Shown piece by piece: positions 1-64,000 of a DNA stretch of 64,000 nucleotides (its first letter is position 1; each line of letters begins with the position of its first letter). Source of the stretch: Polaribacter sp. L3A8 (lineage in GTDB: Bacteria; Bacteroidota; Bacteroidia; Flavobacteriales; Flavobacteriaceae); contig NZ_CP047026.1 of NCBI RefSeq assembly GCF_009796785.1, positions 4,012,501-4,076,500 of the forward strand. The letters are read 5' to 3'. Under the pieces are notes generated by a model. It saw nothing but the letters and a program-made list of their open reading frames with translations, was not told the DNA's origin and searched no databases. Both the position numbers and the translations under genes were made by a program.

Positions 1-369
1 TGCTGCAACACCTAAACCGTTATCTGCACCCAAAGTAGTTCCGTCTGCCGTAACCCAATCTCCATCAATCAACATTTTAATTCCTTCTTTGTCAAAATCA
101 AAATTAGTGTCTGAGTTTTTTTGATGAACCATGTCTAAATGACTCTGTAAAACTACTGTTTGTCTGTCTTCTAAACCTTTTGTTGCTGGTTTTGTAATAA
201 TAACATTACCTACTTTGTCTACAAAAGTTTCTAGGTTTAATTTTTTTCCAAAATCAACCATAAACTTAATTACACGTTCTTCTTTTTTAGAAGGGCGAGG
301 AACTGCATTTAAATCTGAAAAGTGATTCCAAACAATTTTAGGCTCTAAATTTCTTACTGCTTCACTCAT
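1..369 (-). CDS. pepD: Cytosol nonspecific dipeptidase (PepD-like, M20 family), N-terminal part
   Basis: This is the first 123 codons of a gene that runs off the left edge of the window. The translation begins MSEAVRNLEP and carries an M20-type metal-binding stretch HLDMVHQKN near residue 95 and GADNGLG near residue 116. Both are characteristic of aminoacyl-histidine dipeptidase (PepD), a cytoplasmic zinc enzyme that cleaves dipeptides. The rest of the catalytic domain and the dimerisation domain lie outside the window. The next gene on the same strand ends only 27 bases upstream, so the two could be co-transcribed. I am fairly sure of the family; the gene symbol is by similarity to PepD. Confidence 0.85.
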   Translation of the reverse strand, partial: MSEAVRNLEPKIVWNHFSDLNAVPRPSKKEERVIKFMVDFGKKLNLETFVDKVGNVIITKPATKGLEDRQTVVLQSHLDMVHQKNSDTNFDFDKEGIKMLIDGDWVTADGTTLGADNGLGVAA

Positions 370-396
370 TTTATCAAATAATTTTATGGTATAAAT

Positions 397-1029
397 TTAG
401 TTTATTTCTATTACAATGTCTTGCGTTTCTTTTCTAACTTTTGTTAAATCTTTCATGTAGCAATCGTCTGCTCTAAAACCTACAGGTAATACCAAAATCG
501 ATTTTAAATTTTGAGTATTTAGGTTTAAAACTTCATCATATTTTTCAGGAATAAAACCTTCCATTGGGCAAGCATCAATTTTTTCTACAGCACAAACGGT
601 CATTAAATTACCTAATGCTATATAAGCTTGGTTTTTATTCCATAAAGTTAATTCTTCTTGCGTTTTTCTTTCAATATCTGCAGTTAAAAAATCTTTAAAA
701 GGTTTTATAATAGCATCTGGTGTGTTTCTGATTTTCTTTAACAAACTAAAGTAATTTTCTACTTCTGTATTTGTGTAGCTGTCTGGAATGCAAATAACCA
801 AAACATGAGATGCTTCTAGTATTTGGTTTTGGTTCCAAGAATGAGTTACCAATTCTTTCTGAATTTCTTTATTTTTAATTACGATTAGCTTTAAAGGCTG
901 CAAACCGTAAGAAGTTGCTGTTAAGTTAAAAGCTTCTTTTAATGTGTTTATTTGTGTTTCTGAAAGTTGTTTTTCTGAATCAAATTTTTTAACAGCATAG
1001 CGCCATTTTAAACTATCTATAATATTCAT
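397..1029 (-). CDS. NAD(P)H-dependent nitroreductase-family oxidoreductase
   Basis: The 210-residue product looks like a nitroreductase-family FMN flavoprotein that uses NAD(P)H to reduce quinones or nitro compounds. The N-terminus (LKWRYAVKKFD) matches the usual start of NfsB-like enzymes, where the basic residues contact FMN. The segment ATSYGLQPLKLIVI and the later ALGNLMTVCAVEKIDACPMEGF follow the family pattern. Length is normal and there is no signal peptide, so it is cytoplasmic. It lies just upstream of the dipeptidase gene on the same strand. The physiological substrate cannot be told from sequence. Confidence 0.88.
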   Translation of the reverse strand: MNIIDSLKWRYAVKKFDSEKQLSETQINTLKEAFNLTATSYGLQPLKLIVIKNKEIQKELVTHSWNQNQILEASHVLVICIPDSYTNTEVENYFSLLKKIRNTPDAIIKPFKDFLTADIERKTQEELTLWNKNQAYIALGNLMTVCAVEKIDACPMEGFIPEKYDEVLNLNTQNLKSILVLPVGFRADDCYMKDLTKVRKETQDIVIEIN

Positions 1030-1141
1030 TTATCTTAATTATAGTGCAAAAATAAGGCATTCTTTTAGATGAGTTCTCTAAAGCGATTATAAATGTTTAT
1101 AAGTGTATAAATGTTTTTTTTGTATCTTGAAAACAAAAACT

Positions 1142-2413
1142 ATGAATGAGGATTTTCTTCATTATGTATGGAAGTACCAGTTATTTTCTATTGATGATTT
1201 AAAAACGACGACTAAAGAGTCGTTATCAATTTTAAAAACAGGAATTCATAACCATAATTCTGGACCAGATTTTTTAAATGCTCAGTTAAAAATAGACAAT
1301 CAACTTTGGGTTGGTAATGTAGAAATTCATTTAAAATCGTCTGACTGGTATGTGCATCACCACGAAGTTGATGAAAATTACGATGCTGTTATTTTACATG
1401 TTGTATGGGAAGATGATGCAACTGTTTTTATGAAAAACAATAAACCTTTACCTGTATTGGTTTTAAAAAATTTTGTATTTAATACTGCGTTAAACAATTA
1501 TCGGAATTTATTTTCTGCGAAACAAGGTTGGATTCCTTGTGAAACAGAAATTAATGCTATTGATGATTTTACGATTGATAATTGGAAAGAACGCTTGTTT
1601 TTTGAAAGGTTAGAAAGAAAGTCTAATGAAATGAATCAGCTTTTAGTTGCAAGTAATAATGATTTTGAAGTGGTTCTGTTTCAGTTATTAGCCAAGAACT
1701 TTGGATTAAAAGTAAATGGAGATGCTTTTCTGTATTTAGCAAAATCTTTTGATTTTTCTGTTTTAAGAAAGGTAAGAGATGATGAAAAACAACTTACCTC
1801 TTTGTTATTTGGACAAGCAGGTTTTTTAGAAGATGTTGTTGAGGAGGAGTATCATCAAGAATTAAAAAATGAGTACAAATATTTGCAGCACAAATATCAT
1901 TTAAAAGCTATTTCTAAGAATCAGTTTTCTTTTTTTAGAATGCGACCACCAAATTTTCCTACCATAAGGATAGCTCAATTAATTTCTTTGTATCATCTGC
2001 ATGCTAATTTGTTTTCTAAAATGATGCAAACAGAAACATTAAAAGAATTTTATGATTTGTTTGAGGTAAATGTAAATCCGTTTTGGAAAACACACTTTAC
2101 TTTTGATAAAGTTTCTAAATCATCACCTAAAAAAATAACAAAATCGTTTGTAGATTTATTGTTGATAAATACCATTGTTCCGTTAAAGTTTTTATATCAA
2201 AAGAATAGAGGAGAGGTTGATGAAAATGAGTTTTTGATAATCCTTAAAAAAATAAAATCAGAAAAAAATAGTATTATTTCTAAGTTCGATGAAATAGGGG
2301 TTACCATAAAAAACGCTTATGAAAGTCAGGCTTTATTAGAGCTTAAAAATAACTATTGCGCAAAGAAACAATGTTTACAATGCGCAATAGGAATTAAAAT
2401 ATTAAGAAAATAA
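1142..2413 (+). CDS. DUF2851 family protein
   Basis: This is a 423-residue protein of the DUF2851 family, common in Bacteroidota and of unknown function. The open frame extends upstream to a GTG at 1103, but the ATG at 1142 (MNEDFLHYVWKYQ) gives the usual family N-terminus, so I chose it. The conserved HxxWxxDDAT-like region (WYVHHHEVDENYDAVILHVV) lies near residue 75. The C-terminus has a cysteine cluster (CAKKQCLQCAIG) that is a family hallmark and may bind metal; this last point is inference. It stands between divergently and convergently placed genes and ends three bases before the metalloprotease stop. Confidence 0.88.
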   Translation: MNEDFLHYVWKYQLFSIDDLKTTTKESLSILKTGIHNHNSGPDFLNAQLKIDNQLWVGNVEIHLKSSDWYVHHHEVDENYDAVILHVVWEDDATVFMKNNKPLPVLVLKNFVFNTALNNYRNLFSAKQGWIPCETEINAIDDFTIDNWKERLFFERLERKSNEMNQLLVASNNDFEVVLFQLLAKNFGLKVNGDAFLYLAKSFDFSVLRKVRDDEKQLTSLLFGQAGFLEDVVEEEYHQELKNEYKYLQHKYHLKAISKNQFSFFRMRPPNFPTIRIAQLISLYHLHANLFSKMMQTETLKEFYDLFEVNVNPFWKTHFTFDKVSKSSPKKITKSFVDLLLINTIVPLKFLYQKNRGEVDENEFLIILKKIKSEKNSIISKFDEIGVTIKNAYESQALLELKNNYCAKKQCLQCAIGIKILRK

Positions 2414-2416
2414 AGA

Positions 2417-4843
2417 TTATTTCTTAGGATTTAAGATGTTATTTATTTTAGCGTAACAGTCTTTGTAATGATATTTAGAAATTGTATTTATTGCTCTTTT
2501 GCTAGCAACATTTACTTGGTATTTTAATGCTTCTAATTCACCTCTTACGATAGAAGAAATATCGGTGTTTTTTGCATCTTCATCATTCATTAAAACATGC
2601 ATTCTTTCAATAAAAGCCTTTTGAAGGTTTCTTCTTTGTAAGTCTACATTTTTGGTTGCAATAGTTTCAGAAAAAACACCTTTTCTTAAATCTTTAACCA
2701 TGTTTGAAGCTGCATAAAATTCTTTTTGAATTACTTCTGCATCAATCATTCTATTTAAAGTACGGTAATTTAATAGAGTACCTAAATATCTGTCTTGGTA
2801 ACGACCTAATTTTTCTGTGTATCCTGTTTCTTCAATCTTATTTAAAATGTTTTTATCTAACAACCAGTATTGAGTTTTAAAAACATTGTTTTGTAACCAA
2901 GCCATCGCTTCTTTTTGCTTTGCTTTTGTAACAGGTACATAAACGTCTCCAGATTGCGATGGTTTTTTATTAAACTCATAAACACCACCTATGTTTCCGG
3001 TAACATGCCCCACGTATCTGCCCCAAACACTTAATAATTCGCCATATAATTCATCTAAATCTTCGTAATTATTTGTTTGATCAGAGGTCCAACTAGGAAG
3101 ATTTTTAGCAACAATTTTTAAGTTTTTAACACCGTAAGTGCTTGCTTTTACTTGGTCGTTTCCAATTCCTTCAGTTTGTGCAGAAGGGTCAAAACGTTGT
3201 CCACCAAATCTATAAACAGGGTTGTCTGCTTTGTCTTCAATCCATTTGTCTAAAGTTTTTACTTCGTCTTCTGGTTTTGTGATATTTGGTATTGCGCGAT
3301 ATCCCCAATTAATAGCGTACTGATCATAAGGACCTAATTGTCTTATAAAACGGATGTTTTTATCACCAGGTTGGGCAATATAATTGTAACGAGCGTAATC
3401 CATAATCGTTGCTGCAATTCCGTTTTTCTGTGTAAAACTTCCAGAACGTAAAGAATCTATAGGATACGCATAACTTGCAGCCATGTTATGAGGTAAGCCT
3501 AAAGCATGACCAACTTCATGAGAAATTACCATTCTCATCATTTCTCCAATATCTTCTGCAGGTGTATCTAATGTTCTTGCAGATGGGTTTGCAGCACCAG
3601 TTTCTATTAAATATCTGTTTCTGTAAGATCTTAAATGGTTGTGATACCAAATAATATCGCTTTCTAAAATCTCTCCAGAACGAGGGTCAGAAACACTTGG
3701 TCCTGTTGCGTTTCTTGTTGTACTTGCTACATATCTAATAGAAGAATAACGAACATCTTCCATACTAAAATCGGGGTCTTCTTCTTTTGTAGGTGGCATT
3801 TTTGCCATAATTGCATTTTTAAAACCAGCAGTTTCAAAAACTTTAGCCCAATCATCAACCCCTTGTTTTATATCTTTTCTAAGTTTTTCTGGCGTTGCAG
3901 GATCTAAGTAGTACACAATTGGTTTAATTGGTTCAACCAATTCACCTCGATTATACGCTTCAATATCTTTTGGCTCTAATCTCCAACGTTTAATATATCT
4001 TTTTTCATCTGCTTTTAAAGCTTCAGAACTGTAGTCTACATTTCCAATAGAAAAATAACCAACCCTTTTGTCGTAAATTCTTGGTGTCATTGGCTTTTCT
4101 GGTAATAAAATCATAGATTGATTGATGCGCATTGTAATGGTATTTGTACTTGTATTACTTGGTGGTGCATCCGCATCAAAAGTAAAGTTTTGTACAACTT
4201 CTATGTTTTTAGGAAAACTTCTAATAGAGCTTATAAAACTTCTAGAATCATCTAATTTTTTTACTTTATATGTTTTTCTGAAGCTAGATGGTAGCCCAGA
4301 AATTGCTTTTACATCCGAAGAAAAGAATTTTGTTATATCAACCAATACAGCGGTAGAGTCTGGATTCTGTGTTTTAATATCAAAAGAATAAATAATAGGT
4401 TCTAAGTTGTTCGATTTTACTGATTTATAAATTGGTAAAGAATCGTTTGCTACTGCATTGTAAGATTTTACTTTAAGTAATATTTTGTCTTTTAATTGTT
4501 CCCAAACGACTACTTGTGTGTTAATTTTAGAACCAGCATTTACATAGCCACCGCCTAAACCAGCAGGAATGTCTTTTAATCTGGTTACTAGTAGCATTTC
4601 TTTACCTAAGTAAGATTTTGGAATTTCATAAATAAATTTTTCTTTATTGATATGAATTTTAAAAAGTCCGTCATCTGTTTTTGTGTCTTTATTTACAAAG
4701 TCAGAATATTTAGGCGTTTTACTTTTTGGGGATACTTTTGAGGTTTGATCTGTTTTTTTGTCTTTTGATTTTTTCCTTTGAGCTTCTACAGTTGTAGTTA
4801 TTGAAAGGAATAAAATAAAGTAAAATAGTAAGTTTTTTTTCAT
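2417..4843 (-). CDS. Secreted zinc-dependent metalloprotease (DUF5117/DUF4953 type)
   Basis: The 808-residue product starts with a signal peptide (MKKNLLFYFILFLSITTTVEA). A basic, low-complexity linker follows at residues 22-45. An N-terminal DUF5117-like domain is followed by a metzincin-type site, HEVGHALGLPH at residues 442-452, which fits HExxHxxGxxH with three zinc-binding histidines and a catalytic glutamate. The C-terminal half resembles the DUF4953 region found in these Bacteroidota proteases. The protein is probably exported and may process extracellular peptides; the substrate is unknown. It is convergent with the DUF2851 gene and is separated from the upstream E1 gene by a strong hairpin. 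Confidence 0.88.
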   Translation of the reverse strand: MKKNLLFYFILFLSITTTVEAQRKKSKDKKTDQTSKVSPKSKTPKYSDFVNKDTKTDDGLFKIHINKEKFIYEIPKSYLGKEMLLVTRLKDIPAGLGGGYVNAGSKINTQVVVWEQLKDKILLKVKSYNAVANDSLPIYKSVKSNNLEPIIYSFDIKTQNPDSTAVLVDITKFFSSDVKAISGLPSSFRKTYKVKKLDDSRSFISSIRSFPKNIEVVQNFTFDADAPPSNTSTNTITMRINQSMILLPEKPMTPRIYDKRVGYFSIGNVDYSSEALKADEKRYIKRWRLEPKDIEAYNRGELVEPIKPIVYYLDPATPEKLRKDIKQGVDDWAKVFETAGFKNAIMAKMPPTKEEDPDFSMEDVRYSSIRYVASTTRNATGPSVSDPRSGEILESDIIWYHNHLRSYRNRYLIETGAANPSARTLDTPAEDIGEMMRMVISHEVGHALGLPHNMAASYAYPIDSLRSGSFTQKNGIAATIMDYARYNYIAQPGDKNIRFIRQLGPYDQYAINWGYRAIPNITKPEDEVKTLDKWIEDKADNPVYRFGGQRFDPSAQTEGIGNDQVKASTYGVKNLKIVAKNLPSWTSDQTNNYEDLDELYGELLSVWGRYVGHVTGNIGGVYEFNKKPSQSGDVYVPVTKAKQKEAMAWLQNNVFKTQYWLLDKNILNKIEETGYTEKLGRYQDRYLGTLLNYRTLNRMIDAEVIQKEFYAASNMVKDLRKGVFSETIATKNVDLQRRNLQKAFIERMHVLMNDEDAKNTDISSIVRGELEALKYQVNVASKRAINTISKYHYKDCYAKINNILNPKK

Positions 4844-4925
4844 AAAGAGTTTGATAAAAGGATTAAGAAGCTAAATTAGTTAAATAGCTTTTTGTATTTT
4901 CTTAAGTATATCTTATAGTTCTGTT

Positions 4926-4973
4926 AAAAAAAACAAATGCTCAAAATTATTCAATTTTGAGCATTTGTTTTTT
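4926..4973 (-). terminator. Intrinsic terminator, possibly bidirectional
   Basis: A perfect 21-bp stem with the loop ATTC lies between the E1 gene and the metalloprotease gene. It is flanked by A-runs on one side and T-runs on the other, so it can act on either strand. Here it serves the E1 gene, which ends at 4991 on the minus strand. Confidence 0.85.
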
Positions 4974-4990
4974 AGATTAAAATTACCGTT

Positions 4991-7444
4991 TTAATACAAA
5001 CTCTTAAATTTATTTGGATTCTCTTCATGCATTATCTCGTAAATTTTTTCAAAAACATCTTCAGAAGAAGGTTTAGAAAAATAATCTCCATCTGTTCCAT
5101 AAGCGGTTCTATGTGCTTTTGCGGTTAATGTAGCAGGTTTACTGTCTAGATGCATGTATGCATTTTGATTTTCTAAAATATTTTGTAAAATATATGCAGA
5201 AGCTCCACCTGGTACATCTTCATCAATTACTAATAATTTATTTGTTTTTGCAACACTTTTTACACAATCATGATTTAAATCAAAAGGAAGTAAACTTTGT
5301 GCATCTATAATCTCTATATCAATGTTTACTTGTTGTAATTCTTTAGCCGCTTCTTCTACAATTCTTAAAGTAGATCCATAAGAAACAACAGTAATGTCTG
5401 TACCTTCTTTAATGGTATCAATAACACCGATGGGTGTTTTGTATTCTCCTAAATTGATAGGTAATTCTTCTTTTAATCGGTATCCGTTTAAACATTCTAT
5501 AACCAATGCAGGTTCATCACCTTCTAATAAAGTATTGTAAAAACCAGCAGCTTTTGTCATGTTTCTTGGTACTAAAACATGAATTCCTCTAACATTGTTT
5601 ATAATCCCTCCCATTGGAGAGCCAGCATGCCAAATTCCTTCTAGTCTATGACCACGAGTTCTAATAATTAACGGTGCTTTTTGTTTTCCAAAAGATCTAT
5701 AATGTAAGGTTGCTAAATCGTCACTCATAATTTGTAACGCGTAAAGCAAATAGTCTAAATATTGTATTTCTGCAATAGGTCTTAAGCCACGCATTGCTAG
5801 TCCGATACCTTGACCAATAATAGTTGCTTCTCTAATACCTGTATCTGCAACTCTTATTTCTCCATATTTTTCTTGAAGACCTTCTAAACCTTGGTTTACA
5901 TCTCCAATAAAACCAGCATCTTCACCAAAGATAATTACCTCTGGATGTTTTTTTAAGATAGCATCAAAATTATCTCGCATAATAATTCTTGCGTCAACCA
6001 GTGTTTTGTTTTTAGCGTAAACGGGTTTCTTTTCTACAACAGCTACCGCATTAAAATCCGATTCACTGTGTAAGTGTGTAGAGAATTTTTCAGTTCCTTT
6101 TTCTATTGAATTTTTTATAAAATTTTGAAGTAATATTTTTTCTGCAAAATTTTCATCCTTTATATAACGAAGCGTTTTTCTTGCTGCAGATAATATGTCT
6201 TTTCTAGTTGGTTCTACAATAGCTATTAAGTCTTTTTTATGCTTATTAATAAAGCTACTGTTTTTACTTTTATTTGCAACTTTGTCTAATAATTGACAAG
6301 CTGTATTTACTTCTGTTTTTATCTCATTAATAAACGCATTCCAAGCATTTCTTTTTGCGCTTACAACTTCTTTTTTTATTTTTTTTTCTAAGATAATAAT
6401 TTCTTCTTCAGATTCTACAAAACGTAAAATTTCCCCGCTTTCAGTTTCTAATTCAAAGTCTAAAATCCAATTTCGCATTTTTGTAATGCAATCATGTTCT
6501 TTTTCCCAATTTAATCGATCCTTACTTTTGTATCTTTCATGAGAACCAGAAGTAGAGTGTCCTTGAGGTTGTGTTAATTCTTTTACGTGAATTAAAACGG
6601 GTACGTGTTCTTCTCGTGCAATTTTTGCAGCTTTGTTATAAATATCTACTAATTTAACATAATCCCAACCATTTACAACAAAAATTTCATATCCGTTTTT
6701 TTCATGGTCTCTCTGAAAACCTTTTAAAACTTCAGAGATACTTTCTTTTGTCGTTTGATGTTTAGCGTGTACAGAGATTCCGTACTCATCATCCCAAACA
6801 CTCATTAACATAGGTACCTGTAAAACTCCTGCGGCATTTATGGTTTCAAAAAACAAACCTTCACTGGTACTTGCGTTTCCAATTGTTCCCCATGCAACTT
6901 CATTTCCGTTGATAGAAAAATTAGATTTATGCTGAACACTTTTTTCTGTTCTATATATTTTAGATGCTTGTGCTAAACCTAATAAACGTGGCATTTGACC
7001 AGCAGTAGGAGAGATGTCTGCACTAGAATTGTATTGTTTTGTTAAATCTTTCCAGCTACCATCTTCATGCAAACTATGTGTAGCAAAATGACCACCCATT
7101 TGTCTTCCGGCAGACATTGGGTCTGCTTTAATATCTGTATGTGCGTAAAGCCCCGCAAAGAATTGTTGGGCAGTTAATTCTCCAATAGCCATCATAAAAG
7201 TTTGATCTCTGTAATATCCAGATCTAAAATCACCCAATTTAAAGGCTTTTGCCATTGCTAATTGTGGCACTTCTTTTCCGTCACCAAAAATTCCAAACTT
7301 TGCTTTACCAGTTAAAACCTCTCTACGTCCTAATAAACTACATTCTCTGCTAATTTTAGCAATTCTGTAGTCGTTTAAAACTTCTGTTTTAAAGCCCTCA
7401 AAAGAAAGTTTTTGTTTATTCTCTATATGTGTATCCTGCAGCAT
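4991..7444 (-). CDS. Fused alpha/beta E1 component of a 2-oxo acid dehydrogenase complex
   Basis: The 817-residue product joins the alpha and beta subunits of a thiamine-diphosphate-dependent E1 component in one chain, as is usual in Bacteroidota. The N-terminal half carries the alpha-type region with SAGRQMGGHFATHS near residue 110 and the cofactor-binding stretch GNASTSEG followed by DDEYGIS. The C-terminal half, from about residue 480, has the beta-subunit signature FGEDAGFIGDVNQGL, then RGHRLEGIWHAGSP and the C-terminal VVSYGSTL fold. It probably decarboxylates branched-chain 2-oxo acids (2-oxoisovalerate dehydrogenase), although pyruvate cannot be excluded. No E2 or E3 gene is adjacent. 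Confidence 0.88.
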   Translation of the reverse strand: MLQDTHIENKQKLSFEGFKTEVLNDYRIAKISRECSLLGRREVLTGKAKFGIFGDGKEVPQLAMAKAFKLGDFRSGYYRDQTFMMAIGELTAQQFFAGLYAHTDIKADPMSAGRQMGGHFATHSLHEDGSWKDLTKQYNSSADISPTAGQMPRLLGLAQASKIYRTEKSVQHKSNFSINGNEVAWGTIGNASTSEGLFFETINAAGVLQVPMLMSVWDDEYGISVHAKHQTTKESISEVLKGFQRDHEKNGYEIFVVNGWDYVKLVDIYNKAAKIAREEHVPVLIHVKELTQPQGHSTSGSHERYKSKDRLNWEKEHDCITKMRNWILDFELETESGEILRFVESEEEIIILEKKIKKEVVSAKRNAWNAFINEIKTEVNTACQLLDKVANKSKNSSFINKHKKDLIAIVEPTRKDILSAARKTLRYIKDENFAEKILLQNFIKNSIEKGTEKFSTHLHSESDFNAVAVVEKKPVYAKNKTLVDARIIMRDNFDAILKKHPEVIIFGEDAGFIGDVNQGLEGLQEKYGEIRVADTGIREATIIGQGIGLAMRGLRPIAEIQYLDYLLYALQIMSDDLATLHYRSFGKQKAPLIIRTRGHRLEGIWHAGSPMGGIINNVRGIHVLVPRNMTKAAGFYNTLLEGDEPALVIECLNGYRLKEELPINLGEYKTPIGVIDTIKEGTDITVVSYGSTLRIVEEAAKELQQVNIDIEIIDAQSLLPFDLNHDCVKSVAKTNKLLVIDEDVPGGASAYILQNILENQNAYMHLDSKPATLTAKAHRTAYGTDGDYFSKPSSEDVFEKIYEIMHEENPNKFKSLY

Positions 7445-7600
7445 TTATGTGAGATTTTTAAAGTAGTACAAAGATAGTTTTTTTAGTTGATATCTAAAAA
7501 TTTAATAATTTATAAAGAATTATGTAAATTTAAAGGTGTTTTTGGTGTTTTTGTTGAAAATAATTCAATAAAAATTAAAGCAGCGCTAATTGTTGTTAAA

Positions 7601-10411
7601 TTATAAAAAGCCACGTTTAAAAAAATTGTAAATAGATTTGATATCTGCTGATAAAGAAAACCTAATTTTTTGTGGATAAGCAGCTTTAGATATTTCCCAA
7701 CCATTGTTTGAATAAAAAGGAAAATAAATTTCAAATATCTCATGAACAAAGTTAAAACGAACTCCGTTTTCGTAGGCAAAATATAGGGGTTGGTTTTTGT
7801 TTTTTAAGAAAGCAACATCATTATATACTTCTAACCAACGCCACAAACCTATACTTGAGTTGTTAGAAACCATAAACTGATTTGCAAACCTTGTTGGAAG
7901 TACAGATTTAAAACCTCCTTCGGTTATTATATATTGTTGGCTAAAAAAACCACTACTTTCAGATCTACCTAAATAATTTAATTGAAATAGATAATCGTTA
8001 CTTCTGTCTAATCCAAAACTAAAATAATCTCCTTCTGTTTTGTTGTTAAAGAAAACTCCCGCAAAAAGCCTGAAATCTAATTGAGTATCTGTTGCTGTTA
8101 AAGTTCTAAATCTAAGGTCTAGTGCCGCTTTAGAAAAGTTTTTTGCAAGTTCGGTACTAAAATTATATCTAAATTCTTTAATGATATCTGGGTTGGAGTA
8201 ATTGTAACTTAAACTTAAAACACTGTAACTATCTTGATCTGTTTTTATAGCATTCGGAGCAATTTCTTTTTCTATATGAATCAATTTTGCTCTTAGAGAT
8301 TCTGATGTAGCATCTCTTAATGTTTTTCTTTTAAAAGAAATGTTTACGTATGGAGTAAGTGATTTATAAGATAAATTTGGGGCATAATCAGAGGTGCCTC
8401 CCGCCAAACCGTAAGATACTTTGTAAATTTTTGTTTTTTCAAAATATTGATTAAATAATAAAGAAAAACTGCCTACAACTGTTTTACTTTTTGTTGCGTA
8501 ATAAGGGGCAACTTTAAATTCGAAGTTTCTTTTTATTAGGGGGCTATTGTGCAGTTTTACACCAAGAATTAAGCCGTTATAAAAATTGTAACTTGCATCT
8601 GGTTGGTAAAAAATTTGATTGTAATCGGGGCTACTTACATCTTTTAAAAATGAAAACTTAATGGGTTTGTTAAGTATTTTTCTGTCAACCGACTTCCAGT
8701 TGTTTAAGGTATTTAATTCTGGATATAAGTTTTCGTAATTTAAAACAAAAGTATCATAATTACCATTTTTAAATTTTACAGTTTTAGAACTATCAATGTC
8801 AGAAACCCATTTTTTAATTTTAATTTTTTTGTCTTTTAGAGCGTAAATTGCCAAAGGAGTGGTTATGTTTCTTTTGTTTTTTATGGTTACTGATGTACTG
8901 TCGTTTCCTACTTTTATATCTTCAATTTTGTGATCTATCTTTTTATTTGTTTTTACAAAGTCATTAAAAAACCAATCTAGATTCTTGTTTGTTTTAGAAG
9001 CAAGTAATTTGTTAAATTTAGTGCTAGAGATTATTTTTAATTGGTTGTTTTGGTAAAATTCTTTAATTGTTTGGTTTAAAACACTGTCTCCTAAAAAACC
9101 TTTTAAGAAACGAAAACCCAAACCTGCTTTGTATTTACTAACAATTCTTCTGTTAAAGTTAGAGAGTGAGTCTGCAGAGGTGTTTAATGCTTGGTCTAAA
9201 AATTTACGTGCTGTAAACTGATATACAAAAGGGTATTTATCATTAAAATTTAATTTAGATACATTAAATCTTTTTAAAAACCAATAATCTGAAGCATTAC
9301 CCAAAAGTTTAATTTCTGGGTAAAATTCCTCTACATATTCTATCATTAAATAGTTTTGTATGCCATCTATTAACCAATAATCTTTTCTCTTATTTAAAAG
9401 AAGGGTGTTTTCTATATATCTTTTTGTAAGTGCTTTAAACATAGTTATGTCCCATTTAAAAGTGTCAGAAAAAGGACGTAAAAAATTAGGCAATTGGTTT
9501 AATCCATAGATTCTATTTTTACTTTGAGTAGCTTTATCTATATAAATTTCTTTATGTGGATATTTTCCTAAATATTTTTGAATAAAAAGTAATTCTCTAT
9601 TTAAGATACTTGTTGTTAAAGTGTAGTCTAATTCTTTAGAAAAAACATCTGTATGTATATTAATTGATTTTGTTTTGTAGGTTTTTAGTTGTTTGGTTTT
9701 GTTAATGCTAAGAATAATATCCGTTTTGTTTTTTCCAACTAAATAGTAATTAATAATGCTTTGCTTAGCTATTTTATATTGATACAAATTAGATTCTACA
9801 ACAAAATCTTTAGGGACATCAAGTTCAATTTTAAAATCAGTGCCTTTTTCGTATAAATCATCTAAATTTAGATTACTCATAAGTTGCCAACCATGGTTGT
9901 AAATAGCAGGCGTTAGATACCAGTTTCTAAGTTGATAACCTGTTTTGGTTTTGCCGTATTTAGTAAAACGATCGCTTGGTATTTTTACAATATAAGTAGC
10001 AGATATTGTAATTTTAGAATTTGGATACAAAGGTCTGTCAAGATCAATTTCTATAATGTCTGATTGTTTGTCTACTTCTTTAAAATAAACATTTTCATAA
10101 TCTACAGAAATACTTTTTATGGTTGATGATCCTAGGTCATCTTTATTGGCAAAGTATAAATCTTTTCTAAAGTCTTTAATAAATCGTTTAGATAATGGTG
10201 TTTTTCTATCTCTATAACTATTTGCCCAATTATGAAGGTAGATATTTGTTAGAATTGAATCTGAAGTGTTGTAAAAAACGATTTCTTGTTGAATTTTTAA
10301 TTCGTCTTTACTTATATCTAGTTTCGCTTTTAACTTGATTGAATTCTGTTGTGAAAACAGAAAAGGAGATGCTAAAAAGCATAGAAGTAATATGACGTAA
10401 CGTTTTTTCAA
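7601..10411 (-). CDS. M1-peptidase-like exported protein lacking the zinc site, with C-terminal beta-barrel-like region
   Basis: The 936-residue product starts at a TTG and has a signal peptide (MKKRYVILLLCFLASPFLFS). Residues 25-370 read like the beta-saddle and thermolysin-like parts of an M1/gluzincin peptidase. Where HExxH-X18-E is expected, this protein has KALTK at residues 326-330 and D349 (WLIDG) at exactly the right spacing. All four key residues are therefore replaced and I infer that it is not a zinc peptidase. Residues 600-936 are rich in alternating aromatic strands and resemble an outer-membrane barrel. Similar proteins in the family are often annotated simply as metalloproteases. 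Its role is unknown; a binding or structural function at the outer membrane is a guess. Confidence 0.75.
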   Translation of the reverse strand: MKKRYVILLLCFLASPFLFSQQNSIKLKAKLDISKDELKIQQEIVFYNTSDSILTNIYLHNWANSYRDRKTPLSKRFIKDFRKDLYFANKDDLGSSTIKSISVDYENVYFKEVDKQSDIIEIDLDRPLYPNSKITISATYIVKIPSDRFTKYGKTKTGYQLRNWYLTPAIYNHGWQLMSNLNLDDLYEKGTDFKIELDVPKDFVVESNLYQYKIAKQSIINYYLVGKNKTDIILSINKTKQLKTYKTKSINIHTDVFSKELDYTLTTSILNRELLFIQKYLGKYPHKEIYIDKATQSKNRIYGLNQLPNFLRPFSDTFKWDITMFKALTKRYIENTLLLNKRKDYWLIDGIQNYLMIEYVEEFYPEIKLLGNASDYWFLKRFNVSKLNFNDKYPFVYQFTARKFLDQALNTSADSLSNFNRRIVSKYKAGLGFRFLKGFLGDSVLNQTIKEFYQNNQLKIISSTKFNKLLASKTNKNLDWFFNDFVKTNKKIDHKIEDIKVGNDSTSVTIKNKRNITTPLAIYALKDKKIKIKKWVSDIDSSKTVKFKNGNYDTFVLNYENLYPELNTLNNWKSVDRKILNKPIKFSFLKDVSSPDYNQIFYQPDASYNFYNGLILGVKLHNSPLIKRNFEFKVAPYYATKSKTVVGSFSLLFNQYFEKTKIYKVSYGLAGGTSDYAPNLSYKSLTPYVNISFKRKTLRDATSESLRAKLIHIEKEIAPNAIKTDQDSYSVLSLSYNYSNPDIIKEFRYNFSTELAKNFSKAALDLRFRTLTATDTQLDFRLFAGVFFNNKTEGDYFSFGLDRSNDYLFQLNYLGRSESSGFFSQQYIITEGGFKSVLPTRFANQFMVSNNSSIGLWRWLEVYNDVAFLKNKNQPLYFAYENGVRFNFVHEIFEIYFPFYSNNGWEISKAAYPQKIRFSLSADIKSIYNFFKRGFL

Positions 10412-10487
10412 TTAAAGGATAATATTTTTTTTAGGTTTGTGCTTACAGAATTTGTTTTTTAATGACGTTTTTATTAAAATATAAAGT

Positions 10488-10532
10488 TTAATGTATTTTG
10501 TCTGTAATGGTTTAGCAGGCAAAATACATTAA
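10488..10532 (-). terminator. Hairpin downstream of the LOG-family gene
   Basis: A perfect 13-bp inverted repeat (TTAATGTATTTTG with its complement) encloses a 19-base loop. It sits between the LOG-family gene end and the start of the M1-like gene. No long T-run follows, so termination may be weak. Confidence 0.5.
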
Positions 10533-10556
10533 AATATATATGGTTTTTTAAATTTT

Positions 10557-11264
10557 TTAAAAATTAGGCTTAAATTGATATTTATCATAGAAGTTGTTAA
10601 GGTGTTCTATTGCTTCTTCTGCGGTGTCTACAAGTCTAAATAAGTTTAAGTCTTTTTCACTTATGTTTCCTTCTTCTAGAAGCGTATTTTTTATCCAATC
10701 GAATAATCCACCCCAGAATTTTTTATCAACTAAAATAATTGGAAAACGACCTATTTTATGCGTTTGGATTAAAGTAATTGCTTCAAAAAGTTCATCCATT
10801 GTACCAAAACCACCAGGCATTACAACAAAACCTTGAGAGTATTTTACAAACATTACTTTACGTACAAAAAAGTAATCAAAATCTAAACTTTTTCCTTGGT
10901 CAATCCACGGATTGTCATGTTGTTCAAAAGGAAGTTCTATATTTAAGCCAACAGAGCTACCCTTTCCTCTATGCGCTCCTTTGTTTCCTGCTTCCATAAT
11001 TCCTGGTCCACCACCAGTTATTACTCCGTAGCCATGTTGTGTAAGTTGGTATGCAATTTCTTCTGCTAATATGTAATGTGGATTGTCTGGTTTTGTTCTT
11101 GCAGAACCAAAAATAGATACAGAAGGGCCAACTTTACTTAACTTTTCATAACCATCTACAAACTCTGCCATTATTTTAAATATAGCCCAAGAATCGTTTG
11201 TTTTTATTTCATTCCAAGTTTTTGTTTTTAATTTTTCTTTTATTTTTCTATCATCACTTGTCAT
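10557..11264 (-). CDS. LOG family (TIGR00730) Rossmann-fold nucleotide phosphoribohydrolase
   Basis: This 235-residue protein belongs to the lysine-decarboxylase-like LOG family, whose studied members split 5'-monophosphate nucleotides or cytokinin nucleotides into base and ribose phosphate. The signature PGGFGTMDE is present near residue 150 and GGGPGIMEAGNKGAHRGKG near residue 80. Both are parts of the active site. There is no signal peptide, so it acts in the cytoplasm. It lies immediately downstream of uvrA on the same strand with a 98-base gap. Family assignment is secure; the natural substrate in this organism is not known. Confidence 0.9.
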   Translation of the reverse strand: MTSDDRKIKEKLKTKTWNEIKTNDSWAIFKIMAEFVDGYEKLSKVGPSVSIFGSARTKPDNPHYILAEEIAYQLTQHGYGVITGGGPGIMEAGNKGAHRGKGSSVGLNIELPFEQHDNPWIDQGKSLDFDYFFVRKVMFVKYSQGFVVMPGGFGTMDELFEAITLIQTHKIGRFPIILVDKKFWGGLFDWIKNTLLEEGNISEKDLNLFRLVDTAEEAIEHLNNFYDKYQFKPNF

Positions 11265-11362
11265 AATCTTTGTTTTTTTAAATTTTTATTTTTTCCTCGA
11301 AAAAAAGAAAGCCTGCTAAAATAGTTCTTTTTCTACATTTCGAATGCTTGCAATGTGATAAT

Positions 11363-14185
11363 TTAACGTAATTCTTTTTTTAAAAACTTAGCTGTATAAC
11401 TTGTTTTATGTTTAGAAATTTCCTCTGGAGTTCCGGTACAAAGAATTTTCCCTCCTTTTTTTCCACCTTCCATACCAACATCAATAATATAATCGGCTAA
11501 TTTTACAACATCTAAATTGTGTTCAATAATTAACACCGTATTTCCTTTGTCAGCTAATTTATTAAGCACATCCATTAAAACTCTAATGTCTTCAAAATGA
11601 AGTCCGGTTGTTGGTTCATCTAAAATGTAAAATGTATTACCGGTATCTCTTTTAGATAATTCTGATGCTAATTTTATTCGTTGAGCTTCTCCTCCAGAAA
11701 GTGTGGTAGATTGTTGGCCTAATGTTATGTATCCTAAACCAACATCTTGAATTGTTTTTAATTTTCTATGGATTTTAGGGATGTTTTCAAAGAAGTTCGT
11801 GGCGTCTTCAATGGTCATGTCTAAAATATCAGAGATCGATTTTCCTTTATAACGAATTTCTAGAGTTTCTCTATTAAAGCGTTTTCCTTGGCAAGTTTCG
11901 CATTCTACTTGTACATCAGGTAAAAAATTCATTTCTATGACACGTACGCCTCCACCTTGGCAAGTCTCACACCTTCCTCCTTTTACATTAAAAGAAAAAC
12001 GACCAGGTTTGTAGCCACGTATTGCAGCTTCTGGAGTTTTTGCAAACAAACTTCTAATTTCGCCAAAAGTTCCGGTGTAGGTTGCAGGGTTAGAACGCGG
12101 TGTTCTTCCAATAGGAGATTGATCGATATCAATTACTTTATCTACATGCTCTAAACCTTCAATTTTTTTATAAGGCATCGGTTTTTTTACACCTCTATAT
12201 ATATGTGCATTTAAAATTGGGTATAAAGTCTCATTTATTAAGGTAGATTTTCCACTACCAGAAACTCCAGTAACACAAATCATTTTGCCAAGCGGAAATT
12301 CTACAGAAACATTTTTTAAATTATTTCCGGTGGCACCTTTTAGTTTGATGAATTTTCCGTTTCCTTCTCTACGTACTTTTGGAACCGCAATTTCTTTTCT
12401 TCCGGTTAGGTAATCTGCGGTTAAGGTATTTTGTTTTTTTAACTCTTCAAAAGTTCCAGAACTTACAATTTCGCCTCCATGTCTTCCTGCTCCAGGGCCA
12501 ATATCAAAAACAAAATCGGCATGTTCCATCATGTCTTTATCGTGTTCAACAACTAAAACAGAATTTCCAATATCCCTTAATTTGACTAGAGAGTCTATTA
12601 ATTTCTGATTATCTCGTTGATGCAACCCAATACTTGGTTCATCTAAAATATAAAGAACACCAACTAATTGCGATCCAATTTGAGTTGCCAATCGAATTCT
12701 TTGTGCTTCTCCTCCAGAAAGTGATTTGGATGTTCTGTCTAAAGTTAAATAATCCAATCCGACATCTAATAAAAATTGAATTCTAGTTCTAATTTCTTTT
12801 AAAATTTCGGCAGCAATGATTAATTGCTTTTTTGATAATTCTTTTTCAATGTTTTTAAACCATTTCGCTAATTCGGTAGCATCCATTTGTGCTAAATCGC
12901 TAATGTTTTTATCGGTAATTTTAAAATGAAGTGCTTCCTTTTTTAATCTTTTTCCGTTACAAGTAGAGCAGGAAACTTCATCCATAAAACCCTTTGCCCA
13001 TCGTTTTATGGTTGTGCTTTCTGCATTTGCATATTGATTTTCTATAAAAGAAATAATTCCTTCAAAATCAATTTTATAATTTCTAGTAACACCAACGGTT
13101 TTAGATTCAATTTCAAAAGATTCATTTCCTCCATTTAGAATAATATCTAAAGCTTCTTTTGGAATACTTTTTATAGGATCTGTTAATTTAAATTTATAGC
13201 GTTCGGCAATATTTTCTAATTGCTTAAAAATCCAACTACTTTTTTGTTCTCCTAAAGGAATAATTCCTCCGTTTTGTATGGAAACAGTAGTGTCTGGAAT
13301 TACTTTTTCTAAGTTAATTTCATTAGTGATGCCTAAACCATTACACTTGTCACATGCGCCTTTTGGCGAGTTAAAAGAAAAAGTATTTGGTTCTGGGTTC
13401 GGGTATGCAATCCCAGTTGTTGGGCACATTAATTCTCTACTAAAATAACGAGGTTCATTGTTATCAATATCAATAACCATCATTATGTTATTTCCAGAAT
13501 ACAATGCTGTTTTTATTGTTTCTTCTAAACGTTTCTCTGCAGATTCGTTTATTAGAAGTCTATCAATAACAACTTCTATATCGTGCGTTTTATATCTGTC
13601 TAAACGCATTCCTTTTTCAATCTCTTTTATTTCTCCGTCTACACGAACACGTAAAAAACCTTGTTTAGAAATTTGTTCAAAAAGTTCACGATAATGTCCT
13701 TTTCTAGATTTAATTAAAGGAGCTAAAACAGCTATTTTTTTATCTGTAAAATCTTTTAAAATTAGTTGTCTAATTTGTTCATCAGAATAACTCACCATTT
13801 TTTCTCCTGTATTATAAGAGTAAGCATCAGCAGCTCTTGCAAACAGTAATCTTAAAAAATCGTAAATTTCTGTGATGGTACCAACGGTAGAACGCGGACT
13901 TTTATTTGTTGTTTTCTGTTCTATAGAAATTACTGGCGAAAGGCCATCAATTTTATCAACATCAGGTCTTTCTAATCCGCCTAAAAACTGACGTGCATAT
14001 GCAGAAAAAGTTTCAATATAACGTCTTTGCCCCTCTGCATAAATAGTGTCAAAAGCTAAAGAAGATTTTCCACTACCGCTTAAACCCGTAATTACTACTA
14101 GTTTTTCGCGAGGAATTTTTACATCAATATTTTTTAAGTTATGGACTCTTGCTCCGTATACTTCTATATATTCTTGGTCTTTCAA
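11363..14185 (-). CDS. uvrA: UvrABC excinuclease subunit A
   Basis: UvrA is the damage-recognition ATPase of nucleotide excision repair; it forms a dimer, scans DNA and loads UvrB. The 940-residue product has the usual length. The first Walker A motif is GLSGSGKSS at about residues 34-42 and a second, GVSGSGKST, lies near residue 645. Two ABC signature motifs, [12 protein letters not shown] and [12 protein letters not shown], are present. Zinc-finger cysteine pairs appear as [24 protein letters not shown] and CETCQGKR. No SOS box can be assigned with confidence in the upstream 180 bases. Confidence 0.97.
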
Positions 14186-14365
14186 ATGAGATGTTTTTTT
14201 TGGAAAAAAGCAAAGTTAAAGAAACCAATTTTAATTTAAGGGCGATTGTAGAATGCTTTTAATATTAAACTTTTTATAAAATAATATTTCATTAAAAAGA
14301 GCAATTTAAAAAAGGTTGTTATCAAACCATAAAATAGTATATTGCATTTAAATATTACAATGTAA

Positions 14366-14587
14366 ATGATAGATAGTATTAGACATTTTTTTGAGAGAAA
14401 CGGATTTCATGTTTCATCAAGATTAGCTGATAGAATAGGGATGAGAGCCTTAAATGTGCGGTTGTTTTTTATTTATGTTACTTTTTTTACGGTAGGTTTG
14501 TCTTTTGGTTTTTATTTAACCTTGGCTTTCTTATTAAAATTAAAAGACATGGTGTATACCAAAAGAAGTTCTGTTTTTGACTTATAA
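14366..14587 (+). CDS. Small PspC-domain protein
   Basis: The 73-residue product resembles a PspC-domain protein. It has a short amphipathic N-terminus (MIDSIRHFFERNGFHVSSRL) and a hydrophobic segment (LNVRLFFIYVTFFTVGLSFGFYLTLAFLL) that would form one or two membrane helices. PspC proteins in other bacteria sense or respond to membrane stress; whether this one does is unknown. It ends only three bases before the potassium-channel gene, so the two are very probably one operon, and the small protein may act at the same membrane site. Confidence 0.75.
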   Translation: MIDSIRHFFERNGFHVSSRLADRIGMRALNVRLFFIYVTFFTVGLSFGFYLTLAFLLKLKDMVYTKRSSVFDL

Positions 14588-14590
14588 TAT

Positions 14591-15595
14591 ATGAAGATAA
14601 ACGTATTAGAATCTAAAATAAATATAACTTTATTTTTAGTTGTTACTATTTTATCCCTGGGTACAATTGGCTATATGGTGTTGTCTCACTATACTTTTAT
14701 AGATGCCTTGTATATGACGGTAATAACTGTAACTACTGTGGGGTTTGGTGAGTTAAGACCATTTTCTCCAGAAGAAAAAGTTTTTACAATTTTTTTAATT
14801 TTAACCAGTATTACTGTTTTTGGGTATGCCGTTTCAGCTTTCTCAGAGTATTTAGTTAGCGGTAAATTATTTGAACATTTTAAGCATAGAAAAGTGGAGA
14901 AGAAAATAGCCAGTTTAAAAGGACATACCATTGTTTGTGGATATGGAAGAAACGGTAAACAAGCAATTTTAAAATTAAAAAATTACAACAAAGACTTTGT
15001 TGTTGTCGAGAAAAATAAAGAAAGAACAGAGGTTTTAGATGCCGCAGAAGTTTTAAATATTAATGGAGATGCTACTTTAGACGAGACATTGTTACAGGCA
15101 GGTATAGAAAATGCAGCTTTTTTAATAACGGCATTGCCTTCCGATGCTAATAATTTATTTGTTGTTTTAACAGCAAGTCAGTTAAATAAAGATTGCAAGG
15201 TAATAAGTAGAGCTTCTAATGAGTCTTCTCTTAGTAAACTGAAAATTGCAGGAGCAAGTAATGTAATTATGCCAGACAAGTTAGGTGGAGATCATATGGC
15301 TTCTTTAGTTACTACACCAGATGTTATAGAATTTGTAGATCGGTTAACAATTGAAGGAGAAACAACGGCAAATTTAGAGGAAGTTGCAGTAGATGATTTA
15401 CCTAAAAAATATATTAATAAAACGCTTCTAGATTTAGATTTAAGAAGACAAACAGGTTGTACTGTTATAGGTTTTATTAGTCCAAGTAAAGAATATATTA
15501 TAAATCCAGAAGCAGATTGTAAGCTTATAGAAGGTTCGCATTTAATTGTTCTGGGTAGGCCGAATCAAATTATCAAATTAAGAGAGTTATTTTAA
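14591..15595 (+). CDS. Potassium channel with RCK (TrkA-N and TrkA-C) domains
   Basis: The 334-residue product is a two-transmembrane potassium channel. Membrane helices lie at about residues 12-32 and 65-85, with the selectivity filter TVGFG at residues 49-53 between them. A cytoplasmic RCK domain follows, with the nucleotide-binding motif GYGRNG at residues 117-122 and an acidic strand-end residue in VVVEKNK. The last 80 residues form a TrkA-C domain. Such channels open in response to nucleotides or ions bound by the RCK ring. It is translationally close to the upstream PspC-like gene. Confidence 0.92.
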   Translation: MKINVLESKINITLFLVVTILSLGTIGYMVLSHYTFIDALYMTVITVTTVGFGELRPFSPEEKVFTIFLILTSITVFGYAVSAFSEYLVSGKLFEHFKHRKVEKKIASLKGHTIVCGYGRNGKQAILKLKNYNKDFVVVEKNKERTEVLDAAEVLNINGDATLDETLLQAGIENAAFLITALPSDANNLFVVLTASQLNKDCKVISRASNESSLSKLKIAGASNVIMPDKLGGDHMASLVTTPDVIEFVDRLTIEGETTANLEEVAVDDLPKKYINKTLLDLDLRRQTGCTVIGFISPSKEYIINPEADCKLIEGSHLIVLGRPNQIIKLRELF

Positions 15596-15693
15596 TAAAA
15601 AGAAAATAAGGTGAGTTTTAACTTTTATGCATTGGTGTTTTTGTAAAATTCATGCTCACAATATAAATTATAAAAAAAGGAATTTATTTATTT

Positions 15694-16593
15694 ATGAATA
15701 AAGTAGTTATTACAGGTAGTAACGGGTTGCTAGGTCAGTCTTTATTAAATTTATTACTTCAAGATAAAGAGATCTATGAAGTTTATGGTTTTTCAAGAGG
15801 AGAGAATAGAAGTGGTAGAAATGATTTTTCTTACGTTTCAATTGATATTACAGAAGAAGATAACCTTAAGAAAGCGTTGTTAGAAATTCAACCAAATTTC
15901 ATTATTAATACAGCAGCAATGACTCAGGTTGATGATTGCGAAAATAATAAAGAAGCGTGTGATTTATTAAATATAACTGTAGTTAAATGGTTGTCTGAAG
16001 TTTCATCAACCATAAATGCACATTTAATTCATATTTCTACAGATTTTATTTTTGATGGAATAAAAGGGAACTATAAAGAAACAGATACACCTAACCCATT
16101 AAGTTATTATGGATTATCAAAATTGAAATCAGAAGCACTTTTATTAGATTCAAAAATTGACTATACCATTTTAAGAACTATTTTGGTTTATGGTAAAGTG
16201 TTTGATATGAGCCGAAGTAATATTGTACTTTGGGTAAAAAGCATGTTAGAAAAGGGAAAGGAAGTTACTATTGTAGATGATCAGTTTAGAACGCCTACAT
16301 ATGTAGAAGATTTAGCATTAGCGTGTAAGATTTCTATAGATAAAAAAGCCACCGGAATTTTTAATATTTCTTCAAATGAATTATTGAGTGTTTATGAGAT
16401 AGCGCAACAAATTGCATATGTTTTTAATTTGGATAGAAGTTTGGTTAAACCAATATCTACATCCACTTTAAATCAAACTGCGGCAAGACCCGTAAAAACA
16501 GGTTTCGATTTATCAAAAACAAATAAAGTATTAGAGTTTTATCCTAAATCTTTTAAAGAAGATTTACATAGATTTAAGAATATCATAATGTAA
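15694..16593 (+). CDS. RmlD-like NAD(P)-dependent sugar nucleotide reductase
   Basis: The 299-residue product is a short-chain dehydrogenase/reductase of the extended RmlD type (dTDP-4-dehydrorhamnose reductase family). The dinucleotide-binding motif GSNGLLG lies at residues 8-14. The region INTAAMTQVDDCE and the catalytic YxxxK (YGLSK near residue 148) match RmlD. No other rhamnose-pathway genes are adjacent, so it may act on another sugar nucleotide or as a general reductase. It stands alone on the plus strand ahead of the symporter gene. Confidence 0.85.
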   Translation: MNKVVITGSNGLLGQSLLNLLLQDKEIYEVYGFSRGENRSGRNDFSYVSIDITEEDNLKKALLEIQPNFIINTAAMTQVDDCENNKEACDLLNITVVKWLSEVSSTINAHLIHISTDFIFDGIKGNYKETDTPNPLSYYGLSKLKSEALLLDSKIDYTILRTILVYGKVFDMSRSNIVLWVKSMLEKGKEVTIVDDQFRTPTYVEDLALACKISIDKKATGIFNISSNELLSVYEIAQQIAYVFNLDRSLVKPISTSTLNQTAARPVKTGFDLSKTNKVLEFYPKSFKEDLHRFKNIIM

Positions 16594-16680
16594 AAAACAC
16601 ATTTAACGTTCAAAAGTTGTCAAAAGAGCAATTTTTTAGGATATTGCGACCTACTAATTAAATATTAATTAAAATTAATT

Positions 16681-18291
16681 ATGAATAAAAAACTTCTTTC
16701 GTTGCTGTTATTAGCAATCCCAATGTTCTCTTTTGCACAAGAAATGTCCATGGATGAAAAAATAGAGGCACAATTTAAACCGTTTGCAGATGCCGTTAGT
16801 TCAGTAGTTTTTTACCCTGTTTCAATCGTAGGTATAGATGTTCCAATCGTAATTATTATATTATTACTTGGAGCTCTTTTTTTTACATTTTATTTTAAAT
16901 TTGCTAATATAACCTTGATGGGGGTGGCTTTTCATGCAACAAGAGGGAAATATGATAAGATAGATCATCATTCTGTTGATGAAGCTGCTGGAGATCCAAC
17001 TCCTGGTGGAGATGTTTTTGAAAGCGTACAAGCAGAAGGTGTTGTGGGTGAGGTTACGCATTTTCAGGCCTTAACAGCCGCATTATCTGCAACTGTAGGT
17101 TTAGGTAATATTGCTGGTGTTGCGGTTGCTATTGCAATTGGTGGACCCGGTGCTACTATATGGATGATTGTAGCTGGTTTTTTAGGAATGTCTACAAAAT
17201 TAGTAGAAGCTACTTTAGGTGTAAAATATAGAGAAGTTGGCGAAGATGGAAAAATTTATGGTGGTCCAATGTATTACCTTAAGAAAGGATTAAAAGAAAA
17301 AAACTTAGGTGGTTTGGGTAAAGTTTTAGCTGGAGCCTATGCTGTTTTTGTAATCGGAGGTTCTTTTGGTGGTGGAAATATGTTTCAAGCTAACCAAGCG
17401 GCTGCTCAATTTAAACAACTTTTTGGTCTTGATTCTGGGTTTTTATTTGGAATTATAATGGCTGTATTAGTAGGTGTAGTTATTATTGGAGGGATTAAAA
17501 GAATAGGGCAAGTAACAGAAAAAATAGTTCCATTTATGGGAATTATGTTTGTAGGAGCTTCTTTAGTGATTATTGCCATGAATTTAACAATATTACCAGA
17601 TGCTATAGTTCAAATCTGGAACGGAGCTTTTAATGAAACTTCAGTTGTTGGTGGTTTAATAGGGGTAATGATTGTTGGTTTTCAAAGAGCAGCTTTTTCT
17701 AATGAGGCAGGTGTTGGTTCTGCATCTATTGCACATGCAGCAGTAAAAACAAGATTTCCTGCAAGTGAAGGAATTGTAGCTTCTATTGGTCCGTTTGTAG
17801 ATACTGTAATCATCTGTACAATGACTGCTTTGGTTATTGTGGTAACGAATTTAAAGAGTAATTTATTTAATTATTCAAATTTAGATGAAGGAGGTAATGT
17901 AATTATGAATAGTAATGGAGAGCATTTAGGAGGTGTAGATTTAACCTCAGTAGCTTTTGATTCTGCAATTCCAAATTTTTCTATTTTACTTACTATAGCT
18001 GTAATTTTATTTGCTTTTTCTACGATGCTTTCTTGGTCGTATTACGGAATACAAGGATGGAAATATTTATTTGGAAAAAGTAAAATAGTTGACATCACTT
18101 ATAAAGCATTATTCTTAATTTTTGTAATAATTGGTGCGTCTTCTAGTTTAGGTTCTGTTATTGAATTTTCTGACGCAATGATCTTTGCAATGGTGTTTCC
18201 GAATGTCATTGGTTTATTCTTACTGGCTCCAAAAGTAAAAGTTGAGTTAAAAAGGTATTTAACTGCAATCGGTCATAAAAACAAAAAATAA
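16681..18291 (+). CDS. Alanine/glycine:cation symporter (AGCS family)
   Basis: The 536-residue product is a secondary transporter of the AGCS family, which takes up alanine or glycine with sodium or protons. It begins with a hydrophobic leader (MNKKLLSLLLLAIPMFSFAQE) typical of the longer Bacteroidota members and then has about ten membrane helices. Family-type motifs include the segment TVGLGNIAGVAVAIAIGGPG and the later FQRAAFSNEAGVGSASIAH. The next gene starts 11 bases after its stop, so the two may be co-transcribed. Confidence 0.92.
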   Translation: MNKKLLSLLLLAIPMFSFAQEMSMDEKIEAQFKPFADAVSSVVFYPVSIVGIDVPIVIIILLLGALFFTFYFKFANITLMGVAFHATRGKYDKIDHHSVDEAAGDPTPGGDVFESVQAEGVVGEVTHFQALTAALSATVGLGNIAGVAVAIAIGGPGATIWMIVAGFLGMSTKLVEATLGVKYREVGEDGKIYGGPMYYLKKGLKEKNLGGLGKVLAGAYAVFVIGGSFGGGNMFQANQAAAQFKQLFGLDSGFLFGIIMAVLVGVVIIGGIKRIGQVTEKIVPFMGIMFVGASLVIIAMNLTILPDAIVQIWNGAFNETSVVGGLIGVMIVGFQRAAFSNEAGVGSASIAHAAVKTRFPASEGIVASIGPFVDTVIICTMTALVIVVTNLKSNLFNYSNLDEGGNVIMNSNGEHLGGVDLTSVAFDSAIPNFSILLTIAVILFAFSTMLSWSYYGIQGWKYLFGKSKIVDITYKALFLIFVIIGASSSLGSVIEFSDAMIFAMVFPNVIGLFLLAPKVKVELKRYLTAIGHKNKK

Positions 18292-18302
18292 ACTTCAATA
18301 AA

Positions 18303-19190
18303 ATGAATTTTTTTAAATCCCATTTCTGGTATCACAAAAGCCAAAGAAATGGGATTTTCTTTTTAGTGATATGTATCATTATAGTACAGTCTGTTATTGT
18401 TTTTGGCGATTTCTCTTCAGAAGACACAGCAGATTTACATGCTACAGAAGTCTTAGCGTTTCATCATCAAATAGACAGTTTACAAGCAATTGAGATAGAA
18501 AACAGAAAACCTAAAATATACCCATTTAACCCTAACTATATTACAGATTACAAAGGCGAACAATTGGGTATGGCTTTAGATGAAATAGACCGGTTATTAG
18601 TGTTTAGAAAAACAAACAAATTTGTAAACTCTAACAAAGAGTTTCAAAAAGTAACCAAAGTCTCAGATTCTTTATTAAATAAAATTTCACCTTATTTTAA
18701 ATTTCCAGATTGGGTTGTTCGTAAAAAACAATCATCAAATACTTCATGGAAAGATTCAAAGCAACCTCATTACAAAAAGAAGGTTGCATCCACTACAGAT
18801 ATCAATAAAGCCACAGCAGAAGATTTTAAAACCATTAGCGGAATCGGAGAAGCTTTTTCAGAAAGAATTATAAAGTATCGTACCAAATTACAAGGTTTTT
18901 CTTTTAATAATCAATTGAATGAAGTTTGGGGTTTAGAAAAAGAAATTACAGATAAAGTATTGGCGGTATTTAAAATTATAGACAAACCTATTATCAAAAA
19001 AACAAATGTAAATACGGCAACATTTAAAGAGTTATTAAAGAATCCGTATATAGATTATCAACTTTGTAAAAATATTTTCGAGTATAGAGATGAAGTAGCT
19101 GAACTTCAAAATATTTCAGAATTAAAAAATATCAGGGATTTTCCTTTAGATAAGTATGACAGAATAGTCTTATATTTGGTCGCTGAATAA
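18303..19190 (+). CDS. Helix-hairpin-helix (ComEA-like) protein
   Basis: The 295-residue product has one membrane helix near its N-terminus (residues 18-38) and a C-terminal part with two or more helix-hairpin-helix motifs. INKATAEDFKTISGIGEAFS is the clearest, and VNTATFKELLKNPYIDYQLC is a second copy. ComEA-like HhH domains bind DNA without sequence preference and, when tethered to the membrane, can serve DNA uptake. That role is not shown here. It lies between a symporter and an acyl-CoA dehydrogenase and may be transcribed with the symporter. Confidence 0.8.
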   Translation: MNFFKSHFWYHKSQRNGIFFLVICIIIVQSVIVFGDFSSEDTADLHATEVLAFHHQIDSLQAIEIENRKPKIYPFNPNYITDYKGEQLGMALDEIDRLLVFRKTNKFVNSNKEFQKVTKVSDSLLNKISPYFKFPDWVVRKKQSSNTSWKDSKQPHYKKKVASTTDINKATAEDFKTISGIGEAFSERIIKYRTKLQGFSFNNQLNEVWGLEKEITDKVLAVFKIIDKPIIKKTNVNTATFKELLKNPYIDYQLCKNIFEYRDEVAELQNISELKNIRDFPLDKYDRIVLYLVAE

Positions 19191-19215
19191 CAACAACAAA
19201 CACATTTATTGGCTT

Positions 19216-20382
19216 ATGAACAGTATGTATTTTACTGAAGAGCACGAAGCATTTCGTGAAAGTTTTAAAGAGTTTTTGAAAAAAGAAGTAGTTCCTCATA
19301 TAGATAAGTGGGAAAAGGAAGGAAGTATAGAACGTTTTATCTGGAAGAAATTCGGAGAAATGGGCTATTTCGGTTTAAACACACCAGAAGAATTTGGAGG
19401 TTTAAACTTAGATTTATTTTACACCGTTATCTTTTTAGAAGAATTACAGAAAGTTAATTCAGGTGGTTTTGCAGCTGCAATGTGGGCACACGAATATTTA
19501 GCAATGACGCACCTTACAAAAGAAGGTGATGATTTTATCAAAAATAAATACTTAGTACCAAGTGTAGCAGGAGATATGATTGGTTGTTTATGCATCACAG
19601 AACCTTTTGGAGGATCTGATGTAGCAGGTTTACGTTCTACAGCAATCAAAAAAGGAGACAAATATATCTTAAACGGATCAAAAACGTTTATTACAAACGG
19701 AGTCTATTCAGATTATTTAATAGTTGCAGCAAAAACAGATCCTTCAGATAAATATAAAGGAATCAGTATTTTTGTAGTAGATAGAAACTCAAAAGGTCTT
19801 ACGGCAACTAAATTAGATAAACTTGGTTGGAGAGCTTCAGATACAGGAGAAATAGCATTCGATAATGTAGAAGTGCCAGCAACAAACTTAATGGGCGAAG
19901 AAGGAAAAGGTTTTCCTTATATAATGCAACATTTTGCTTTAGAACGTTTAATAATGGGAGTTAATGCACACGCCAGAGCAGAATTTGCTTTAGAATATGC
20001 GTTAAATTACATGCAAGAACGCGTAGCATTTGGTAAGTCTTTAGATAAGTTTCAGGTTTTAAGACACAAGATTGCAGAAATGGCGAGTAGAGTAGATATG
20101 TGTAAAGAATATAATTACTCAATTACAAAACGCTTAAATGACGGTCAGTATGTGGTAAAAGAAGCAAGTATGTCTAAATTACTTTCTACAAAAATGGCAG
20201 ACGAAGTTATTTACGATGCATTACAAATGTTAGGCGGTTACGGTTATATGGAAGATTACCCAATGGCACGTTTACTTAGAGATAGTAGGTTAGGGCCAAT
20301 AGGAGGAGGAACATCAGAAATTTTAAAAGAAATCATTGCTAAAATGGTCATCGACGGTAAAGAATATAAACCAGCGACTTAG
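19216..20382 (+). CDS. Acyl-CoA dehydrogenase family protein
   Basis: The 388-residue product is an FAD-dependent acyl-CoA dehydrogenase that introduces a trans-2 double bond in an acyl-CoA. The motif CITEPFGGSD (FAD and substrate contact) and the C-terminal GGYGYMEDYP are present. In the usual medium-chain enzyme the catalytic base lies in YEGT near the C-terminus; here that stretch reads GGGTSEI. A glutamate in FALERLIMG occupies the alternative position used by long-chain and isovaleryl enzymes, so I infer that this one uses that site. The true acyl substrate is not known. Confidence 0.9.
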   Translation: MNSMYFTEEHEAFRESFKEFLKKEVVPHIDKWEKEGSIERFIWKKFGEMGYFGLNTPEEFGGLNLDLFYTVIFLEELQKVNSGGFAAAMWAHEYLAMTHLTKEGDDFIKNKYLVPSVAGDMIGCLCITEPFGGSDVAGLRSTAIKKGDKYILNGSKTFITNGVYSDYLIVAAKTDPSDKYKGISIFVVDRNSKGLTATKLDKLGWRASDTGEIAFDNVEVPATNLMGEEGKGFPYIMQHFALERLIMGVNAHARAEFALEYALNYMQERVAFGKSLDKFQVLRHKIAEMASRVDMCKEYNYSITKRLNDGQYVVKEASMSKLLSTKMADEVIYDALQMLGGYGYMEDYPMARLLRDSRLGPIGGGTSEILKEIIAKMVIDGKEYKPAT

Positions 20383-20443
20383 TCTTAAGGTTTCAAAAAA
20401 ATTAAGGAAAAACTTGTTTTTAAATCACTATTTTTTAATTTTC

Positions 20444-20614
20444 GATAACTGATAACTGATAACTGATAACTGATAACTGATAACTGATAACTGATAACTG
20501 ATAACTGATAACTGATAACTGATAACTGATAACTGATAACTGATAACTGATAACTGATAACTGATAACTGATAACTGATAACTGATAACTGATAACTGAT
20601 AACTGATAACTGAT
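20444..20614. repeat. Perfect 7-bp tandem repeat (GATAACT, 24 copies)
   Basis: The unit GATAACT is repeated 24 times without a single interruption, plus three further bases. The array follows the acyl-CoA dehydrogenase gene and precedes the rpsU promoter. Seven is not a multiple of three, so any frame through it reads a seven-residue cycle; on the minus strand it stays open as repeated SVISYQL. I regard that as a shadow, not a gene. Copy number is likely to vary between strains through slippage. Confidence 0.97.
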
Positions 20615-20617
20615 TAT

Positions 20618-20697
20618 GGCGTTCCCTAAAAAGGTCGGGCTTTTCACTATATCTTTTTGTAAAAAACAAAAAGGATGCCGTTGCAATCCCTAACGCA
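20618..20697. repeat. Folded intergenic element next to the tandem repeat
   Basis: An 80-base segment can fold into nested stems. An outer stem pairs GCGTT at 20619-20623 with AACGC at 20692-20696, and an inner stem pairs CTTTTTGT at 20653-20660 with ACAAAAAG at 20666-20673 around an A-loop. From memory it resembles an interspersed intergenic repeat seen in Flavobacteriaceae, but only one copy is in this window. A function is not known. Confidence 0.5.
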
Positions 20698-20730
20698 AAT
20701 AGCATATTTAAAATATAATGCAATAACTAA

Positions 20731-20760
20731 TTGTCAATTCATAATTTGTAATTACATTTG
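20731..20760 (+). promoter_or_regulatory. Promoter of rpsU (Bacteroidota type)
   Basis: TTG at 20731-20733 and TACATTTG at 20753-20760 are separated by 19 bases. This fits the Bacteroidota consensus TTG-N17-20-TAnnTTTG. It would give an rpsU leader of roughly 65-70 bases. Confidence 0.7.
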
Positions 20761-20815
20761 CAGTCCAAAAAATAAAAATAATAGTTTAAATACTATTCAA
20801 AAATATAAAGAGACT

Positions 20816-20842
20816 ATGAAGGGAGGTGCCAACTTATGTTAA
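20816..20842 (+). promoter_or_regulatory. rpsU translation-start region: strong Shine-Dalgarno inside a 8-codon upstream frame
   Basis: The bases AAGGGAGGTG at 20819-20828 can pair with the 3' tail of 16S rRNA over about ten positions, counting one G-U pair, and lie seven bases before the rpsU ATG. The genes around it have no comparable site. A small open frame, MKGGANLC, starts with ATG at 20816, contains this site and ends with TAA at 20840-20842, overlapping the rpsU start codon. Bacteroidota ribosomes hide their anti-Shine-Dalgarno tail with bS21, so this site probably lets bS21 control its own synthesis. Confidence 0.75.
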
Positions 20843-21033
20843 TTATACCAATTAAAGAAGGAGAGAATATCGATAGAGCTTTAAAGCGTTACAAGAGAAA
20901 ATTCGATCGTACAAAAACGATGAAGAACTTGCGTGCTAGAAAGAACTTTACAAAACCTTCAGTAGCAAACAGAGCTCAAAGAATTAAAGCTTCTTACGTT
21001 CAGAGATTAAGAACACAAGAAGAAGTAGGTTAA
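20836..21033 (+). CDS. rpsU: 30S ribosomal protein bS21
   Basis: The 65-residue basic protein is bS21 of the small ribosomal subunit (MLIIPIKEGENIDRAL, then a run of arginines and lysines). In Flavobacterium ribosomes bS21, bS6 and bS18 cover the 3' end of 16S rRNA and block Shine-Dalgarno pairing. The start at 20836 is fixed by the Shine-Dalgarno seven bases upstream and by the family N-terminus. A Bacteroidota promoter lies at 20731-20760. Three hairpins follow the gene, the last one a terminator. Confidence 0.96.
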   Translation: MLIIPIKEGENIDRALKRYKRKFDRTKTMKNLRARKNFTKPSVANRAQRIKASYVQRLRTQEEVG

Positions 21034-21040
21034 TGAAACT

Positions 21041-21108
21041 CAATTTTAATAAGTCTGAAAGACAAAATTAAAATTGTAAGTTGAATTAATCCTGATGAAA
21101 ATCAGGAT
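21041..21108 (+). other. Two perfect hairpins behind rpsU
   Basis: The first is a 10-bp stem, CAATTTTAAT at 21041-21050 paired with ATTAAAATTG at 21067-21076. The second is an 8-bp stem with a GAAA loop, ATCCTGAT at 21089-21096 paired with ATCAGGAT at 21101-21108. Neither has a T-run. They may stabilise the 3' end of the short rpsU transcript; this is inference. Confidence 0.6.
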
Positions 21109-21125
21109 CTATAACTTCAAATTAT

Positions 21126-21161
21126 AAAACTCGTAATACATATTGTATTACGAGTTTTTTT
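21126..21161 (+). terminator. Intrinsic terminator of rpsU
   Basis: A 14-bp perfect stem (AAAACTCGTAATAC and its complement) with a five-base loop is followed by a T-run. It separates rpsU from the recombinase gene. Confidence 0.9.
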
Positions 21162-21210
21162 ATGCTCTAAATTTTGTAATTTTACAAATAACCAAATAAC
21201 CACCAATAAT

Positions 21211-22101
21211 TTGATTACTGCATTTTTAGAATATCTCTCTTTAGAAAAAAAATACTCAGTACATACAATTACTGCGTATAAAAAAGATTTAATATCATTT
21301 AGAGATTTCTTAGTAATAGAATATGCTCAAGAAAACTTATTAGAAGTCAATTACCCACAAATAAGAAGTTGGGTCGTTGCTTTGGTAGAAACTAAGATAT
21401 CAAATAGAACCATTAATAGAAAAGTCAGTTCATTAAAATCTTTTTATAAGTTCTTGCAAAAGACAAAACAGATAGATGGTAATCCGCTTTCTAAACACAA
21501 AGCCTTAAAAACAGAAAAAAGAGTACAAGTACCATTTACGTCAAATGAAATTAATGCTGTTATAAATCATTTCGAAAAAGAAGGTCAAAGTGAGTTTGTA
21601 TCTGTAAGAAATAAATTAATTGTAGAGTTATTTTATTCAACAGGTATTAGAAGGGCAGAATTAATTAATATAAAAGAAAGAGATGTTAGTTTTTCAGATA
21701 AAACAATAAAAGTACTAGGTAAAAGAAATAAAGAGCGTTTTGTACCCTTGTTAAGTTCTGTAATTCAAACACTAAATAGATATTTAGAGTTAAAAGCAGC
21801 GTTTGCCATTGGTTTAGAAGAACTCTTTATTACAGAAAAGGGAAATAAAATTTATGAAACGCTTGTCTACAGAATTATTAATTCTTACTTTAGTAAAGTC
21901 TCTTCGAAGCAGAAAAAAAGCCCACATATATTAAGGCATTCTTTCGCAACACACCTATTAAATGAAGGGGCAGATTTAAATTCGGTTAAGGAGTTGTTAG
22001 GGCATTCTTCTTTAGCATCAACACAAGTCTATACGCAAAATAGCCTTGATGTTATAAAAAAAGTATATAACCAGGCTCACCCTAGAAGCCATAAAAAATA
22101 A
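21211..22101 (+). CDS. xerC: Tyrosine recombinase of the XerC/XerD type
   Basis: The 296-residue product is a site-specific tyrosine recombinase of the Xer kind, which resolves chromosome dimers at dif. An N-terminal SAM-like core-binding domain is followed by the catalytic domain with R147 (TGIRRAE), K171 (LGKRNKER), H239 and R242 (HILRHSF), H265 (LLGHSS) and the nucleophile Y274 (TQVYTQ). The start is a TTG, with no ATG nearby in frame giving a family-like N-terminus. Its place between rpsU and hpf is conserved in Bacteroidota and argues for a housekeeping Xer and not a phage integrase. XerC versus XerD is not certain. Confidence 0.9.
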   Translation: MITAFLEYLSLEKKYSVHTITAYKKDLISFRDFLVIEYAQENLLEVNYPQIRSWVVALVETKISNRTINRKVSSLKSFYKFLQKTKQIDGNPLSKHKALKTEKRVQVPFTSNEINAVINHFEKEGQSEFVSVRNKLIVELFYSTGIRRAELINIKERDVSFSDKTIKVLGKRNKERFVPLLSSVIQTLNRYLELKAAFAIGLEELFITEKGNKIYETLVYRIINSYFSKVSSKQKKSPHILRHSFATHLLNEGADLNSVKELLGHSSLASTQVYTQNSLDVIKKVYNQAHPRSHKK

Positions 22102-22107
22102 TAATAT

Positions 22108-22416
22108 ATGAAAGTATTCACGCAATCAGTAAATTTTAATGCAGATAAGGAACTTATAGCATATGTAGATGAAAAAATTTTAACATTAACAAAATTTCAT
22201 GACAAAATAGTTGATGCAGAAGTTTTTTTGAAAGTTATAAATACCAGTGATAAAGAAAATAAAATAACCGAAGTAAAAATAAATATTCCAGGAAGCGAGT
22301 TAATTATTAAACGAGAAGCAAAAACCTTCGAAGAAGGCGTTAATGCTGCAGTAGATAACTTAAAAAGACAGTTAAAAAGGTCTAAAGAAAAGCAGAGGGA
22401 CTCTATAATTTCATAA
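22108..22416 (+). CDS. hpf: Ribosome hibernation/promoting factor (HPF/RaiA family)
   Basis: The 102-residue product is a short-form HPF/RaiA protein that binds the decoding region of idle 30S subunits and protects ribosomes in slow growth. The N-terminal VNFNADKELIAYVDEKILTL and the basic C-terminus NLKRQLKRSKEKQR fit the family. It has no long C-terminal dimerisation domain, so it is the short type. It starts six bases after the recombinase stop, so the two genes form an operon. Confidence 0.9.
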   Translation: MKVFTQSVNFNADKELIAYVDEKILTLTKFHDKIVDAEVFLKVINTSDKENKITEVKINIPGSELIIKREAKTFEEGVNAAVDNLKRQLKRSKEKQRDSIIS

Positions 22417-22452
22417 AATTGAAAAAAAAGTAAAAAAACTTTAAAAAAAGTT

Positions 22453-22481
22453 TTGAAAAGTAAAAAAACTTTGTACATTTG
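22453..22481 (+). promoter_or_regulatory. Promoter of the tRNA-Thr/Tyr/Gly/Thr-tuf cluster
   Basis: TTG at 22453-22455 and TACATTTG at 22474-22481 are 18 bases apart, a near-consensus Bacteroidota promoter. The first tRNA begins 40 bases downstream, which suits a stable-RNA transcript. Confidence 0.75.
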
Positions 22482-22520
22482 CAATCCGTTAGAAATAGCG
22501 GATTGTTTTTTACATCAAAA

Positions 22521-22594
22521 GCCGATGTAGCTCAGTTGGCTAGAGCAGCTGATTTGTAATCAGCAGGTCGTGGGTTCGAGTCCCTCCATCGGCT
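22521..22594 (+). tRNA. tRNA-Thr (anticodon TGT)
   Basis: A full cloverleaf is present with acceptor GCCGATG paired to CATCGGC, a D-arm, the anticodon loop TTTGTAA and a T-loop TTCGAGT. CCA is not encoded. Confidence 0.97.
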
Positions 22595-22648
22595 CAAAAA
22601 AAACAATAATTGCGAAAGCAATAAGGTTCATTGAAATAGTAAATTAAA

Positions 22649-22730
22649 GGGGAGATACTCAAGCGGCCAACGAGGACGGACTGTAACTCCGTTGACTACG
22701 TCTTCGCAGGTTCGAATCCTGCTCTCCCCA
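22649..22730 (+). tRNA. tRNA-Tyr (anticodon GTA)
   Basis: The acceptor GGGGAGA pairs with TCTCCCC. The 82-base length and long variable arm are right for a bacterial tRNA-Tyr, and the anticodon loop CTGTAAC gives GTA. Confidence 0.97.
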
Positions 22731-22746
22731 CAATTTACATATTAAT

Positions 22747-22819
22747 GCGAAAGTAGCTCAGTTGGTAGAGCGTCAGCCTTCCAAGCTGAATGTCGCCGGT
22801 TCGAACCCGGTCTTTCGCT
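22747..22819 (+). tRNA. tRNA-Gly (anticodon TCC), copy 1
   Basis: The acceptor GCGAAAG pairs with CTTTCGC and the anticodon loop CTTCCAA gives TCC. A second, nearly identical gene lies on the minus strand at 48007-48079. Confidence 0.97.
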
Positions 22820-22834
22820 CAATATTATCAGCAA

Positions 22835-22907
22835 GCCGGTGTAGCTCAGTTGGTAGAGCGCATCCTTGGTAGGGATGAGGTCGTGGGTTCAAATCCCATC
22901 GCTGGCT
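22835..22907 (+). tRNA. tRNA-Thr (anticodon GGT)
   Basis: The acceptor GCCGGTG pairs with CGCTGGC using two G-U pairs. The anticodon loop TTGGTAG gives GGT. It lies 58 bases before tuf. Confidence 0.96.
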
Positions 22908-22965
22908 CATTTTAAAATTATTACACACTAAATATATTTAAACTAAAGAATAAAAATTAAGAATC

Positions 22966-24153
22966 ATGGCAAAAGCAAATTTTGACCGTTCGAAACCACA
23001 CTTAAACATTGGTACTATCGGACACGTAGATCACGGTAAGACTACATTAACTGCGGCTATTACTAAAGTATTAGCTGATGCAGGATTCTCTGAGGCTAGA
23101 TCATTTGATCAGATTGATAACGCACCAGAAGAAAAAGAAAGAGGTATTACAATTAATACTTCACATGTAGAGTATCAAACAGCTAATCGTCACTATGCTC
23201 ATGTTGACTGTCCAGGTCACGCGGATTATGTGAAGAACATGGTAACAGGTGCTGCTCAAATGGACGGTGCAATTTTAGTTGTTGCTGCAACAGATGGGCC
23301 AATGCCTCAAACTAGAGAGCATATCTTATTAGGTCGTCAGGTTGGTATTCCTCGTATGGTTGTATTCATGAATAAAGTGGATATGGTTGATGATGAAGAA
23401 TTAATCGAATTAGTAGATATGGAGGTAAGAGAATTACTTTCTTTCTATGAGTATGATGGAGATAATGGACCTGTAATTGCTGGTTCTGCTTTAGGTGCAC
23501 TTAACGGTGAGCAAAAATGGGTTGATACTGTTTTAGAATTAATGGCAGCTGTTGATGAGTGGATCGAAGAGCCTTTAAGAGAAATTGATAAAGATTTCTT
23601 AATGCCAGTTGAGGATGTATTCTCTATTACTGGACGTGGTACTGTTGCAACTGGTCGTATTGAGACTGGTATTGCTAACACGGGAGATGTTGTTGATATT
23701 ATTGGTATGGGAGCTGAAAAAATGACTTCTACTATTACTGGTATCGAAATGTTCCGTCAAATCTTAGATAGAGGTGAGGCTGGAGATAATGCAGGTATCT
23801 TATTAAGAGGTGTTGCAAAAGAAGATATTAAAAGAGGTATGGTAATCTGTAAGCCAGGTTCTGTAACTCCTCATGCTAAGTTTAAAGCAGAGGTTTATGT
23901 TCTTAAAAAAGAAGAAGGTGGACGTCACACTCCATTCCATAACAACTATCGTCCTCAGTTCTATGTAAGAACTACAGATGTTACAGGTACTATTAACTTA
24001 CCTGATGGAGTTGAAATGGTAATGCCAGGAGATAACTTAACAATTACAGTTGACTTAATTCAACCAATCGCATTAAATGTTGGTTTACGTTTCGCTATCC
24101 GTGAAGGTGGTAGAACAGTTGGAGCTGGTCAGGTAACTGAATTATTAGACTAA
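22966..24153 (+). CDS. tuf: Elongation factor Tu
   Basis: EF-Tu carries aminoacyl-tRNA to the ribosomal A site using GTP. The 395-residue product has the G1 motif GHVDHGKT at residues 19-26, the G3 motif DCPGH and the G4 motif NKVD, followed by domains 2 and 3 at the normal length. It follows four tRNA genes in what is likely one transcript and is closed by a hairpin at 24181. No Shine-Dalgarno is seen before the ATG, as is usual in this phylum. Confidence 0.98.
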
Positions 24154-24180
24154 GATTTTAGTTTATTAATAAATAAATTC

Positions 24181-24213
24181 AAAGGGTGTTCCGTTTTTAA
24201 CGGAACGCCTTTA
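24181..24213 (+). terminator. Terminator-like hairpin after tuf
   Basis: The stem GTTCCGTT paired with AACGGAAC, extended by AAAGG and CCTTT, follows the tuf stop by 27 bases. The T-run is short, so some read-through into tRNA-Trp and secE is possible. Confidence 0.7.
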
Positions 24214-24227
24214 TCAATGAATAAAAT

Positions 24228-24299
24228 ACGGGCGTAGTTCAGCGGTAGAGCACTGGTCTCCAAAACCAGCTGTCGGGAGTTCGAATCTCTCCGCCCGTG
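24228..24299 (+). tRNA. tRNA-Trp (anticodon CCA)
   Basis: The acceptor ACGGGCG pairs with CGCCCGT and the anticodon loop CTCCAAA gives CCA. Its place between tuf and secE is conserved in Bacteroidota and many other bacteria. Confidence 0.97.
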
Positions 24300-24319
24300 C
24301 TATAAAACATAAATGTAAA

Positions 24320-24514
24320 ATGAACTTTATACAATATATCAAAGATTCTTTTGACGAATTAAGTAACCACATGACTTGGATCTCTAAAGAGGATGCGCAA
24401 AAAACAACGGTAACTGTCGCTGTTTTTACAATTGTATTCGCATTAGCTGTTGCTGGTATAGATTATGTTTTTCAAACAGGATTAGATAACTTTTTTAAAA
24501 TATTTTCAAACTAA
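24320..24514 (+). CDS. secE: Preprotein translocase subunit SecE
   Basis: This 64-residue single-span membrane protein clamps SecY in the Sec translocon. The amphipathic start (MNFIQYIKDSFDELSN), the HMTWISKEDAQ segment and one membrane helix (TVAVFTIVFALAVAGIDYVF) are typical. It lies 20 bases after tRNA-Trp and two bases before nusG, as the first protein gene of the ribosomal and RNA polymerase operon. Confidence 0.95.
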   Translation: MNFIQYIKDSFDELSNHMTWISKEDAQKTTVTVAVFTIVFALAVAGIDYVFQTGLDNFFKIFSN

Positions 24515-24516
24515 TT

Positions 24517-25068
24517 ATGGCGACTGACTCAGTAATGAAGTGGTATGTTGTTAGGGCCATTGGAGGACAAGAGAATAAAGTGAAAGCTTATATTGAAACT
24601 GAAATTTCTAGAGTAGGATTATCTGACTATGTTAGTCAAGTAATTGTACCAACTGAAAAAGTAATTCAGATTAGAAATGGTAAAAAGGTAAATAGAGAAA
24701 GAGTATACTTTCCGGGTTATATTATGGTTGAGGCGAATCTATCTGGAGAAGTACCTCACGTAATAAAAGGAATTACTGGTGTTATTGGATTCTTAGGAGA
24801 AGTAAAAGGTGGAGAACCTGTTCCTATGCGTAAAGCTGAAGTTAACAGAATGTTAGGTAAGGTTGATGAGCTATCTGTACAAGATGAAAATATTGCAATT
24901 CCTTTTAATATCGGTGAAACAGTAAAAGTTGTTGATGGTCCATTTAACGGATTTGACGGAACTATAGAAAAAGTAAACGAAGAAAAGCGTAAACTTGAAG
25001 TAATGGTTAAGATTTTCGGAAGAAAAACACCATTAGAGTTAAGTTATATGCAAGTAGAAAAGATATAA
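24517..25068 (+). CDS. nusG: Transcription termination/antitermination factor NusG
   Basis: The 183-residue product has an N-terminal NGN domain (KWYVVRAIGGQENKV) that binds the RNA polymerase clamp and a C-terminal KOW domain (VKVVDGPFNGFDGTIEKV) that contacts Rho or ribosomal protein S10. The length is the family norm. It couples transcription with translation and sits in its usual position between secE and rplK. Confidence 0.97.
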   Translation: MATDSVMKWYVVRAIGGQENKVKAYIETEISRVGLSDYVSQVIVPTEKVIQIRNGKKVNRERVYFPGYIMVEANLSGEVPHVIKGITGVIGFLGEVKGGEPVPMRKAEVNRMLGKVDELSVQDENIAIPFNIGETVKVVDGPFNGFDGTIEKVNEEKRKLEVMVKIFGRKTPLELSYMQVEKI

Positions 25069-25094
25069 TTGTTACACAAATATATATTGATATC

Positions 25095-25128
25095 GATTTA
25101 TTTTTTGGCTTCCAACTTAAAATAAATC
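25095..25128 (+). promoter_or_regulatory. Leader hairpin before rplK
   Basis: A perfect 10-bp stem, GATTTATTTT paired with AAAATAAATC, encloses a 14-base loop 14 bases before the rplK start. In other bacteria the L11-L1 leader is the target of L1 feedback. Whether this hairpin does that is inference. Confidence 0.4.
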
Positions 25129-25144
25129 ATTAAACATTTTTAAA

Positions 25145-25582
25145 ATGGCAAAAGAAGTTAGTAAAGTAGTTAAGTTACAAGTAAAGGGAGGCGCAGCGAA
25201 TCCATCGCCGCCGGTTGGACCTGCTTTAGGAGCTGCTGGTGTTAACATTATGGAGTTCTGTAAACAGTTTAATGCAAGAACGCAAGACAAACAAGGTAAA
25301 GTTTTACCTGTTGTTATTACTGTTTTCAAAGATAAATCATTCGATTTTCTTGTAAAAACTCCTCCTGCAGCAGTCCAGTTACTAGAAGCAGCCAAAATTA
25401 AAAAAGGTTCAGGAGAACCAAACAGAAAGAAAGTAGCATCAGTTACTTGGGATCAAATTAAAGTTATTGCAGAAGACAAAATGGTAGATTTAAATGCCTT
25501 TGAAACTTCTTCAGCAATGCGTATGATTGCAGGTACAGCACGTTCTATGGGATTAACAGTAAAAGGAGATGCACCAGCATAA
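25145..25582 (+). CDS. rplK: 50S ribosomal protein uL11
   Basis: The 145-residue product is uL11, which with 23S rRNA forms the base of the GTPase-associated stalk. The glycine/proline-rich motif [20 protein letters not shown] near residue 17 and the C-terminal rRNA-binding domain are clear. It is followed 20 bases later by rplA in the same operon. Confidence 0.98.
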
Positions 25583-25602
25583 ACTTTATAAAAAGTAGTA
25601 AA

Positions 25603-26292
25603 ATGGCAAAATTAACAAAAAAGCAAAAAGAAGCTTACGCAAAGGTAGATAGCTCTAAATCTTATGATTTAGCAGCAGCTTCAGCGCTAGTCAAAGACAT
25701 TACTAATGTAAAGTTTGATGCATCAGTAGATTTAGCTATACGTTTAGGAGTAGATCCTCGTAAAGCAAATCAAATGGTACGTGGTGTTGTAACATTACCT
25801 CACGGAACAGGAAAAGATGTAAAAGTTTTAGCATTAGTAACTCCAGATAAAGAAGCAGAAGCTACAGCAGCAGGTGCAGATTATGTTGGGTTAGATGAAT
25901 ACCTTCAAAAGATTAAAGGAGGATGGACAGATGTAGATGTAATTATTACAATGCCAAGTGTAATGGGTAAATTAGGTCCCTTAGGAAGAATTTTAGGTCC
26001 TAGAGGTTTAATGCCAAACCCAAAAACTGGTACGGTAACAATGGATGTTGCAAAAGCTGTTACAGATGTAAAAGCTGGTAAGATTGACTTTAAAGTTGAT
26101 AAAACTGGTATCGTTCATGCTGCAATTGGAAAAGTATCTTTTGATGCTAAGAAAATTGAAGAAAATGCAAACGAGTTAATACAAACAATTATTAAATTGA
26201 AACCTACAACTGCAAAAGGAACGTATGTAAAAAGCGTTTTTATGTCTAGTACCATGAGTCCTAGTATCGCTGTTGAGGTGAAAACTGTTTAA
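25603..26292 (+). CDS. rplA: 50S ribosomal protein uL1
   Basis: The 229-residue product is uL1 of the mobile L1 stalk that guides deacylated tRNA out of the E site. The hallmark [20 protein letters not shown] lies near residue 125. In many bacteria uL1 also represses its own operon by binding the leader RNA. Length and gene order are normal. Confidence 0.98.
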
Positions 26293-26311
26293 TACGTTAA
26301 AACTTATAATT

Positions 26312-26830
26312 ATGACTAGAGAAGAGAAATCACAAGTAATACAAGATTTAACAGCAGTATTAGCAGGAACAAATACATTATATTTAGCAGATATCTCTGG
26401 ATTAGATGCACAAACTACCTCTAACTTACGTAGAGCTTGTTTTAAAGCAGATATTCAGTTATCAGTTGTTAAAAACACATTACTTGCAAAAGCAATGGAA
26501 GCTTCAGATAAAGAATTTGGAGACTTACCATCAGTATTAAAAGGTAATACATCAATGATGATTTCTGAAGCAGCTAATGCTCCAGCAAAATTAATCAAAG
26601 AATTCAGAAAGAAAACTAAAGATAGACCTATTTTAAAAGGTGCCTTTGCAGAAGAATCTGTTTACATTGGTGATGATCAATTAGATGCTTTAGTAGATAT
26701 TAAATCTAGAGAAGAGCTTATTGGTGAAATCATTGGATTATTACAGTCTCCAGCTAAAAATGTTATTTCAGCATTACAGTCAGGTGGACAAACACTTTCA
26801 GGTATTATCAAGACATTATCTGAAAAATAA
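26312..26830 (+). CDS. rplJ: 50S ribosomal protein uL10
   Basis: The 172-residue product is uL10, the stalk-base protein that anchors the bL12 dimers through its C-terminal helix. The N-terminus (MTREEKSQVIQDL) and the segment VVKNTLLAKA fit the family. It lies 19 bases after rplA and 51 bases before rplL. Confidence 0.97.
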   Translation: MTREEKSQVIQDLTAVLAGTNTLYLADISGLDAQTTSNLRRACFKADIQLSVVKNTLLAKAMEASDKEFGDLPSVLKGNTSMMISEAANAPAKLIKEFRKKTKDRPILKGAFAEESVYIGDDQLDALVDIKSREELIGEIIGLLQSPAKNVISALQSGGQTLSGIIKTLSEK

Positions 26831-26881
26831 TTACGCGCACAAATAAACTATAATAAAACAAAATTTTAAAAAACAATTACA

Positions 26882-27256
26882 ATGGCAGAATTAAAAGATT
26901 TCGCAGAACAATTAGTTAACTTAACAGTAAAAGAAGTTAATGAATTAGCTACTATCTTAAAAGATGAGTATGGTATTGAGCCAGCAGCAGCAGCAGTAGC
27001 AGTAGCAGGACCAGCAGCAGGAGGAGATGATGCAGCAGATGAGCAAACTGAGTTTGACGTAATCTTAACAGCAGCAGGTAGTTCTAAATTAGCAGTTGTA
27101 AAATTAGTTAAAGAATTAACTGGTTTAGGTTTAAAAGAAGCTAAAGGTATCGTAGATAGTGCTCCTGCAGCAGTAAAAGAAGGTGTATCTAAAGATGAGG
27201 CTGAAGGTCTTAAAAAATCTTTAGAAGAAGCTGGAGCTGAGGTAGAGCTTAAGTAA
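26882..27256 (+). CDS. rplL: 50S ribosomal protein bL12 (L7/L12)
   Basis: The 124-residue product has the N-terminal dimerisation helices, an alanine/glycine-rich hinge around residues 36-52 coded by runs of GCAGCA, and the C-terminal domain ([22 protein letters not shown]) that recruits translation factors. A hairpin at 27303-27341 lies between it and rpoB and may reduce read-through into the polymerase genes. Confidence 0.98.
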
Positions 27257-27302
27257 GCTACATATCCCGAGTACGTTAAGGCGTAACGGGAAAACAAATT
27301 TA

Positions 27303-27341
27303 GGTTTAGGTACTAAGAACTAACGTTTTTAGACCTAAACC
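27303..27341 (+). terminator. Attenuator-like hairpin between rplL and rpoB
   Basis: A perfect 9-bp stem, GGTTTAGGT paired with ACCTAAACC, can be extended inward by CTAAGAA against TTTTTAG. Only a short broken T-run follows (ATTTTGTG). It sits where other bacteria have a partial terminator that sets the ratio of ribosomal to polymerase proteins. Confidence 0.55.
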
Positions 27342-27402
27342 ATTTTGTGTATATATTCGTTTTTTATTTTAATTTAGATTTTAATCAAAAAAATACTCTC
27401 TT

Positions 27403-30400
27403 TTGGCAACGAAAAACACTACTGAAAGAATCAACTTCGCTACTTCTCAAATGATTAAGGAATATCCAGACTTTTTGGATATTCAGGTAAAATCTTTTCA
27501 AGATTTTTTCCAACTTCAAACAAAGGCAGAAGAAAGAGGTGAAGAAGGTTTGTACAAAACCTTCATGGATAACTTTCCAATTACAGATACAAGAAATCAA
27601 TTTGTATTAGAATTTTTAGACTACTTTGTAGATCCGCCAAGATATTCAATACAAGAATGTATTGAAAGAGGTCTTACACACAGTGTGCCTTTAAAAGCAC
27701 GTCTTAAATTGTACTGTACAGACCCAGAACATGAAGATTTCGAAACAATTGTACAAGATGTTTATCTTGGTACAATTCCTTACATGACAAACTCAGGTAC
27801 CTTTGTAATTAATGGGGCAGAGCGTGTTGTGGTTTCTCAGTTACACAGATCACCTGGTGTATTCTTTGGACAATCTTTCCATGCAAATGGTACAAAATTA
27901 TATTCTGCAAGAGTAATTCCTTTTAAAGGTTCTTGGATAGAATTTGCTACCGATATCAATCAAGTAATGTATGCTTATATTGATAGAAAGAAAAAATTAC
28001 CAGTTACAACATTATTCAGAGCTATTGGTTTTGAAAGAGATAAAGATATTTTAGAGATTTTTGACCTTGCTGAAGAAGTAAAGGTATCTAAAGCTGGATT
28101 AAAAAAAGTATTAGGTCGCAAGTTAGCAGCTAGAGTTTTAAAAACTTGGCATGAAGATTTTGTAGATGAAGATACTGGTGAAGTTGTATCAATCGAAAGA
28201 AATGAAATTATTTTTGATCGTGATACCATTTTAGATAAAGAACATATTGATGAAATAATTGATGCAGGTGCTAAAACCGTTTTACTTCATAAAGAAGATA
28301 ACGATATGGCAGATTATGCTATTATTCACAATACACTACAAAAAGATCCTACCAATTCAGAAAAAGAAGCAGTAGAACATATTTATAGACAATTACGTAA
28401 TGCAGAACCGCCAGATGAAGAGACTGCAAGAGGTATTATAGATAAGTTATTCTTTTCTGAACAAAGATATAATTTAGGTGAAGTTGGTCGTTTTAGAATG
28501 AATACTAAACTTCAGTTAAATGAACCTATAGATCAAAAAGTATTAACGAAATTAGATATTATAACGATTATAAAATATCTTATTGAATTAATAAACTCTA
28601 AAGCAGAGGTAGATGATATTGATCACTTATCTAACAGACGTGTAAGAACTGTTGGTGAGCAATTAGCAGGTCAGTTTGGTGTTGGTTTAGCTCGTATGGC
28701 TAGAACAATTCGTGAGCGTATGAATGTACGTGATAACGAGGTGTTTACCCCTATCGATTTAATTAATGCAAAAACATTATCATCTGTAATTAACTCATTC
28801 TTTGGTACCAACCAATTATCTCAGTTTATGGATCAAACGAATCCATTAGCAGAGATTACTCACAAGCGTAGATTATCTGCTCTTGGACCTGGAGGTTTAT
28901 CTAGAGAAAGAGCTGGTTTTGAGGTGCGTGATGTTCACTATACTCATTATGGTCGTTTATGTCCTATTGAAACTCCAGAGGGACCAAATATTGGTTTAAT
29001 TTCTTCACTTTCTGTTTTTGCAAAAGTGAATAACTTAGGGTTTATAGAAACTCCATATAGAAAAGTTATTGAAGGTGTTGTTGGAAAAGAAGAACCAACT
29101 TATTTAAGTGCTGAGGAAGAAGAGGGAATGAAATTTGCTCAATCTAACTTAGAATTAAAAGAAGATGGAACTTTTATTGCAGAAAGAGTTATTGCACGTG
29201 AAGGAGGAGATTTCCCTGTAGTTAGTCCAGATGCGATTAATTATATGGATGTTGCACCTAACCAGATTGCATCAATTTCTGCATCTTTAATTCCTTTCTT
29301 GGAACATGATGATGCCAATAGAGCGTTGATGGGATCTAACATGATGCGTCAGGCAGTACCATTATTAAGACCAGAATCTCCAATTGTAGGTACAGGTTTA
29401 GAACGTAGAGTTGCAAAAGATTCTCGTATCTTAATCAATGCTGAAGGAGCAGGTGAGGTTACTTATGTAGATGCAAACAGAATTACAATTAAGTATGATA
29501 GATCTGATGAAGAAAAACTTGTAAGTTTTGAATCTGATGAAGTTTCTTATAACTTAATTAAATTTAGAAAAACCAATCAAGGAACAAACATCAACCTAAA
29601 ACCTATTGTTGAAACAGGAGATAGAGTTGAAGAAGGTCAAGTTCTTTGTGAAGGTTACGCAACACAAAAAGGAGAATTAGCTTTAGGTAGAAATATGAAA
29701 GTAGCCTTTATGCCTTGGAAAGGGTATAACTTTGAGGATGCAATTGTAATTTCTGAAAAAGTGGTTCGTGAAGATATATTTACATCTATACATATTGATG
29801 AGTATTCTTTAGACGTAAGAGATACAAAATTAGGAACTGAAGAGTTAACTAATGATATCCCTAACGTTTCTGAAGAAGCTACAAAAGATTTAGATGAAAA
29901 CGGAATGATTAGAATTGGAGCAGAGGTAAATCCTGGTGATATCTTAATTGGTAAAATTACACCAAAGGGAGAGTCTGATCCAACTCCAGAAGAAAAATTA
30001 TTACGTGCTATTTTTGGTGATAAAGCCGGTGATGTAAAAGATGCATCATTAAAAGCTTCTCCATCATTAAGAGGTGTAGTAATTGATAAGAAATTATTTA
30101 GAAGAGCTGTTAAAGATAAAAACAAGCGATTAAGAGATAAAGAAGCTGTATCTAAGTTAGAGGCATCTTTTGTATCTAAGTTCGAAGGTTTAAAAGATGT
30201 TTTAATAGACAAATTGTTTATGCTTATTAGCGGAAAAACTTCGCAAGGAGTTTATAATGATTTGGGTGAAGAAGTTTTACCAAAAGGTAAAAAATATACA
30301 CTTAAAATGTTAAATTCTGTAGATGATTATGTGCATTTAACAGGTTCTTGGACAACGGATAAAGAATTAAATAGTTTGGTAAGTGAATTAGTTCACAATT

Positions 30401-31212
30401 ACAAAATTAAAGTAAACGATTTACAAGGTTCTTTACGTCGTCAAAAATTTACAATCTCTGTAGGAGATGAATTACCAGCAGGTATTTTAAAACTTGCCAA
30501 AGTTTACATTGCTAAGAAACGTAAATTAAAAGTTGGTGATAAAATGGCAGGTCGTCACGGTAATAAAGGTATTGTAGCTCGTATTGTAAGAGCAGAAGAT
30601 ATGCCTTTCTTAGAAGACGGAACTCCAGTAGATATTGTATTAAATCCATTAGGGGTACCTTCTCGTATGAACATTGGTCAGATTTATGAAACTGTTCTTG
30701 GTTGGGCAGGTCAAAAATTAGGAACTAAATATGCAACACCAATTTTTGATGGTGCATCTTTAGAACAAATCAATGAGATTACAGATACAGCAGGTGTACC
30801 AAGATTTGGACATACTTATTTATATGATGGTGGAACAGGAAAACGTTTTGATCAACCGGCAACAGTTGGTATCATTTATATGATCAAGTTAGGTCACATG
30901 ATTGATGATAAGATGCACGCTCGTTCTATAGGACCATACTCTTTAATTACGCAACAACCTTTAGGAGGTAAAGCGCAATTTGGAGGGCAACGTTTTGGAG
31001 AGATGGAAGTATGGGCACTTGAGGCTTATGGAGCTTCAAGTATCTTAAGAGAAATCTTAACTGTAAAATCTGATGATGTAATGGGTAGAGCTAAAACATA
31101 CGAAAGTATTGTGAAAGGTGAAGCTATGCCAGAACCAGGTTTACCAGAGTCGTTTAACGTATTAATGCATGAACTTAAAGGTTTAGGTTTAGACGTTAGA
31201 TTAGAAGAATAA
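27403..31212 (+). CDS. rpoB: DNA-directed RNA polymerase subunit beta
   Basis: The 1269-residue product is the beta subunit of RNA polymerase. The rifampicin-pocket region ([20 protein letters not shown]) lies near residue 475 and the catalytic-loop motif [12 protein letters not shown] near residue 1045. The start is TTG at 27403, giving [13 protein letters not shown], which matches the usual flavobacterial N-terminus; no ATG is suitably placed. It is followed by rpoC after a 95-base gap filled with short repeats. Confidence 0.98.
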
Positions 31213-31216
31213 TTTT

Positions 31217-31297
31217 AGTAAACAGTCATCAGTATTCAGTGGCAAGTCGGCTTCTGAATACTGTTTACTGAATACTGCCAACTGAATACTGAATACT
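31217..31297. repeat. Degenerate heptamer repeats between rpoB and rpoC
   Basis: The 95-base rpoB-rpoC gap is almost entirely made of copies of a seven-base unit related to ACTGAAT, in both orientations. AGTAAACAG at 31217-31225 pairs with CTGTTTACT at 31261-31269, and CAGTATTCAGT pairs with ACTGAATACTG further in. The transcript can therefore form a large hairpin inside the operon. The unit resembles the GATAACT array at 20444. Confidence 0.75.
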
Positions 31298-31307
31298 TTT
31301 TAAAGAC

Positions 31308-34300
31308 ATGGCAAGAAAACAAGAGAAATACACTGTAAAAAAGTTTAACAAAATCTCAATTGGTTTATCATCACCAGAAGCTATTTTAGAAATTTCTAAG
31401 GGTGAAGTTTTAAAACCAGAAACTATAAATTACCGTACACATAAGCCAGAAAGAGATGGTTTATTTTGTGAGCGTATTTTTGGTCCTGTAAAGGATTATG
31501 AATGTGCTTGTGGAAAGTACAAAAGAATTCGCTACAAAGGTATCGTTTGTGATAGATGTGGTGTAGAAGTAACTGAAAAGAAAGTACGTAGAGATAGAGT
31601 AGGGCATATCAACTTGGTAGTTCCTGTTGCTCATATTTGGTACTTTAGATCATTGCCTAACAAAATGGGATACCTTTTAGGTTTACCATCTAAGAAGTTA
31701 GACATGATTATTTACTACGAACGTTATGTAGTAATTCAACCAGGTATTGCAAAAAATGTGGAAGGAGAACCATTACAAAAAATGGATTTCTTAACGGAAG
31801 AAGAATATTTAGATATTGCTGATGAGTTACCACAAGATAACCAATACTTAGACGATACAGACCCTAATAAGTTTATCGCTAAAATGGGTGCTGAATGTTT
31901 AATTGATTTATTAGCACGTATCGATTTAGATGGGTTGTCTTTTGAATTAAGACATAAAGCAAATACAGAAACGTCTAAACAACGTAAAACTGAAGCTTTA
32001 AAGCGTTTAAATGTTGTTGAAGCATTTAGAGATTCTCAAAAAAATAGAGAAAATCATCCAGAATGGATGATCATGAAAGCAATTCCGGTAATTCCACCAG
32101 AATTAAGACCTTTAGTTCCTTTAGATGGAGGACGTTTTGCTACTTCAGATTTAAATGATTTATATAGAAGAGTTATTATTAGAAACAATCGTTTAAAAAG
32201 ATTGGTAGAAATAAAAGCTCCTGAAGTTATTTTACGTAATGAGAAACGTATGTTGCAAGAATCTGTAGATTCATTATTTGACAACACTCGTAAATCATCT
32301 GCAGTAAAAACAGAATCTAACAGACCTTTAAAATCTTTATCAGATTCATTAAAAGGTAAACAAGGACGTTTCCGTCAGAATTTATTAGGAAAACGTGTTG
32401 ATTATTCTGCACGTTCTGTAATTGTTGTTGGACCAGAATTAAGACTGTCAGAATGTGGTATACCTAAAGATATGGCAGCTGAACTTTATAAGCCTTTTGT
32501 AATTAGAAAATTAATTGAAAGAGGGATTGTAAAAACGGTTAAATCTGCAAAGAAAATAATAGATAGAAAAGAACCAGTTGTTTGGGATATTTTAGAAAAT
32601 GTAATTAAAGGACATCCAATTTTATTAAACAGGGCTCCTACTTTACACAGACTTGGTATACAAGCATTTCAACCAAAATTAATTGAGGGTAAAGCGATTC
32701 AATTACATCCACTTGCATGTTCGGCCTTTAATGCCGATTTTGATGGGGATCAAATGGCGGTTCACTTACCATTAGGACCAGAAGCTATTTTAGAAGCACA
32801 ATTATTAATGTTGGCTTCTCATAATATCTTAAATCCTGCAAATGGTGCTCCAGTAACAGTTCCTTCTCAGGATATGGTACTTGGTTTATATTATATGACT
32901 AAAGAAAGAATCTCTACTCCAGAAGTTAAAATTAAAGGAGAAGGATTAACTTTTTATTCACCAGAAGAAGTAACAATTGCTTTTAACGAAGAAATGGTAG
33001 ACTTAAATGCTGGAATAAAAGTAAGAACTTATGATGTTGACGAGAATGGAGAACAAGTTAGAAAAATTATAAAAACTACTGTTGGTAGAGTTTTATTTAA
33101 TGAAGTTGTTCCTGCCAAAGCTGGTTATATTAATGAGGTATTAACTAAGAAAAATTTACGTGGTATTATTGGTGGTATTTTAAAAGCTACAGATATTCCT
33201 ACAACAGGAGATTTCTTAGATCAGATAAAAAATATGGGATATAAATTTGCCTTCCAAGGTGGTTTATCATTCTCATTAGGGGATATCATTATTCCTAAAG
33301 AAAAACAATCTATGATTGATGAAGCCAATAAAGAGGTAGATATCATTGTAGGTAACTATAACATGGGTATGTTAACGCAAAAAGAGCGTTACAATCAGGT
33401 AATTGATGTTTGGGGTTCTACCAACAACAGATTAACTGAGTTATCTATGAAAAACTTACGTGAAGATCAACAAGGTTTCAACTCAGTATACATGATGCTT
33501 GATTCTGGTGCAAGGGGTTCTAAAGAACAAATTCGTCAGTTAACAGGTATGCGTGGATTAATGGCAAAACCTAAGAAATCTACAGCAGGTGGTGGAGAAA
33601 TTATTGAGAATCCGATTCTTTCTAACTTTAAGGAAGGTTTATCAATTCTTGAATACTTTATCTCTACTCACGGTGCGCGTAAAGGACTTGCAGATACCGC
33701 TTTAAAAACGGCAGATGCTGGTTACTTAACACGTAGATTGGTAGATGTTTCTCAAGATGTTATTGTAAACGAAGAAGATTGTGGTACATTAAGAGGTTTA
33801 GAAGTTGCTCCATTAAAGAAAAATGATGAGATTGTAGAATCTTTATCAGATAGAATTGAAGGGCGTGTTTCTTTACAAGATGTTTATCATCCATTAACAG
33901 AAGAACTTATATTAGAAGCAAATCAAGCAATTACTTCTAAATTAGCTGAAGCTGTAGAAAAATCTGGAATTGATAAATTAGAAGTAAGATCTCCATTAAC
34001 TTGTGAGTCTACTAGAGGTATCTGTGCAAAATGTTACGGACAAAGTTTATCTACTCTTAGTAAAGTACAAATTGGTGAAGCAGTTGGTGTTATTGCAGCA
34101 CAATCTATTGGTGAGCCTGGTACACAGTTAACATTACGTACTTTCCACGTTGGTGGGGTTGCAGGTAATATTTCTGAAGAGAATAAATTAATAGCTAAGT
34201 TTGAAGGTAAAGTTGTTATCGATGATTTACGTACAGTTGTTGGAAAAGACAATGATGGTAAATCAATTGATATTGTAATATCTAGAACTGCAGAGATTAA

Positions 34301-35582
34301 AATTATTGATAAGAAAACAGGAATTACTCAGAGTACAAATATTTTACCTTACGGTTCTATTATCTTTGATAAAGAACGTAAATCGATTAAAAAAGGTGAA
34401 GTAATTGTTCAATGGGATCCATTTAATGGTGTAATTGTTTCTGAATTCGGTGGAAAAGTGAAGTTTGATAACTTACAACAAGGTATTAATTACTCTGTAG
34501 AAGTTGATGAGCAAACAGGTTTCCAAGAGATTGTAATGATCGATTCTAAGAACAAAAAACTAATTGCTTCTTTAATTATTGAAGATAATGATGGTAACGC
34601 ATTACGTTCATACAGTTTACCTTTAGGTGCACACTTAATGGTTACTGATGGAGATAAAGTTGATGCCGGTCATACATTAGTTAAAATTCCTAGAAAATCT
34701 GGTAAAGCAGGGGATATTACAGGAGGTTTACCACGTGTAACAGAATTATTTGAAGCACGTAATCCTTCTAACCCATCTGTAGTTTCAGAAATTGACGGTG
34801 TTGTTTCTTTCGGGAAAATTAAGCGTGGAAATAGAGAAATTATTGTTGAGTCTAAAACTGGAGATATTAGTAAGTATTTAGTTAAGCTTTCTAACCAGAT
34901 CTTAGTTCAAGAGAATGACTTTATTAAAGCAGGTATGCCATTATCAGACGGAGCAACAACTCCTTCAGATATTTTAAGAATTCAAGGACCATCTGCAGTA
35001 CAAGAATACTTAGTAAATGAAATACAAGAAGTATATCGTTTACAGGGTGTGAAGATTAACGACAAACATTTTGAAGTTGTTGTACGTCAAATGATGCGTA
35101 AAGTTAAAATTATAGATTCTGGAGATACATTATTCTTAGAGAATCAATTAATTCATAAAATTGACTTTATTCAGGATAACGATGCAATCTACGGAATGAA
35201 AGTTGTTGAAGATGCTGGAGATTCTGAAAACTTAGTAGCAGGTCAAATTATTTCTGCACGTCAATTAAGAGATGAAAATTCTTTATTAAGAAGAAATGAT
35301 CAAAACTTAGTAGAAGCAAGAGATGCTAAACCAGCAACGGCAGAGCAAGTATTACAAGGTATTACAAGAGCATCACTACAAACAAAATCGTTTATTTCTG
35401 CAGCTTCCTTCCAGGAAACTACAAAAGTATTAAACGAAGCTGCTGTAAGTGGTAAAATAGATACTTTAGAAGGTCTTAAAGAAAATGTAATTGTTGGTAA
35501 GAGAATTCCAGCAGGTACAGGAATGAGATCTTATGAAAAAATTCTAGTTGGTTCTAAAGACGAAATGGAAAAAAGTTTCTAA
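31308..35582 (+). CDS. rpoC: DNA-directed RNA polymerase subunit beta'
   Basis: The 1424-residue product is the beta' subunit. The N-terminal zinc site is [19 protein letters not shown], and the catalytic magnesium motif NADFDGDQM lies near residue 475 with its three aspartates intact. A second zinc site appears as [13 protein letters not shown] near residue 900. The bridge-helix and trigger-loop region ([17 protein letters not shown]) follows. Length is normal for Bacteroidota. A strong terminator follows at 35611. Confidence 0.98.
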
Positions 35583-35610
35583 ATAAACGTTTTTAACGTT
35601 ATAATTTTTT

Positions 35611-35667
35611 AAAAGTTGAATTGTTTGCTGTAACTTATTACACTATTCAATTCAACTTTTTTTTTTA
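35611..35667 (+). terminator. Intrinsic terminator of the rpoBC operon
   Basis: A 10-bp or longer perfect stem, AGTTGAATTG paired with CAATTCAACT, is followed by ten T residues. It lies 28 bases after the rpoC stop. Confidence 0.9.
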
Positions 35668-35673
35668 TTTCTT

Positions 35674-35722
35674 CTCGAGCGCAGTCGAGAGGTTTATAAT
35701 TTAGGTTTCGACTGCGCTCGAC
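35674..35722. repeat. Paired TCGAGCGCAGTCGA palindromic element
   Basis: CTCGAGCGCAGTCGAG at 35674-35689 and its inverted partner TTCGACTGCGCTCGA at 35707-35721 can form a stem around an 18-base spacer. From memory this sequence recurs widely between genes in Flavobacteriaceae. It is GC-rich compared with its surroundings, which supports an interspersed repeat. Confidence 0.7.
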
Positions 35723-35739
35723 CTGACAAATTTATTAAA

Positions 35740-36051
35740 ATGGAAGAAGATCAAAACAAAGACGGACAAATAAATATAGAATTAGATCAAGAAATTGCGG
35801 AAGGAACGTATTCTAATTTGGCAATTATTAATCATTCTATGTCAGAATTTATTGTAGATTTTATTAATATTATGCCAGGTGTACCAAAGGCCAAAGTGAA
35901 ATCGAGAATTATATTAACTCCTCAGCACGCAAAAAGGTTAACCCAAGCTTTAGCAGATAATGTTAGAAAGTTTGAACAAGCCCATGGAGAAATTAAAGAT
36001 TATGAACAACCTCCAATTCCAATGAATTTTGGACCTACAGGTCAAGCTTAA
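35740..36051 (+). CDS. DUF3467 family protein
   Basis: The 103-residue product belongs to DUF3467, a family of small cytoplasmic proteins of unknown function found across bacteria. The conserved stretch YSNLAIINHSMSEFIVDF, the segment MPGVPKAKVKSRIILTP and the glutamine-rich QALADNVRKFEQ follow the family. In Bacteroidota it often lies near rpoC, as here. It has its own terminator at 36058. I cannot assign a role. Confidence 0.88.
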   Translation: MEEDQNKDGQINIELDQEIAEGTYSNLAIINHSMSEFIVDFINIMPGVPKAKVKSRIILTPQHAKRLTQALADNVRKFEQAHGEIKDYEQPPIPMNFGPTGQA

Positions 36052-36057
36052 TATATT

Positions 36058-36086
36058 AAAGACTGCTTTTAAAGCGGTCTTTTTTG
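36058..36086 (+). terminator. Intrinsic terminator of the DUF3467 gene
   Basis: The stem AAAGACTGCTTT pairs with AAAGCGGTCTTT using one G-U pair and runs into six T residues. Confidence 0.85.
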
Positions 36087-36270
36087 TTTTTAGTTTAGAA
36101 TGAATTATTTGGGTAATATAATAAAGGTTAAAAAACGATATAACAATTTATATTAGTTACTAAAAAGGTATTATATACTTTAGAACTAAGTGTTGTTAGG
36201 TACTTTTAAAGTTAGGTATGTGAGGTATCTAAAGGTGTTTGTAAACTTGTTTTTTTAGATCTAATAAAAT

Positions 36271-37158
36271 CTAAATAATGGTTTCTATTTGCCTACTTTT
36301 CTTTTTTAAGACATCATAATATAAAAAATCGATTATTTCTTTTTTACATTGATAAATTGGTCTTGAATTCCAACTATGATTTCCGTTTTGTACGCTGTAT
36401 AAATAATACGGTTTGTTTATAGATTTTAGTTTATTCGCAATCGCTTTAGATCCAAATAATTTTAAATACCCAGCAGACTCTAACGTGCAGAAATGATGTG
36501 GGGCTATGTTGTATGGTACTAATCTATCTTGTATTCCATGAAACAATTGCGTAGGAATTGCTGTTTCTTTGGTGATGTTGTTAGTAGAAGTTATTGCGCC
36601 TGCCATAGCTATAATACCGGCAAATTTAAAATTGCGATTTAATATTTTATTATTATAAACATAGGCTAAATTTAAAACGGCTTCTGCGCCTGCACTAGAA
36701 CCTACTAATATTATTTTGTTAGGGTCTATTTTAAACTTGTTTTGATGTCTTAAAAAATAGTTTACAGCATAACTAATATCTTTAGATGTATCGTTAAAAG
36801 CAGCTACTTTTAATGCTGCTTTTGTTGTACACCCAAAACCTGTGCCTTTCATGGTTAATCGATAAGATATCGATGCAACAGCGTACCCATATTGGGCCAT
36901 TTCTTTGGCAAAATCAGTAGAAACTTTATCTTTTCTATCACCTCCAGAAAAACCACCACCATGAACATAAATCAACAAAGGAACTTTACCTTTTATTTTT
37001 TTAGGTTTATAAAAATCTAACTTTATATTTTTCTCTTTTTTTATCCTCTGATACGTATAGGTTCTCTTAGAAAATTTAGTGTTTTTTTCTAAATATCTTT
37101 CTTGTGAAAAAGTATTTAGAAAGAATATTATAAAAAAAAGAGAGAAGCTAGTTTTCAT
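36271..37158 (-). CDS. Exported alpha/beta hydrolase (esterase/lipase type)
   Basis: The 295-residue product has a signal peptide (MKTSFSLFFIIFFLNTFS) and an alpha/beta-hydrolase fold of the hormone-sensitive-lipase/BD-FAE kind. The oxyanion-hole motif HGGGF is at residues 66-70, the nucleophile S155 sits in GSSAG, and D211 and H261 (NGNHSW) are the likely rest of the triad. It probably deacylates small esters or sugar acetates in the periplasm. It lies six bases behind the acetyltransferase-like gene on the same strand, so the two may work on the same acylated substrate; that is inference. Confidence 0.85.
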   Translation of the reverse strand: MKTSFSLFFIIFFLNTFSQERYLEKNTKFSKRTYTYQRIKKEKNIKLDFYKPKKIKGKVPLLIYVHGGGFSGGDRKDKVSTDFAKEMAQYGYAVASISYRLTMKGTGFGCTTKAALKVAAFNDTSKDISYAVNYFLRHQNKFKIDPNKIILVGSSAGAEAVLNLAYVYNNKILNRNFKFAGIIAMAGAITSTNNITKETAIPTQLFHGIQDRLVPYNIAPHHFCTLESAGYLKLFGSKAIANKLKSINKPYYLYSVQNGNHSWNSRPIYQCKKEIIDFLYYDVLKKKSRQIETII

Positions 37159-37164
37159 TTTAGA

Positions 37165-38253
37165 TTATGTTTTTACTTTATTTATAATCTTCCTTAAATT
37201 TAGGTATAAAAAAGTATTTGTTTTGGCATAATAAAAAGATAATATACAAACTGAGACTAAGAATAAGATAGCCCCAAAGATTGCTTCTGTAGGTGTTAAG
37301 TTCTTACCAATGATATTTTTTAAGCCATAACCGGTAAAGCTTCCGTAAATTATAATAAAATGAATTACATAAATAGAAAGTGTTTTTTGTCCTATCTTTA
37401 AAATTAAAGGGGTTTTTAAATATTTTTCGAAGCTATAAAAAAAGGCGAAAATTAATAACACATTTCCAAACCTTGTAAAGAGGTAATTATAGCTAGCCGA
37501 ATCCATTAACAGTTGAGAGTTTAATAATTTTGAAAAAAAAACGAGTATATTTGAAGAGCACAAAATTAAAATGATTCCAAAAGTGATAAAAGAAGTTATG
37601 ATTATTTTCTTAAAACTTTTTTTCAATAAATTTTTATGAAAAATTGTTGCTAAAAATGCACCAAAGAAAACATAACCAGACCAAGGAATAATTGTAAATA
37701 TAGATCCGTTACTTTTAGAAATGTAATTGTTTAAAAAGAGTGGGATTGATGTTGCATTTAAGGTTCTATATAAGGGTTCTGTTATAAATATACCAACACC
37801 AAAGGTTAATGTGATTATAGAGAAAAGAATCGTTTTTTTGTTGCAAATAAAATATAAACAAATAATTAATATTAGGCTTAAACCTATTATCTGTAGTACA
37901 TCAATTACTAAAAAGTAAGTATTAAATTTTGCTGCCAACCAACCCAATATAGGAACCCTTAACAAATAACCAAGACCAATTAAAAAGAAACCTCTTGTGA
38001 TCCCTTTTATCATTCTTTGTTTTTCTAATCCTTTCTCTTTTGCTTTTAATAAAAGATACGTAAAAATTAAACCAGAAATAGTAAAAAATGTAGGAGCTGT
38101 TATACCTCTAAAATAAGACCAAATAATAAAAGCTGGATCGTTTAAATCTCTATAAGAAACTGCCAATAGCGTATCTATAAAATGCCCTTGAAGCATCATT
38201 AAGATTGCAAAAGCTCTAACAATATCAATAAAATACAACCTGTTTATATCCAC
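37165..38253 (-). CDS. Multi-pass heparan-alpha-glucosaminide N-acetyltransferase-like protein (DUF1624)
   Basis: The 362-residue product has about ten membrane helices and begins RLYFIDIVRAFAILMMLQGH, the typical DUF1624/HGSNAT start with a conserved aspartate and histidine. Proteins of this family move acetyl groups across a membrane in the human lysosomal enzyme; bacterial members are mostly uncharacterised. It is followed six bases later by the exported hydrolase gene, which suggests an operon concerned with acyl groups on an envelope polymer. This context argument is inference. Confidence 0.75.
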   Translation of the reverse strand: MDINRLYFIDIVRAFAILMMLQGHFIDTLLAVSYRDLNDPAFIIWSYFRGITAPTFFTISGLIFTYLLLKAKEKGLEKQRMIKGITRGFFLIGLGYLLRVPILGWLAAKFNTYFLVIDVLQIIGLSLILIICLYFICNKKTILFSIITLTFGVGIFITEPLYRTLNATSIPLFLNNYISKSNGSIFTIIPWSGYVFFGAFLATIFHKNLLKKSFKKIIITSFITFGIILILCSSNILVFFSKLLNSQLLMDSASYNYLFTRFGNVLLIFAFFYSFEKYLKTPLILKIGQKTLSIYVIHFIIIYGSFTGYGLKNIIGKNLTPTEAIFGAILFLVSVCILSFYYAKTNTFLYLNLRKIINKVKT

Positions 38254-38333
38254 AGAAATAATATAATTTCTGTTAAAGATAAGCGAATTTATAAGTTATA
38301 TAATTAATTTTAATGTTTTAGATGGTATTTAAA

Positions 38334-39398
38334 TTAAAGCTGTCTACTTTTATTTAATAACCAAAAGTCTGCTAAAACTAAAGCAGTCATTGCTTCTACA
38401 ATTGGTACAGCTCTTGGTACAACACAAGGATCATGACGTCCTTTACCTGTAATTTCTGTAACTTCATATTCCGAGTTAATAGTTTGTTGCGAACTCATAA
38501 TTGTTGCAACAGGTTTAAATGCAACTCTAAAATAGATGTCCATACCATTGCTTATTCCACCTTGTATTCCTCCAGATAAGTTTGATTGTGTAGAACCATC
38601 TGCATTAAAAATGTCGTTATGTTCAGATCCTTTCATTTTTGCACCACAAAAACCACTTCCAAATTCAAAACCTTTTACAGCATTTATAGATAACATGGCA
38701 CTACCTAATTGTGCATGTAGCTTCTGAAATATAGGTTCTCCTAAGCCAACAGGTACATTTTGAGCAACACAAGTAACGGTTCCACCAATGGTATCACCTG
38801 CTTTTCTTATTTCTTGTATTCTTGTTATCATTTTTTCTGCAGAAGCTTCATCCGGACAACGAACAATATTACTTTCTGTTTTAGAAAAGTCTAAATCTTG
38901 ATACGGTTTGTCTATAAAAATATCTCCAACAGAAGATGTAAAAGCATTAATTTTCATGCTTGCAATTAGCTGTTTAGCCAAAGCACCAGCAACTACCCAG
39001 TTGGCAGTTTCACGAGCAGAACTTCTTCCACCACCTCTATAATCTCTGTTTCCAAACTTCTTATCGTACGTATAATCTGCATGAGAAGGTCTGTATACAT
39101 TTGTATTGTGATTGTAGTCTTTAGATTTCTGATTGGTGTTTTTAATAATAAAACCAATAGAAGTTCCTGTTGTTTTTCCTTCAAAAATACCAGAAAGAAA
39201 CTCAACAGTGTCTGGTTCTTTACGTTGGGTAACAATTTTAGATTGCCCAGGTTTACGTCTGTTTAACTCATTTTGAATAGCATCAAAGTCTAGTTCTAGC
39301 CCTGCAGGAAAACCATCTATAACACCACCAATAGCGGTTCCATGAGATTCTCCGTACGTTGTTACTTTTAATAAATTTCCAAAGGAATTAAATGACAT
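38334..39398 (-). CDS. aroC: Chorismate synthase
   Basis: The 354-residue product catalyses the last step of the shikimate pathway, converting 5-enolpyruvylshikimate 3-phosphate to chorismate with reduced FMN. The signatures [14 protein letters not shown] near residue 16, [12 protein letters not shown] near residue 120 and the C-terminal [18 protein letters not shown] are all present. Length is normal. It stands alone and is transcribed away from the tRNA-Ser gene. Confidence 0.97.
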
Positions 39399-39601
39399 AA
39401 TTATATAATTAGAATAATGAAGGCAAATATAAGAAACTAGTATACAAGAACTCTAGATAAAAACAATTTTGTACCGATTTCTAAAAAAAAAATAATAGCT
39501 AGAATCCTTGATTTATAGTGTGATATGATTTGTTATGAATGATACTCAAAAAAAAAATAAAAAAAAAGTACTTTTTGTTTTTATAAACTAAAAAACCTTT
39601 C

Positions 39602-39609
39602 TATATTTG
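39602..39609 (+). promoter_or_regulatory. Probable -7 box of tRNA-Ser
   Basis: TATATTTG fits the Bacteroidota -7 consensus and lies 37 bases before tRNA-Ser. The nearest upstream TTG (39575-39577) gives a 24-base spacer, longer than usual, so the -33 box is uncertain. Confidence 0.5.
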
Positions 39610-39646
39610 CAGCCGCATTCAGCGAATAGCTGATGAGACACACACT

Positions 39647-39731
39647 GGAGAAATGGCAGAGCGGTCGAATGCGGTAGTCTTGAAAACTATTGACTGTAAC
39701 AGGTCCGGGGGTTCGAATCCCTCTTTCTCCG
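39647..39731 (+). tRNA. tRNA-Ser (anticodon TGA)
   Basis: The acceptor GGAGAAA pairs with TTTCTCC. The long variable arm and 85-base length are right for tRNA-Ser, and the anticodon loop CTTGAAA gives TGA. It marks the left edge of the accessory region. Confidence 0.97.
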
Positions 39732-39734
39732 CAG

Positions 39735-39767
39735 AAAACCTCGTAATCTTTTGATTACGAGGTTTTT
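39735..39767 (+). terminator. Intrinsic terminator of tRNA-Ser
   Basis: A 13-bp perfect stem, AAACCTCGTAATC and its complement, closes on a TTTT loop and ends in a T-run. Confidence 0.92.
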
Positions 39768-39842
39768 AATTTTATAGGTATTGTATAGCGTTTTGTTTAT
39801 CTTCTTTTTAGTTCAATTTATGGAAGTTTTGACCTTTATCCC

Positions 39843-39956
39843 TAGTACTTCTGGTAATAATAATTTAGCAATAGCAATTGAGGTATCCAAAATAGTAAGA
39901 GTTTAAAAAAAAAGCTCTTGTTTTTTATGCTACTTCACAACTTTTTGTGTTTATCC
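39843..39956 (-). mobile_element. Relic of the left end of an ISL3-type insertion sequence
   Basis: Read on the minus strand, this piece begins with GGATAAACACAAAAAGTTGTG, which matches the left inverted repeat of the element at 46515 in 20 of 21 positions. It continues with a recognisable start of the same transposase: TTG at 39888-39890, then DTSIAIAKLLLPEVLG against DTSIELTKLLLPEILV in the fuller copy. Similarity stops near 39843 and the rest of the element is gone. Confidence 0.8.
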
Positions 39957-39961
39957 CTCAT

Positions 39962-40252
39962 TTAACTAAAATCATAGCGTGAAAAAGCAGGTTTGTTATA
40001 ACGTTTAGAAACTAATCTACAAACATTATTACTAATACGTTCTTTTGTGTTTTTTAAAGTAGTGTAAATTTCATTGGTATTATAAACACTTTCTACAAGT
40101 TCAATATCTTTAGAAAAAGTATCTTCATTTGTAGTCATTAATACTCTAGGGATAATAATAGCCTTATCTTTTTGAACAGATAATTTATTAGTATCCATAT
40201 CCCAAAATGCTTGTTTTGGAAACGTATTAGATATGTTTATTTTTTTAGCCAA
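39962..40252 (-). CDS. Small antitoxin-like protein (DUF6922-like)
   Basis: The 96-residue product starts at a TTG and contains FPKQAFWDMDTNKLSVQKDK followed by IIIPRVL, which recalls the DUF6922 family. Proteins of that type are often found beside AbiEii-like nucleotidyltransferase toxins and are thought to be their antitoxins. No such toxin gene is adjacent here: the neighbours are an ISL3 relic and a broken Abi gene. The C-terminal half (LVSKRYNKPAFSRYDF) is of unknown function. The family link is moderate and the orphan status is plain. Confidence 0.55.
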   Translation of the reverse strand: MAKKINISNTFPKQAFWDMDTNKLSVQKDKAIIIPRVLMTTNEDTFSKDIELVESVYNTNEIYTTLKNTKERISNNVCRLVSKRYNKPAFSRYDFS

Positions 40253-40557
40253 TGGTTTATGGTATTTAAAAATAGTCTTTAATTACTGTTTAAAAATATG
40301 TAATTACTTTATCTAAAGTAACTATGTGTATCATTTATTGTATTGTAAATGTTATACTTAACGATGTAACTTACTTACATATTAGACGTTTATTTCTATT
40401 TATCGTTACAAAAATAAAGTTAATTATTCTAAATAAAAAAACCCAGTGCGAACGACTGGGTTTATATTTCAATATTTTAAAGTGCATCGCCAAGAGCTTA
40501 CGTTTGGTTGGGCACTAATGCAAGGTATGATATAAAAACAACTTATACAAAGTAACC
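40253..40557. other. Intergenic stretch with one terminator-like hairpin
   Basis: I see no credible gene here. AAACCCAG at 40439-40446 pairs with CTGGGTTT at 40456-40463 around a nine-base loop and is preceded by an A-run, so it could end a minus-strand transcript such as that of the Abi-family gene. The remaining sequence is AT-rich and unremarkable. Confidence 0.5.
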
Positions 40558-41042
40558 TTAATATGATTTATTATAGCCAATTTTATTATTGATTATAGTT
40601 TTTAAAACCTCATTATTAGAATTTACTTTAAAAAGTTCATTAATAGCGTCTTTATATTCTATATACCTCTTTTCAGAAATTTGACTTAAAAAATAAAGAA
40701 TTACTCTAATAGACGTATCTAAAGAGTGTGTTTTATCATTCTCTATTGGTATTTGTGGCGAACTAAATATTGTAAAATTAGTATTTGCATCAAACAACAA
40801 ATCACTGTGAGTACAAATATTTCTAATATATCTAATCGTTTTTAAATAGTTTTTAAAATTTTGTAAACTTAAAACATCGTATTGTTTTGCTATTGTTCTT
40901 TTTAAAGATTCATTCAATAATGCATCATATAAATTAATTGTGCTTCCTAAAGACATAAATTCTATAGTTTTCCAAGCAGGTGCGTACTTATGATTTCTAT
41001 ATTTTAAATGATGCTTCTGTATTGGTTTATTATTAATGGTTT

Positions 41043-42002
41043 TAGAGGTCAGTATTTAAATTCATATCTTTAAAAACAACAAATACAGTAATATTATGAA
41101 TATATTTAAAGGACAAAACCTTCTAGAGTTTGCTGATCGGTTTAAAACGGATGAAGATTGCAAGAAATACTTGGCAGATATTAAGTGGAAAGATGGATTT
41201 CAATGTGTTAAATGTGGACATAAAAAGGCTCAAATAAGAAAAGATTTTTCACGGACATGTAATATTTGCTCTCATCAAGAATCATCTACCTCAAACACAC
41301 TTTTTCACAAGGTAAAGTTTGGTGTTAGAAAAGCTTTTTTTATTGTTTTTGAAATGAGTACAAGTACTAAAAGCCTTTCTGCTAGTTATGTTGCAGTTCG
41401 TTTTAGCGTAACAGAAAAGACAGCCCGTTTATTTATGCTCAAAATTAGAGAAGCAATGGAAAGTAGTGGAAATAGTCCTATGACCGGTATTGTTCATGTG
41501 GATGAATTTGTTTTGGGTGGACGAGAAAAAGATAAAGTAGGAAGAAGTTATAATGCTAAGAAAAAGAAAGCTATAACTGCTGTTGAACTAACTGAAGATG
41601 GAAAAGTTAAAAGAATGTATGCCATGAGAATCGAAGATTTTTCAGCTAGTTCTTTGCAATATATTTTTGTGAATCATATCAGTCGAGAAGCTAAAGTGAT
41701 AACCGACAAATGGAGAGGTTACAGACCTATTGCGAAAGCTTATAATATTACTCAAATAGAAAGTAATGGAGGTATGAATTTTAAAGCACTTCATACAATG
41801 ATTCATCAAGTGAAATCTTGGATAAGAACAACGTATTCTTGGGTAAGTGACTTTAATCTAAATAGATATTTTAATGAATTTTGTTTTAGAATTAATCGAT
41901 CACAAAGTAAAGCAACAATATTCAATAACTTAATAACAAAAATGGTTCAAAAGGATAAAGTAGAGCAGCACAAAATTATATGTAACTAACTACTGACCTC
42001 TA
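41043..42002 (+). mobile_element. IS1595-family insertion sequence, copy 1
   Basis: The 960-base element is bounded by perfect 12-bp inverted repeats TAGAGGTCAGTA, which extend to 21 matches in 25. It is flanked by direct repeats AATGGTTT at 41035-41042 and 42003-42010. Eight-base target duplications are normal for this family. It has one intact transposase gene and sits inside an Abi-family gene in the opposite orientation. Confidence 0.95.
41096..41989 (+). CDS. IS1595-family transposase, copy 1
   Basis: The 297-residue transposase has an N-terminal zinc ribbon (CVKCGHKKAQ and CNICS), a helix-turn-helix-like region, and a DDE-type catalytic core. HVDEFVLGG carries the first acidic residue, VITDKWRGY the second and YFNEFCFR a likely third. 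It cuts and joins the inverted repeats of its own element. The second copy at 59789 differs at only about four residues: K to N after CGH, and three near the C-terminus. It appears intact and probably active. Confidence 0.95.
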   Translation: MNIFKGQNLLEFADRFKTDEDCKKYLADIKWKDGFQCVKCGHKKAQIRKDFSRTCNICSHQESSTSNTLFHKVKFGVRKAFFIVFEMSTSTKSLSASYVAVRFSVTEKTARLFMLKIREAMESSGNSPMTGIVHVDEFVLGGREKDKVGRSYNAKKKKAITAVELTEDGKVKRMYAMRIEDFSASSLQYIFVNHISREAKVITDKWRGYRPIAKAYNITQIESNGGMNFKALHTMIHQVKSWIRTTYSWVSDFNLNRYFNEFCFRINRSQSKATIFNNLITKMVQKDKVEQHKIICN

Positions 42003-42427
42003 AATGGTTTTAATATTCTTGTTATAAAAATTATAAAAACCTTCTACAAAACTGTTTTTAACAATTTTATTATTTGTAAACCAAATAGAATCTTTATGAT
42101 ATTGGTTTGATGCAAAATAAATTAATTGTGTTTTAAAGTTAATTTCAATTCTATTTAAGATTCTTACTAATATATTTTTAAGGTCTACATCTAAATAATA
42201 TAAAGCTAAAACATCTGAGAATTTAGTACCTGGTTTAAAATTATGGTCTTTATCAATTTCTAAAGGACTCCAATAAAAACCTAATCTATAATAACCAATA
42301 TCTAAAAGCACTTCTTTTACTTTTTCTATACCAGAATCAAATACCAAACCTCTATATTTAAGTTTTTCTACTTGTTCATTTATTGTAGTTGCTTTATTAG
42401 CCATATATTTTCTTTTTCAATTTTTAA

Positions 42428-42455
42428 GAGATTGCTTCGTGCCTCTCAATGACAG
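42428..42455. repeat. Fragment of a common interspersed repeat
   Basis: The sequence AGATTGCTTCGTGCCTCTCAATGAC, whose complement reads GTCATTGAGAGGCACGAAGC, strongly recalls the CGTCATTGCGAGGCACGAAGCAATC repeat scattered between genes in many Bacteroidota. Only one copy is in this window. It lies just before the Abi-family gene start. Confidence 0.6.
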
Positions 42456-42536
42456 ACATTATGGTAATAACATTAAGAATTCACTACAATCTTAATTTAG
42501 CTCACAACTTTTTTATTTTTTTGGAGTTCGTGATTC

Positions 42537-42617
42537 TTAAGCGTTTTCAACGATTAAGATTTCATCATCAGTTAAACCATACAACTCATAGACCATAGCA
42601 TCTATTTGTTCATTCAT
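42537..42617 (-). pseudogene. Stray C-terminal tail of a second type IIG-like enzyme
   Basis: This 26-codon frame, MNEQIDAMVYELYGLTDDEI ending in VENA, is nearly the same as the last 26 residues of the large restriction-modification enzyme that ends at 42663 (IDQMVYKLYGLTEEEIAIVE). It is the end of a related gene whose body is lost, or a tail duplication. It has an ATG, but I do not think it is a working gene. Confidence 0.7.
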
Positions 42618-42662
42618 TTTTATTGTTTTGGTATTCACGAATCTCCCTAAATTTTTCTATAA

Positions 42663-45600
42663 TTAAGAATTTTCTACAATTGCAATTTCTTCTTCTGTTA
42701 AACCATATAATTTATAAACCATTTGATCTATTTCTTTTTCTAAACTACTGGTGTCTGCTTCTGGATTTTCTTTTTTAAGGGACAATATTTCGTTTACTAA
42801 AAAAGCTAATTTATCTTGTGATTCATTTACTGAATCCTTAATAGGAAGTAAATCAATATTGTGAATAGCTACGGCAGTAGTGAATTCTGCACCCAAATTG
42901 AAGGTATTATCATAATAAAAATCCATTAGTTTAGAATTCATTAATGATAATATATATTCAATCTTATATTTATTATTATTAATTATTGTACCATTTATAG
43001 TTTGCATATAATAAAAACCAGAATAATCGATAGTCCCTTTTATTTTGCCAGAAATATGTTGCGTAATAATCTTTTCTTCTACTTCAAAATTCTCTCTTTT
43101 TCTACTTCGAGTTAAATGTTTAGTTCCATCAATATATTCAATATATTCAATAGCGCTTTTTGGAGTGTAATATTTATCTATATTTTTACCTCTTAAAATA
43201 GGTTTATAAATTTCATTTTTTTTCTCCTTTGAAATAAATTTTTTCTCATTACCGGCTATTATGCCTTGAAGAGTTTCTGAAATTGAACCTAAGTTAATAC
43301 ATTGATTTTTAATCTTTTTCAATAATGAAATTTTATTTTCATTTAAATAGATATTAAACCTTTTACCTATACTTTCTTTAAAAACAGACTGCTTAATTGA
43401 TTTAGGTTTTACATTTTTATCTATATACTTTACAAAATTATAAATTTCAATATCATTAATATCTGAGATAACCTTATCTAAAATTAAGATAACAACTTCA
43501 CTTGTTACATCTTCAAATACTCCAAGTTTAAAACTTAATAATTCTTTAATCGACGTTTTATTTAATATAAATTCTCTAATCAATAAATACTCATTTGAGC
43601 GTATCAAGTTTCTAGGGACTATAAAACTAGATTTAGCTTTTTGATTTGATATATTATAGAATTTTTCAATAAACAATGAAAATAAGTTTACTCTATTAGA
43701 AGCAGTTTTGAAGTTTAATTTCAGATATTCAACCTGTTTTTTTGAAATTTCTCTCATATCTAAATATGGCGGATTTCCAATAATAGTATCAAAACCAACA
43801 TACGCACCCTCATCACTTAAAACCTCTGGAAACTCAAAGCGCCATTCAAAAGCATTATGATAAATAGCGTTGTTTACTATTTCTTCTTTTTCTAAATAAG
43901 CTTTTTCTGCTTTGATTTTTAATTTTTTAAGCTCGTCTTTTTCTGTTTTTTTAATCTTTTCACCAAAAGTTTTTAAATTGTTTTGTCTTTCTTGTTCGTT
44001 TATTAATTTCCCTTGTGCTTTTTCAAAATTCACTAAAAAGGATTTATCTAAAGTACTTTTAAAGTTATTTTTAACTTCATTAATTATTTTTAATACCTCT
44101 CTTTTACGCTCTTTGCTATTGGTTTCTTTATACTCAGTTACAGCATTTTTATAATCTGTAAAAGTATAATTAAGGTCTTTATTTTTAAAAGCTTCTTTTA
44201 AATCGTCATCTAATTTAAATCGGCTAATTAAAGAGTTACCACATTTAATATTAATATCAATATTTGGTAGTGTTTGTAGTCTGTTTTTAGGCGTGTAGTA
44301 TGCGTTTTTAAGCAGTTCTATCCATAAACGAAGCCTACATATCTTTACAGAATTTGGGTTGATATCTACACCAAATAAACAGTTTTCTATAAGGGTTTGT
44401 TTCTCGTGAAATAAAGTATGTTGCACTCTTGCACTTTCTTTATCTGTAGGGTTGTATTCAAATAATGCACCTTTATCATCAATTACATATAATTCATCAT
44501 TTACAATCTCTATATCGCAACGCAAAGGCATTCCTTTGGCATCCGTTAAAATTTTTAATTCGTTTTTTATAACAATTAACTCATTTAAGGCGCTTACTAA
44601 AAAGTGTCCAGAACCTACTGCTGGGTCACAAATTTTAATACTATTTACAATGTTGTTTAATCTCTGTAAATCATCAACTTTAAATAATCTACTACAATAA
44701 GATTGCAAATCTTCAAATGTTTCTATTGTGGTTTCTTCTTGTTCTTTAAATTTTTGAATTACAGTTCTTCTTATCGTTTCTCTACACATATACATTGTTA
44801 TATATGCAGGTGTATAAAATGAACCTTCTTTGTAACCGTTTATCTTCTCGAAAATTAAACCGAGTACAGAAGCGTTAATTAAAGATTTGGTTTCTTTTTC
44901 ATCTTCTATACCTTCTGTACCATCTGTAGCAAAATTATAGGCATCTAAGAACTTAAAGAGGTATTCTAATGTGGTAAGTTTTCCTTTTTGCTTTTTACCG
45001 TTAGCATCTTTTAAAACAGTACCGCTATAAATTGCTATTTCATCATTATTTAAAGCAGATATTTCAAAAGCTTCCTCTTCTAATGTATTGCGCTCAAATA
45101 AAGAACTATTTAAGTAAGGTATATCTTTATACTTGTCTTTATATTTTGGGTGTCTTTGGTCTTCTTGTTTTGCTAATGCAGAAAAGAATAAATCATTTAA
45201 ATCATCAAAACCATTTATAAATTTTGCGTTTAAGAATTTATACTTTTCATCGTTTTGATGATAGGTTAATAATTGAGATTCTAATAATTTTAAGAATAAA
45301 ATTCTATTTACCCACGTTAAGCATAATTCTAAACCTGCATTAAAAGGCTTGTCTACACCATTAGGAATACTTTTTATATTAGATAAGTAATCTCTATCTT
45401 CTAAATGAAATATTGTGTTTTCTAATAAAGAAGCGTAATCTCTGTCTTTAACTTCTTTTCTGTTTATTATCTTTTTCCCTTTGTCTTTTACTTCTTCTAA
45501 ACCAATAATGTGCAATAACTCATTATAGAATGTTTTGTTTAATTGGTTACTGTCATTACCAAAAGGATGCCCTAGAATATGTACATCAGAAAATATTTTA

Positions 45601-46268
45601 TATAATGTGTTTAGGTTGCCATCTTTTAGTTTAGATAAATTGGTCTTGGTAAAATCTAAATGAACAAAAGGCAAATCTTGCTCTATTTCTGCAATGTATT
45701 TTTTAGCTATTTCATTGTAGAATAATTCGTTTTTAGTAGTGTCTTTTAAACCATCTCTAAAATCTTTATATTCTTTTATTAAGGCTTTATTTTTAAAGAA
45801 GTAATTGTAAAAATCTTCACTTTTAAACAAATACCATTCATAACCATTTGTAGCAATTAGGTGTTTTATATTATTGTTGTTATTATCTAATCTTTCTCTT
45901 AAATAATACAATAATAACTCTTGTAATGCTTTTCTATTAAGATTATCTTCTCTTAAAAACTCGGCTTTGTTACTTGGTTTTTTTGCTTCTATAATTACAC
46001 CTATATCAGATGTTGGTTTATCTTCTAAATAAATTGCTAAATCTATTCTGTCTTTAGTGTTGATGTAATTATTAGTGTAAAAAGTAGTATTAAAAAAAGT
46101 TGTAAAATGAGATTTAATATGTTCCTCACTTTCTCCATTATCGTCACTTAATTTTACAGCATTAATACAATCTTGTAATTGTACTATAAAGTTTGTAACG
46201 TCTTTTCTTAAAGGTTTGTGTTTTCTATATGCAGGATTTAATGCTTTTCTGGTATTTGTTTTGTTCAT
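42663..46268 (-). CDS. Type IIG restriction-modification enzyme (Eco57I-like, nuclease-methyltransferase fusion)
   Basis: The 1201-residue product joins all parts of a type IIG system. A PD-(D/E)xK-like nuclease is seen at residues 76-96 (DRIDLAIY, then DIGVIIEAKKP with E94 and K96). The methyltransferase has the S-adenosylmethionine motif CDPAVGSGHF near residue 547 and the catalytic NPPY at about 832-835, as in N6-adenine methylases. The C-terminal 350 residues, with KPILRGKNIDKYY, form the target-recognition part. The enzyme would cut unmodified invading DNA and methylate the host's. It has no stops or shifts and looks functional. The recognition sequence cannot be read from the protein. 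Confidence 0.9.
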   Translation of the reverse strand: MNKTNTRKALNPAYRKHKPLRKDVTNFIVQLQDCINAVKLSDDNGESEEHIKSHFTTFFNTTFYTNNYINTKDRIDLAIYLEDKPTSDIGVIIEAKKPSNKAEFLREDNLNRKALQELLLYYLRERLDNNNNNIKHLIATNGYEWYLFKSEDFYNYFFKNKALIKEYKDFRDGLKDTTKNELFYNEIAKKYIAEIEQDLPFVHLDFTKTNLSKLKDGNLNTLYKIFSDVHILGHPFGNDSNQLNKTFYNELLHIIGLEEVKDKGKKIINRKEVKDRDYASLLENTIFHLEDRDYLSNIKSIPNGVDKPFNAGLELCLTWVNRILFLKLLESQLLTYHQNDEKYKFLNAKFINGFDDLNDLFFSALAKQEDQRHPKYKDKYKDIPYLNSSLFERNTLEEEAFEISALNNDEIAIYSGTVLKDANGKKQKGKLTTLEYLFKFLDAYNFATDGTEGIEDEKETKSLINASVLGLIFEKINGYKEGSFYTPAYITMYMCRETIRRTVIQKFKEQEETTIETFEDLQSYCSRLFKVDDLQRLNNIVNSIKICDPAVGSGHFLVSALNELIVIKNELKILTDAKGMPLRCDIEIVNDELYVIDDKGALFEYNPTDKESARVQHTLFHEKQTLIENCLFGVDINPNSVKICRLRLWIELLKNAYYTPKNRLQTLPNIDINIKCGNSLISRFKLDDDLKEAFKNKDLNYTFTDYKNAVTEYKETNSKERKREVLKIINEVKNNFKSTLDKSFLVNFEKAQGKLINEQERQNNLKTFGEKIKKTEKDELKKLKIKAEKAYLEKEEIVNNAIYHNAFEWRFEFPEVLSDEGAYVGFDTIIGNPPYLDMREISKKQVEYLKLNFKTASNRVNLFSLFIEKFYNISNQKAKSSFIVPRNLIRSNEYLLIREFILNKTSIKELLSFKLGVFEDVTSEVVILILDKVISDINDIEIYNFVKYIDKNVKPKSIKQSVFKESIGKRFNIYLNENKISLLKKIKNQCINLGSISETLQGIIAGNEKKFISKEKKNEIYKPILRGKNIDKYYTPKSAIEYIEYIDGTKHLTRSRKRENFEVEEKIITQHISGKIKGTIDYSGFYYMQTINGTIINNNKYKIEYILSLMNSKLMDFYYDNTFNLGAEFTTAVAIHNIDLLPIKDSVNESQDKLAFLVNEILSLKKENPEADTSSLEKEIDQMVYKLYGLTEEEIAIVENS

Positions 46269-46514
46269 TTAAATAGCCTCTTTTTTTGTAATCATTAAAA
46301 GTACCAAAATCAATTGAGATATAATTATGGGAATCCATATTTATATAAATATATAAGAATATAAATGTATAAAAACATAAAAGTATAAATAGATATATGT
46401 GTTTTTATATAAAGTGATTTAATGAACTTTAAATTAAGAAGTTTTAATACTATGAGAGTAGGGGAGTTTTATTTTTTTAGGCACACTATAAATTGCAGCG
46501 TTTAGATTAAAGTT
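46269..46514. other. Intergenic stretch upstream of the type IIG gene
   Basis: About 245 bases of AT-rich sequence separate the type IIG start from the ISL3-type element. It must hold the promoter of the type IIG gene on the minus strand, but I see no clear TAnnTTTG box. Its right end (TTAAAGTT, 46507-46514) is one copy of the ISL3 target duplication. Confidence 0.5.
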
Positions 46515-47926
46515 GGATCAACACAAAAAGTTGTGGAGTAAATTAAAAAGCATGAACTTTGCTTTCTAATAAACCTCTATTTTGGATACTTCAATTGAAC
46601 TAACAAAACTATTATTACCAGAAATTCTTGTTGACTATTTTAAACTAACTAAGCACGAAGTTAAAAATGGAGAACTTCATTTCCATTTCACAGAATTAAA
46701 TACGATTCCTGAAGAATTCAAAGCACTTAAATTAAATTCTAAAGGTTTTTTTCCTGAAGCTACTATTCAAGATTTTCCAATTCGAGGTAAAAACGTTTTT
46801 CTACATGTTATTAGACGACGTTGGGTTGAGGAAAATTCTAAAAAAGTAGTTACAAGAGATTGGCAATTAGTAGCAAAAGGCACTAGAATAACTAGTGAAT
46901 TTGCTGCTTTTTTTAAAAGATATCAGTCAGTAATAACGCCACTAGCACAAGTACTGTAGCTAATTTCTACGGGGTAAATCCCAGAAGTTTACAAAGACAG
47001 TATAAGGATTATTTAAGTGATTTTAAAGCTTGGGATCAACAGAAGCACGCAACAGACTAGTTATTGTTTGCAAAGAATTTAGGGACTCACTTATCACTTG
47101 ATGAAACTGCCTTTTCTAACGGTGATTTATATACCATAATAACAAATAAATTAGCTAAAGGAAAGAAAGGCGCAATAGTAGCCATGATCAAAGGAACTAA
47201 AGCTGAAGTTGTCATAAAATTCCTTTAAAACACAGGAAGAAAGTCAGGGAAGTAACCTTGGATATGGCGGGAAATATGGGGCTTATAGTCAAGAAATCCT
47301 TTCCAAACGCTGCCTTAGTAATAGATCGTTTTCACGTGCAAAAATTAGCATTAGATGCACTGCAAGAAATAAGAATTAAACATAGATGGGAAGCGATTGA
47401 TGCTGAGAATGATGCCATTGAAAACACCAGAAATAAATCTTTAAAATACCCCAAAACTATTACCTAATGGAGATACTCTCAAACAACTATTAGCTAGAAG
47501 CAGATATCTATTATATAAATCAAGTAGTAAATGGACTAAAAATCAAGCCATAAGAGCAGAAATACTGTTTGAAAAATATCCGGATATAGAGAAAGCATAC
47601 AAGTTATGTCAAAATCTATCTTGGATATTCAATAACACTACAGACAAAACATCAGCACTTATAAGACTTGCTAAATGGGATGAAAAAGTAAGACAGGCAC
47701 ACTTTAAAAGCTTCAACACTATAGCTAGAACGATGTCGATACATTATAAAAACATCTTAAACTATTTTGATAATCGAAGTACGAATGCATCAGCAGAATC
47801 ATTCAATGCTAAAATTAAAGCCTTTAGAGCACAGTTTAGAGGCGTCAGAAATGTGGATTTTTTCTTATATAGACTTACTACTATTTTTGCGTAATTCTTA
47901 AATCCCACAACTTTTTGACTTGATCC
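46515..47926 (+). mobile_element. ISL3-type insertion sequence (ISAon1-like), complete ends but dead
   Basis: The 1412-base element has 22-bp inverted repeats that agree at 20 positions: GGATCAACACAAAAAGTTGT at the left (46515) and the complement of its partner at 47905-47926. Direct repeats TTAAAGTT flank it at 46507-46514 and 47927-47934. An 8-bp duplication fits the ISL3 family. The transposase inside is broken in several places, so the element cannot move on its own. Confidence 0.92.
46582..47894 (+). pseudogene. Broken ISL3-type (ISAon1-like) transposase
   Basis: The frame starts at TTG (DTSIELTKLLLPEILVDY) and runs 125 codons to a stop. It continues in another frame as VANFYGVNPRSLQRQYKDYL, meets a TAG near 47060 (HATD then stop), and goes on with SLDETAFSNGDLYTI. 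A further shift near 47225 leads to DMAGNMGLIVKKSFPNAALV and VIDRFHVQKLA, and another near 47460 leads to the C-terminus ending FFLYRLTTIFA. The pieces together cover a whole transposase. At least three frameshifts and one stop show that it is long dead. Confidence 0.9.
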
Positions 47927-47973
47927 TTAAAGTTGCTATAGATATTCCATAACTTTTTTTAAATTTTGGGCAT

Positions 47974-48004
47974 AAAAAAAACCTTATTATTTCTAATAAG
48001 GTTT
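47974..48004 (-). terminator. Intrinsic terminator of tRNA-Gly copy 2
   Basis: AAACCTTATTA pairs with TAATAAGGTTT around a four-base loop, and a T-run follows on the minus strand. It lies three bases behind the tRNA. Confidence 0.88.
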
Positions 48005-48006
48005 TG

Positions 48007-48079
48007 AGCGAAAGACCAGGTTCGAACTGGCGACATTCAGCTTGGAAGGCTGACGCTCTACCAACTGAGCTACTTTCGC
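48007..48079 (-). tRNA. tRNA-Gly (anticodon TCC), copy 2
   Basis: This 73-base gene is nearly identical to the tRNA-Gly at 22747 and has the same TCC anticodon. The T-stem differs by a compensatory pair: G-C at position 52:62 in copy 1 is A-U here. It marks the right edge of the defence region. Confidence 0.96.
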
Positions 48080-48145
48080 ATATATTGGTAAGCGGTTGCA
48101 AATATACAACGTTTATTGAGTTCTGCAACTTTTTTTTAAAAAAAA

Positions 48146-48592
48146 TTAATAAAATTTTTTGTCATCACGTAAAACCTTCAAAAAGTGAAAACCGTAGATA
48201 TTGTACCCTTCATTATAATAGAATTTATGAGATTGTGGGTTGTTTACATAGGCATTTAATTCTATGGCTTCGCAACCTTTATTTTTAACATGATTGTCTA
48301 TCCAATTAAAGAATTGTTTTCCAAGTCCTTGTCCTCTTATTGCATCGTCTATAATTACATGATCTGGCTCTACGGTTTTACCAATATAATGTCTTGTTGA
48401 ATACCAAAGACCAGAAATTCCTACTAGATTATCATCAATATATAAACCGATACACTCGTAATTTTCTGTTTTTGCTATTTCTACAACTCTTTCTTTTAAT
48501 ATTGCTAAAGGTGTTTTTGAGTTTAATTTTGTTAAAAGAGGGATGATTGTCAGAATTTTATCGACTTCAATTACTTTTATTTGCGTTTTCAT
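48146..48592 (-). CDS. GNAT-family N-acetyltransferase
   Basis: The 148-residue product is a small acetyltransferase of the GNAT superfamily. The acetyl-CoA pyrophosphate loop RGQGLGK lies near residue 90, and the C-terminal NPQSHKFYYNEGYNIYGFHF is the usual end of the fold. It is cytoplasmic and of unknown substrate. It lies between tRNA-Gly and the divergent histidine-kinase gene. Confidence 0.9.
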   Translation of the reverse strand: MKTQIKVIEVDKILTIIPLLTKLNSKTPLAILKERVVEIAKTENYECIGLYIDDNLVGISGLWYSTRHYIGKTVEPDHVIIDDAIRGQGLGKQFFNWIDNHVKNKGCEAIELNAYVNNPQSHKFYYNEGYNIYGFHFLKVLRDDKKFY

Positions 48593-48809
48593 ACTTTAGA
48601 ATTGAATTATTGAATATAAAATAAGGCGAATATATAATTGTCTCTTTAAATTAAGGTGATTTATCAATAATAAAGATTTTTTGTGTTTTCTTCTTCAAAA
48701 TTTAGGCTTTATGTTTTTTTTACTTGTATAAAAATAAAAGTAAATTCTTTTATTAGAGATTGATGATTATGTATTTTAGCTTATTCAAATTATACTCAGT
48801 TTTACTTCT

Positions 48810-50660
48810 ATGATTTTAAAATACAAATGGCTAAGGCAATTAAGTATCGTTATTTCTTTTTTAGTATTGCTTTTTTCTTGCTCTAAACAAGATACTATTG
48901 GTCTAGATATAGAAAAAAAACTAGGTAGGTTAGATAGTATTACCCAAACACAACCAGAACAAACCCTTTTAGAATTAGATGGTTTATTGCAAAATTATAA
49001 AGATTTAACTTCTTTAGAGCAGGCCATGTTATTGTTTAAAAAAGGAGAGGTTTTGTATTTAAATCTTAAATATCAAGCAGCATTAAATGCGCATTTAAAA
49101 GCATATCAATTATTTATAGAATTAAACGACACCTACAATCAGGGGCGATGTTTAATTACATTAAGTGGTGCATCACTACATATTGGAGATGTAGAAACAT
49201 CGCAAGTTTATGCGCTTAAAGCATTGCATTTGGCACAATTAATAAAGGACAAACGTATAGAAGGTAAAGCGTATAATCAGTTATTTAATCTTCATTTTAA
49301 ATTAAAAGATTACAACAAAGCACTGTCTTATATAAAAGTAACCGATAGTTTGTTTGCTAAAGGAATTGATACGGCTTCTATTATATCGATAAAAAATAAC
49401 AAAGCCAGTGTTTACTTACAGCTAAAAGAATACAACAAAGCTTTAAAAAGTTATTCTGAAGCAATGCAGTTAAGTCATGCTACAGGAAACCCAAAAATAT
49501 TAGCAAGTGTTTTAAATAATATAGGGTATACTTACATAGAAGCTGGCAAATACCAAAGGGCCGAAAAATTTCTAAGAGGAGCGGCTACTTTAAATAACAA
49601 TATAAAAGATATAAATGCTGCACCTTATAAAGGTTTGGGTAACCTGTTTTTATTACAATCCAAAAATGACTCCGCAGCAATTAATTATAAGAAAGCATTA
49701 AATATTTATGTTTCTAATAATAATGCTAAGGATGAAATAGAGGTAAGAGAAAAACTTATTGCAATAGCAATTATGTCTGCAGATTATGTAAAAGCGTTAG
49801 ACAACCAAATAGTAAGAGATAGTTTGCAATTAAACGTAAGTAGATTAGAACAAAACAGGCTTTTAAATTTTGCAAATGTTACTTATAAGGTAAAACAAAA
49901 GGAAACAGAAATTAATCATCAAAAAGAAATTAATAGTAGAAACCATTGGCTTTTAATAAGTACCATATTGTTGTTTATCTTGTTAGCTATTGCTACTGCT
50001 TTTTATATTTACAATACAAAACTAAGAGCAGCTAATAAGGCATCTAAATTAGAACAACGTTTATTACGCATACAAATGAATCCTCATTTTATCTTTAACA
50101 CCTTGGCTGCGATTCAGAATATCACTTTAGAAGGAAACCCGATAAAATCATCTAATTATATTGCAAAATTTTCTAAGCTGATTCGGCAAAATTTCGATTA
50201 TGTTAGAAAAGAAGCTATTTCTTTAGATAAAGAGATTGCCATGATTTCTAATTATATAGAAACACAACAATTACGTTTTAATAATGTTTTTACGTATGCT
50301 GTTGAGGTTGATAATGCTATTGATGCGACTAAAATACAAGTGCCACCAATGTTGTTGCAACCTTTTTTAGAAAATGCCATAGAATATGGATTAAAAGAGA
50401 AGAAAAAAGGAGGGAAGCTTCTATTGAAAATAGAAAAGGAAGCGGAAGAATTGTTGTTTGTTATTTTAGATAATGGAGTAGGTAGATCATCTAAAGCTAA
50501 GCAAGAAGAATTAACGGAAGATTTACACGCTACAGCTATTTTTAAAGAACGTTTAAAAATGCGAAAAAAAGGAGAAGAGAAATCCTTTATTCTTCAAGAT
50601 TTATTTGATAAAAACAACAAGCCTTCTGGAACAAAAGTATTTTTTAAATTAAAACTATAA
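48810..50660 (+). CDS. Lipoprotein TPR sensor histidine kinase (LytS/YehU type)
   Basis: The 616-residue product begins with a lipoprotein signal ending LFSC at residues 21-24. Residues 40-340 form tetratricopeptide repeats, presumably in the periplasm. A membrane helix at about 380-401 leads to the His_kinase domain with the phosphoacceptor H426 in NPHFIFN and an ATPase domain with an N-box (NAIEYG) and a G-box (DNGVG). Its stop overlaps the next start by one base (TAATG), so it is translationally coupled to the response regulator. The lipid anchor plus an internal membrane helix is unusual, though typical of this Bacteroidota group. The ligand is unknown. Confidence 0.9.
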   Translation: MILKYKWLRQLSIVISFLVLLFSCSKQDTIGLDIEKKLGRLDSITQTQPEQTLLELDGLLQNYKDLTSLEQAMLLFKKGEVLYLNLKYQAALNAHLKAYQLFIELNDTYNQGRCLITLSGASLHIGDVETSQVYALKALHLAQLIKDKRIEGKAYNQLFNLHFKLKDYNKALSYIKVTDSLFAKGIDTASIISIKNNKASVYLQLKEYNKALKSYSEAMQLSHATGNPKILASVLNNIGYTYIEAGKYQRAEKFLRGAATLNNNIKDINAAPYKGLGNLFLLQSKNDSAAINYKKALNIYVSNNNAKDEIEVREKLIAIAIMSADYVKALDNQIVRDSLQLNVSRLEQNRLLNFANVTYKVKQKETEINHQKEINSRNHWLLISTILLFILLAIATAFYIYNTKLRAANKASKLEQRLLRIQMNPHFIFNTLAAIQNITLEGNPIKSSNYIAKFSKLIRQNFDYVRKEAISLDKEIAMISNYIETQQLRFNNVFTYAVEVDNAIDATKIQVPPMLLQPFLENAIEYGLKEKKKGGKLLLKIEKEAEELLFVILDNGVGRSSKAKQEELTEDLHATAIFKERLKMRKKGEEKSFILQDLFDKNNKPSGTKVFFKLKL

Positions 50661-51397
50661 TGATAAAAGCAGTAATAATAGAAGACGAGTTTAATGCTTT
50701 AAATACATTAGATAAACTGATAAAATATACTCAGAAAGATATTGAGGTTATTGCAAAAATAGATACTGTTACAGATGCTATTTCGTTTCTAAAAAAGGAA
50801 ACGATAGATTTAGTTTTTTTAGATATAGAATTAATTGGCGGTAATGCATTTCAGATTTTAGAAGCTTTAGATAGCATTACTTTTAAAATAATTTTTACCA
50901 CTGCGTATGATGAGTTTGCTATTAAAGCCATAAAGTTTGATACGATAGATTATTTATTAAAGCCGATAGATTCAGAAGAATTATCAGAATGTATAGATCG
51001 CTTTAGAATTGGCTATAAAAAAGAACAAGTTTATAAAAATGCTTTAGACAAGGTTTCTGAAATTAATAAAAAAGAAATTGACAAAACCTTGTTAATTAAA
51101 ACTGCGGATGCTCAGTATTTTTTGCAAACAAAAGATATTGTACGTTGCCAATCAGACGGAGCGTATACTGTTTTTCATACAGTTGATAAAAAAATAATGA
51201 GTGCTCGTAATTTAAAATACTACGAGAACATTTTAAGTGAACACACCTTTGTACGCGTGCATCAATCTCATTTAGTAAATATAAAATACATAAAAAAGGT
51301 GAATGCTAACAATACGGTTCACTTAACAAACCAAGAAATAATACCTGTTGCTACACGTAAAAAATCGTATTTAAAACAGGTTTTAGATAGCTTATAA
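50660..51397 (+). CDS. LytTR-family response regulator
   Basis: The 245-residue product has a receiver domain with the phosphoacceptor D55 (LVFLDIELIGG) and the conserved lysine in DYLLKPID, and a C-terminal LytTR DNA-binding domain from about residue 145 (IVRCQSDGAY, VHQSHLVN). It is the partner of the histidine kinase whose stop overlaps its start. Five genes on the same strand follow after 108 bases. They are the obvious candidates for its targets, though no LytTR site could be assigned with confidence in that gap. Confidence 0.92.
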   Translation: MIKAVIIEDEFNALNTLDKLIKYTQKDIEVIAKIDTVTDAISFLKKETIDLVFLDIELIGGNAFQILEALDSITFKIIFTTAYDEFAIKAIKFDTIDYLLKPIDSEELSECIDRFRIGYKKEQVYKNALDKVSEINKKEIDKTLLIKTADAQYFLQTKDIVRCQSDGAYTVFHTVDKKIMSARNLKYYENILSEHTFVRVHQSHLVNIKYIKKVNANNTVHLTNQEIIPVATRKKSYLKQVLDSL

Positions 51398-51504
51398 ATG
51401 CGAATATAAAACGAAAAAGATCAAATGTAAAACGGTTTTAAAAACATCCTAATCAAGTCTTAGTTTTGAGGTATACAAAGAAATAACCTTTAAATTAAAA
51501 TATC

Positions 51505-51915
51505 ATGGGATTAAAAGAAAACAGATTTACAAAAACATTTCAAGAAGCACAATTTCTAGAATTAAAAGCACAAATAATAGCAGCTGCAGGTTTTGATGTA
51601 CCTTTAAACATTGAATGGAGCACTTTATTTGAAGATCGTTTTTTACACTTATACAACGATTCGTACCCTAAAATATATTTTTTACCACTTGTAGCCGCTT
51701 TTAAGTCTATTGCAGCAGATAAAATGGGGAAAGAAGCTTTAGCAGAAAGCTTAAAAGAAATACACATATTAAATACCAAAGACCACCACAACCCTACGAA
51801 TGCGTATGCATTTTCTAATGGAGTTTTAACTGTAGACCATAGTCCTATTTTAAATGCAGATGATGTTGATAGCAGGACGAAAGTATTGGTTAATTTATTA
51901 GAAAATAATTTATAA
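51505..51915 (+). CDS. Uncharacterised protein, stand-alone copy of a domain shared with the gene at 53652
   Basis: The 136-residue product has no family that I recognise. It aligns over its full length with the N-terminal 137 residues of the product at 53652. The shared core is MGLKE at the start, AAGF-VPL, EDRF-HLYND--PKIYFLPL, and HSP-(I/V)-NAD near the end. There is no signal peptide or membrane helix. It is therefore a single-domain version of the same module, presumably cytosolic. The role is unknown. It is the first gene after the two-component pair. Confidence 0.75.
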   Translation: MGLKENRFTKTFQEAQFLELKAQIIAAAGFDVPLNIEWSTLFEDRFLHLYNDSYPKIYFLPLVAAFKSIAADKMGKEALAESLKEIHILNTKDHHNPTNAYAFSNGVLTVDHSPILNADDVDSRTKVLVNLLENNL

Positions 51916-51956
51916 GCAAAGGCTAAGGCTTTGTGTAATTGGTAAATAATATTGGT

Positions 51957-52928
51957 ATGTATAAATTTATTTTTTATAGTATTTTAATCGGAATTCTATT
52001 CTTGCTGGTTGGTTGTGGCGTTTCTAATATGAAAGCTAAAAAAGGGTTTGTAGCCTACTTAAAAGAGCATCATCATAACAAATATGAGATTTTAACTTTT
52101 AAAAGAAACTTTAATGCAGCAAACATGAATCCTAATTTGTTTTGGGTAGAATTAGCACTTAAAGAAAACCGTAACATTGTTATAAATTTTGAATGGAATG
52201 CAAAAGACAATGCACTTTATGTTCCGTTTCATTATACAGAAGATAGAAGTATAGAGGCCTTAACTCATTATCAAAAACAAGAAATTTTATTAAGAGAAGC
52301 GTTGTACCAAGCATTAGATAAGGCTGTTTTAAATATGGATGTTAATGTATTTAATCATACAATTAGTATTGGTTTAGAATCTGAACCTACATTTAATAAG
52401 TTTCAATATTTTTCAAATAAAATAGTTAGCGTTTTAGATAAATATCCAAATACCTGGACAAGAGAAGCGCATGTAGAATTTAAAATTAAAGAAGAAGCAA
52501 AAGGTTTTTATGAGTTGATTGTTAAGCCCAATACATTTAATGATAGCAACGAATCTTATAGATACAAACAGCACGCTATTGTTGCTAATAATTACGGGTC
52601 TATAAAAGCAGTACATATAAACCATATTGTAGAACAAGAATTTTCTAAACCAAATTCTCCTGTGTATTTGAGTAACATTTGGGTCAATCAAAAAGATTTA
52701 AATTCATTTTACATCGCTTTCGAAAAACACGAGCCATTAAAAAGCCCCGAAAAAAACAAGAATTTAACAGAAGGTGTTGGTATGTATGTCGTGAAAATGA
52801 GTTACCCTAATTTAGAGAAGGAAACCTTAACCTATTACGATTACAAAACAACTTCTAGAGACGGAATTTTTCTGTATCTCATAGACCAATTACCAGAAGA
52901 CTACCAATTTCTTATAGAACACTCATAA
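51957..52928 (+). CDS. Uncharacterised lipoprotein
   Basis: The 323-residue product starts with a lipoprotein signal (MYKFIFYSILIGILFLLVGC) with the lipid-anchor cysteine after LVG. The frame could begin at a TTG at 51939, but the ATG at 51957 gives a better signal peptide. The rest is soluble, with no domain that I recognise. It lies in a row with the module genes on both sides, 41 bases behind the first and 15 bases before the next. A part in the envelope is implied by the anchor; the rest is unknown. Confidence 0.75.
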   Translation: MYKFIFYSILIGILFLLVGCGVSNMKAKKGFVAYLKEHHHNKYEILTFKRNFNAANMNPNLFWVELALKENRNIVINFEWNAKDNALYVPFHYTEDRSIEALTHYQKQEILLREALYQALDKAVLNMDVNVFNHTISIGLESEPTFNKFQYFSNKIVSVLDKYPNTWTREAHVEFKIKEEAKGFYELIVKPNTFNDSNESYRYKQHAIVANNYGSIKAVHINHIVEQEFSKPNSPVYLSNIWVNQKDLNSFYIAFEKHEPLKSPEKNKNLTEGVGMYVVKMSYPNLEKETLTYYDYKTTSRDGIFLYLIDQLPEDYQFLIEHS

Positions 52929-52943
52929 TATCTAATTTACATC

Positions 52944-53600
52944 ATGGAAAAAACATCATACTATAAAGCGTTTGTAGCCCAAACGCCAGAGGAAATCTTA
53001 CGATCTATTTTTAAGAAAAAAGAAGCTGTTTTAATTGCTATTTCTTTAAATAATGGAACGTATCTAGAAGGTGTAATTCTAGATTTAAAGGAAGATCATA
53101 ACCACAATAAATCGGTTTGTATGCTTTCTCAGAATGAAGATGTACTCTTTTTTAATACGCACAGTATTGTGTCTATTATAGTAAAACAACCTAAAAAAAT
53201 GGTTGTTGAATTATCTAAAGGAGCTATTAGCAGGCCCATATCATCAGAAAATGAAAACCTAACAGTCTTGCAATTAAAACGCTGGTTGCATAGTGAAAAA
53301 AGCCTATTAGGAAATCAAATAAAAGAGTTTAATGTTGATAAACTTCCGCTAGGAGAATTAAACAATCGATTAAATATTAAAGATGTTTTTACCGCATTAA
53401 AAAGTACTGTTGATGAAATAACAAAAGATATTTTAGGTAAAGAAGCATGGCAAGGTATTGATACAATTGTACTGCAACAAGAAAATAAGTTAGGTGTTGA
53501 TAATCAATCTGGAGTATTAACAATATCAATTGCAATTGATAAAGCTTTACCAGAAAACTTATTGAATATTTTAGAAGAAAAATTACTTCAAATATTATAA
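52944..53600 (+). CDS. Uncharacterised protein with an Hfq/Sm-like N-terminal segment
   Basis: The 218-residue product has no family that I recognise. Residues 28-80 read like an Sm/Hfq fold: ISLNNGTYLEGVILDL recalls the Sm1 pattern of Hfq (L-x-N-G-x-x-L-x-G), and FNTHSIVSI recalls its Sm2 motif (Y-K-H-A-I-S-T-V), with N37, G38 and H73 at matching places. The segment between is longer than in Hfq. The C-terminal 135 residues are of unknown kind. An RNA-binding role would follow if the fold is right, but this rests on motif reading alone. Confidence 0.6.
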   Translation: MEKTSYYKAFVAQTPEEILRSIFKKKEAVLIAISLNNGTYLEGVILDLKEDHNHNKSVCMLSQNEDVLFFNTHSIVSIIVKQPKKMVVELSKGAISRPISSENENLTVLQLKRWLHSEKSLLGNQIKEFNVDKLPLGELNNRLNIKDVFTALKSTVDEITKDILGKEAWQGIDTIVLQQENKLGVDNQSGVLTISIAIDKALPENLLNILEEKLLQIL

Positions 53601-53651
53601 AACAAACAAAAAAATCATTTTAAACAATTAATAAATTATAAAATAAAAATT

Positions 53652-54809
53652 ATGGGACTTAAAGAAAAAAGAATTATCCAAGCCTTTAAAAAAGAATTAT
53701 TTCCGGCATTAGAAACAGAAATTAATAAAGCAGCAGGTTTTGCCGTTCCTTTAGATATTTCTTGGAACACTTTAATGGAAGATCGTTTCTCTCACTTGTA
53801 CAATGATACGTTTCCTAAAATATATTTTTTACCATTAATAGAAGCTTTTAAAGCTATTTGTGTAGATGAAATGGGCGTTGAACTTTTAAAAGCCGGATTA
53901 AAAAACGTAGTTATTATTAATGAAAACGAAGAACACAATTTAGAACGTGCAATTACTTTTGAAGAAGGAGTTTTAAAAATAAATCATAGTCCTGTTATAA
54001 ATGCCGATGCTGTAGATAGAAAAACAACTCGCATTATTTCTTTATTAGAAGAAAAGTTAGAAGAATTTGCAGAAGGAACTCCAGAAGCAGCATCTACGGA
54101 AACAGAAAGCGCACAAGAAGCATCAGCAGAAACGGCAAAAGTAACTATTCAAGAATTATATAACCAATCTGTTGTAGTTTCTTTAGAAAAACAAGAGGTG
54201 TTTGGAGAAATGGTAGAAGGCTTAGGTTGGAGTTGCGATATGTTAGAAGGAAAATTAACGTACGGAGACGATAAAGTTTTTGACATTCAGGTGTTAGGTA
54301 CTTATTCCGAAAATGAAAAAAGTTGGTTATGGGCTTGGGCAAATACACAAAGTGGTATTCCAGAAAAGTTTTTACAAACAGCTTTAGCAGCAAAAGCAAT
54401 AGGAGAGGCTTATCAAATTGAAGATTTTGTTACATCTAAAAAAGAATTTAGTTCAGATCCGGGAGTTTATTTTTCTACAATAATTTCTGCAATGGTAAAA
54501 GAAAGTTGTTACGTACCATTAACTTTTAAAGGCTTAACGGTTTATGTTACCATAACATCTGCAGAAGCAGATAGCAAAGCAAGAACAGTGCCTGCTTTAA
54601 TTTGTTCTCATTTTACAAAGGTAGCCGCAAACTATACGTTTCCTCATAAATACAGTTTGTATTTTTATTTAAAAGGAAAAGGATACGAAGTAGAATTGCC
54701 AGGTAATAATATTGTTGCTAAAAAAGAGGATGATCAAATTCTTGGAATTTTCGACTTAAAAGGTCGATTAATGAAAATATCTAATTCAAAATTAACTGTT
54801 CAAGCCTAA
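53652..54809 (+). CDS. Uncharacterised two-part protein: shared module plus DUF6882-like domain
   Basis: The 385-residue product has three parts. Residues 1-137 are the module shared with the gene at 51505. Residues 138-163 are an acidic, alanine-rich linker. Residues 165-385 resemble DUF6882, with the tryptophan-rich SWLWAWAN at 224-231 and LGTYSENEKS before it. No signal peptide is seen. It ends six bases before the metallopeptidase gene and 51 bases behind the Hfq-like gene. The function is not known; the fusion suggests that the shared module brings partners together. Confidence 0.7.
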   Translation: MGLKEKRIIQAFKKELFPALETEINKAAGFAVPLDISWNTLMEDRFSHLYNDTFPKIYFLPLIEAFKAICVDEMGVELLKAGLKNVVIINENEEHNLERAITFEEGVLKINHSPVINADAVDRKTTRIISLLEEKLEEFAEGTPEAASTETESAQEASAETAKVTIQELYNQSVVVSLEKQEVFGEMVEGLGWSCDMLEGKLTYGDDKVFDIQVLGTYSENEKSWLWAWANTQSGIPEKFLQTALAAKAIGEAYQIEDFVTSKKEFSSDPGVYFSTIISAMVKESCYVPLTFKGLTVYVTITSAEADSKARTVPALICSHFTKVAANYTFPHKYSLYFYLKGKGYEVELPGNNIVAKKEDDQILGIFDLKGRLMKISNSKLTVQA

Positions 54810-54815
54810 AATAGT

Positions 54816-56306
54816 ATGTCATATATATCAGAAACACTTTCAGAATTAGAAAAAGAACATCAAGCTGCTTTAAATGCAGCCCAAGAAAAAATGTTAACCG
54901 ATTTAAATGATGCACAAGCATCAGGAAATTTCGAAAAAATACAAGAAGCCAGTGTTGTATTTCAAAATATAACAACAGAATTGGCAGCAGAATACACCAA
55001 ACGTATTGAAGAAATAAATGCTTTAAACCATAAAGCAATTGTAGATACAGCACCAGAAATTTATACGAATAACAGGGCCGATATCGATTTAAATTTATTA
55101 GTATATGATGGTGATAGAGATTACGTAATTGCTTTTCAGCAAGACGAGTTGATACAAAAAACGTTAGAAAAGGTAAACAAAAATAGTGGTAAATTTAAGT
55201 CTAGAAAACATTTGTTAAAATCTAGTTTAAGGCTTACAAAAACCTTAGCACCAATGCTTCATGAAATTGGTGAGCATTGTAAAAGTACCTTGAAATTAAA
55301 AGCAGATATTGAGTTTTTTGTGTATCAAGGAGATACTTTTAACGCTTCTTGCTATCCGCCAGATGAGAATAAATTATACATTATTTTATCCTCAGGAGTC
55401 TTAGAGCGTTTTTCTAAAGAAGAGTTAACTTTTGTAGTTGGTCATGAAATAGGCCATGTGCTTTTTGAACACTTCGATTATCCGGTAAGACAAATATTAG
55501 ATACAGGAGAAAATGATTTAGCGCCTATCCATGCCATGAAATTGTATGCTTGGAACAGAAATGCAGAAATTAGTGCAGATAGAGCAGGTTTATTATGTTG
55601 TCAAAACTTTGAAGCTGTAGGGCGTACTTTCTTTAAATTATCGTCTGGTGTAACCACAGATTCTTTAGACTTTCAATTAAATGCTTACATAGAGCAATTT
55701 GTAGATTTAGAAGAGGTTTTAAACGATTCTAATTTAGATCCATCAGATTGGTATAGTACTCATCCTTTTAGTCCTTTAAGAATTAAAGCTCTAGAACTTT
55801 TTAATAAAAGTGAAACGTATGCCGCTTTTAATACGTCTGTTTCTGGAGAAATTACAGAAGAAGCTATGGAGGTAGAAATTAAACGTATTATGTCTTTAAT
55901 GGAACCAGAAAACTTAGAAGAAGAAGGAGAACATTCTGAAAAAATACAACGTTTAATGTTTTTAGGAGGTTATTTAATATCTAATGCCGATGGTGTTGTA
56001 GACGATTCTGAAATACAAGCATTAAGTAGTATTGTGGCGCCTAAAGTTTTTGCCAATTGTATGATGACTATAAAAGGGCTTACAGAAGATGAAATGATTG
56101 ATGAGGTGCAACAACTTACTAAAGATTTAGATGTTGTTTTGTCTGTAATGCAAAAGCTAAATATATTAAGAGATTTATCTATTATTTCTTATGCCGATGG
56201 AGAAATAGATGATAGTGAAGTAAATGTTTTATACAACTTGGCAAGACTTTTATATATCAATTCAGATTTTATAGATCGTGTTATTGGGGATGCACAAGGA
56301 GTCTAA
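54816..56306 (+). CDS. Cytosolic M48-like metallopeptidase fused to a TerB-like domain
   Basis: The 496-residue product has a coiled-coil-like N-terminus (residues 1-75), an M48-type peptidase domain with HEIGH at 210-214 and a third zinc ligand E251 in NAEISADRAG, and the M48 end motif THPFSPLRIKALE at about 315. Residues 377-492 look like a TerB-type bundle: NADGVVDDSEIQ and YADGEIDDSEVN are two acidic repeats of the kind that bind metal. There is no signal peptide or membrane helix, unlike HtpX or Oma1, so it acts in the cytosol. It closes the locus and is followed by a terminator. Confidence 0.8.
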   Translation: MSYISETLSELEKEHQAALNAAQEKMLTDLNDAQASGNFEKIQEASVVFQNITTELAAEYTKRIEEINALNHKAIVDTAPEIYTNNRADIDLNLLVYDGDRDYVIAFQQDELIQKTLEKVNKNSGKFKSRKHLLKSSLRLTKTLAPMLHEIGEHCKSTLKLKADIEFFVYQGDTFNASCYPPDENKLYIILSSGVLERFSKEELTFVVGHEIGHVLFEHFDYPVRQILDTGENDLAPIHAMKLYAWNRNAEISADRAGLLCCQNFEAVGRTFFKLSSGVTTDSLDFQLNAYIEQFVDLEEVLNDSNLDPSDWYSTHPFSPLRIKALELFNKSETYAAFNTSVSGEITEEAMEVEIKRIMSLMEPENLEEEGEHSEKIQRLMFLGGYLISNADGVVDDSEIQALSSIVAPKVFANCMMTIKGLTEDEMIDEVQQLTKDLDVVLSVMQKLNILRDLSIISYADGEIDDSEVNVLYNLARLLYINSDFIDRVIGDAQGV

Positions 56307-56361
56307 TAAAAAGTTTATAAGTGCTGTTTAAGAATTGGGGGATTCTTACTACAGTAATAAG

Positions 56362-56392
56362 AAGGGTGGTAATTTTAAATTACTGCCTTTTT
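56362..56392 (+). terminator. Terminator of the 51505-56306 gene row
   Basis: A 12-bp stem with three G-U pairs (AAGGGTGGTAAT with ATTACTGCCTTT) is followed by a T-rich tail. It resembles the terminator at 59173. Confidence 0.75.
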
Positions 56393-56395
56393 CTT

Positions 56396-57004
56396 TTAAA
56401 AACCTAAAGCTTCTAAAACTTCTAATTTTGGTAATTCTTTACTTAATATGCTGTCAACAAAAATTCCAGATTTGTAAGTACCATCTCTAAAATAGAGAAT
56501 ACCAAATCCACTCCATATTCCATTTTTATATTCACCAATATATTTTATTACATTTTTATAATTGTTGTTACTAAAAGGTTTGTAGTTAGACCATTTTGTA
56601 ATTCCAAAACCATTTTTAACAGCATCTTGGTAAGTGCCCATAAAACTATAATCAAGACTTTGAGATAAGGTCATTCCGTTTGGTTTTGTGTTTTTCCAAT
56701 TGCTAAAAATATAACTATTGTTTTTTGCTTTAAATTGAATTCCGTATCCCGTATAGTTTTCGTTTTTACCTAAGCCAGCATACCAACCACCATCTTCTAG
56801 TTCCCAAGAAACCATTTTGTTTTTAGAAAGGTTATCGGTACTATTTAAAGAACCAAATAACCAATACCAAGTGTTGGTATATCTTTTTAGTTGAGGTTGC
56901 TTTTGGTAATAATCTTCTGCTTTTTTCTGTTGAACTTCGGTTTGTGCTACACTAGAATTGGTTGAGATACATATTAAAATTAATAGTAATAATAGGCTTT
57001 TCAT
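56396..57004 (-). CDS. Exported MORN-repeat protein
   Basis: The 202-residue product has a signal peptide (MKSLLLLLILICISTNSSVA) and MORN-like repeats in its second half, for example YIGEYKNGIWSGFGILYFRD, with weaker ones before it (TYQDAVKNGFGITKW). MORN repeats form flat beta-hairpin sheets and often mediate contacts. The gene is convergent with the preceding locus, with only the shared terminator region between, so it is a separate transcript. The function is unknown. Confidence 0.75.
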   Translation of the reverse strand: MKSLLLLLILICISTNSSVAQTEVQQKKAEDYYQKQPQLKRYTNTWYWLFGSLNSTDNLSKNKMVSWELEDGGWYAGLGKNENYTGYGIQFKAKNNSYIFSNWKNTKPNGMTLSQSLDYSFMGTYQDAVKNGFGITKWSNYKPFSNNNYKNVIKYIGEYKNGIWSGFGILYFRDGTYKSGIFVDSILSKELPKLEVLEALGF

Positions 57005-57551
57005 CTGTTATAGGCTGTACTTTAGTGGTTTATACTGATGTGAATTGTTTTTTTATCGACTGAAAACTAGACGAATATTTTAAATGTTTAAGCAGGTAAA
57101 ATTACATTATTTATATGATTTCTATTTAATATTGGAGTTTAAAAGAGGTTTTTATCAAACATTAAATTCTTTGTTTACTTATTAAATTAAATTAAAAGTA
57201 AGTTGAGGTTGGCAAAGGTTTGTGTTTAAAAGAAGCGAGCAAAAAGGTGTTTATTTTTCGTAAAGTGTATTTTGATGATGTTTTGTCTTTAAATTTAGGG
57301 AGGTAATTTATAAACTCTTATTTGGTAAGGTATAGTGACTTTTAATACTTTAAAGAATCTCTACAAGAAATTTGTTACCCTATAAATAGATATATCTAAA
57401 TGATGTTGTTAAAAAATAGTAACTGAAATAAAGACTCAATTCTAAACATAGCTTAAGAATTATCAAATTTTTTGTAAAATTATAAAATAAAATTATTATT
57501 ATGTAATATCTTGAAAAGATATGCGACAACATACTTAAATCTTTAAAAAGT
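57005..57551. other. Intergenic stretch, no gene seen
   Basis: I see no coding frame that looks real in these 547 bases. Near the right end, ATATCTT and AAGATAT (57506-57522) form a 17-base palindrome around GAA, about 30 bases before the DM13 gene. It could be an operator, but nothing else supports that. Confidence 0.5.
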
Positions 57552-58253
57552 ATGAAAAAAATACAATTATTAATAATTTTAGCAATCACACTAATATGCT
57601 ATAACTGCATTGGAGAAGATGTTATTATTGATGAAGTTGAACCAGAATTAAGAATTTTAAGTACAACGCAAAGCATTAGCATATCACAAACCGCTAATTT
57701 AGAAGCTACTTATTTTAATAATGTAGGACAACCAGAAAGTACAAATATTACTTGGTCTAGCAATAACGAAGCCGTACTAAGTGTAAGTAGTTCTGGTTTA
57801 ATAACAGCTTTATCTGAAGGAACAGCAGTTATAAAGGCCGAAGTAATTAAAGAAGGACAATTACCAACTGAAGATACAATAAGTATAACTGTTACAGAAA
57901 AAACTACAACTCCTCCTACAAACTCTAATGTTTCACAAGTAAGCACTATAAGAACAACAAGTAGTTACAACTTACAGGGATCTTTTACTGTTTCTGAAAT
58001 TGAAAACACAAATAATATTTTAATAGATATACAAAGCGATTACGAAGCAACTACAGCACTTCCTGGTTTATATGTCTATTTAACAAATAACCCAAACTCT
58101 ATAAATGGCGCTTTAGAAATTGGAAAAGTTACTGTTTTTAAAGGCGAACATAGTTATACGATAAACAATCAAGGTATAAACAATTATAAATATTTACTTT
58201 ATTGGTGTAAACCATTTGGAGTTAAAGTAGGTGATGGAGAATTTAATAATTAA
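57552..58253 (+). CDS. Lipoprotein with Ig-like (Big_2) and DM13 domains
   Basis: The 233-residue product begins with a lipoprotein signal (MKKIQLLIILAITLICYNC). An Ig-like Big_2 domain follows at about residues 30-115 (ITWSSNNEAVLSVSSSGLIT), then a threonine-rich linker, then a DM13 domain from about 125 with the hallmark YWCKPFGVKVGDGEF near the end. DM13 domains are suspected of redox or electron-transfer roles and keep this cysteine. It lies 14 bases before an outer-membrane barrel gene, so the two probably work together at the cell surface. Confidence 0.8.
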   Translation: MKKIQLLIILAITLICYNCIGEDVIIDEVEPELRILSTTQSISISQTANLEATYFNNVGQPESTNITWSSNNEAVLSVSSSGLITALSEGTAVIKAEVIKEGQLPTEDTISITVTEKTTTPPTNSNVSQVSTIRTTSSYNLQGSFTVSEIENTNNILIDIQSDYEATTALPGLYVYLTNNPNSINGALEIGKVTVFKGEHSYTINNQGINNYKYLLYWCKPFGVKVGDGEFNN

Positions 58254-58267
58254 ATTGATTTAAAAAG

Positions 58268-59134
58268 ATGATTTTAAAAAGAAACATATTAATAGTTATA
58301 GCAATTATTTCATTTTCTAATTCTGTTTTTTCTCAATGGACTCAAGAAAAAAACAAAGGATTTTATAAGCTATCTGCATGGTATTTAGAAGCAGATAAAC
58401 ACTATACAGACACAGGAGAAACAGACCCTAACACAACAAGAGGTTTGTTTAATATAAATTTATATGGTGAATACGGTATTTCAAAAAAGTTTGATGTTAT
58501 TGCCTATATCCCTTTTTTTTCTAGATCTTTTGAAAACAGTGTTGTTTCTGGAACTACAGGAGAAGTTATTGAAAAAGGCGAAGGCTTTAATAGTGTTGGT
58601 GATATAGAGTTTGGTATAAAATACGGTATTCTTAATATTAAAAATTATGCTTGGTCTACAACATTAAGCTTTGGAATACCTACAGGAAGCAGCGAAGGAG
58701 GTAGCGATGGTAGTTTTCAAACAGGAGATGGCGAATTTAATCAAAACTTAAGAACAGACTTCGGAATATCTTACCACCTTGGAGAATTACCTGTTTACTC
58801 TAAAGTATATTTAGGATTTAATAATAGAACTAAAGGTTTTTCTGATGAATTTAGAACAGGTCTAGAATTTGGAGCTAATATTATAAAAGATAAATTATGG
58901 CTTATAGGGAAAGGTGATGTTTTAAACTCATTAAAAAACGGAAGCTTAAATAGTCAAAACTCACAAGGTAGTATTTTTGCAAACAATATCGAATTTGTAA
59001 GTTTAGGTGCAGAAATTAACTACTACCTTACACCTAAATTTGGTGTTTCTCTTAATTACTCATCAGCTGTAAGCGGACGTATTATATACGCAAGCCCATC
59101 TATTTCTGGAGGTATATTTTTAGATATAAAATAA
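58268..59134 (+). CDS. Outer-membrane beta-barrel protein (porin/transporter-like)
   Basis: The 288-residue product has a signal peptide (MILKRNILIVIAIISFSNSV FS in one run, cut after FS) and a string of short strands with alternating hydrophobic residues, for example VGDIEFGIKYGI and KVYLGFNNRTKG, which fit a barrel of about 12 strands. It looks like the transporter or MetA-like group of outer-membrane proteins. It is in an operon with the DM13 lipoprotein. The cargo is unknown. A terminator follows at 59173. Confidence 0.75.
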   Translation: MILKRNILIVIAIISFSNSVFSQWTQEKNKGFYKLSAWYLEADKHYTDTGETDPNTTRGLFNINLYGEYGISKKFDVIAYIPFFSRSFENSVVSGTTGEVIEKGEGFNSVGDIEFGIKYGILNIKNYAWSTTLSFGIPTGSSEGGSDGSFQTGDGEFNQNLRTDFGISYHLGELPVYSKVYLGFNNRTKGFSDEFRTGLEFGANIIKDKLWLIGKGDVLNSLKNGSLNSQNSQGSIFANNIEFVSLGAEINYYLTPKFGVSLNYSSAVSGRIIYASPSISGGIFLDIK

Positions 59135-59172
59135 GATAATAGCATAAAATAATTTTACAGAACTAATAAATT

Positions 59173-59205
59173 AAAGGTAGTAATTTTTTATTACTGCCTT
59201 TTTTT
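59173..59205 (+). terminator. Terminator of the DM13/barrel operon
   Basis: The stem AAAGGTAGTAAT pairs with ATTACTGCCTTT with one G-U pair and ends in a long T-run. It resembles the one at 56362. Confidence 0.85.
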
Positions 59206-59775
59206 ATTTGTATTCTGTTTTCTTTTTTTTATGTATTTATATGATGATACGTTTTTTTTAAGTTAGGGCTAACAATCCTTGTTTTTTTATAATTAGATAC
59301 AACTTTTTATGATTAATTGCCGCTACCATCCTTTTTTAAATTAGAGAAGATTAATTGGTAGCCATAATAAATAAACTAATAATTTAAAATAGCTTTAGTA
59401 GATTTTTTAAGAGCACCTTGATAAGTCTATTCTTTATAATATAGTAAGTTACTAGATCTATTCTCTTTCTTATCAAAGCATATACGATAATAACTGCCTA
59501 CCTGTCAATTATTTTAGCTTTCCTTATTTTTTGTACAAAAACTATTAACTAAATCTTTCTTGGATCAAACATCCAAAACTTTTTTTAAGCTCTCTCTAAA
59601 TTTTTAATTCAATTTACTTATTGCTTTGTAAGTTTCTAAGTATTAGATTACTTTATTTTATAAAATCTATTTTTTTGTACAAAAGGCTCGAAACAAACCT
59701 TAAAAGTTTAATATTTAGTAGTTTTATTTTATAAATTGATTATTTCGTAAAAATTAAAGAATTTATTCTTTTTTA
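59206..59775. other. AT-rich stretch holding a decayed IS3 fragment
   Basis: No gene is seen in these 570 bases. Positions about 59540-59605 match the orfA/orfB junction of the IS3 element at 62900-62965. On the minus strand they read KVLDV, a stop, then SKKDLVNS, against KVWDVRSKKDLVDT in the fuller copy. The remaining sequence is AT-rich and featureless. The last eight bases (CTTTTTTA) are one target duplication of the second IS1595 copy. Confidence 0.65.
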
Positions 59776-60735
59776 TAGAGGTCAGTAGTTAGTTACATAT
59801 AATTTTGTGATGTTCTACTTTCTCCTTTTCAACCATTTTAGTTATTAAGTTATTGAATATTGTTGCTTTACTTTGTGATCGATTAATTCTAAAACAAAAT
59901 TCATTAAAATATCTATTTAGATTAAAGTCACTTACCCAAGAATACGTTGTTCTTATCCAAGATTTCACCTGATGAATCATTGTATGAAGTGCTTTAAAAT
60001 TCATACCTCCATTACTTTCTATTTGAGTAATATTATAAGCTTTCGCAATAGGTCTGTAACCTCTCCATTTGTCGGTTATCACTTTAGCTTCTCGACTGAT
60101 ATGATTCACAAAAATATATTGCAAAGAACTAGCTGAAAAATCTTCGATTCTCATGGCATACATTCTTTTAACTTTTCCATCTTCAGTTAGTTCAACAGCA
60201 GTTATAGCTTTCTTTTTCTTAGCATTATAACTTCTTCCTACTTTATCTTTTTCTCGTCCACCCAAAACAAATTCATCCACATGAACAATACCGGTCATAG
60301 GACTATTTCCACTACTTTCCATAGCTTCTCTAATTTTGAGCATAAATAAACGTGCAGTCTTTTCTGTTACACTAAAACGAACTGCAACATAACTAGCAGA
60401 AAGGCTTTTAGTACTCGTACTCATTTCAAAAACAATAAAGAAAGCTTTTCTAACACCAAACTTTACTTTATGAAAAAGTGTGTTTGATGTAGATGATTCT
60501 TGATGAGAGCAAATATTACATGTCCGTGAAAAATCTTTTCTTATTTGAGCCTTGTTATGACCACATTTAACACATTGAAATCCATCTTTCCACTTAATAT
60601 CTGCCAAGTATTTCTTGCAATCTTCATCCGTTTTAAACCGATCAGCAAACTCTAGAAGGTTTTGTCCTTTAAATATATTCATAATATTACTGTATTTGTT
60701 GTTTTTAAAGATATGAATTTAAATACTGACCTCTA
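59776..60735 (-). mobile_element. IS1595-family insertion sequence, copy 2
   Basis: This copy has the same 960-base length and the same TAGAGGTCAGTA inverted repeats as the element at 41043, but in the opposite orientation. It is flanked by direct repeats CTTTTTTA at 59768-59775 and 60736-60743. It sits in a gap between genes and breaks none. Confidence 0.95.
59789..60682 (-). CDS. IS1595-family transposase, copy 2
   Basis: The 297-residue product is nearly identical to the transposase at 41096: the zinc ribbon, HVDEFVLGG, TDKWRGY and NEFCFR are all intact. It differs at CGHNKAQ (K to N) and at three residues close to the C-terminus (VEKEKVEH against VQKDKVEQ). The small number of differences means that the copies split recently or come from closely related donors. 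It appears active. Confidence 0.95.
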   Translation of the reverse strand: MNIFKGQNLLEFADRFKTDEDCKKYLADIKWKDGFQCVKCGHNKAQIRKDFSRTCNICSHQESSTSNTLFHKVKFGVRKAFFIVFEMSTSTKSLSASYVAVRFSVTEKTARLFMLKIREAMESSGNSPMTGIVHVDEFVLGGREKDKVGRSYNAKKKKAITAVELTEDGKVKRMYAMRIEDFSASSLQYIFVNHISREAKVITDKWRGYRPIAKAYNITQIESNGGMNFKALHTMIHQVKSWIRTTYSWVSDFNLNRYFNEFCFRINRSQSKATIFNNLITKMVEKEKVEHHKIICN

Positions 60736-60749
60736 CTTTTTTATATATT

Positions 60750-60774
60750 ATTATCCTTGTTTTGTAAGGATAAT
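60750..60774. other. Perfect hairpin upstream of a lipoprotein gene
   Basis: ATTATCCTT pairs with AAGGATAAT around a seven-base loop. It lies 100 bases before the start at 60874. It could be a terminator remnant or an operator; I cannot tell which. Confidence 0.4.
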
Positions 60775-60873
60775 ACAATACAGGACAGGCTAAAATAATT
60801 AATCTTATAGTTTTACAAATGAGATTTTCTAATAAAAGTCTATTTATAAAAACTAACCCTAAATTTAATTAAA

Positions 60874-61767
60874 ATGAAAACAAAACAAAAAATGATTAAT
60901 TTAACAAAACAAATATTATTGGTATTGTTCTTTGGTATTATAGCATCATCTTGCTCAAATGAAGACGAAATGCTTTTAAATAATGACTCATCTGAAGCAG
61001 GTATAGAATCTATTAATGATAAAGAGCCCACGGTCTACGCAAGGGTAAGTTGTAATGAAACATCATTTCCTACTTTAGGACCAAGTGCGTCTAGTGCACA
61101 AACGTGTAATGATGCAACTAGTCCAAAAAATATAGGAACCTTAGATTGTAGAACTAATAGTGGAGGTTACTCTAATTTTGGTAATTATGGTAAATATCAA
61201 ATAACAGGATCTTCTACAAGATATGGAGGAACAAAAACAAGAGTAGAGCGTCATTTTAGCGATATAAATCGTGCAAACAATAGAAACGGAAAACTATCTT
61301 ATAGGTTTGTTATAGACGACTTAAGCGATGAGCAAACCTGTATTGTACAAGCACATGCCGTAGGAACTATTGTTGCAGGACAAAGGGTTGGGCAATCTGC
61401 AGAAAGTGCTGTTATTTTACTTTATGCAACAAAAACAAGCGATCCTAATAAATTTAATTTATATACTCACGAATCTACAACACCTTACACAACAACTAAT
61501 AGTGGCGCTAGAACAGTTACTTTTTTTAGACAAGTTACAAAAGGGTTAGAGTATGATTTAACATTTAAAACAGGATATAATTCTGCTGGTAATGCATACA
61601 CAGCTATAAGAGTTTGGAGAGGTGAAAGTTCTAAATATAAAAACCTAAACCATACATATTCAACAACTGGTGTTTATGTTAGATATGGTGCTTACGGAGC
61701 AAATGATACTGGAGATAGAACTGCAACAGTTAGAATGAAAAATGTTAGTTTTTGTAGAGAAAATTAA
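60874..61767 (+). CDS. Secreted lipoprotein, possible beta-sandwich carbohydrate-active or binding protein
   Basis: The 297-residue product has a lipoprotein signal ending FFGIIASSCSN, with the anchor cysteine after ASS. The mature part is rich in glycine, serine and threonine and in short strands, and ends VYVRYGAYGANDTGDRTATV followed by RMKNVSFCREN. This end pattern recalls jelly-roll polysaccharide lyases, where a final strand closes the sandwich, but I cannot place it in a known family. It has a strong terminator at 61816. It lies between two insertion sequences. Confidence 0.6.
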   Translation: MKTKQKMINLTKQILLVLFFGIIASSCSNEDEMLLNNDSSEAGIESINDKEPTVYARVSCNETSFPTLGPSASSAQTCNDATSPKNIGTLDCRTNSGGYSNFGNYGKYQITGSSTRYGGTKTRVERHFSDINRANNRNGKLSYRFVIDDLSDEQTCIVQAHAVGTIVAGQRVGQSAESAVILLYATKTSDPNKFNLYTHESTTPYTTTNSGARTVTFFRQVTKGLEYDLTFKTGYNSAGNAYTAIRVWRGESSKYKNLNHTYSTTGVYVRYGAYGANDTGDRTATVRMKNVSFCREN

Positions 61768-61815
61768 TTTTTTAAAATAAAATATATAAATAACTATTAG
61801 TTTTTATAGAGTAAT

Positions 61816-61850
61816 AAGAGGTTATCTTTTTAAGATAACCTCTTTTGTTT
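61816..61850 (+). terminator. Intrinsic terminator of the lipoprotein gene
   Basis: A 13-bp perfect stem, AAGAGGTTATCTT and its complement, is followed by TTTTG and further T residues. Confidence 0.9.
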
Positions 61851-62026
61851 TTTATATTATTTGTTGGCGTAATGGACAAAATGGTTGGTCTTTTTTTTTG
61901 TGATTTCATTATCTGATATGTCGAATTTTAATAATATTGGAATTTCAAAAGTGTAAAATCAAAGTTCTTTCTAATTTGTTTTGACCCCTATAAAACAAGA
62001 GTAATCTTTTAAATTTCGATTATTGG

Positions 62027-62951
62027 TTAAGCGGTTAACTTTTTCATTCTAATAAGATGTTCATCTGCATTCCATTTTTCCATTGGTGTTATACGTCCTA
62101 ACAAGCCGTGAAGTCTTCTATTATTATAAAATTTCACGAAGCGTTTTAGTATTTGCTCTATTTCTCCAAAATATTGGTAGTCCCACCTATTAAAGACTTC
62201 TTTTTTCAATATTCCATGATAGGCTTCTATATGTGCATTCTCTTCTGGGGTTGCTACGTGTGTAAATTCTTGTTGCACTCCAATGAGACCTAAATATTCA
62301 CGTACTTTTTTTGCTATAAACTGGCTTCCATTATCACTTCTAATGACCACGTTTTGAGGGTAGTCATAATTTTCAAACAACTCAGAAAGTAGCGCTATAA
62401 CGTGATTTTGTTTAATAGTAAAAGAAAAATAGTCTTTTACTATTCTTCGAGTGTGAACGTCAATAACTGATAGTAAATAAGCATTCTTTCCTACACTTGG
62501 TATCCAAACCATCTTTATATCCATCTCCAGGCATTCTAAAGGTCTAGAAGTTTGCACCTTTCTAAACTTTACAAACTTGCGTCCAGAACCACTTCTATCT
62601 ATCCTATTATCAAGTTTCAACAAGCCTTCTTCCTTCATAATTCTATACAACTTTTTATGATTGATAGTGTAACCATCTCTAGTTAAATAGCTGGTCATTA
62701 ATCGATAACCACAATCTATAAACTCGTGCTTTAAAATCTTTTATAGACACAACTACAGCGTCTTGTAATACAAAACCTTTAGTCTTGTGGAAAGTCTCTT
62801 TAGATGGCTTATTTCCTTTTTTACCGCCACTAGGTTCTCTATAATAGCTACTCGATACAATACCAACCATCTTTATAATCTTAGCCTTAGAGATTTTATG
62901 TTTGTTATAAATAGTGTCTACTAGATCTTTCTTGGATCGGACGTCCCAAAC
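62027..62951 (-). pseudogene. IS3-family transposase OrfB, frameshifted
   Basis: OrfB would be made by a -1 frameshift on the slippery A-run at 62951-62960, giving KVWDVRSKKDLVDTIYNKHK. The frame runs on to about 62740, where a base is missing: SIKDFKAR should continue KILKHEFIDCGYRL, which is found in the next frame and leads into MTSYLTRDGYTINHKKLYR. The catalytic residues remain: D in EMDIKMVW, D in RSDNGSQF and E in NAHIEAYHG. The shift near 62740 prevents a full product, so the element is probably immobile. Confidence 0.88.
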
Positions 62952-63232
62952 TTTTTTTTTAAAAGCTCACGTTGCACTTCAAGCTCGATTTCTCTATCAC
63001 TCAGCAATTTTCGTAACACTCGATTCTCTTCTTCAGCTGCTTTAAGTTCTTTACTTTTAGTGTCATAGGTAACTTTTAAACCTGCTTCTCCTTTGTGCTC
63101 AAACTTCTTTTTCCAACTATAGAAAGTGCCAGTACTTACGCTGTATTTTCGGCAGGCCTCAACGATACCTATTTCTTCGGAAACAGATAGTATTTCTAAC
63201 TTCTGTTCTAAAGTCCATTTCTTGTATTTCAT
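62921..63232 (-). CDS. IS3-family transposase OrfA
   Basis: The 103-residue product is OrfA of an IS150-type element. The helix-turn-helix (GIVEACRKYSVSTGTFYSWK) lies at about residues 22-41 and a leucine-zipper-like stretch (EENRVLRKLLSDREIELEVQ) at 68-87. Its last codons overlap a run of nine A residues and a G, the site of the programmed -1 shift into orfB. OrfA itself is intact. Confidence 0.92.
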   Translation of the reverse strand: MKYKKWTLEQKLEILSVSEEIGIVEACRKYSVSTGTFYSWKKKFEHKGEAGLKVTYDTKSKELKAAEEENRVLRKLLSDREIELEVQRELLKKKFGTSDPRKI

Positions 63233-63276
63233 ATCTCAAATATATTAGTTTTGAAATTTAAAATATCACTCCGAAC

Positions 63277-63756
63277 TTATTGGGGGCTAAAATAAAAACC
63301 AGTAATAGCTAATTCAGATTTTGTACTTTTTAAAACACTTGTTATTGTATTTAATGATTTTGAATATCTTCCAAGTTTAAAGATTCGTAATAATCTGAAA
63401 AGTCTCAATATTCTTAAAATTCTCAAGTCAAAAGGAAATATCAAAGGTAGATAAAAAGGTAAAATTGCTAATAAATCAATTAAGCCAAGAGTTGAAAATC
63501 CAAATTTCAGCCTTTTCTTAAAAGAATTTCCTTTGTAGGATTTTTCCAAATCAGAAGTCCATAACCTTAATAAATATTCAATCGAGAAAATAATTACAGA
63601 AATTAGTTCAAAATAATAAAAAAAATCAGAGAATGATACTTTTAATTCTCGGTATGATTCCAATATTAAAGTAATAACATTTAAAATAATTAATCCGTAA
63701 ATGAATTTAACAAATCTTGAATTTTTATTTATGAATTCATAAATTCTCTTTTTCAT
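63277..63756 (-). pseudogene. Voltage-gated ion-channel gene truncated by the IS3 element
   Basis: The remaining frame codes 159 residues: a short cytoplasmic start, helices S1-S3, and the voltage-sensor helix S4 with regular arginines (RILRILRLFRLLRIFKLGR). Then SELAITGFYF, the beginning of S5, runs into the IS end and a stop (SPQ then TAA). The pore loop and S6 are absent, and I do not find them on the other side of the IS3 element. The gene is therefore a 5' remnant. It was probably a Kv-type potassium channel; the ion is inferred from the family. Confidence 0.85.
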
Positions 63757-63828
63757 ATTATTTTTCTTCTTGGCTCAACTTGGATTCAATGTTGTAACGC
63801 AACAAAACGTTTATGTTTTTTGATGTTA

Positions 63829-64000
63829 CTAAGCTACAAATTTAAGTTCTAAATCCATCATTTCTTTAGGTGTTTTATAACCAATAATTTTTCGAGGTCT
63901 GTTGTTCAATTTTTCTTGAATAATTAGGAGTTGATTAATGTCAATTTCATTAAAATTAGTTCCCTTTGGCAGATACCTTCTAATGAGTCCGTTCGTATTT
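63829..64000 (-). CDS. IS30-family transposase, C-terminal end
   Basis: The last 56 codons of a transposase run in from the right edge (NTNGLIRRYLPKGTNFN, then LNNRPRKIIGYKTPKEMM). This is the typical IS30 C-terminus with the final part of the integrase core. The element end probably lies in the next 60 bases to the left, where GTTGTAACGCAAC is a likely part of the inverted repeat. It sits upstream of the truncated ion-channel gene. Confidence 0.88.
   Translation of the reverse strand, partial: NTNGLIRRYLPKGTNFNEIDINQLLIIQEKLNNRPRKIIGYKTPKEMMDLELKFVA

Follow-up and report, generated by a model that had tools for sequence, protein, structure and literature searches.

What task, if any, is shared by the seven genes that stand in a compact run in the genome of Polaribacter sp. 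L3A8, and do their products act as one? All seven open reading frames lie on the plus strand between positions 48810 and 56306 of the window, that is, the whole 64,000-nucleotide stretch of DNA that was analyzed, and all are present as described in the initial annotation, which proposed a single pathway and left its role open between stress response, envelope quality control and defense. The reading that we favor, at a probability of roughly 0.4, is that the locus links a two-component switch to a target operon of its own, the products of which would form an envelope-triggered cytosolic protease or quality-control complex scaffolded by a shared module, here denoted X. The anatomy and regulatory layout of the locus are well supported, and the biochemical function is what we infer.

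The switch occupies the upstream end. Gene A (48810–50660, plus strand; 616 amino acids) encodes a histidine kinase with TPR repeats and a His_kinase domain (PF06580), and the adjoining gene B (50660–51397, plus strand; 245 amino acids) encodes a regulator with Response_reg and LytTR domains; the Pfam domains thus bear out the coupled pair of the initial annotation and place it among two-component systems. The kinase carries an N-terminal lipobox cysteine and a single membrane span near residues 380–402 (both by eye); the cysteine recurs in 27 of 28 kinase rows, again by eye, being absent from that of locus L032, and the phospho-acceptor H426, together with N522 and D554, is invariant in all 28. 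Upstream of the kinase gene, alignment reveals a conserved AT-rich block. Like FimS of Porphyromonas, A is a TPR-bearing sensor kinase of Bacteroidota, but it scores 43.6 bits with the FimS model (NCBIfam NF053520) against a cut-off of 600, and so falls outside that equivalog family. Judging from its family, the kinase would use its TPR domain to detect an envelope signal and would then phosphorylate the LytTR regulator.

The small intergenic gaps noted initially hold for the rest of the locus (−1 to 51 bp), but not between the regulator gene and gene C, where a gap of 107 bp looks like a promoter; because of this, the five payload genes, C to G, probably have a transcript of their own, separate from that of A and B. 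The gap contains a conserved tandem direct repeat with a 21-bp period (51401–51433, plus strand), which is apparent as an alignment footprint and is a candidate LytTR binding site, and a −7-like box, TAGTTTTG (51461–51468, plus strand), the proposed promoter element of the payload operon. Among 26 regulator-X gaps, the box is exact in 21, the AAAAC of the second repeat lies exactly 32 bp before it in 18 (a strict count), and the first repeat is also present, 21 bp earlier, in 17. The excerpt of PMC4847170 describes LytTR sites as two repeats of 9–11 nt spaced by 11–13 nt, a rule with which the 21-bp period of the predicted site in the window agrees; the same excerpt presents YpdA/YpdB-yhjX of Escherichia coli, where a LytS/LytTR pair drives one target from a direct repeat. 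The locus likewise pairs a LytTR regulator with a tandem repeat at one promoter, but differs in that the sensor is a TPR lipoprotein-like kinase and the payload a five-gene operon. The consensus of the −7 element is TANNTTTG in the excerpt of PMC6847099, and the conserved G of TAGTTTTG deviates from the revised Flavobacterium consensus, TAHHTTTG, as excerpted. At zero mismatches, the repeat occurs once in each of four genomes, this one (G000), G392, G069 and G059. In G079, however, there are 2 mismatches at the site of the locus itself but only 1 at a place unrelated to it, and six genomes searched at up to 3 mismatches yielded 83 repeat matches versus 39 for a reversed-pattern control, so that weaker sites elsewhere in the genome are possible. 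As the footprint and the layout suggest, the regulator would bind the repeat, which lies downstream of its own gene and ahead of X, and would thereby turn on the payload promoter. The terminator expected at the far end is probably the hairpin and U-run at 56360–56392 (plus strand), which folds at −13.9 kcal/mol (z −1.94; 7 of 200 shuffles fold equally well or better) and is absent from the output of a terminator consensus scan.

The payload is dominated by X. Gene C (51505–51915, plus strand; 136 amino acids) encodes X as a stand-alone protein which, by domain scan and homologue comparison, belongs to no Pfam family, and gene F (53652–54809, plus strand) joins an X domain (residues 1–140) to DUF6882 (PF21813, E = 9e-25; residues 167–302 in Pfam, 166–380 in the model), a domain that the initial annotation had overlooked. 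The modules of C and F, the common element recognized from the outset, are 52% identical, and E (52944–53600, plus strand; 218 amino acids) bears the module too, which had gone unnoticed, so that it is carried by three of the four soluble products. The structural and remote-homology analysis that had been recommended (modeling, hhalign, Foldseek) divides E into a Sm/Hfq-like barrel (residues ~15–82) and a second, X-like domain (~108–218): hhalign relates E to X with a probability of 96.6 (E = 5e-10) and, in a second comparison, 96.3 (E = 1.9e-9), and two models place the secondary-structure elements of X and of the X-like domain in identical order. In Cellulophaga (L038–L040, 3 of 3 loci), each locus encodes X and DUF6882 by separate genes, and, because they are fused in F, a physical link between them is suggested. 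Also new is the reach of X far beyond this locus: 978 database relatives were found, among the 120 listed of which none bears a Pfam domain, and they extend to haloarchaeal plasmids; X also stands alone in proteins of haloarchaea, myxobacteria and alphaproteobacteria, and some of these proteins have a signal peptide by eye. A PDB profile search with X gave 0 matches, those with F and D a single chance-like match each; structural comparison produced no match accounting for X or DUF6882, and no paper naming DUF6882 was found in the literature searched. The idea that DUF6882 is part of Rhs or polymorphic toxins was rejected, the neighbors of 1442 and 1446 amino acids in L042 and L080 being CoA-enzyme activases. 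From the shared module we infer that X holds the soluble complex together, C contributing free X, E adding the barrel and F adding DUF6882.

That E has a Sm-fold barrel, the criterion by which it resembles Hfq, is supported by its model (mean pLDDT 82.1; a helix followed by five strands, residues 15–80) and by Foldseek, where 49 of the 50 PDB chains listed are Hfq or SmAP and the remaining one is YaeO, the best E being 3.5e-3 (probability 1.00) and no listed chain reaching E ≤ 0.001. With such a fold, E might be an Hfq-like RNA chaperone, its targets steered by X proteins and the system reset by the protease, and a PDB profile search with E indeed retrieves no family other than Sm D1 (7 of 7 sequences), although with E values of 0.47–1.4. 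We regard this RNA-level regulation as improbable. In a second structural comparison, the scores of YaeO, WYL domains and designed SH3 barrels are just as high, so the fold alone implies no RNA; furthermore, Hfq bears a KH signature in Sm2, whereas this signature is unconserved in a 30-row alignment of E inspected by eye, and E has the additional X-like domain. The initial description as RNA-binding-like is thus supported as regards the fold alone.

The likely effector is G (54816–56306, plus strand), where the fusion of an M48 peptidase to TerB (residues 387–484) is upheld by scores of 64.7 bits for Peptidase_M48 and 44 bits, against a cut-off of 24.4, for TerB, both above the Pfam cut-offs. 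With HExxH and a downstream glutamate, G is a predicted M48 metallopeptidase with intact zinc motifs, HEIGH and NAEISAD being invariant in 13 of 13 rows. It shares the HExxH and distal-glutamate motifs with the M48 peptidases HtpX and LoiP, but is soluble, with neither signal peptide nor membrane span by eye, is fused to TerB and scores far under the HtpX and LoiP model cut-offs; among PDB sequences, it weakly matches a TerB-family protein (E = 0.28) and HtpX (E = 0.39). The TerB domain is common to the Ter systems, reportedly dedicated to stress response, which have TerC/TerD-type partners; no match to TerC or TerD appeared in the nine proteins scanned (the seven genes and two neighbors), which, as far as these nine go, sets the locus apart from these systems. 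A TerB gene is mentioned in a prophage of Tenacibaculum larymnensis in the excerpt of PMC10013915. In the favored scheme, G would act as a metal-dependent protease on damaged or specific proteins, which it would remove or process, and TerB would be the part that regulates it in response to metal or stress. Gene D (51954–52928, plus strand; 324 amino acids from ATG, with an alternative TTG start possible at 51939) had been called a lipoprotein; its lipobox cysteine is present here, but is missing by eye in 2 of 10 listed orthologues (L020, L033), and 'membrane-anchored' is therefore the safer label. D would be an optional accessory on the envelope side.

How firmly do these genes belong together? 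The neighborhood check once proposed covered 29 loci, all collected by way of F or X and so containing these two by construction; 23 of them have the order kinase-regulator-X-(D)-E-F-G, which is kept across Flavobacteriaceae and permuted once, in Saccharicrinis. This recurrence, together with flanking genes that differ between genera, makes the locus more than a chance grouping. On the left flank, compared in four relatives drawn from the 38 of 39 genomes that show a DNA match of any kind (in many of them to tRNA only), the GNAT gene of the tRNA-GNAT segment is kept in 4 of 4 at 59–69% identity; the genes next to it in G004 and G012 are orthologous to each other (61% over 286 amino acids) and absent from the window, and those in G019 and G002 are unrelated. 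G004, G019 and G002 have no F match, and in G012 an incomplete F-like stretch lies on a different contig. The GC content of the locus is ordinary (0.300 versus 0.304). Members are, however, lost separately: D is intact (at least 319 amino acids) in 9 of 29 loci and a remnant of 92–110 amino acids in 3; L161 keeps kinase-regulator-X-D-G and lacks E and F, which G therefore does not need there; in Aquimarina sediminis (L031), X, F and a short E of 99 amino acids follow kinase and regulator genes of weak similarity, and G is absent; and F was found complete in no more than 5 of 59 near genomes. Such losses, and a changed order in L032, would fit an accessory operon of independent genes that one stress regulator controls and that form no common complex, but one module in three products and the fusions of X to neighboring domains are hard to explain without interaction, and we judge this rather unlikely. 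Among 20 remote X loci, no M48-TerB or DUF6882 gene was seen (a single 19-bit match to G appears in L149), and in 13 an E-like gene adjoins X, for which reason the X-E pair is probably the core of the system. We offer, quite tentatively, a broader view in which X is an unrecognized docking domain that organizes a new class of signal-controlled cytosolic protein-handling machines, from a minimal form that pairs X with a Sm-X protein and is often controlled by a TPR two-component switch, to the fullest, with DUF6882, the M48-TerB protease and a LytTR switch, stand-alone X having further uses.

A patchy distribution would also suit a system for anti-phage defense or another kind of conflict, its protease being a latent effector, as would a type IIG restriction enzyme that the window contains ~2.5 kb upstream of the locus, an M48-TerB protein near tubulin-like and VWA proteins in L162 and, in one case (L055), a DUF6882 gene after a type I restriction subunit. 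Against this, the seven genes have only generic or weak matches to the PADLOC-DB 2.0.0 models, which date from 2023 (best, TPR 6.6e-5, receiver 7e-4 and capP 0.012), 5 remote X, E, D and DUF6882 proteins have none, G and X match nothing in 50,697 phage records, and ribosomal-protein-like genes are recognizable by eye in the flanks of two loci, L159 and L161. Of the three roles left open, defense thus finds little support, and we deem it quite improbable. A part in a contractile or type VI-like secretion system is very improbable indeed: X and E are separated by a TssD-like protein in L153 (28.3 bits), L154, L155 and L158, and 14 of the 23 genomes tested have TssD matches (12 above the cut-off), including the cassette holders G022, G027, G059 and G069, but there are 0 in G000 and the cassette holders G017, G392, G079, G199 and G307; in G158, G072 and G314, the gene near E is the only one, and the only one in G386 is below the cut-off. 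PF05943 matched 0 of 23 genomes, even the TssD-rich ones, so this result carries no weight either way.

One pathway, as first proposed, is supported by the conserved order, the promoter-like region before the payload and the recurrence of X. The envelope-triggered, X-scaffolded complex gains from that order, the spacing of the repeat and TAGTTTTG, the X-E homology, the X-DUF6882 fusion and the invariant M48 motifs; it is weakened by L161, L031, the 20 remote X loci, the weaker repeat sites, the G of TAGTTTTG and the lack of an explanatory structural match. The cell would probably use it for protein quality control during envelope or metal stress.

Although switches of this kind are known, no described system with such a payload was found in the literature searched, among the matches listed. 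The locus offers a testable role for X and for DUF6882, and, given a strong candidate for the target promoter, the regulon can be tested directly. Should the complex prove real, marine Bacteroidota would possess a cytosolic protease system that is controlled by an envelope signal and has a Sm-like subunit, in a phylum not known to encode Hfq. The conserved cassette probably protects the cell under stress.

What is directly observed for the cassette (48810-56306, + strand) is its gene order, domains, motifs, a common X domain and a promoter footprint. The seven-gene locus proposed in the initial annotation is real, the ORF listing placing all seven genes where they had been called. Pfam assigns TPR and His_kinase domains to A, Response_reg and LytTR to B, DUF6882 to F, and Peptidase_M48 and TerB to G; for C, D and E, neither Pfam nor NCBIfam gives a family that passes its cut-off, and PADLOC gives no match. 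The supposition that two genes have one uncharacterized module in common is borne out by the 52% identity between C, the stand-alone X protein, and the start of F. The locus is not a defence system by PADLOC, not a T6SS by TssD in its own genome (G000), and not FimS by the cut-off. The remark that no published system is known to have this make-up agrees with the matches listed from the open-licence literature, where none was found; no paper there mentions DUF6882, and nothing on the locus appears among the listed matches for TerB combined with M48 or for TPR-bearing LytTR kinases of Bacteroidetes.

The genes mostly stay together in relatives. Of 59 near genomes, 5 have a full-length F and 2 others give weaker, partial matches; A, B, X, E, F and G lie in the same order in all four relatives fetched, D being present in G034 only. 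An F alignment scan of named genomes gave 75 loci, a part of the total, taken from the best 80 of 444 confirmed stretches; 51 of these (L041-L091) match over the DUF6882 part and are outside the count of 29 tabulated loci, which were collected via F or X and include the window, G034 and three separately fetched loci. The order kinase-regulator-X-(D)-E-F-G is found on one strand in 23/29 loci, including L017, in which the called X has just 96 aa. The exceptions are a Saccharicrinis locus with the order A-B-E-F-X-G (L032), one probably from Zhouia that has neither E nor F (L161), an Aquimarina locus with X-E-F only (L031), and three Cellulophaga loci that combine kinase-regulator-X with DUF6882 on a protein of its own. 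Nine of the 29 loci have an intact D and 3 have a remnant (92-110 aa), and two X copies each are present in G059, G069 and G392. In three Tenacibaculum loci (L034, L035, L036), F reaches 612 aa; in the close relative P0041, X and DUF6882 are separated by a leucine-rich repeat domain (PF13306).

E contains X. Its model (mean pLDDT 82.1) comprises a helix at residues 15-24, five strands up to residue 80, and a second domain with the same order of elements as X, the structure of which was taken from the F model (mean pLDDT 87.5). Profile comparison joins X and E with probabilities of 96.6 and 96.3 in two comparisons, and an X profile also catches an E-like gene in G770 (E 2e-8) and G185 (E 9e-4). 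The Hfq/Sm-like segment initially attributed to E stands as a structural resemblance, given that the barrel matches Hfq/Sm chains; their scores are equalled by those of YaeO, WYL domains and designed SH3 barrels, so that RNA binding by E does not follow.

Alignment of the regulator-X gap reveals a candidate payload promoter, a tandem repeat with the box TAGTTTTG. Among 26 of the 29 loci (L013, L031 and L032 being left out), a strict recount finds the box exact in 21 gaps, the second-repeat AAAAC at precisely 32 bp before it in 18, and the first repeat another 21 bp upstream in 17. The boxes of L029, L038, L039 and L040 are variants, the repeat keeping its register by eye; L018 reads GAAAC, L021 shows a shift of one, L160 is degenerate, the first repeat of L020 is displaced by one, and L027 carries TAGATTTG. 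Six genomes were scanned at up to 3 mismatches with a reversed control, the regulon being probed with one pattern only, derived from these same gap sequences: G000, G392, G069 and G059 have one zero-mismatch site each, always at the cassette, the cassette site of G034 has 1 mismatch, and that of G079 has 2, an unrelated place there having 1. The total of 83 matches vs 39 for the control (21 vs 13 in G000) makes weaker sites elsewhere possible. PMC6847099 gives TANNTTTG as the Bacteroidota -7 consensus and G as virtually absent at its third and fourth positions in Flavobacterium; by that account, the conserved G of the cassette box is unusual and may reflect dependence on an activator. Sensing, activation, a complex, proteolysis and a cellular role are what we infer for the cassette.

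On the upstream side lie a 1201-aa type IIG restriction-methyltransferase (42663-46268, - strand; PADLOC 809 bits; Eco57I and TaqI_C domains) and broken transposase pieces (46582-47467, + strand; DDE_Tnp_ISL3 in 47258-47467), the latter stretch being also kept in G012. Directly after the cassette, there is a MORN-repeat gene (56396-57004, - strand); such a gene also adjoins G in Maribacter L020 and L033, 3/29 loci in all, and may therefore travel with the cassette. The window also holds a Flavo-1 RNA (Rfam RF01705; 20629-20701, - strand; 59.2 bits).

Farther afield, X is present in 19/397 family genomes and, by a wider profile, in 11/395 phylum genomes; an X profile (A10) recovers 978 proteins, of which the 120 listed have no Pfam domain. 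Judged by eye, the X proteins of L201, L202 and L224 seem to carry signal peptides, and the domain may thus have a role outside the cytoplasm as well. F searched by tblastn against plasmids hits 9 records, one over DUF6882 and 8 over X (haloarchaea, Methylobacterium, Roseomonas, Shinella, Aureibacter). In addition, 13 small uncharacterized giant-virus proteins match the F model (m9293b37af92c; Foldseek E <= 0.001), probably over DUF6882. The G profile matches in 40/395 phylum genomes, full-length in 2 (G000 and G059); of two other matches scanned with Pfam, L163 is M48 only and L162 (G666) a further M48-TerB fusion, 27% identical to G across 377 aa. Neighbours of the latter include tubulin-like and VWA proteins as well as a response regulator (L162, 1387-16781), possibly another undescribed system.

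The family and phylum scans together give 20 remote X loci (L147-L158 and L218-L225; L220 ends at a contig edge), in which an E-like gene adjoins X in 9 and is one gene off in 4, 13/20 in total. Seven of these 13 were caught by a profile built before they were known (40-50 bits) and four by a wider profile not containing them; those of L151 and L157 entered the wider profile by position, which makes their scores there a matter of construction, and X-profile matches in these two loci back the assignment. Six of the 20 loci have a D-like gene close by (L153-L156, L158, L221). A NarL/LuxR-like regulator, recognized by eye from its IADDH or IVDDH start, lies within the stretch in 11/20; Pfam confirmed it in L153, and confirmed the TPR kinase both there and in L221. 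The 20 stretches showed no M48-TerB or DUF6882 gene and gave a single 19-bit match to G (L149).

Between X and E, L153 encodes a TssD/Hcp-like protein (8411-8812, - strand), and L154, L155 and L158 have genes like it. Three of these genomes (G158, G072, G314) possess no other TssD-like gene, and G386 has one below cut-off; the protein may therefore be an orphan of Hcp fold that serves the X-E module. A large TPR protein and a DUF1266-type protein also recur near remote X (L151, L153-L156, L158, L221; Pfam-confirmed in L151 and L153) and perhaps represent a second conserved gene set.

As for the order of events, we infer that X-E is the older core, with D as a frequent partner and an exchangeable two-component partner, to which M48-TerB and DUF6882 would have been added later.
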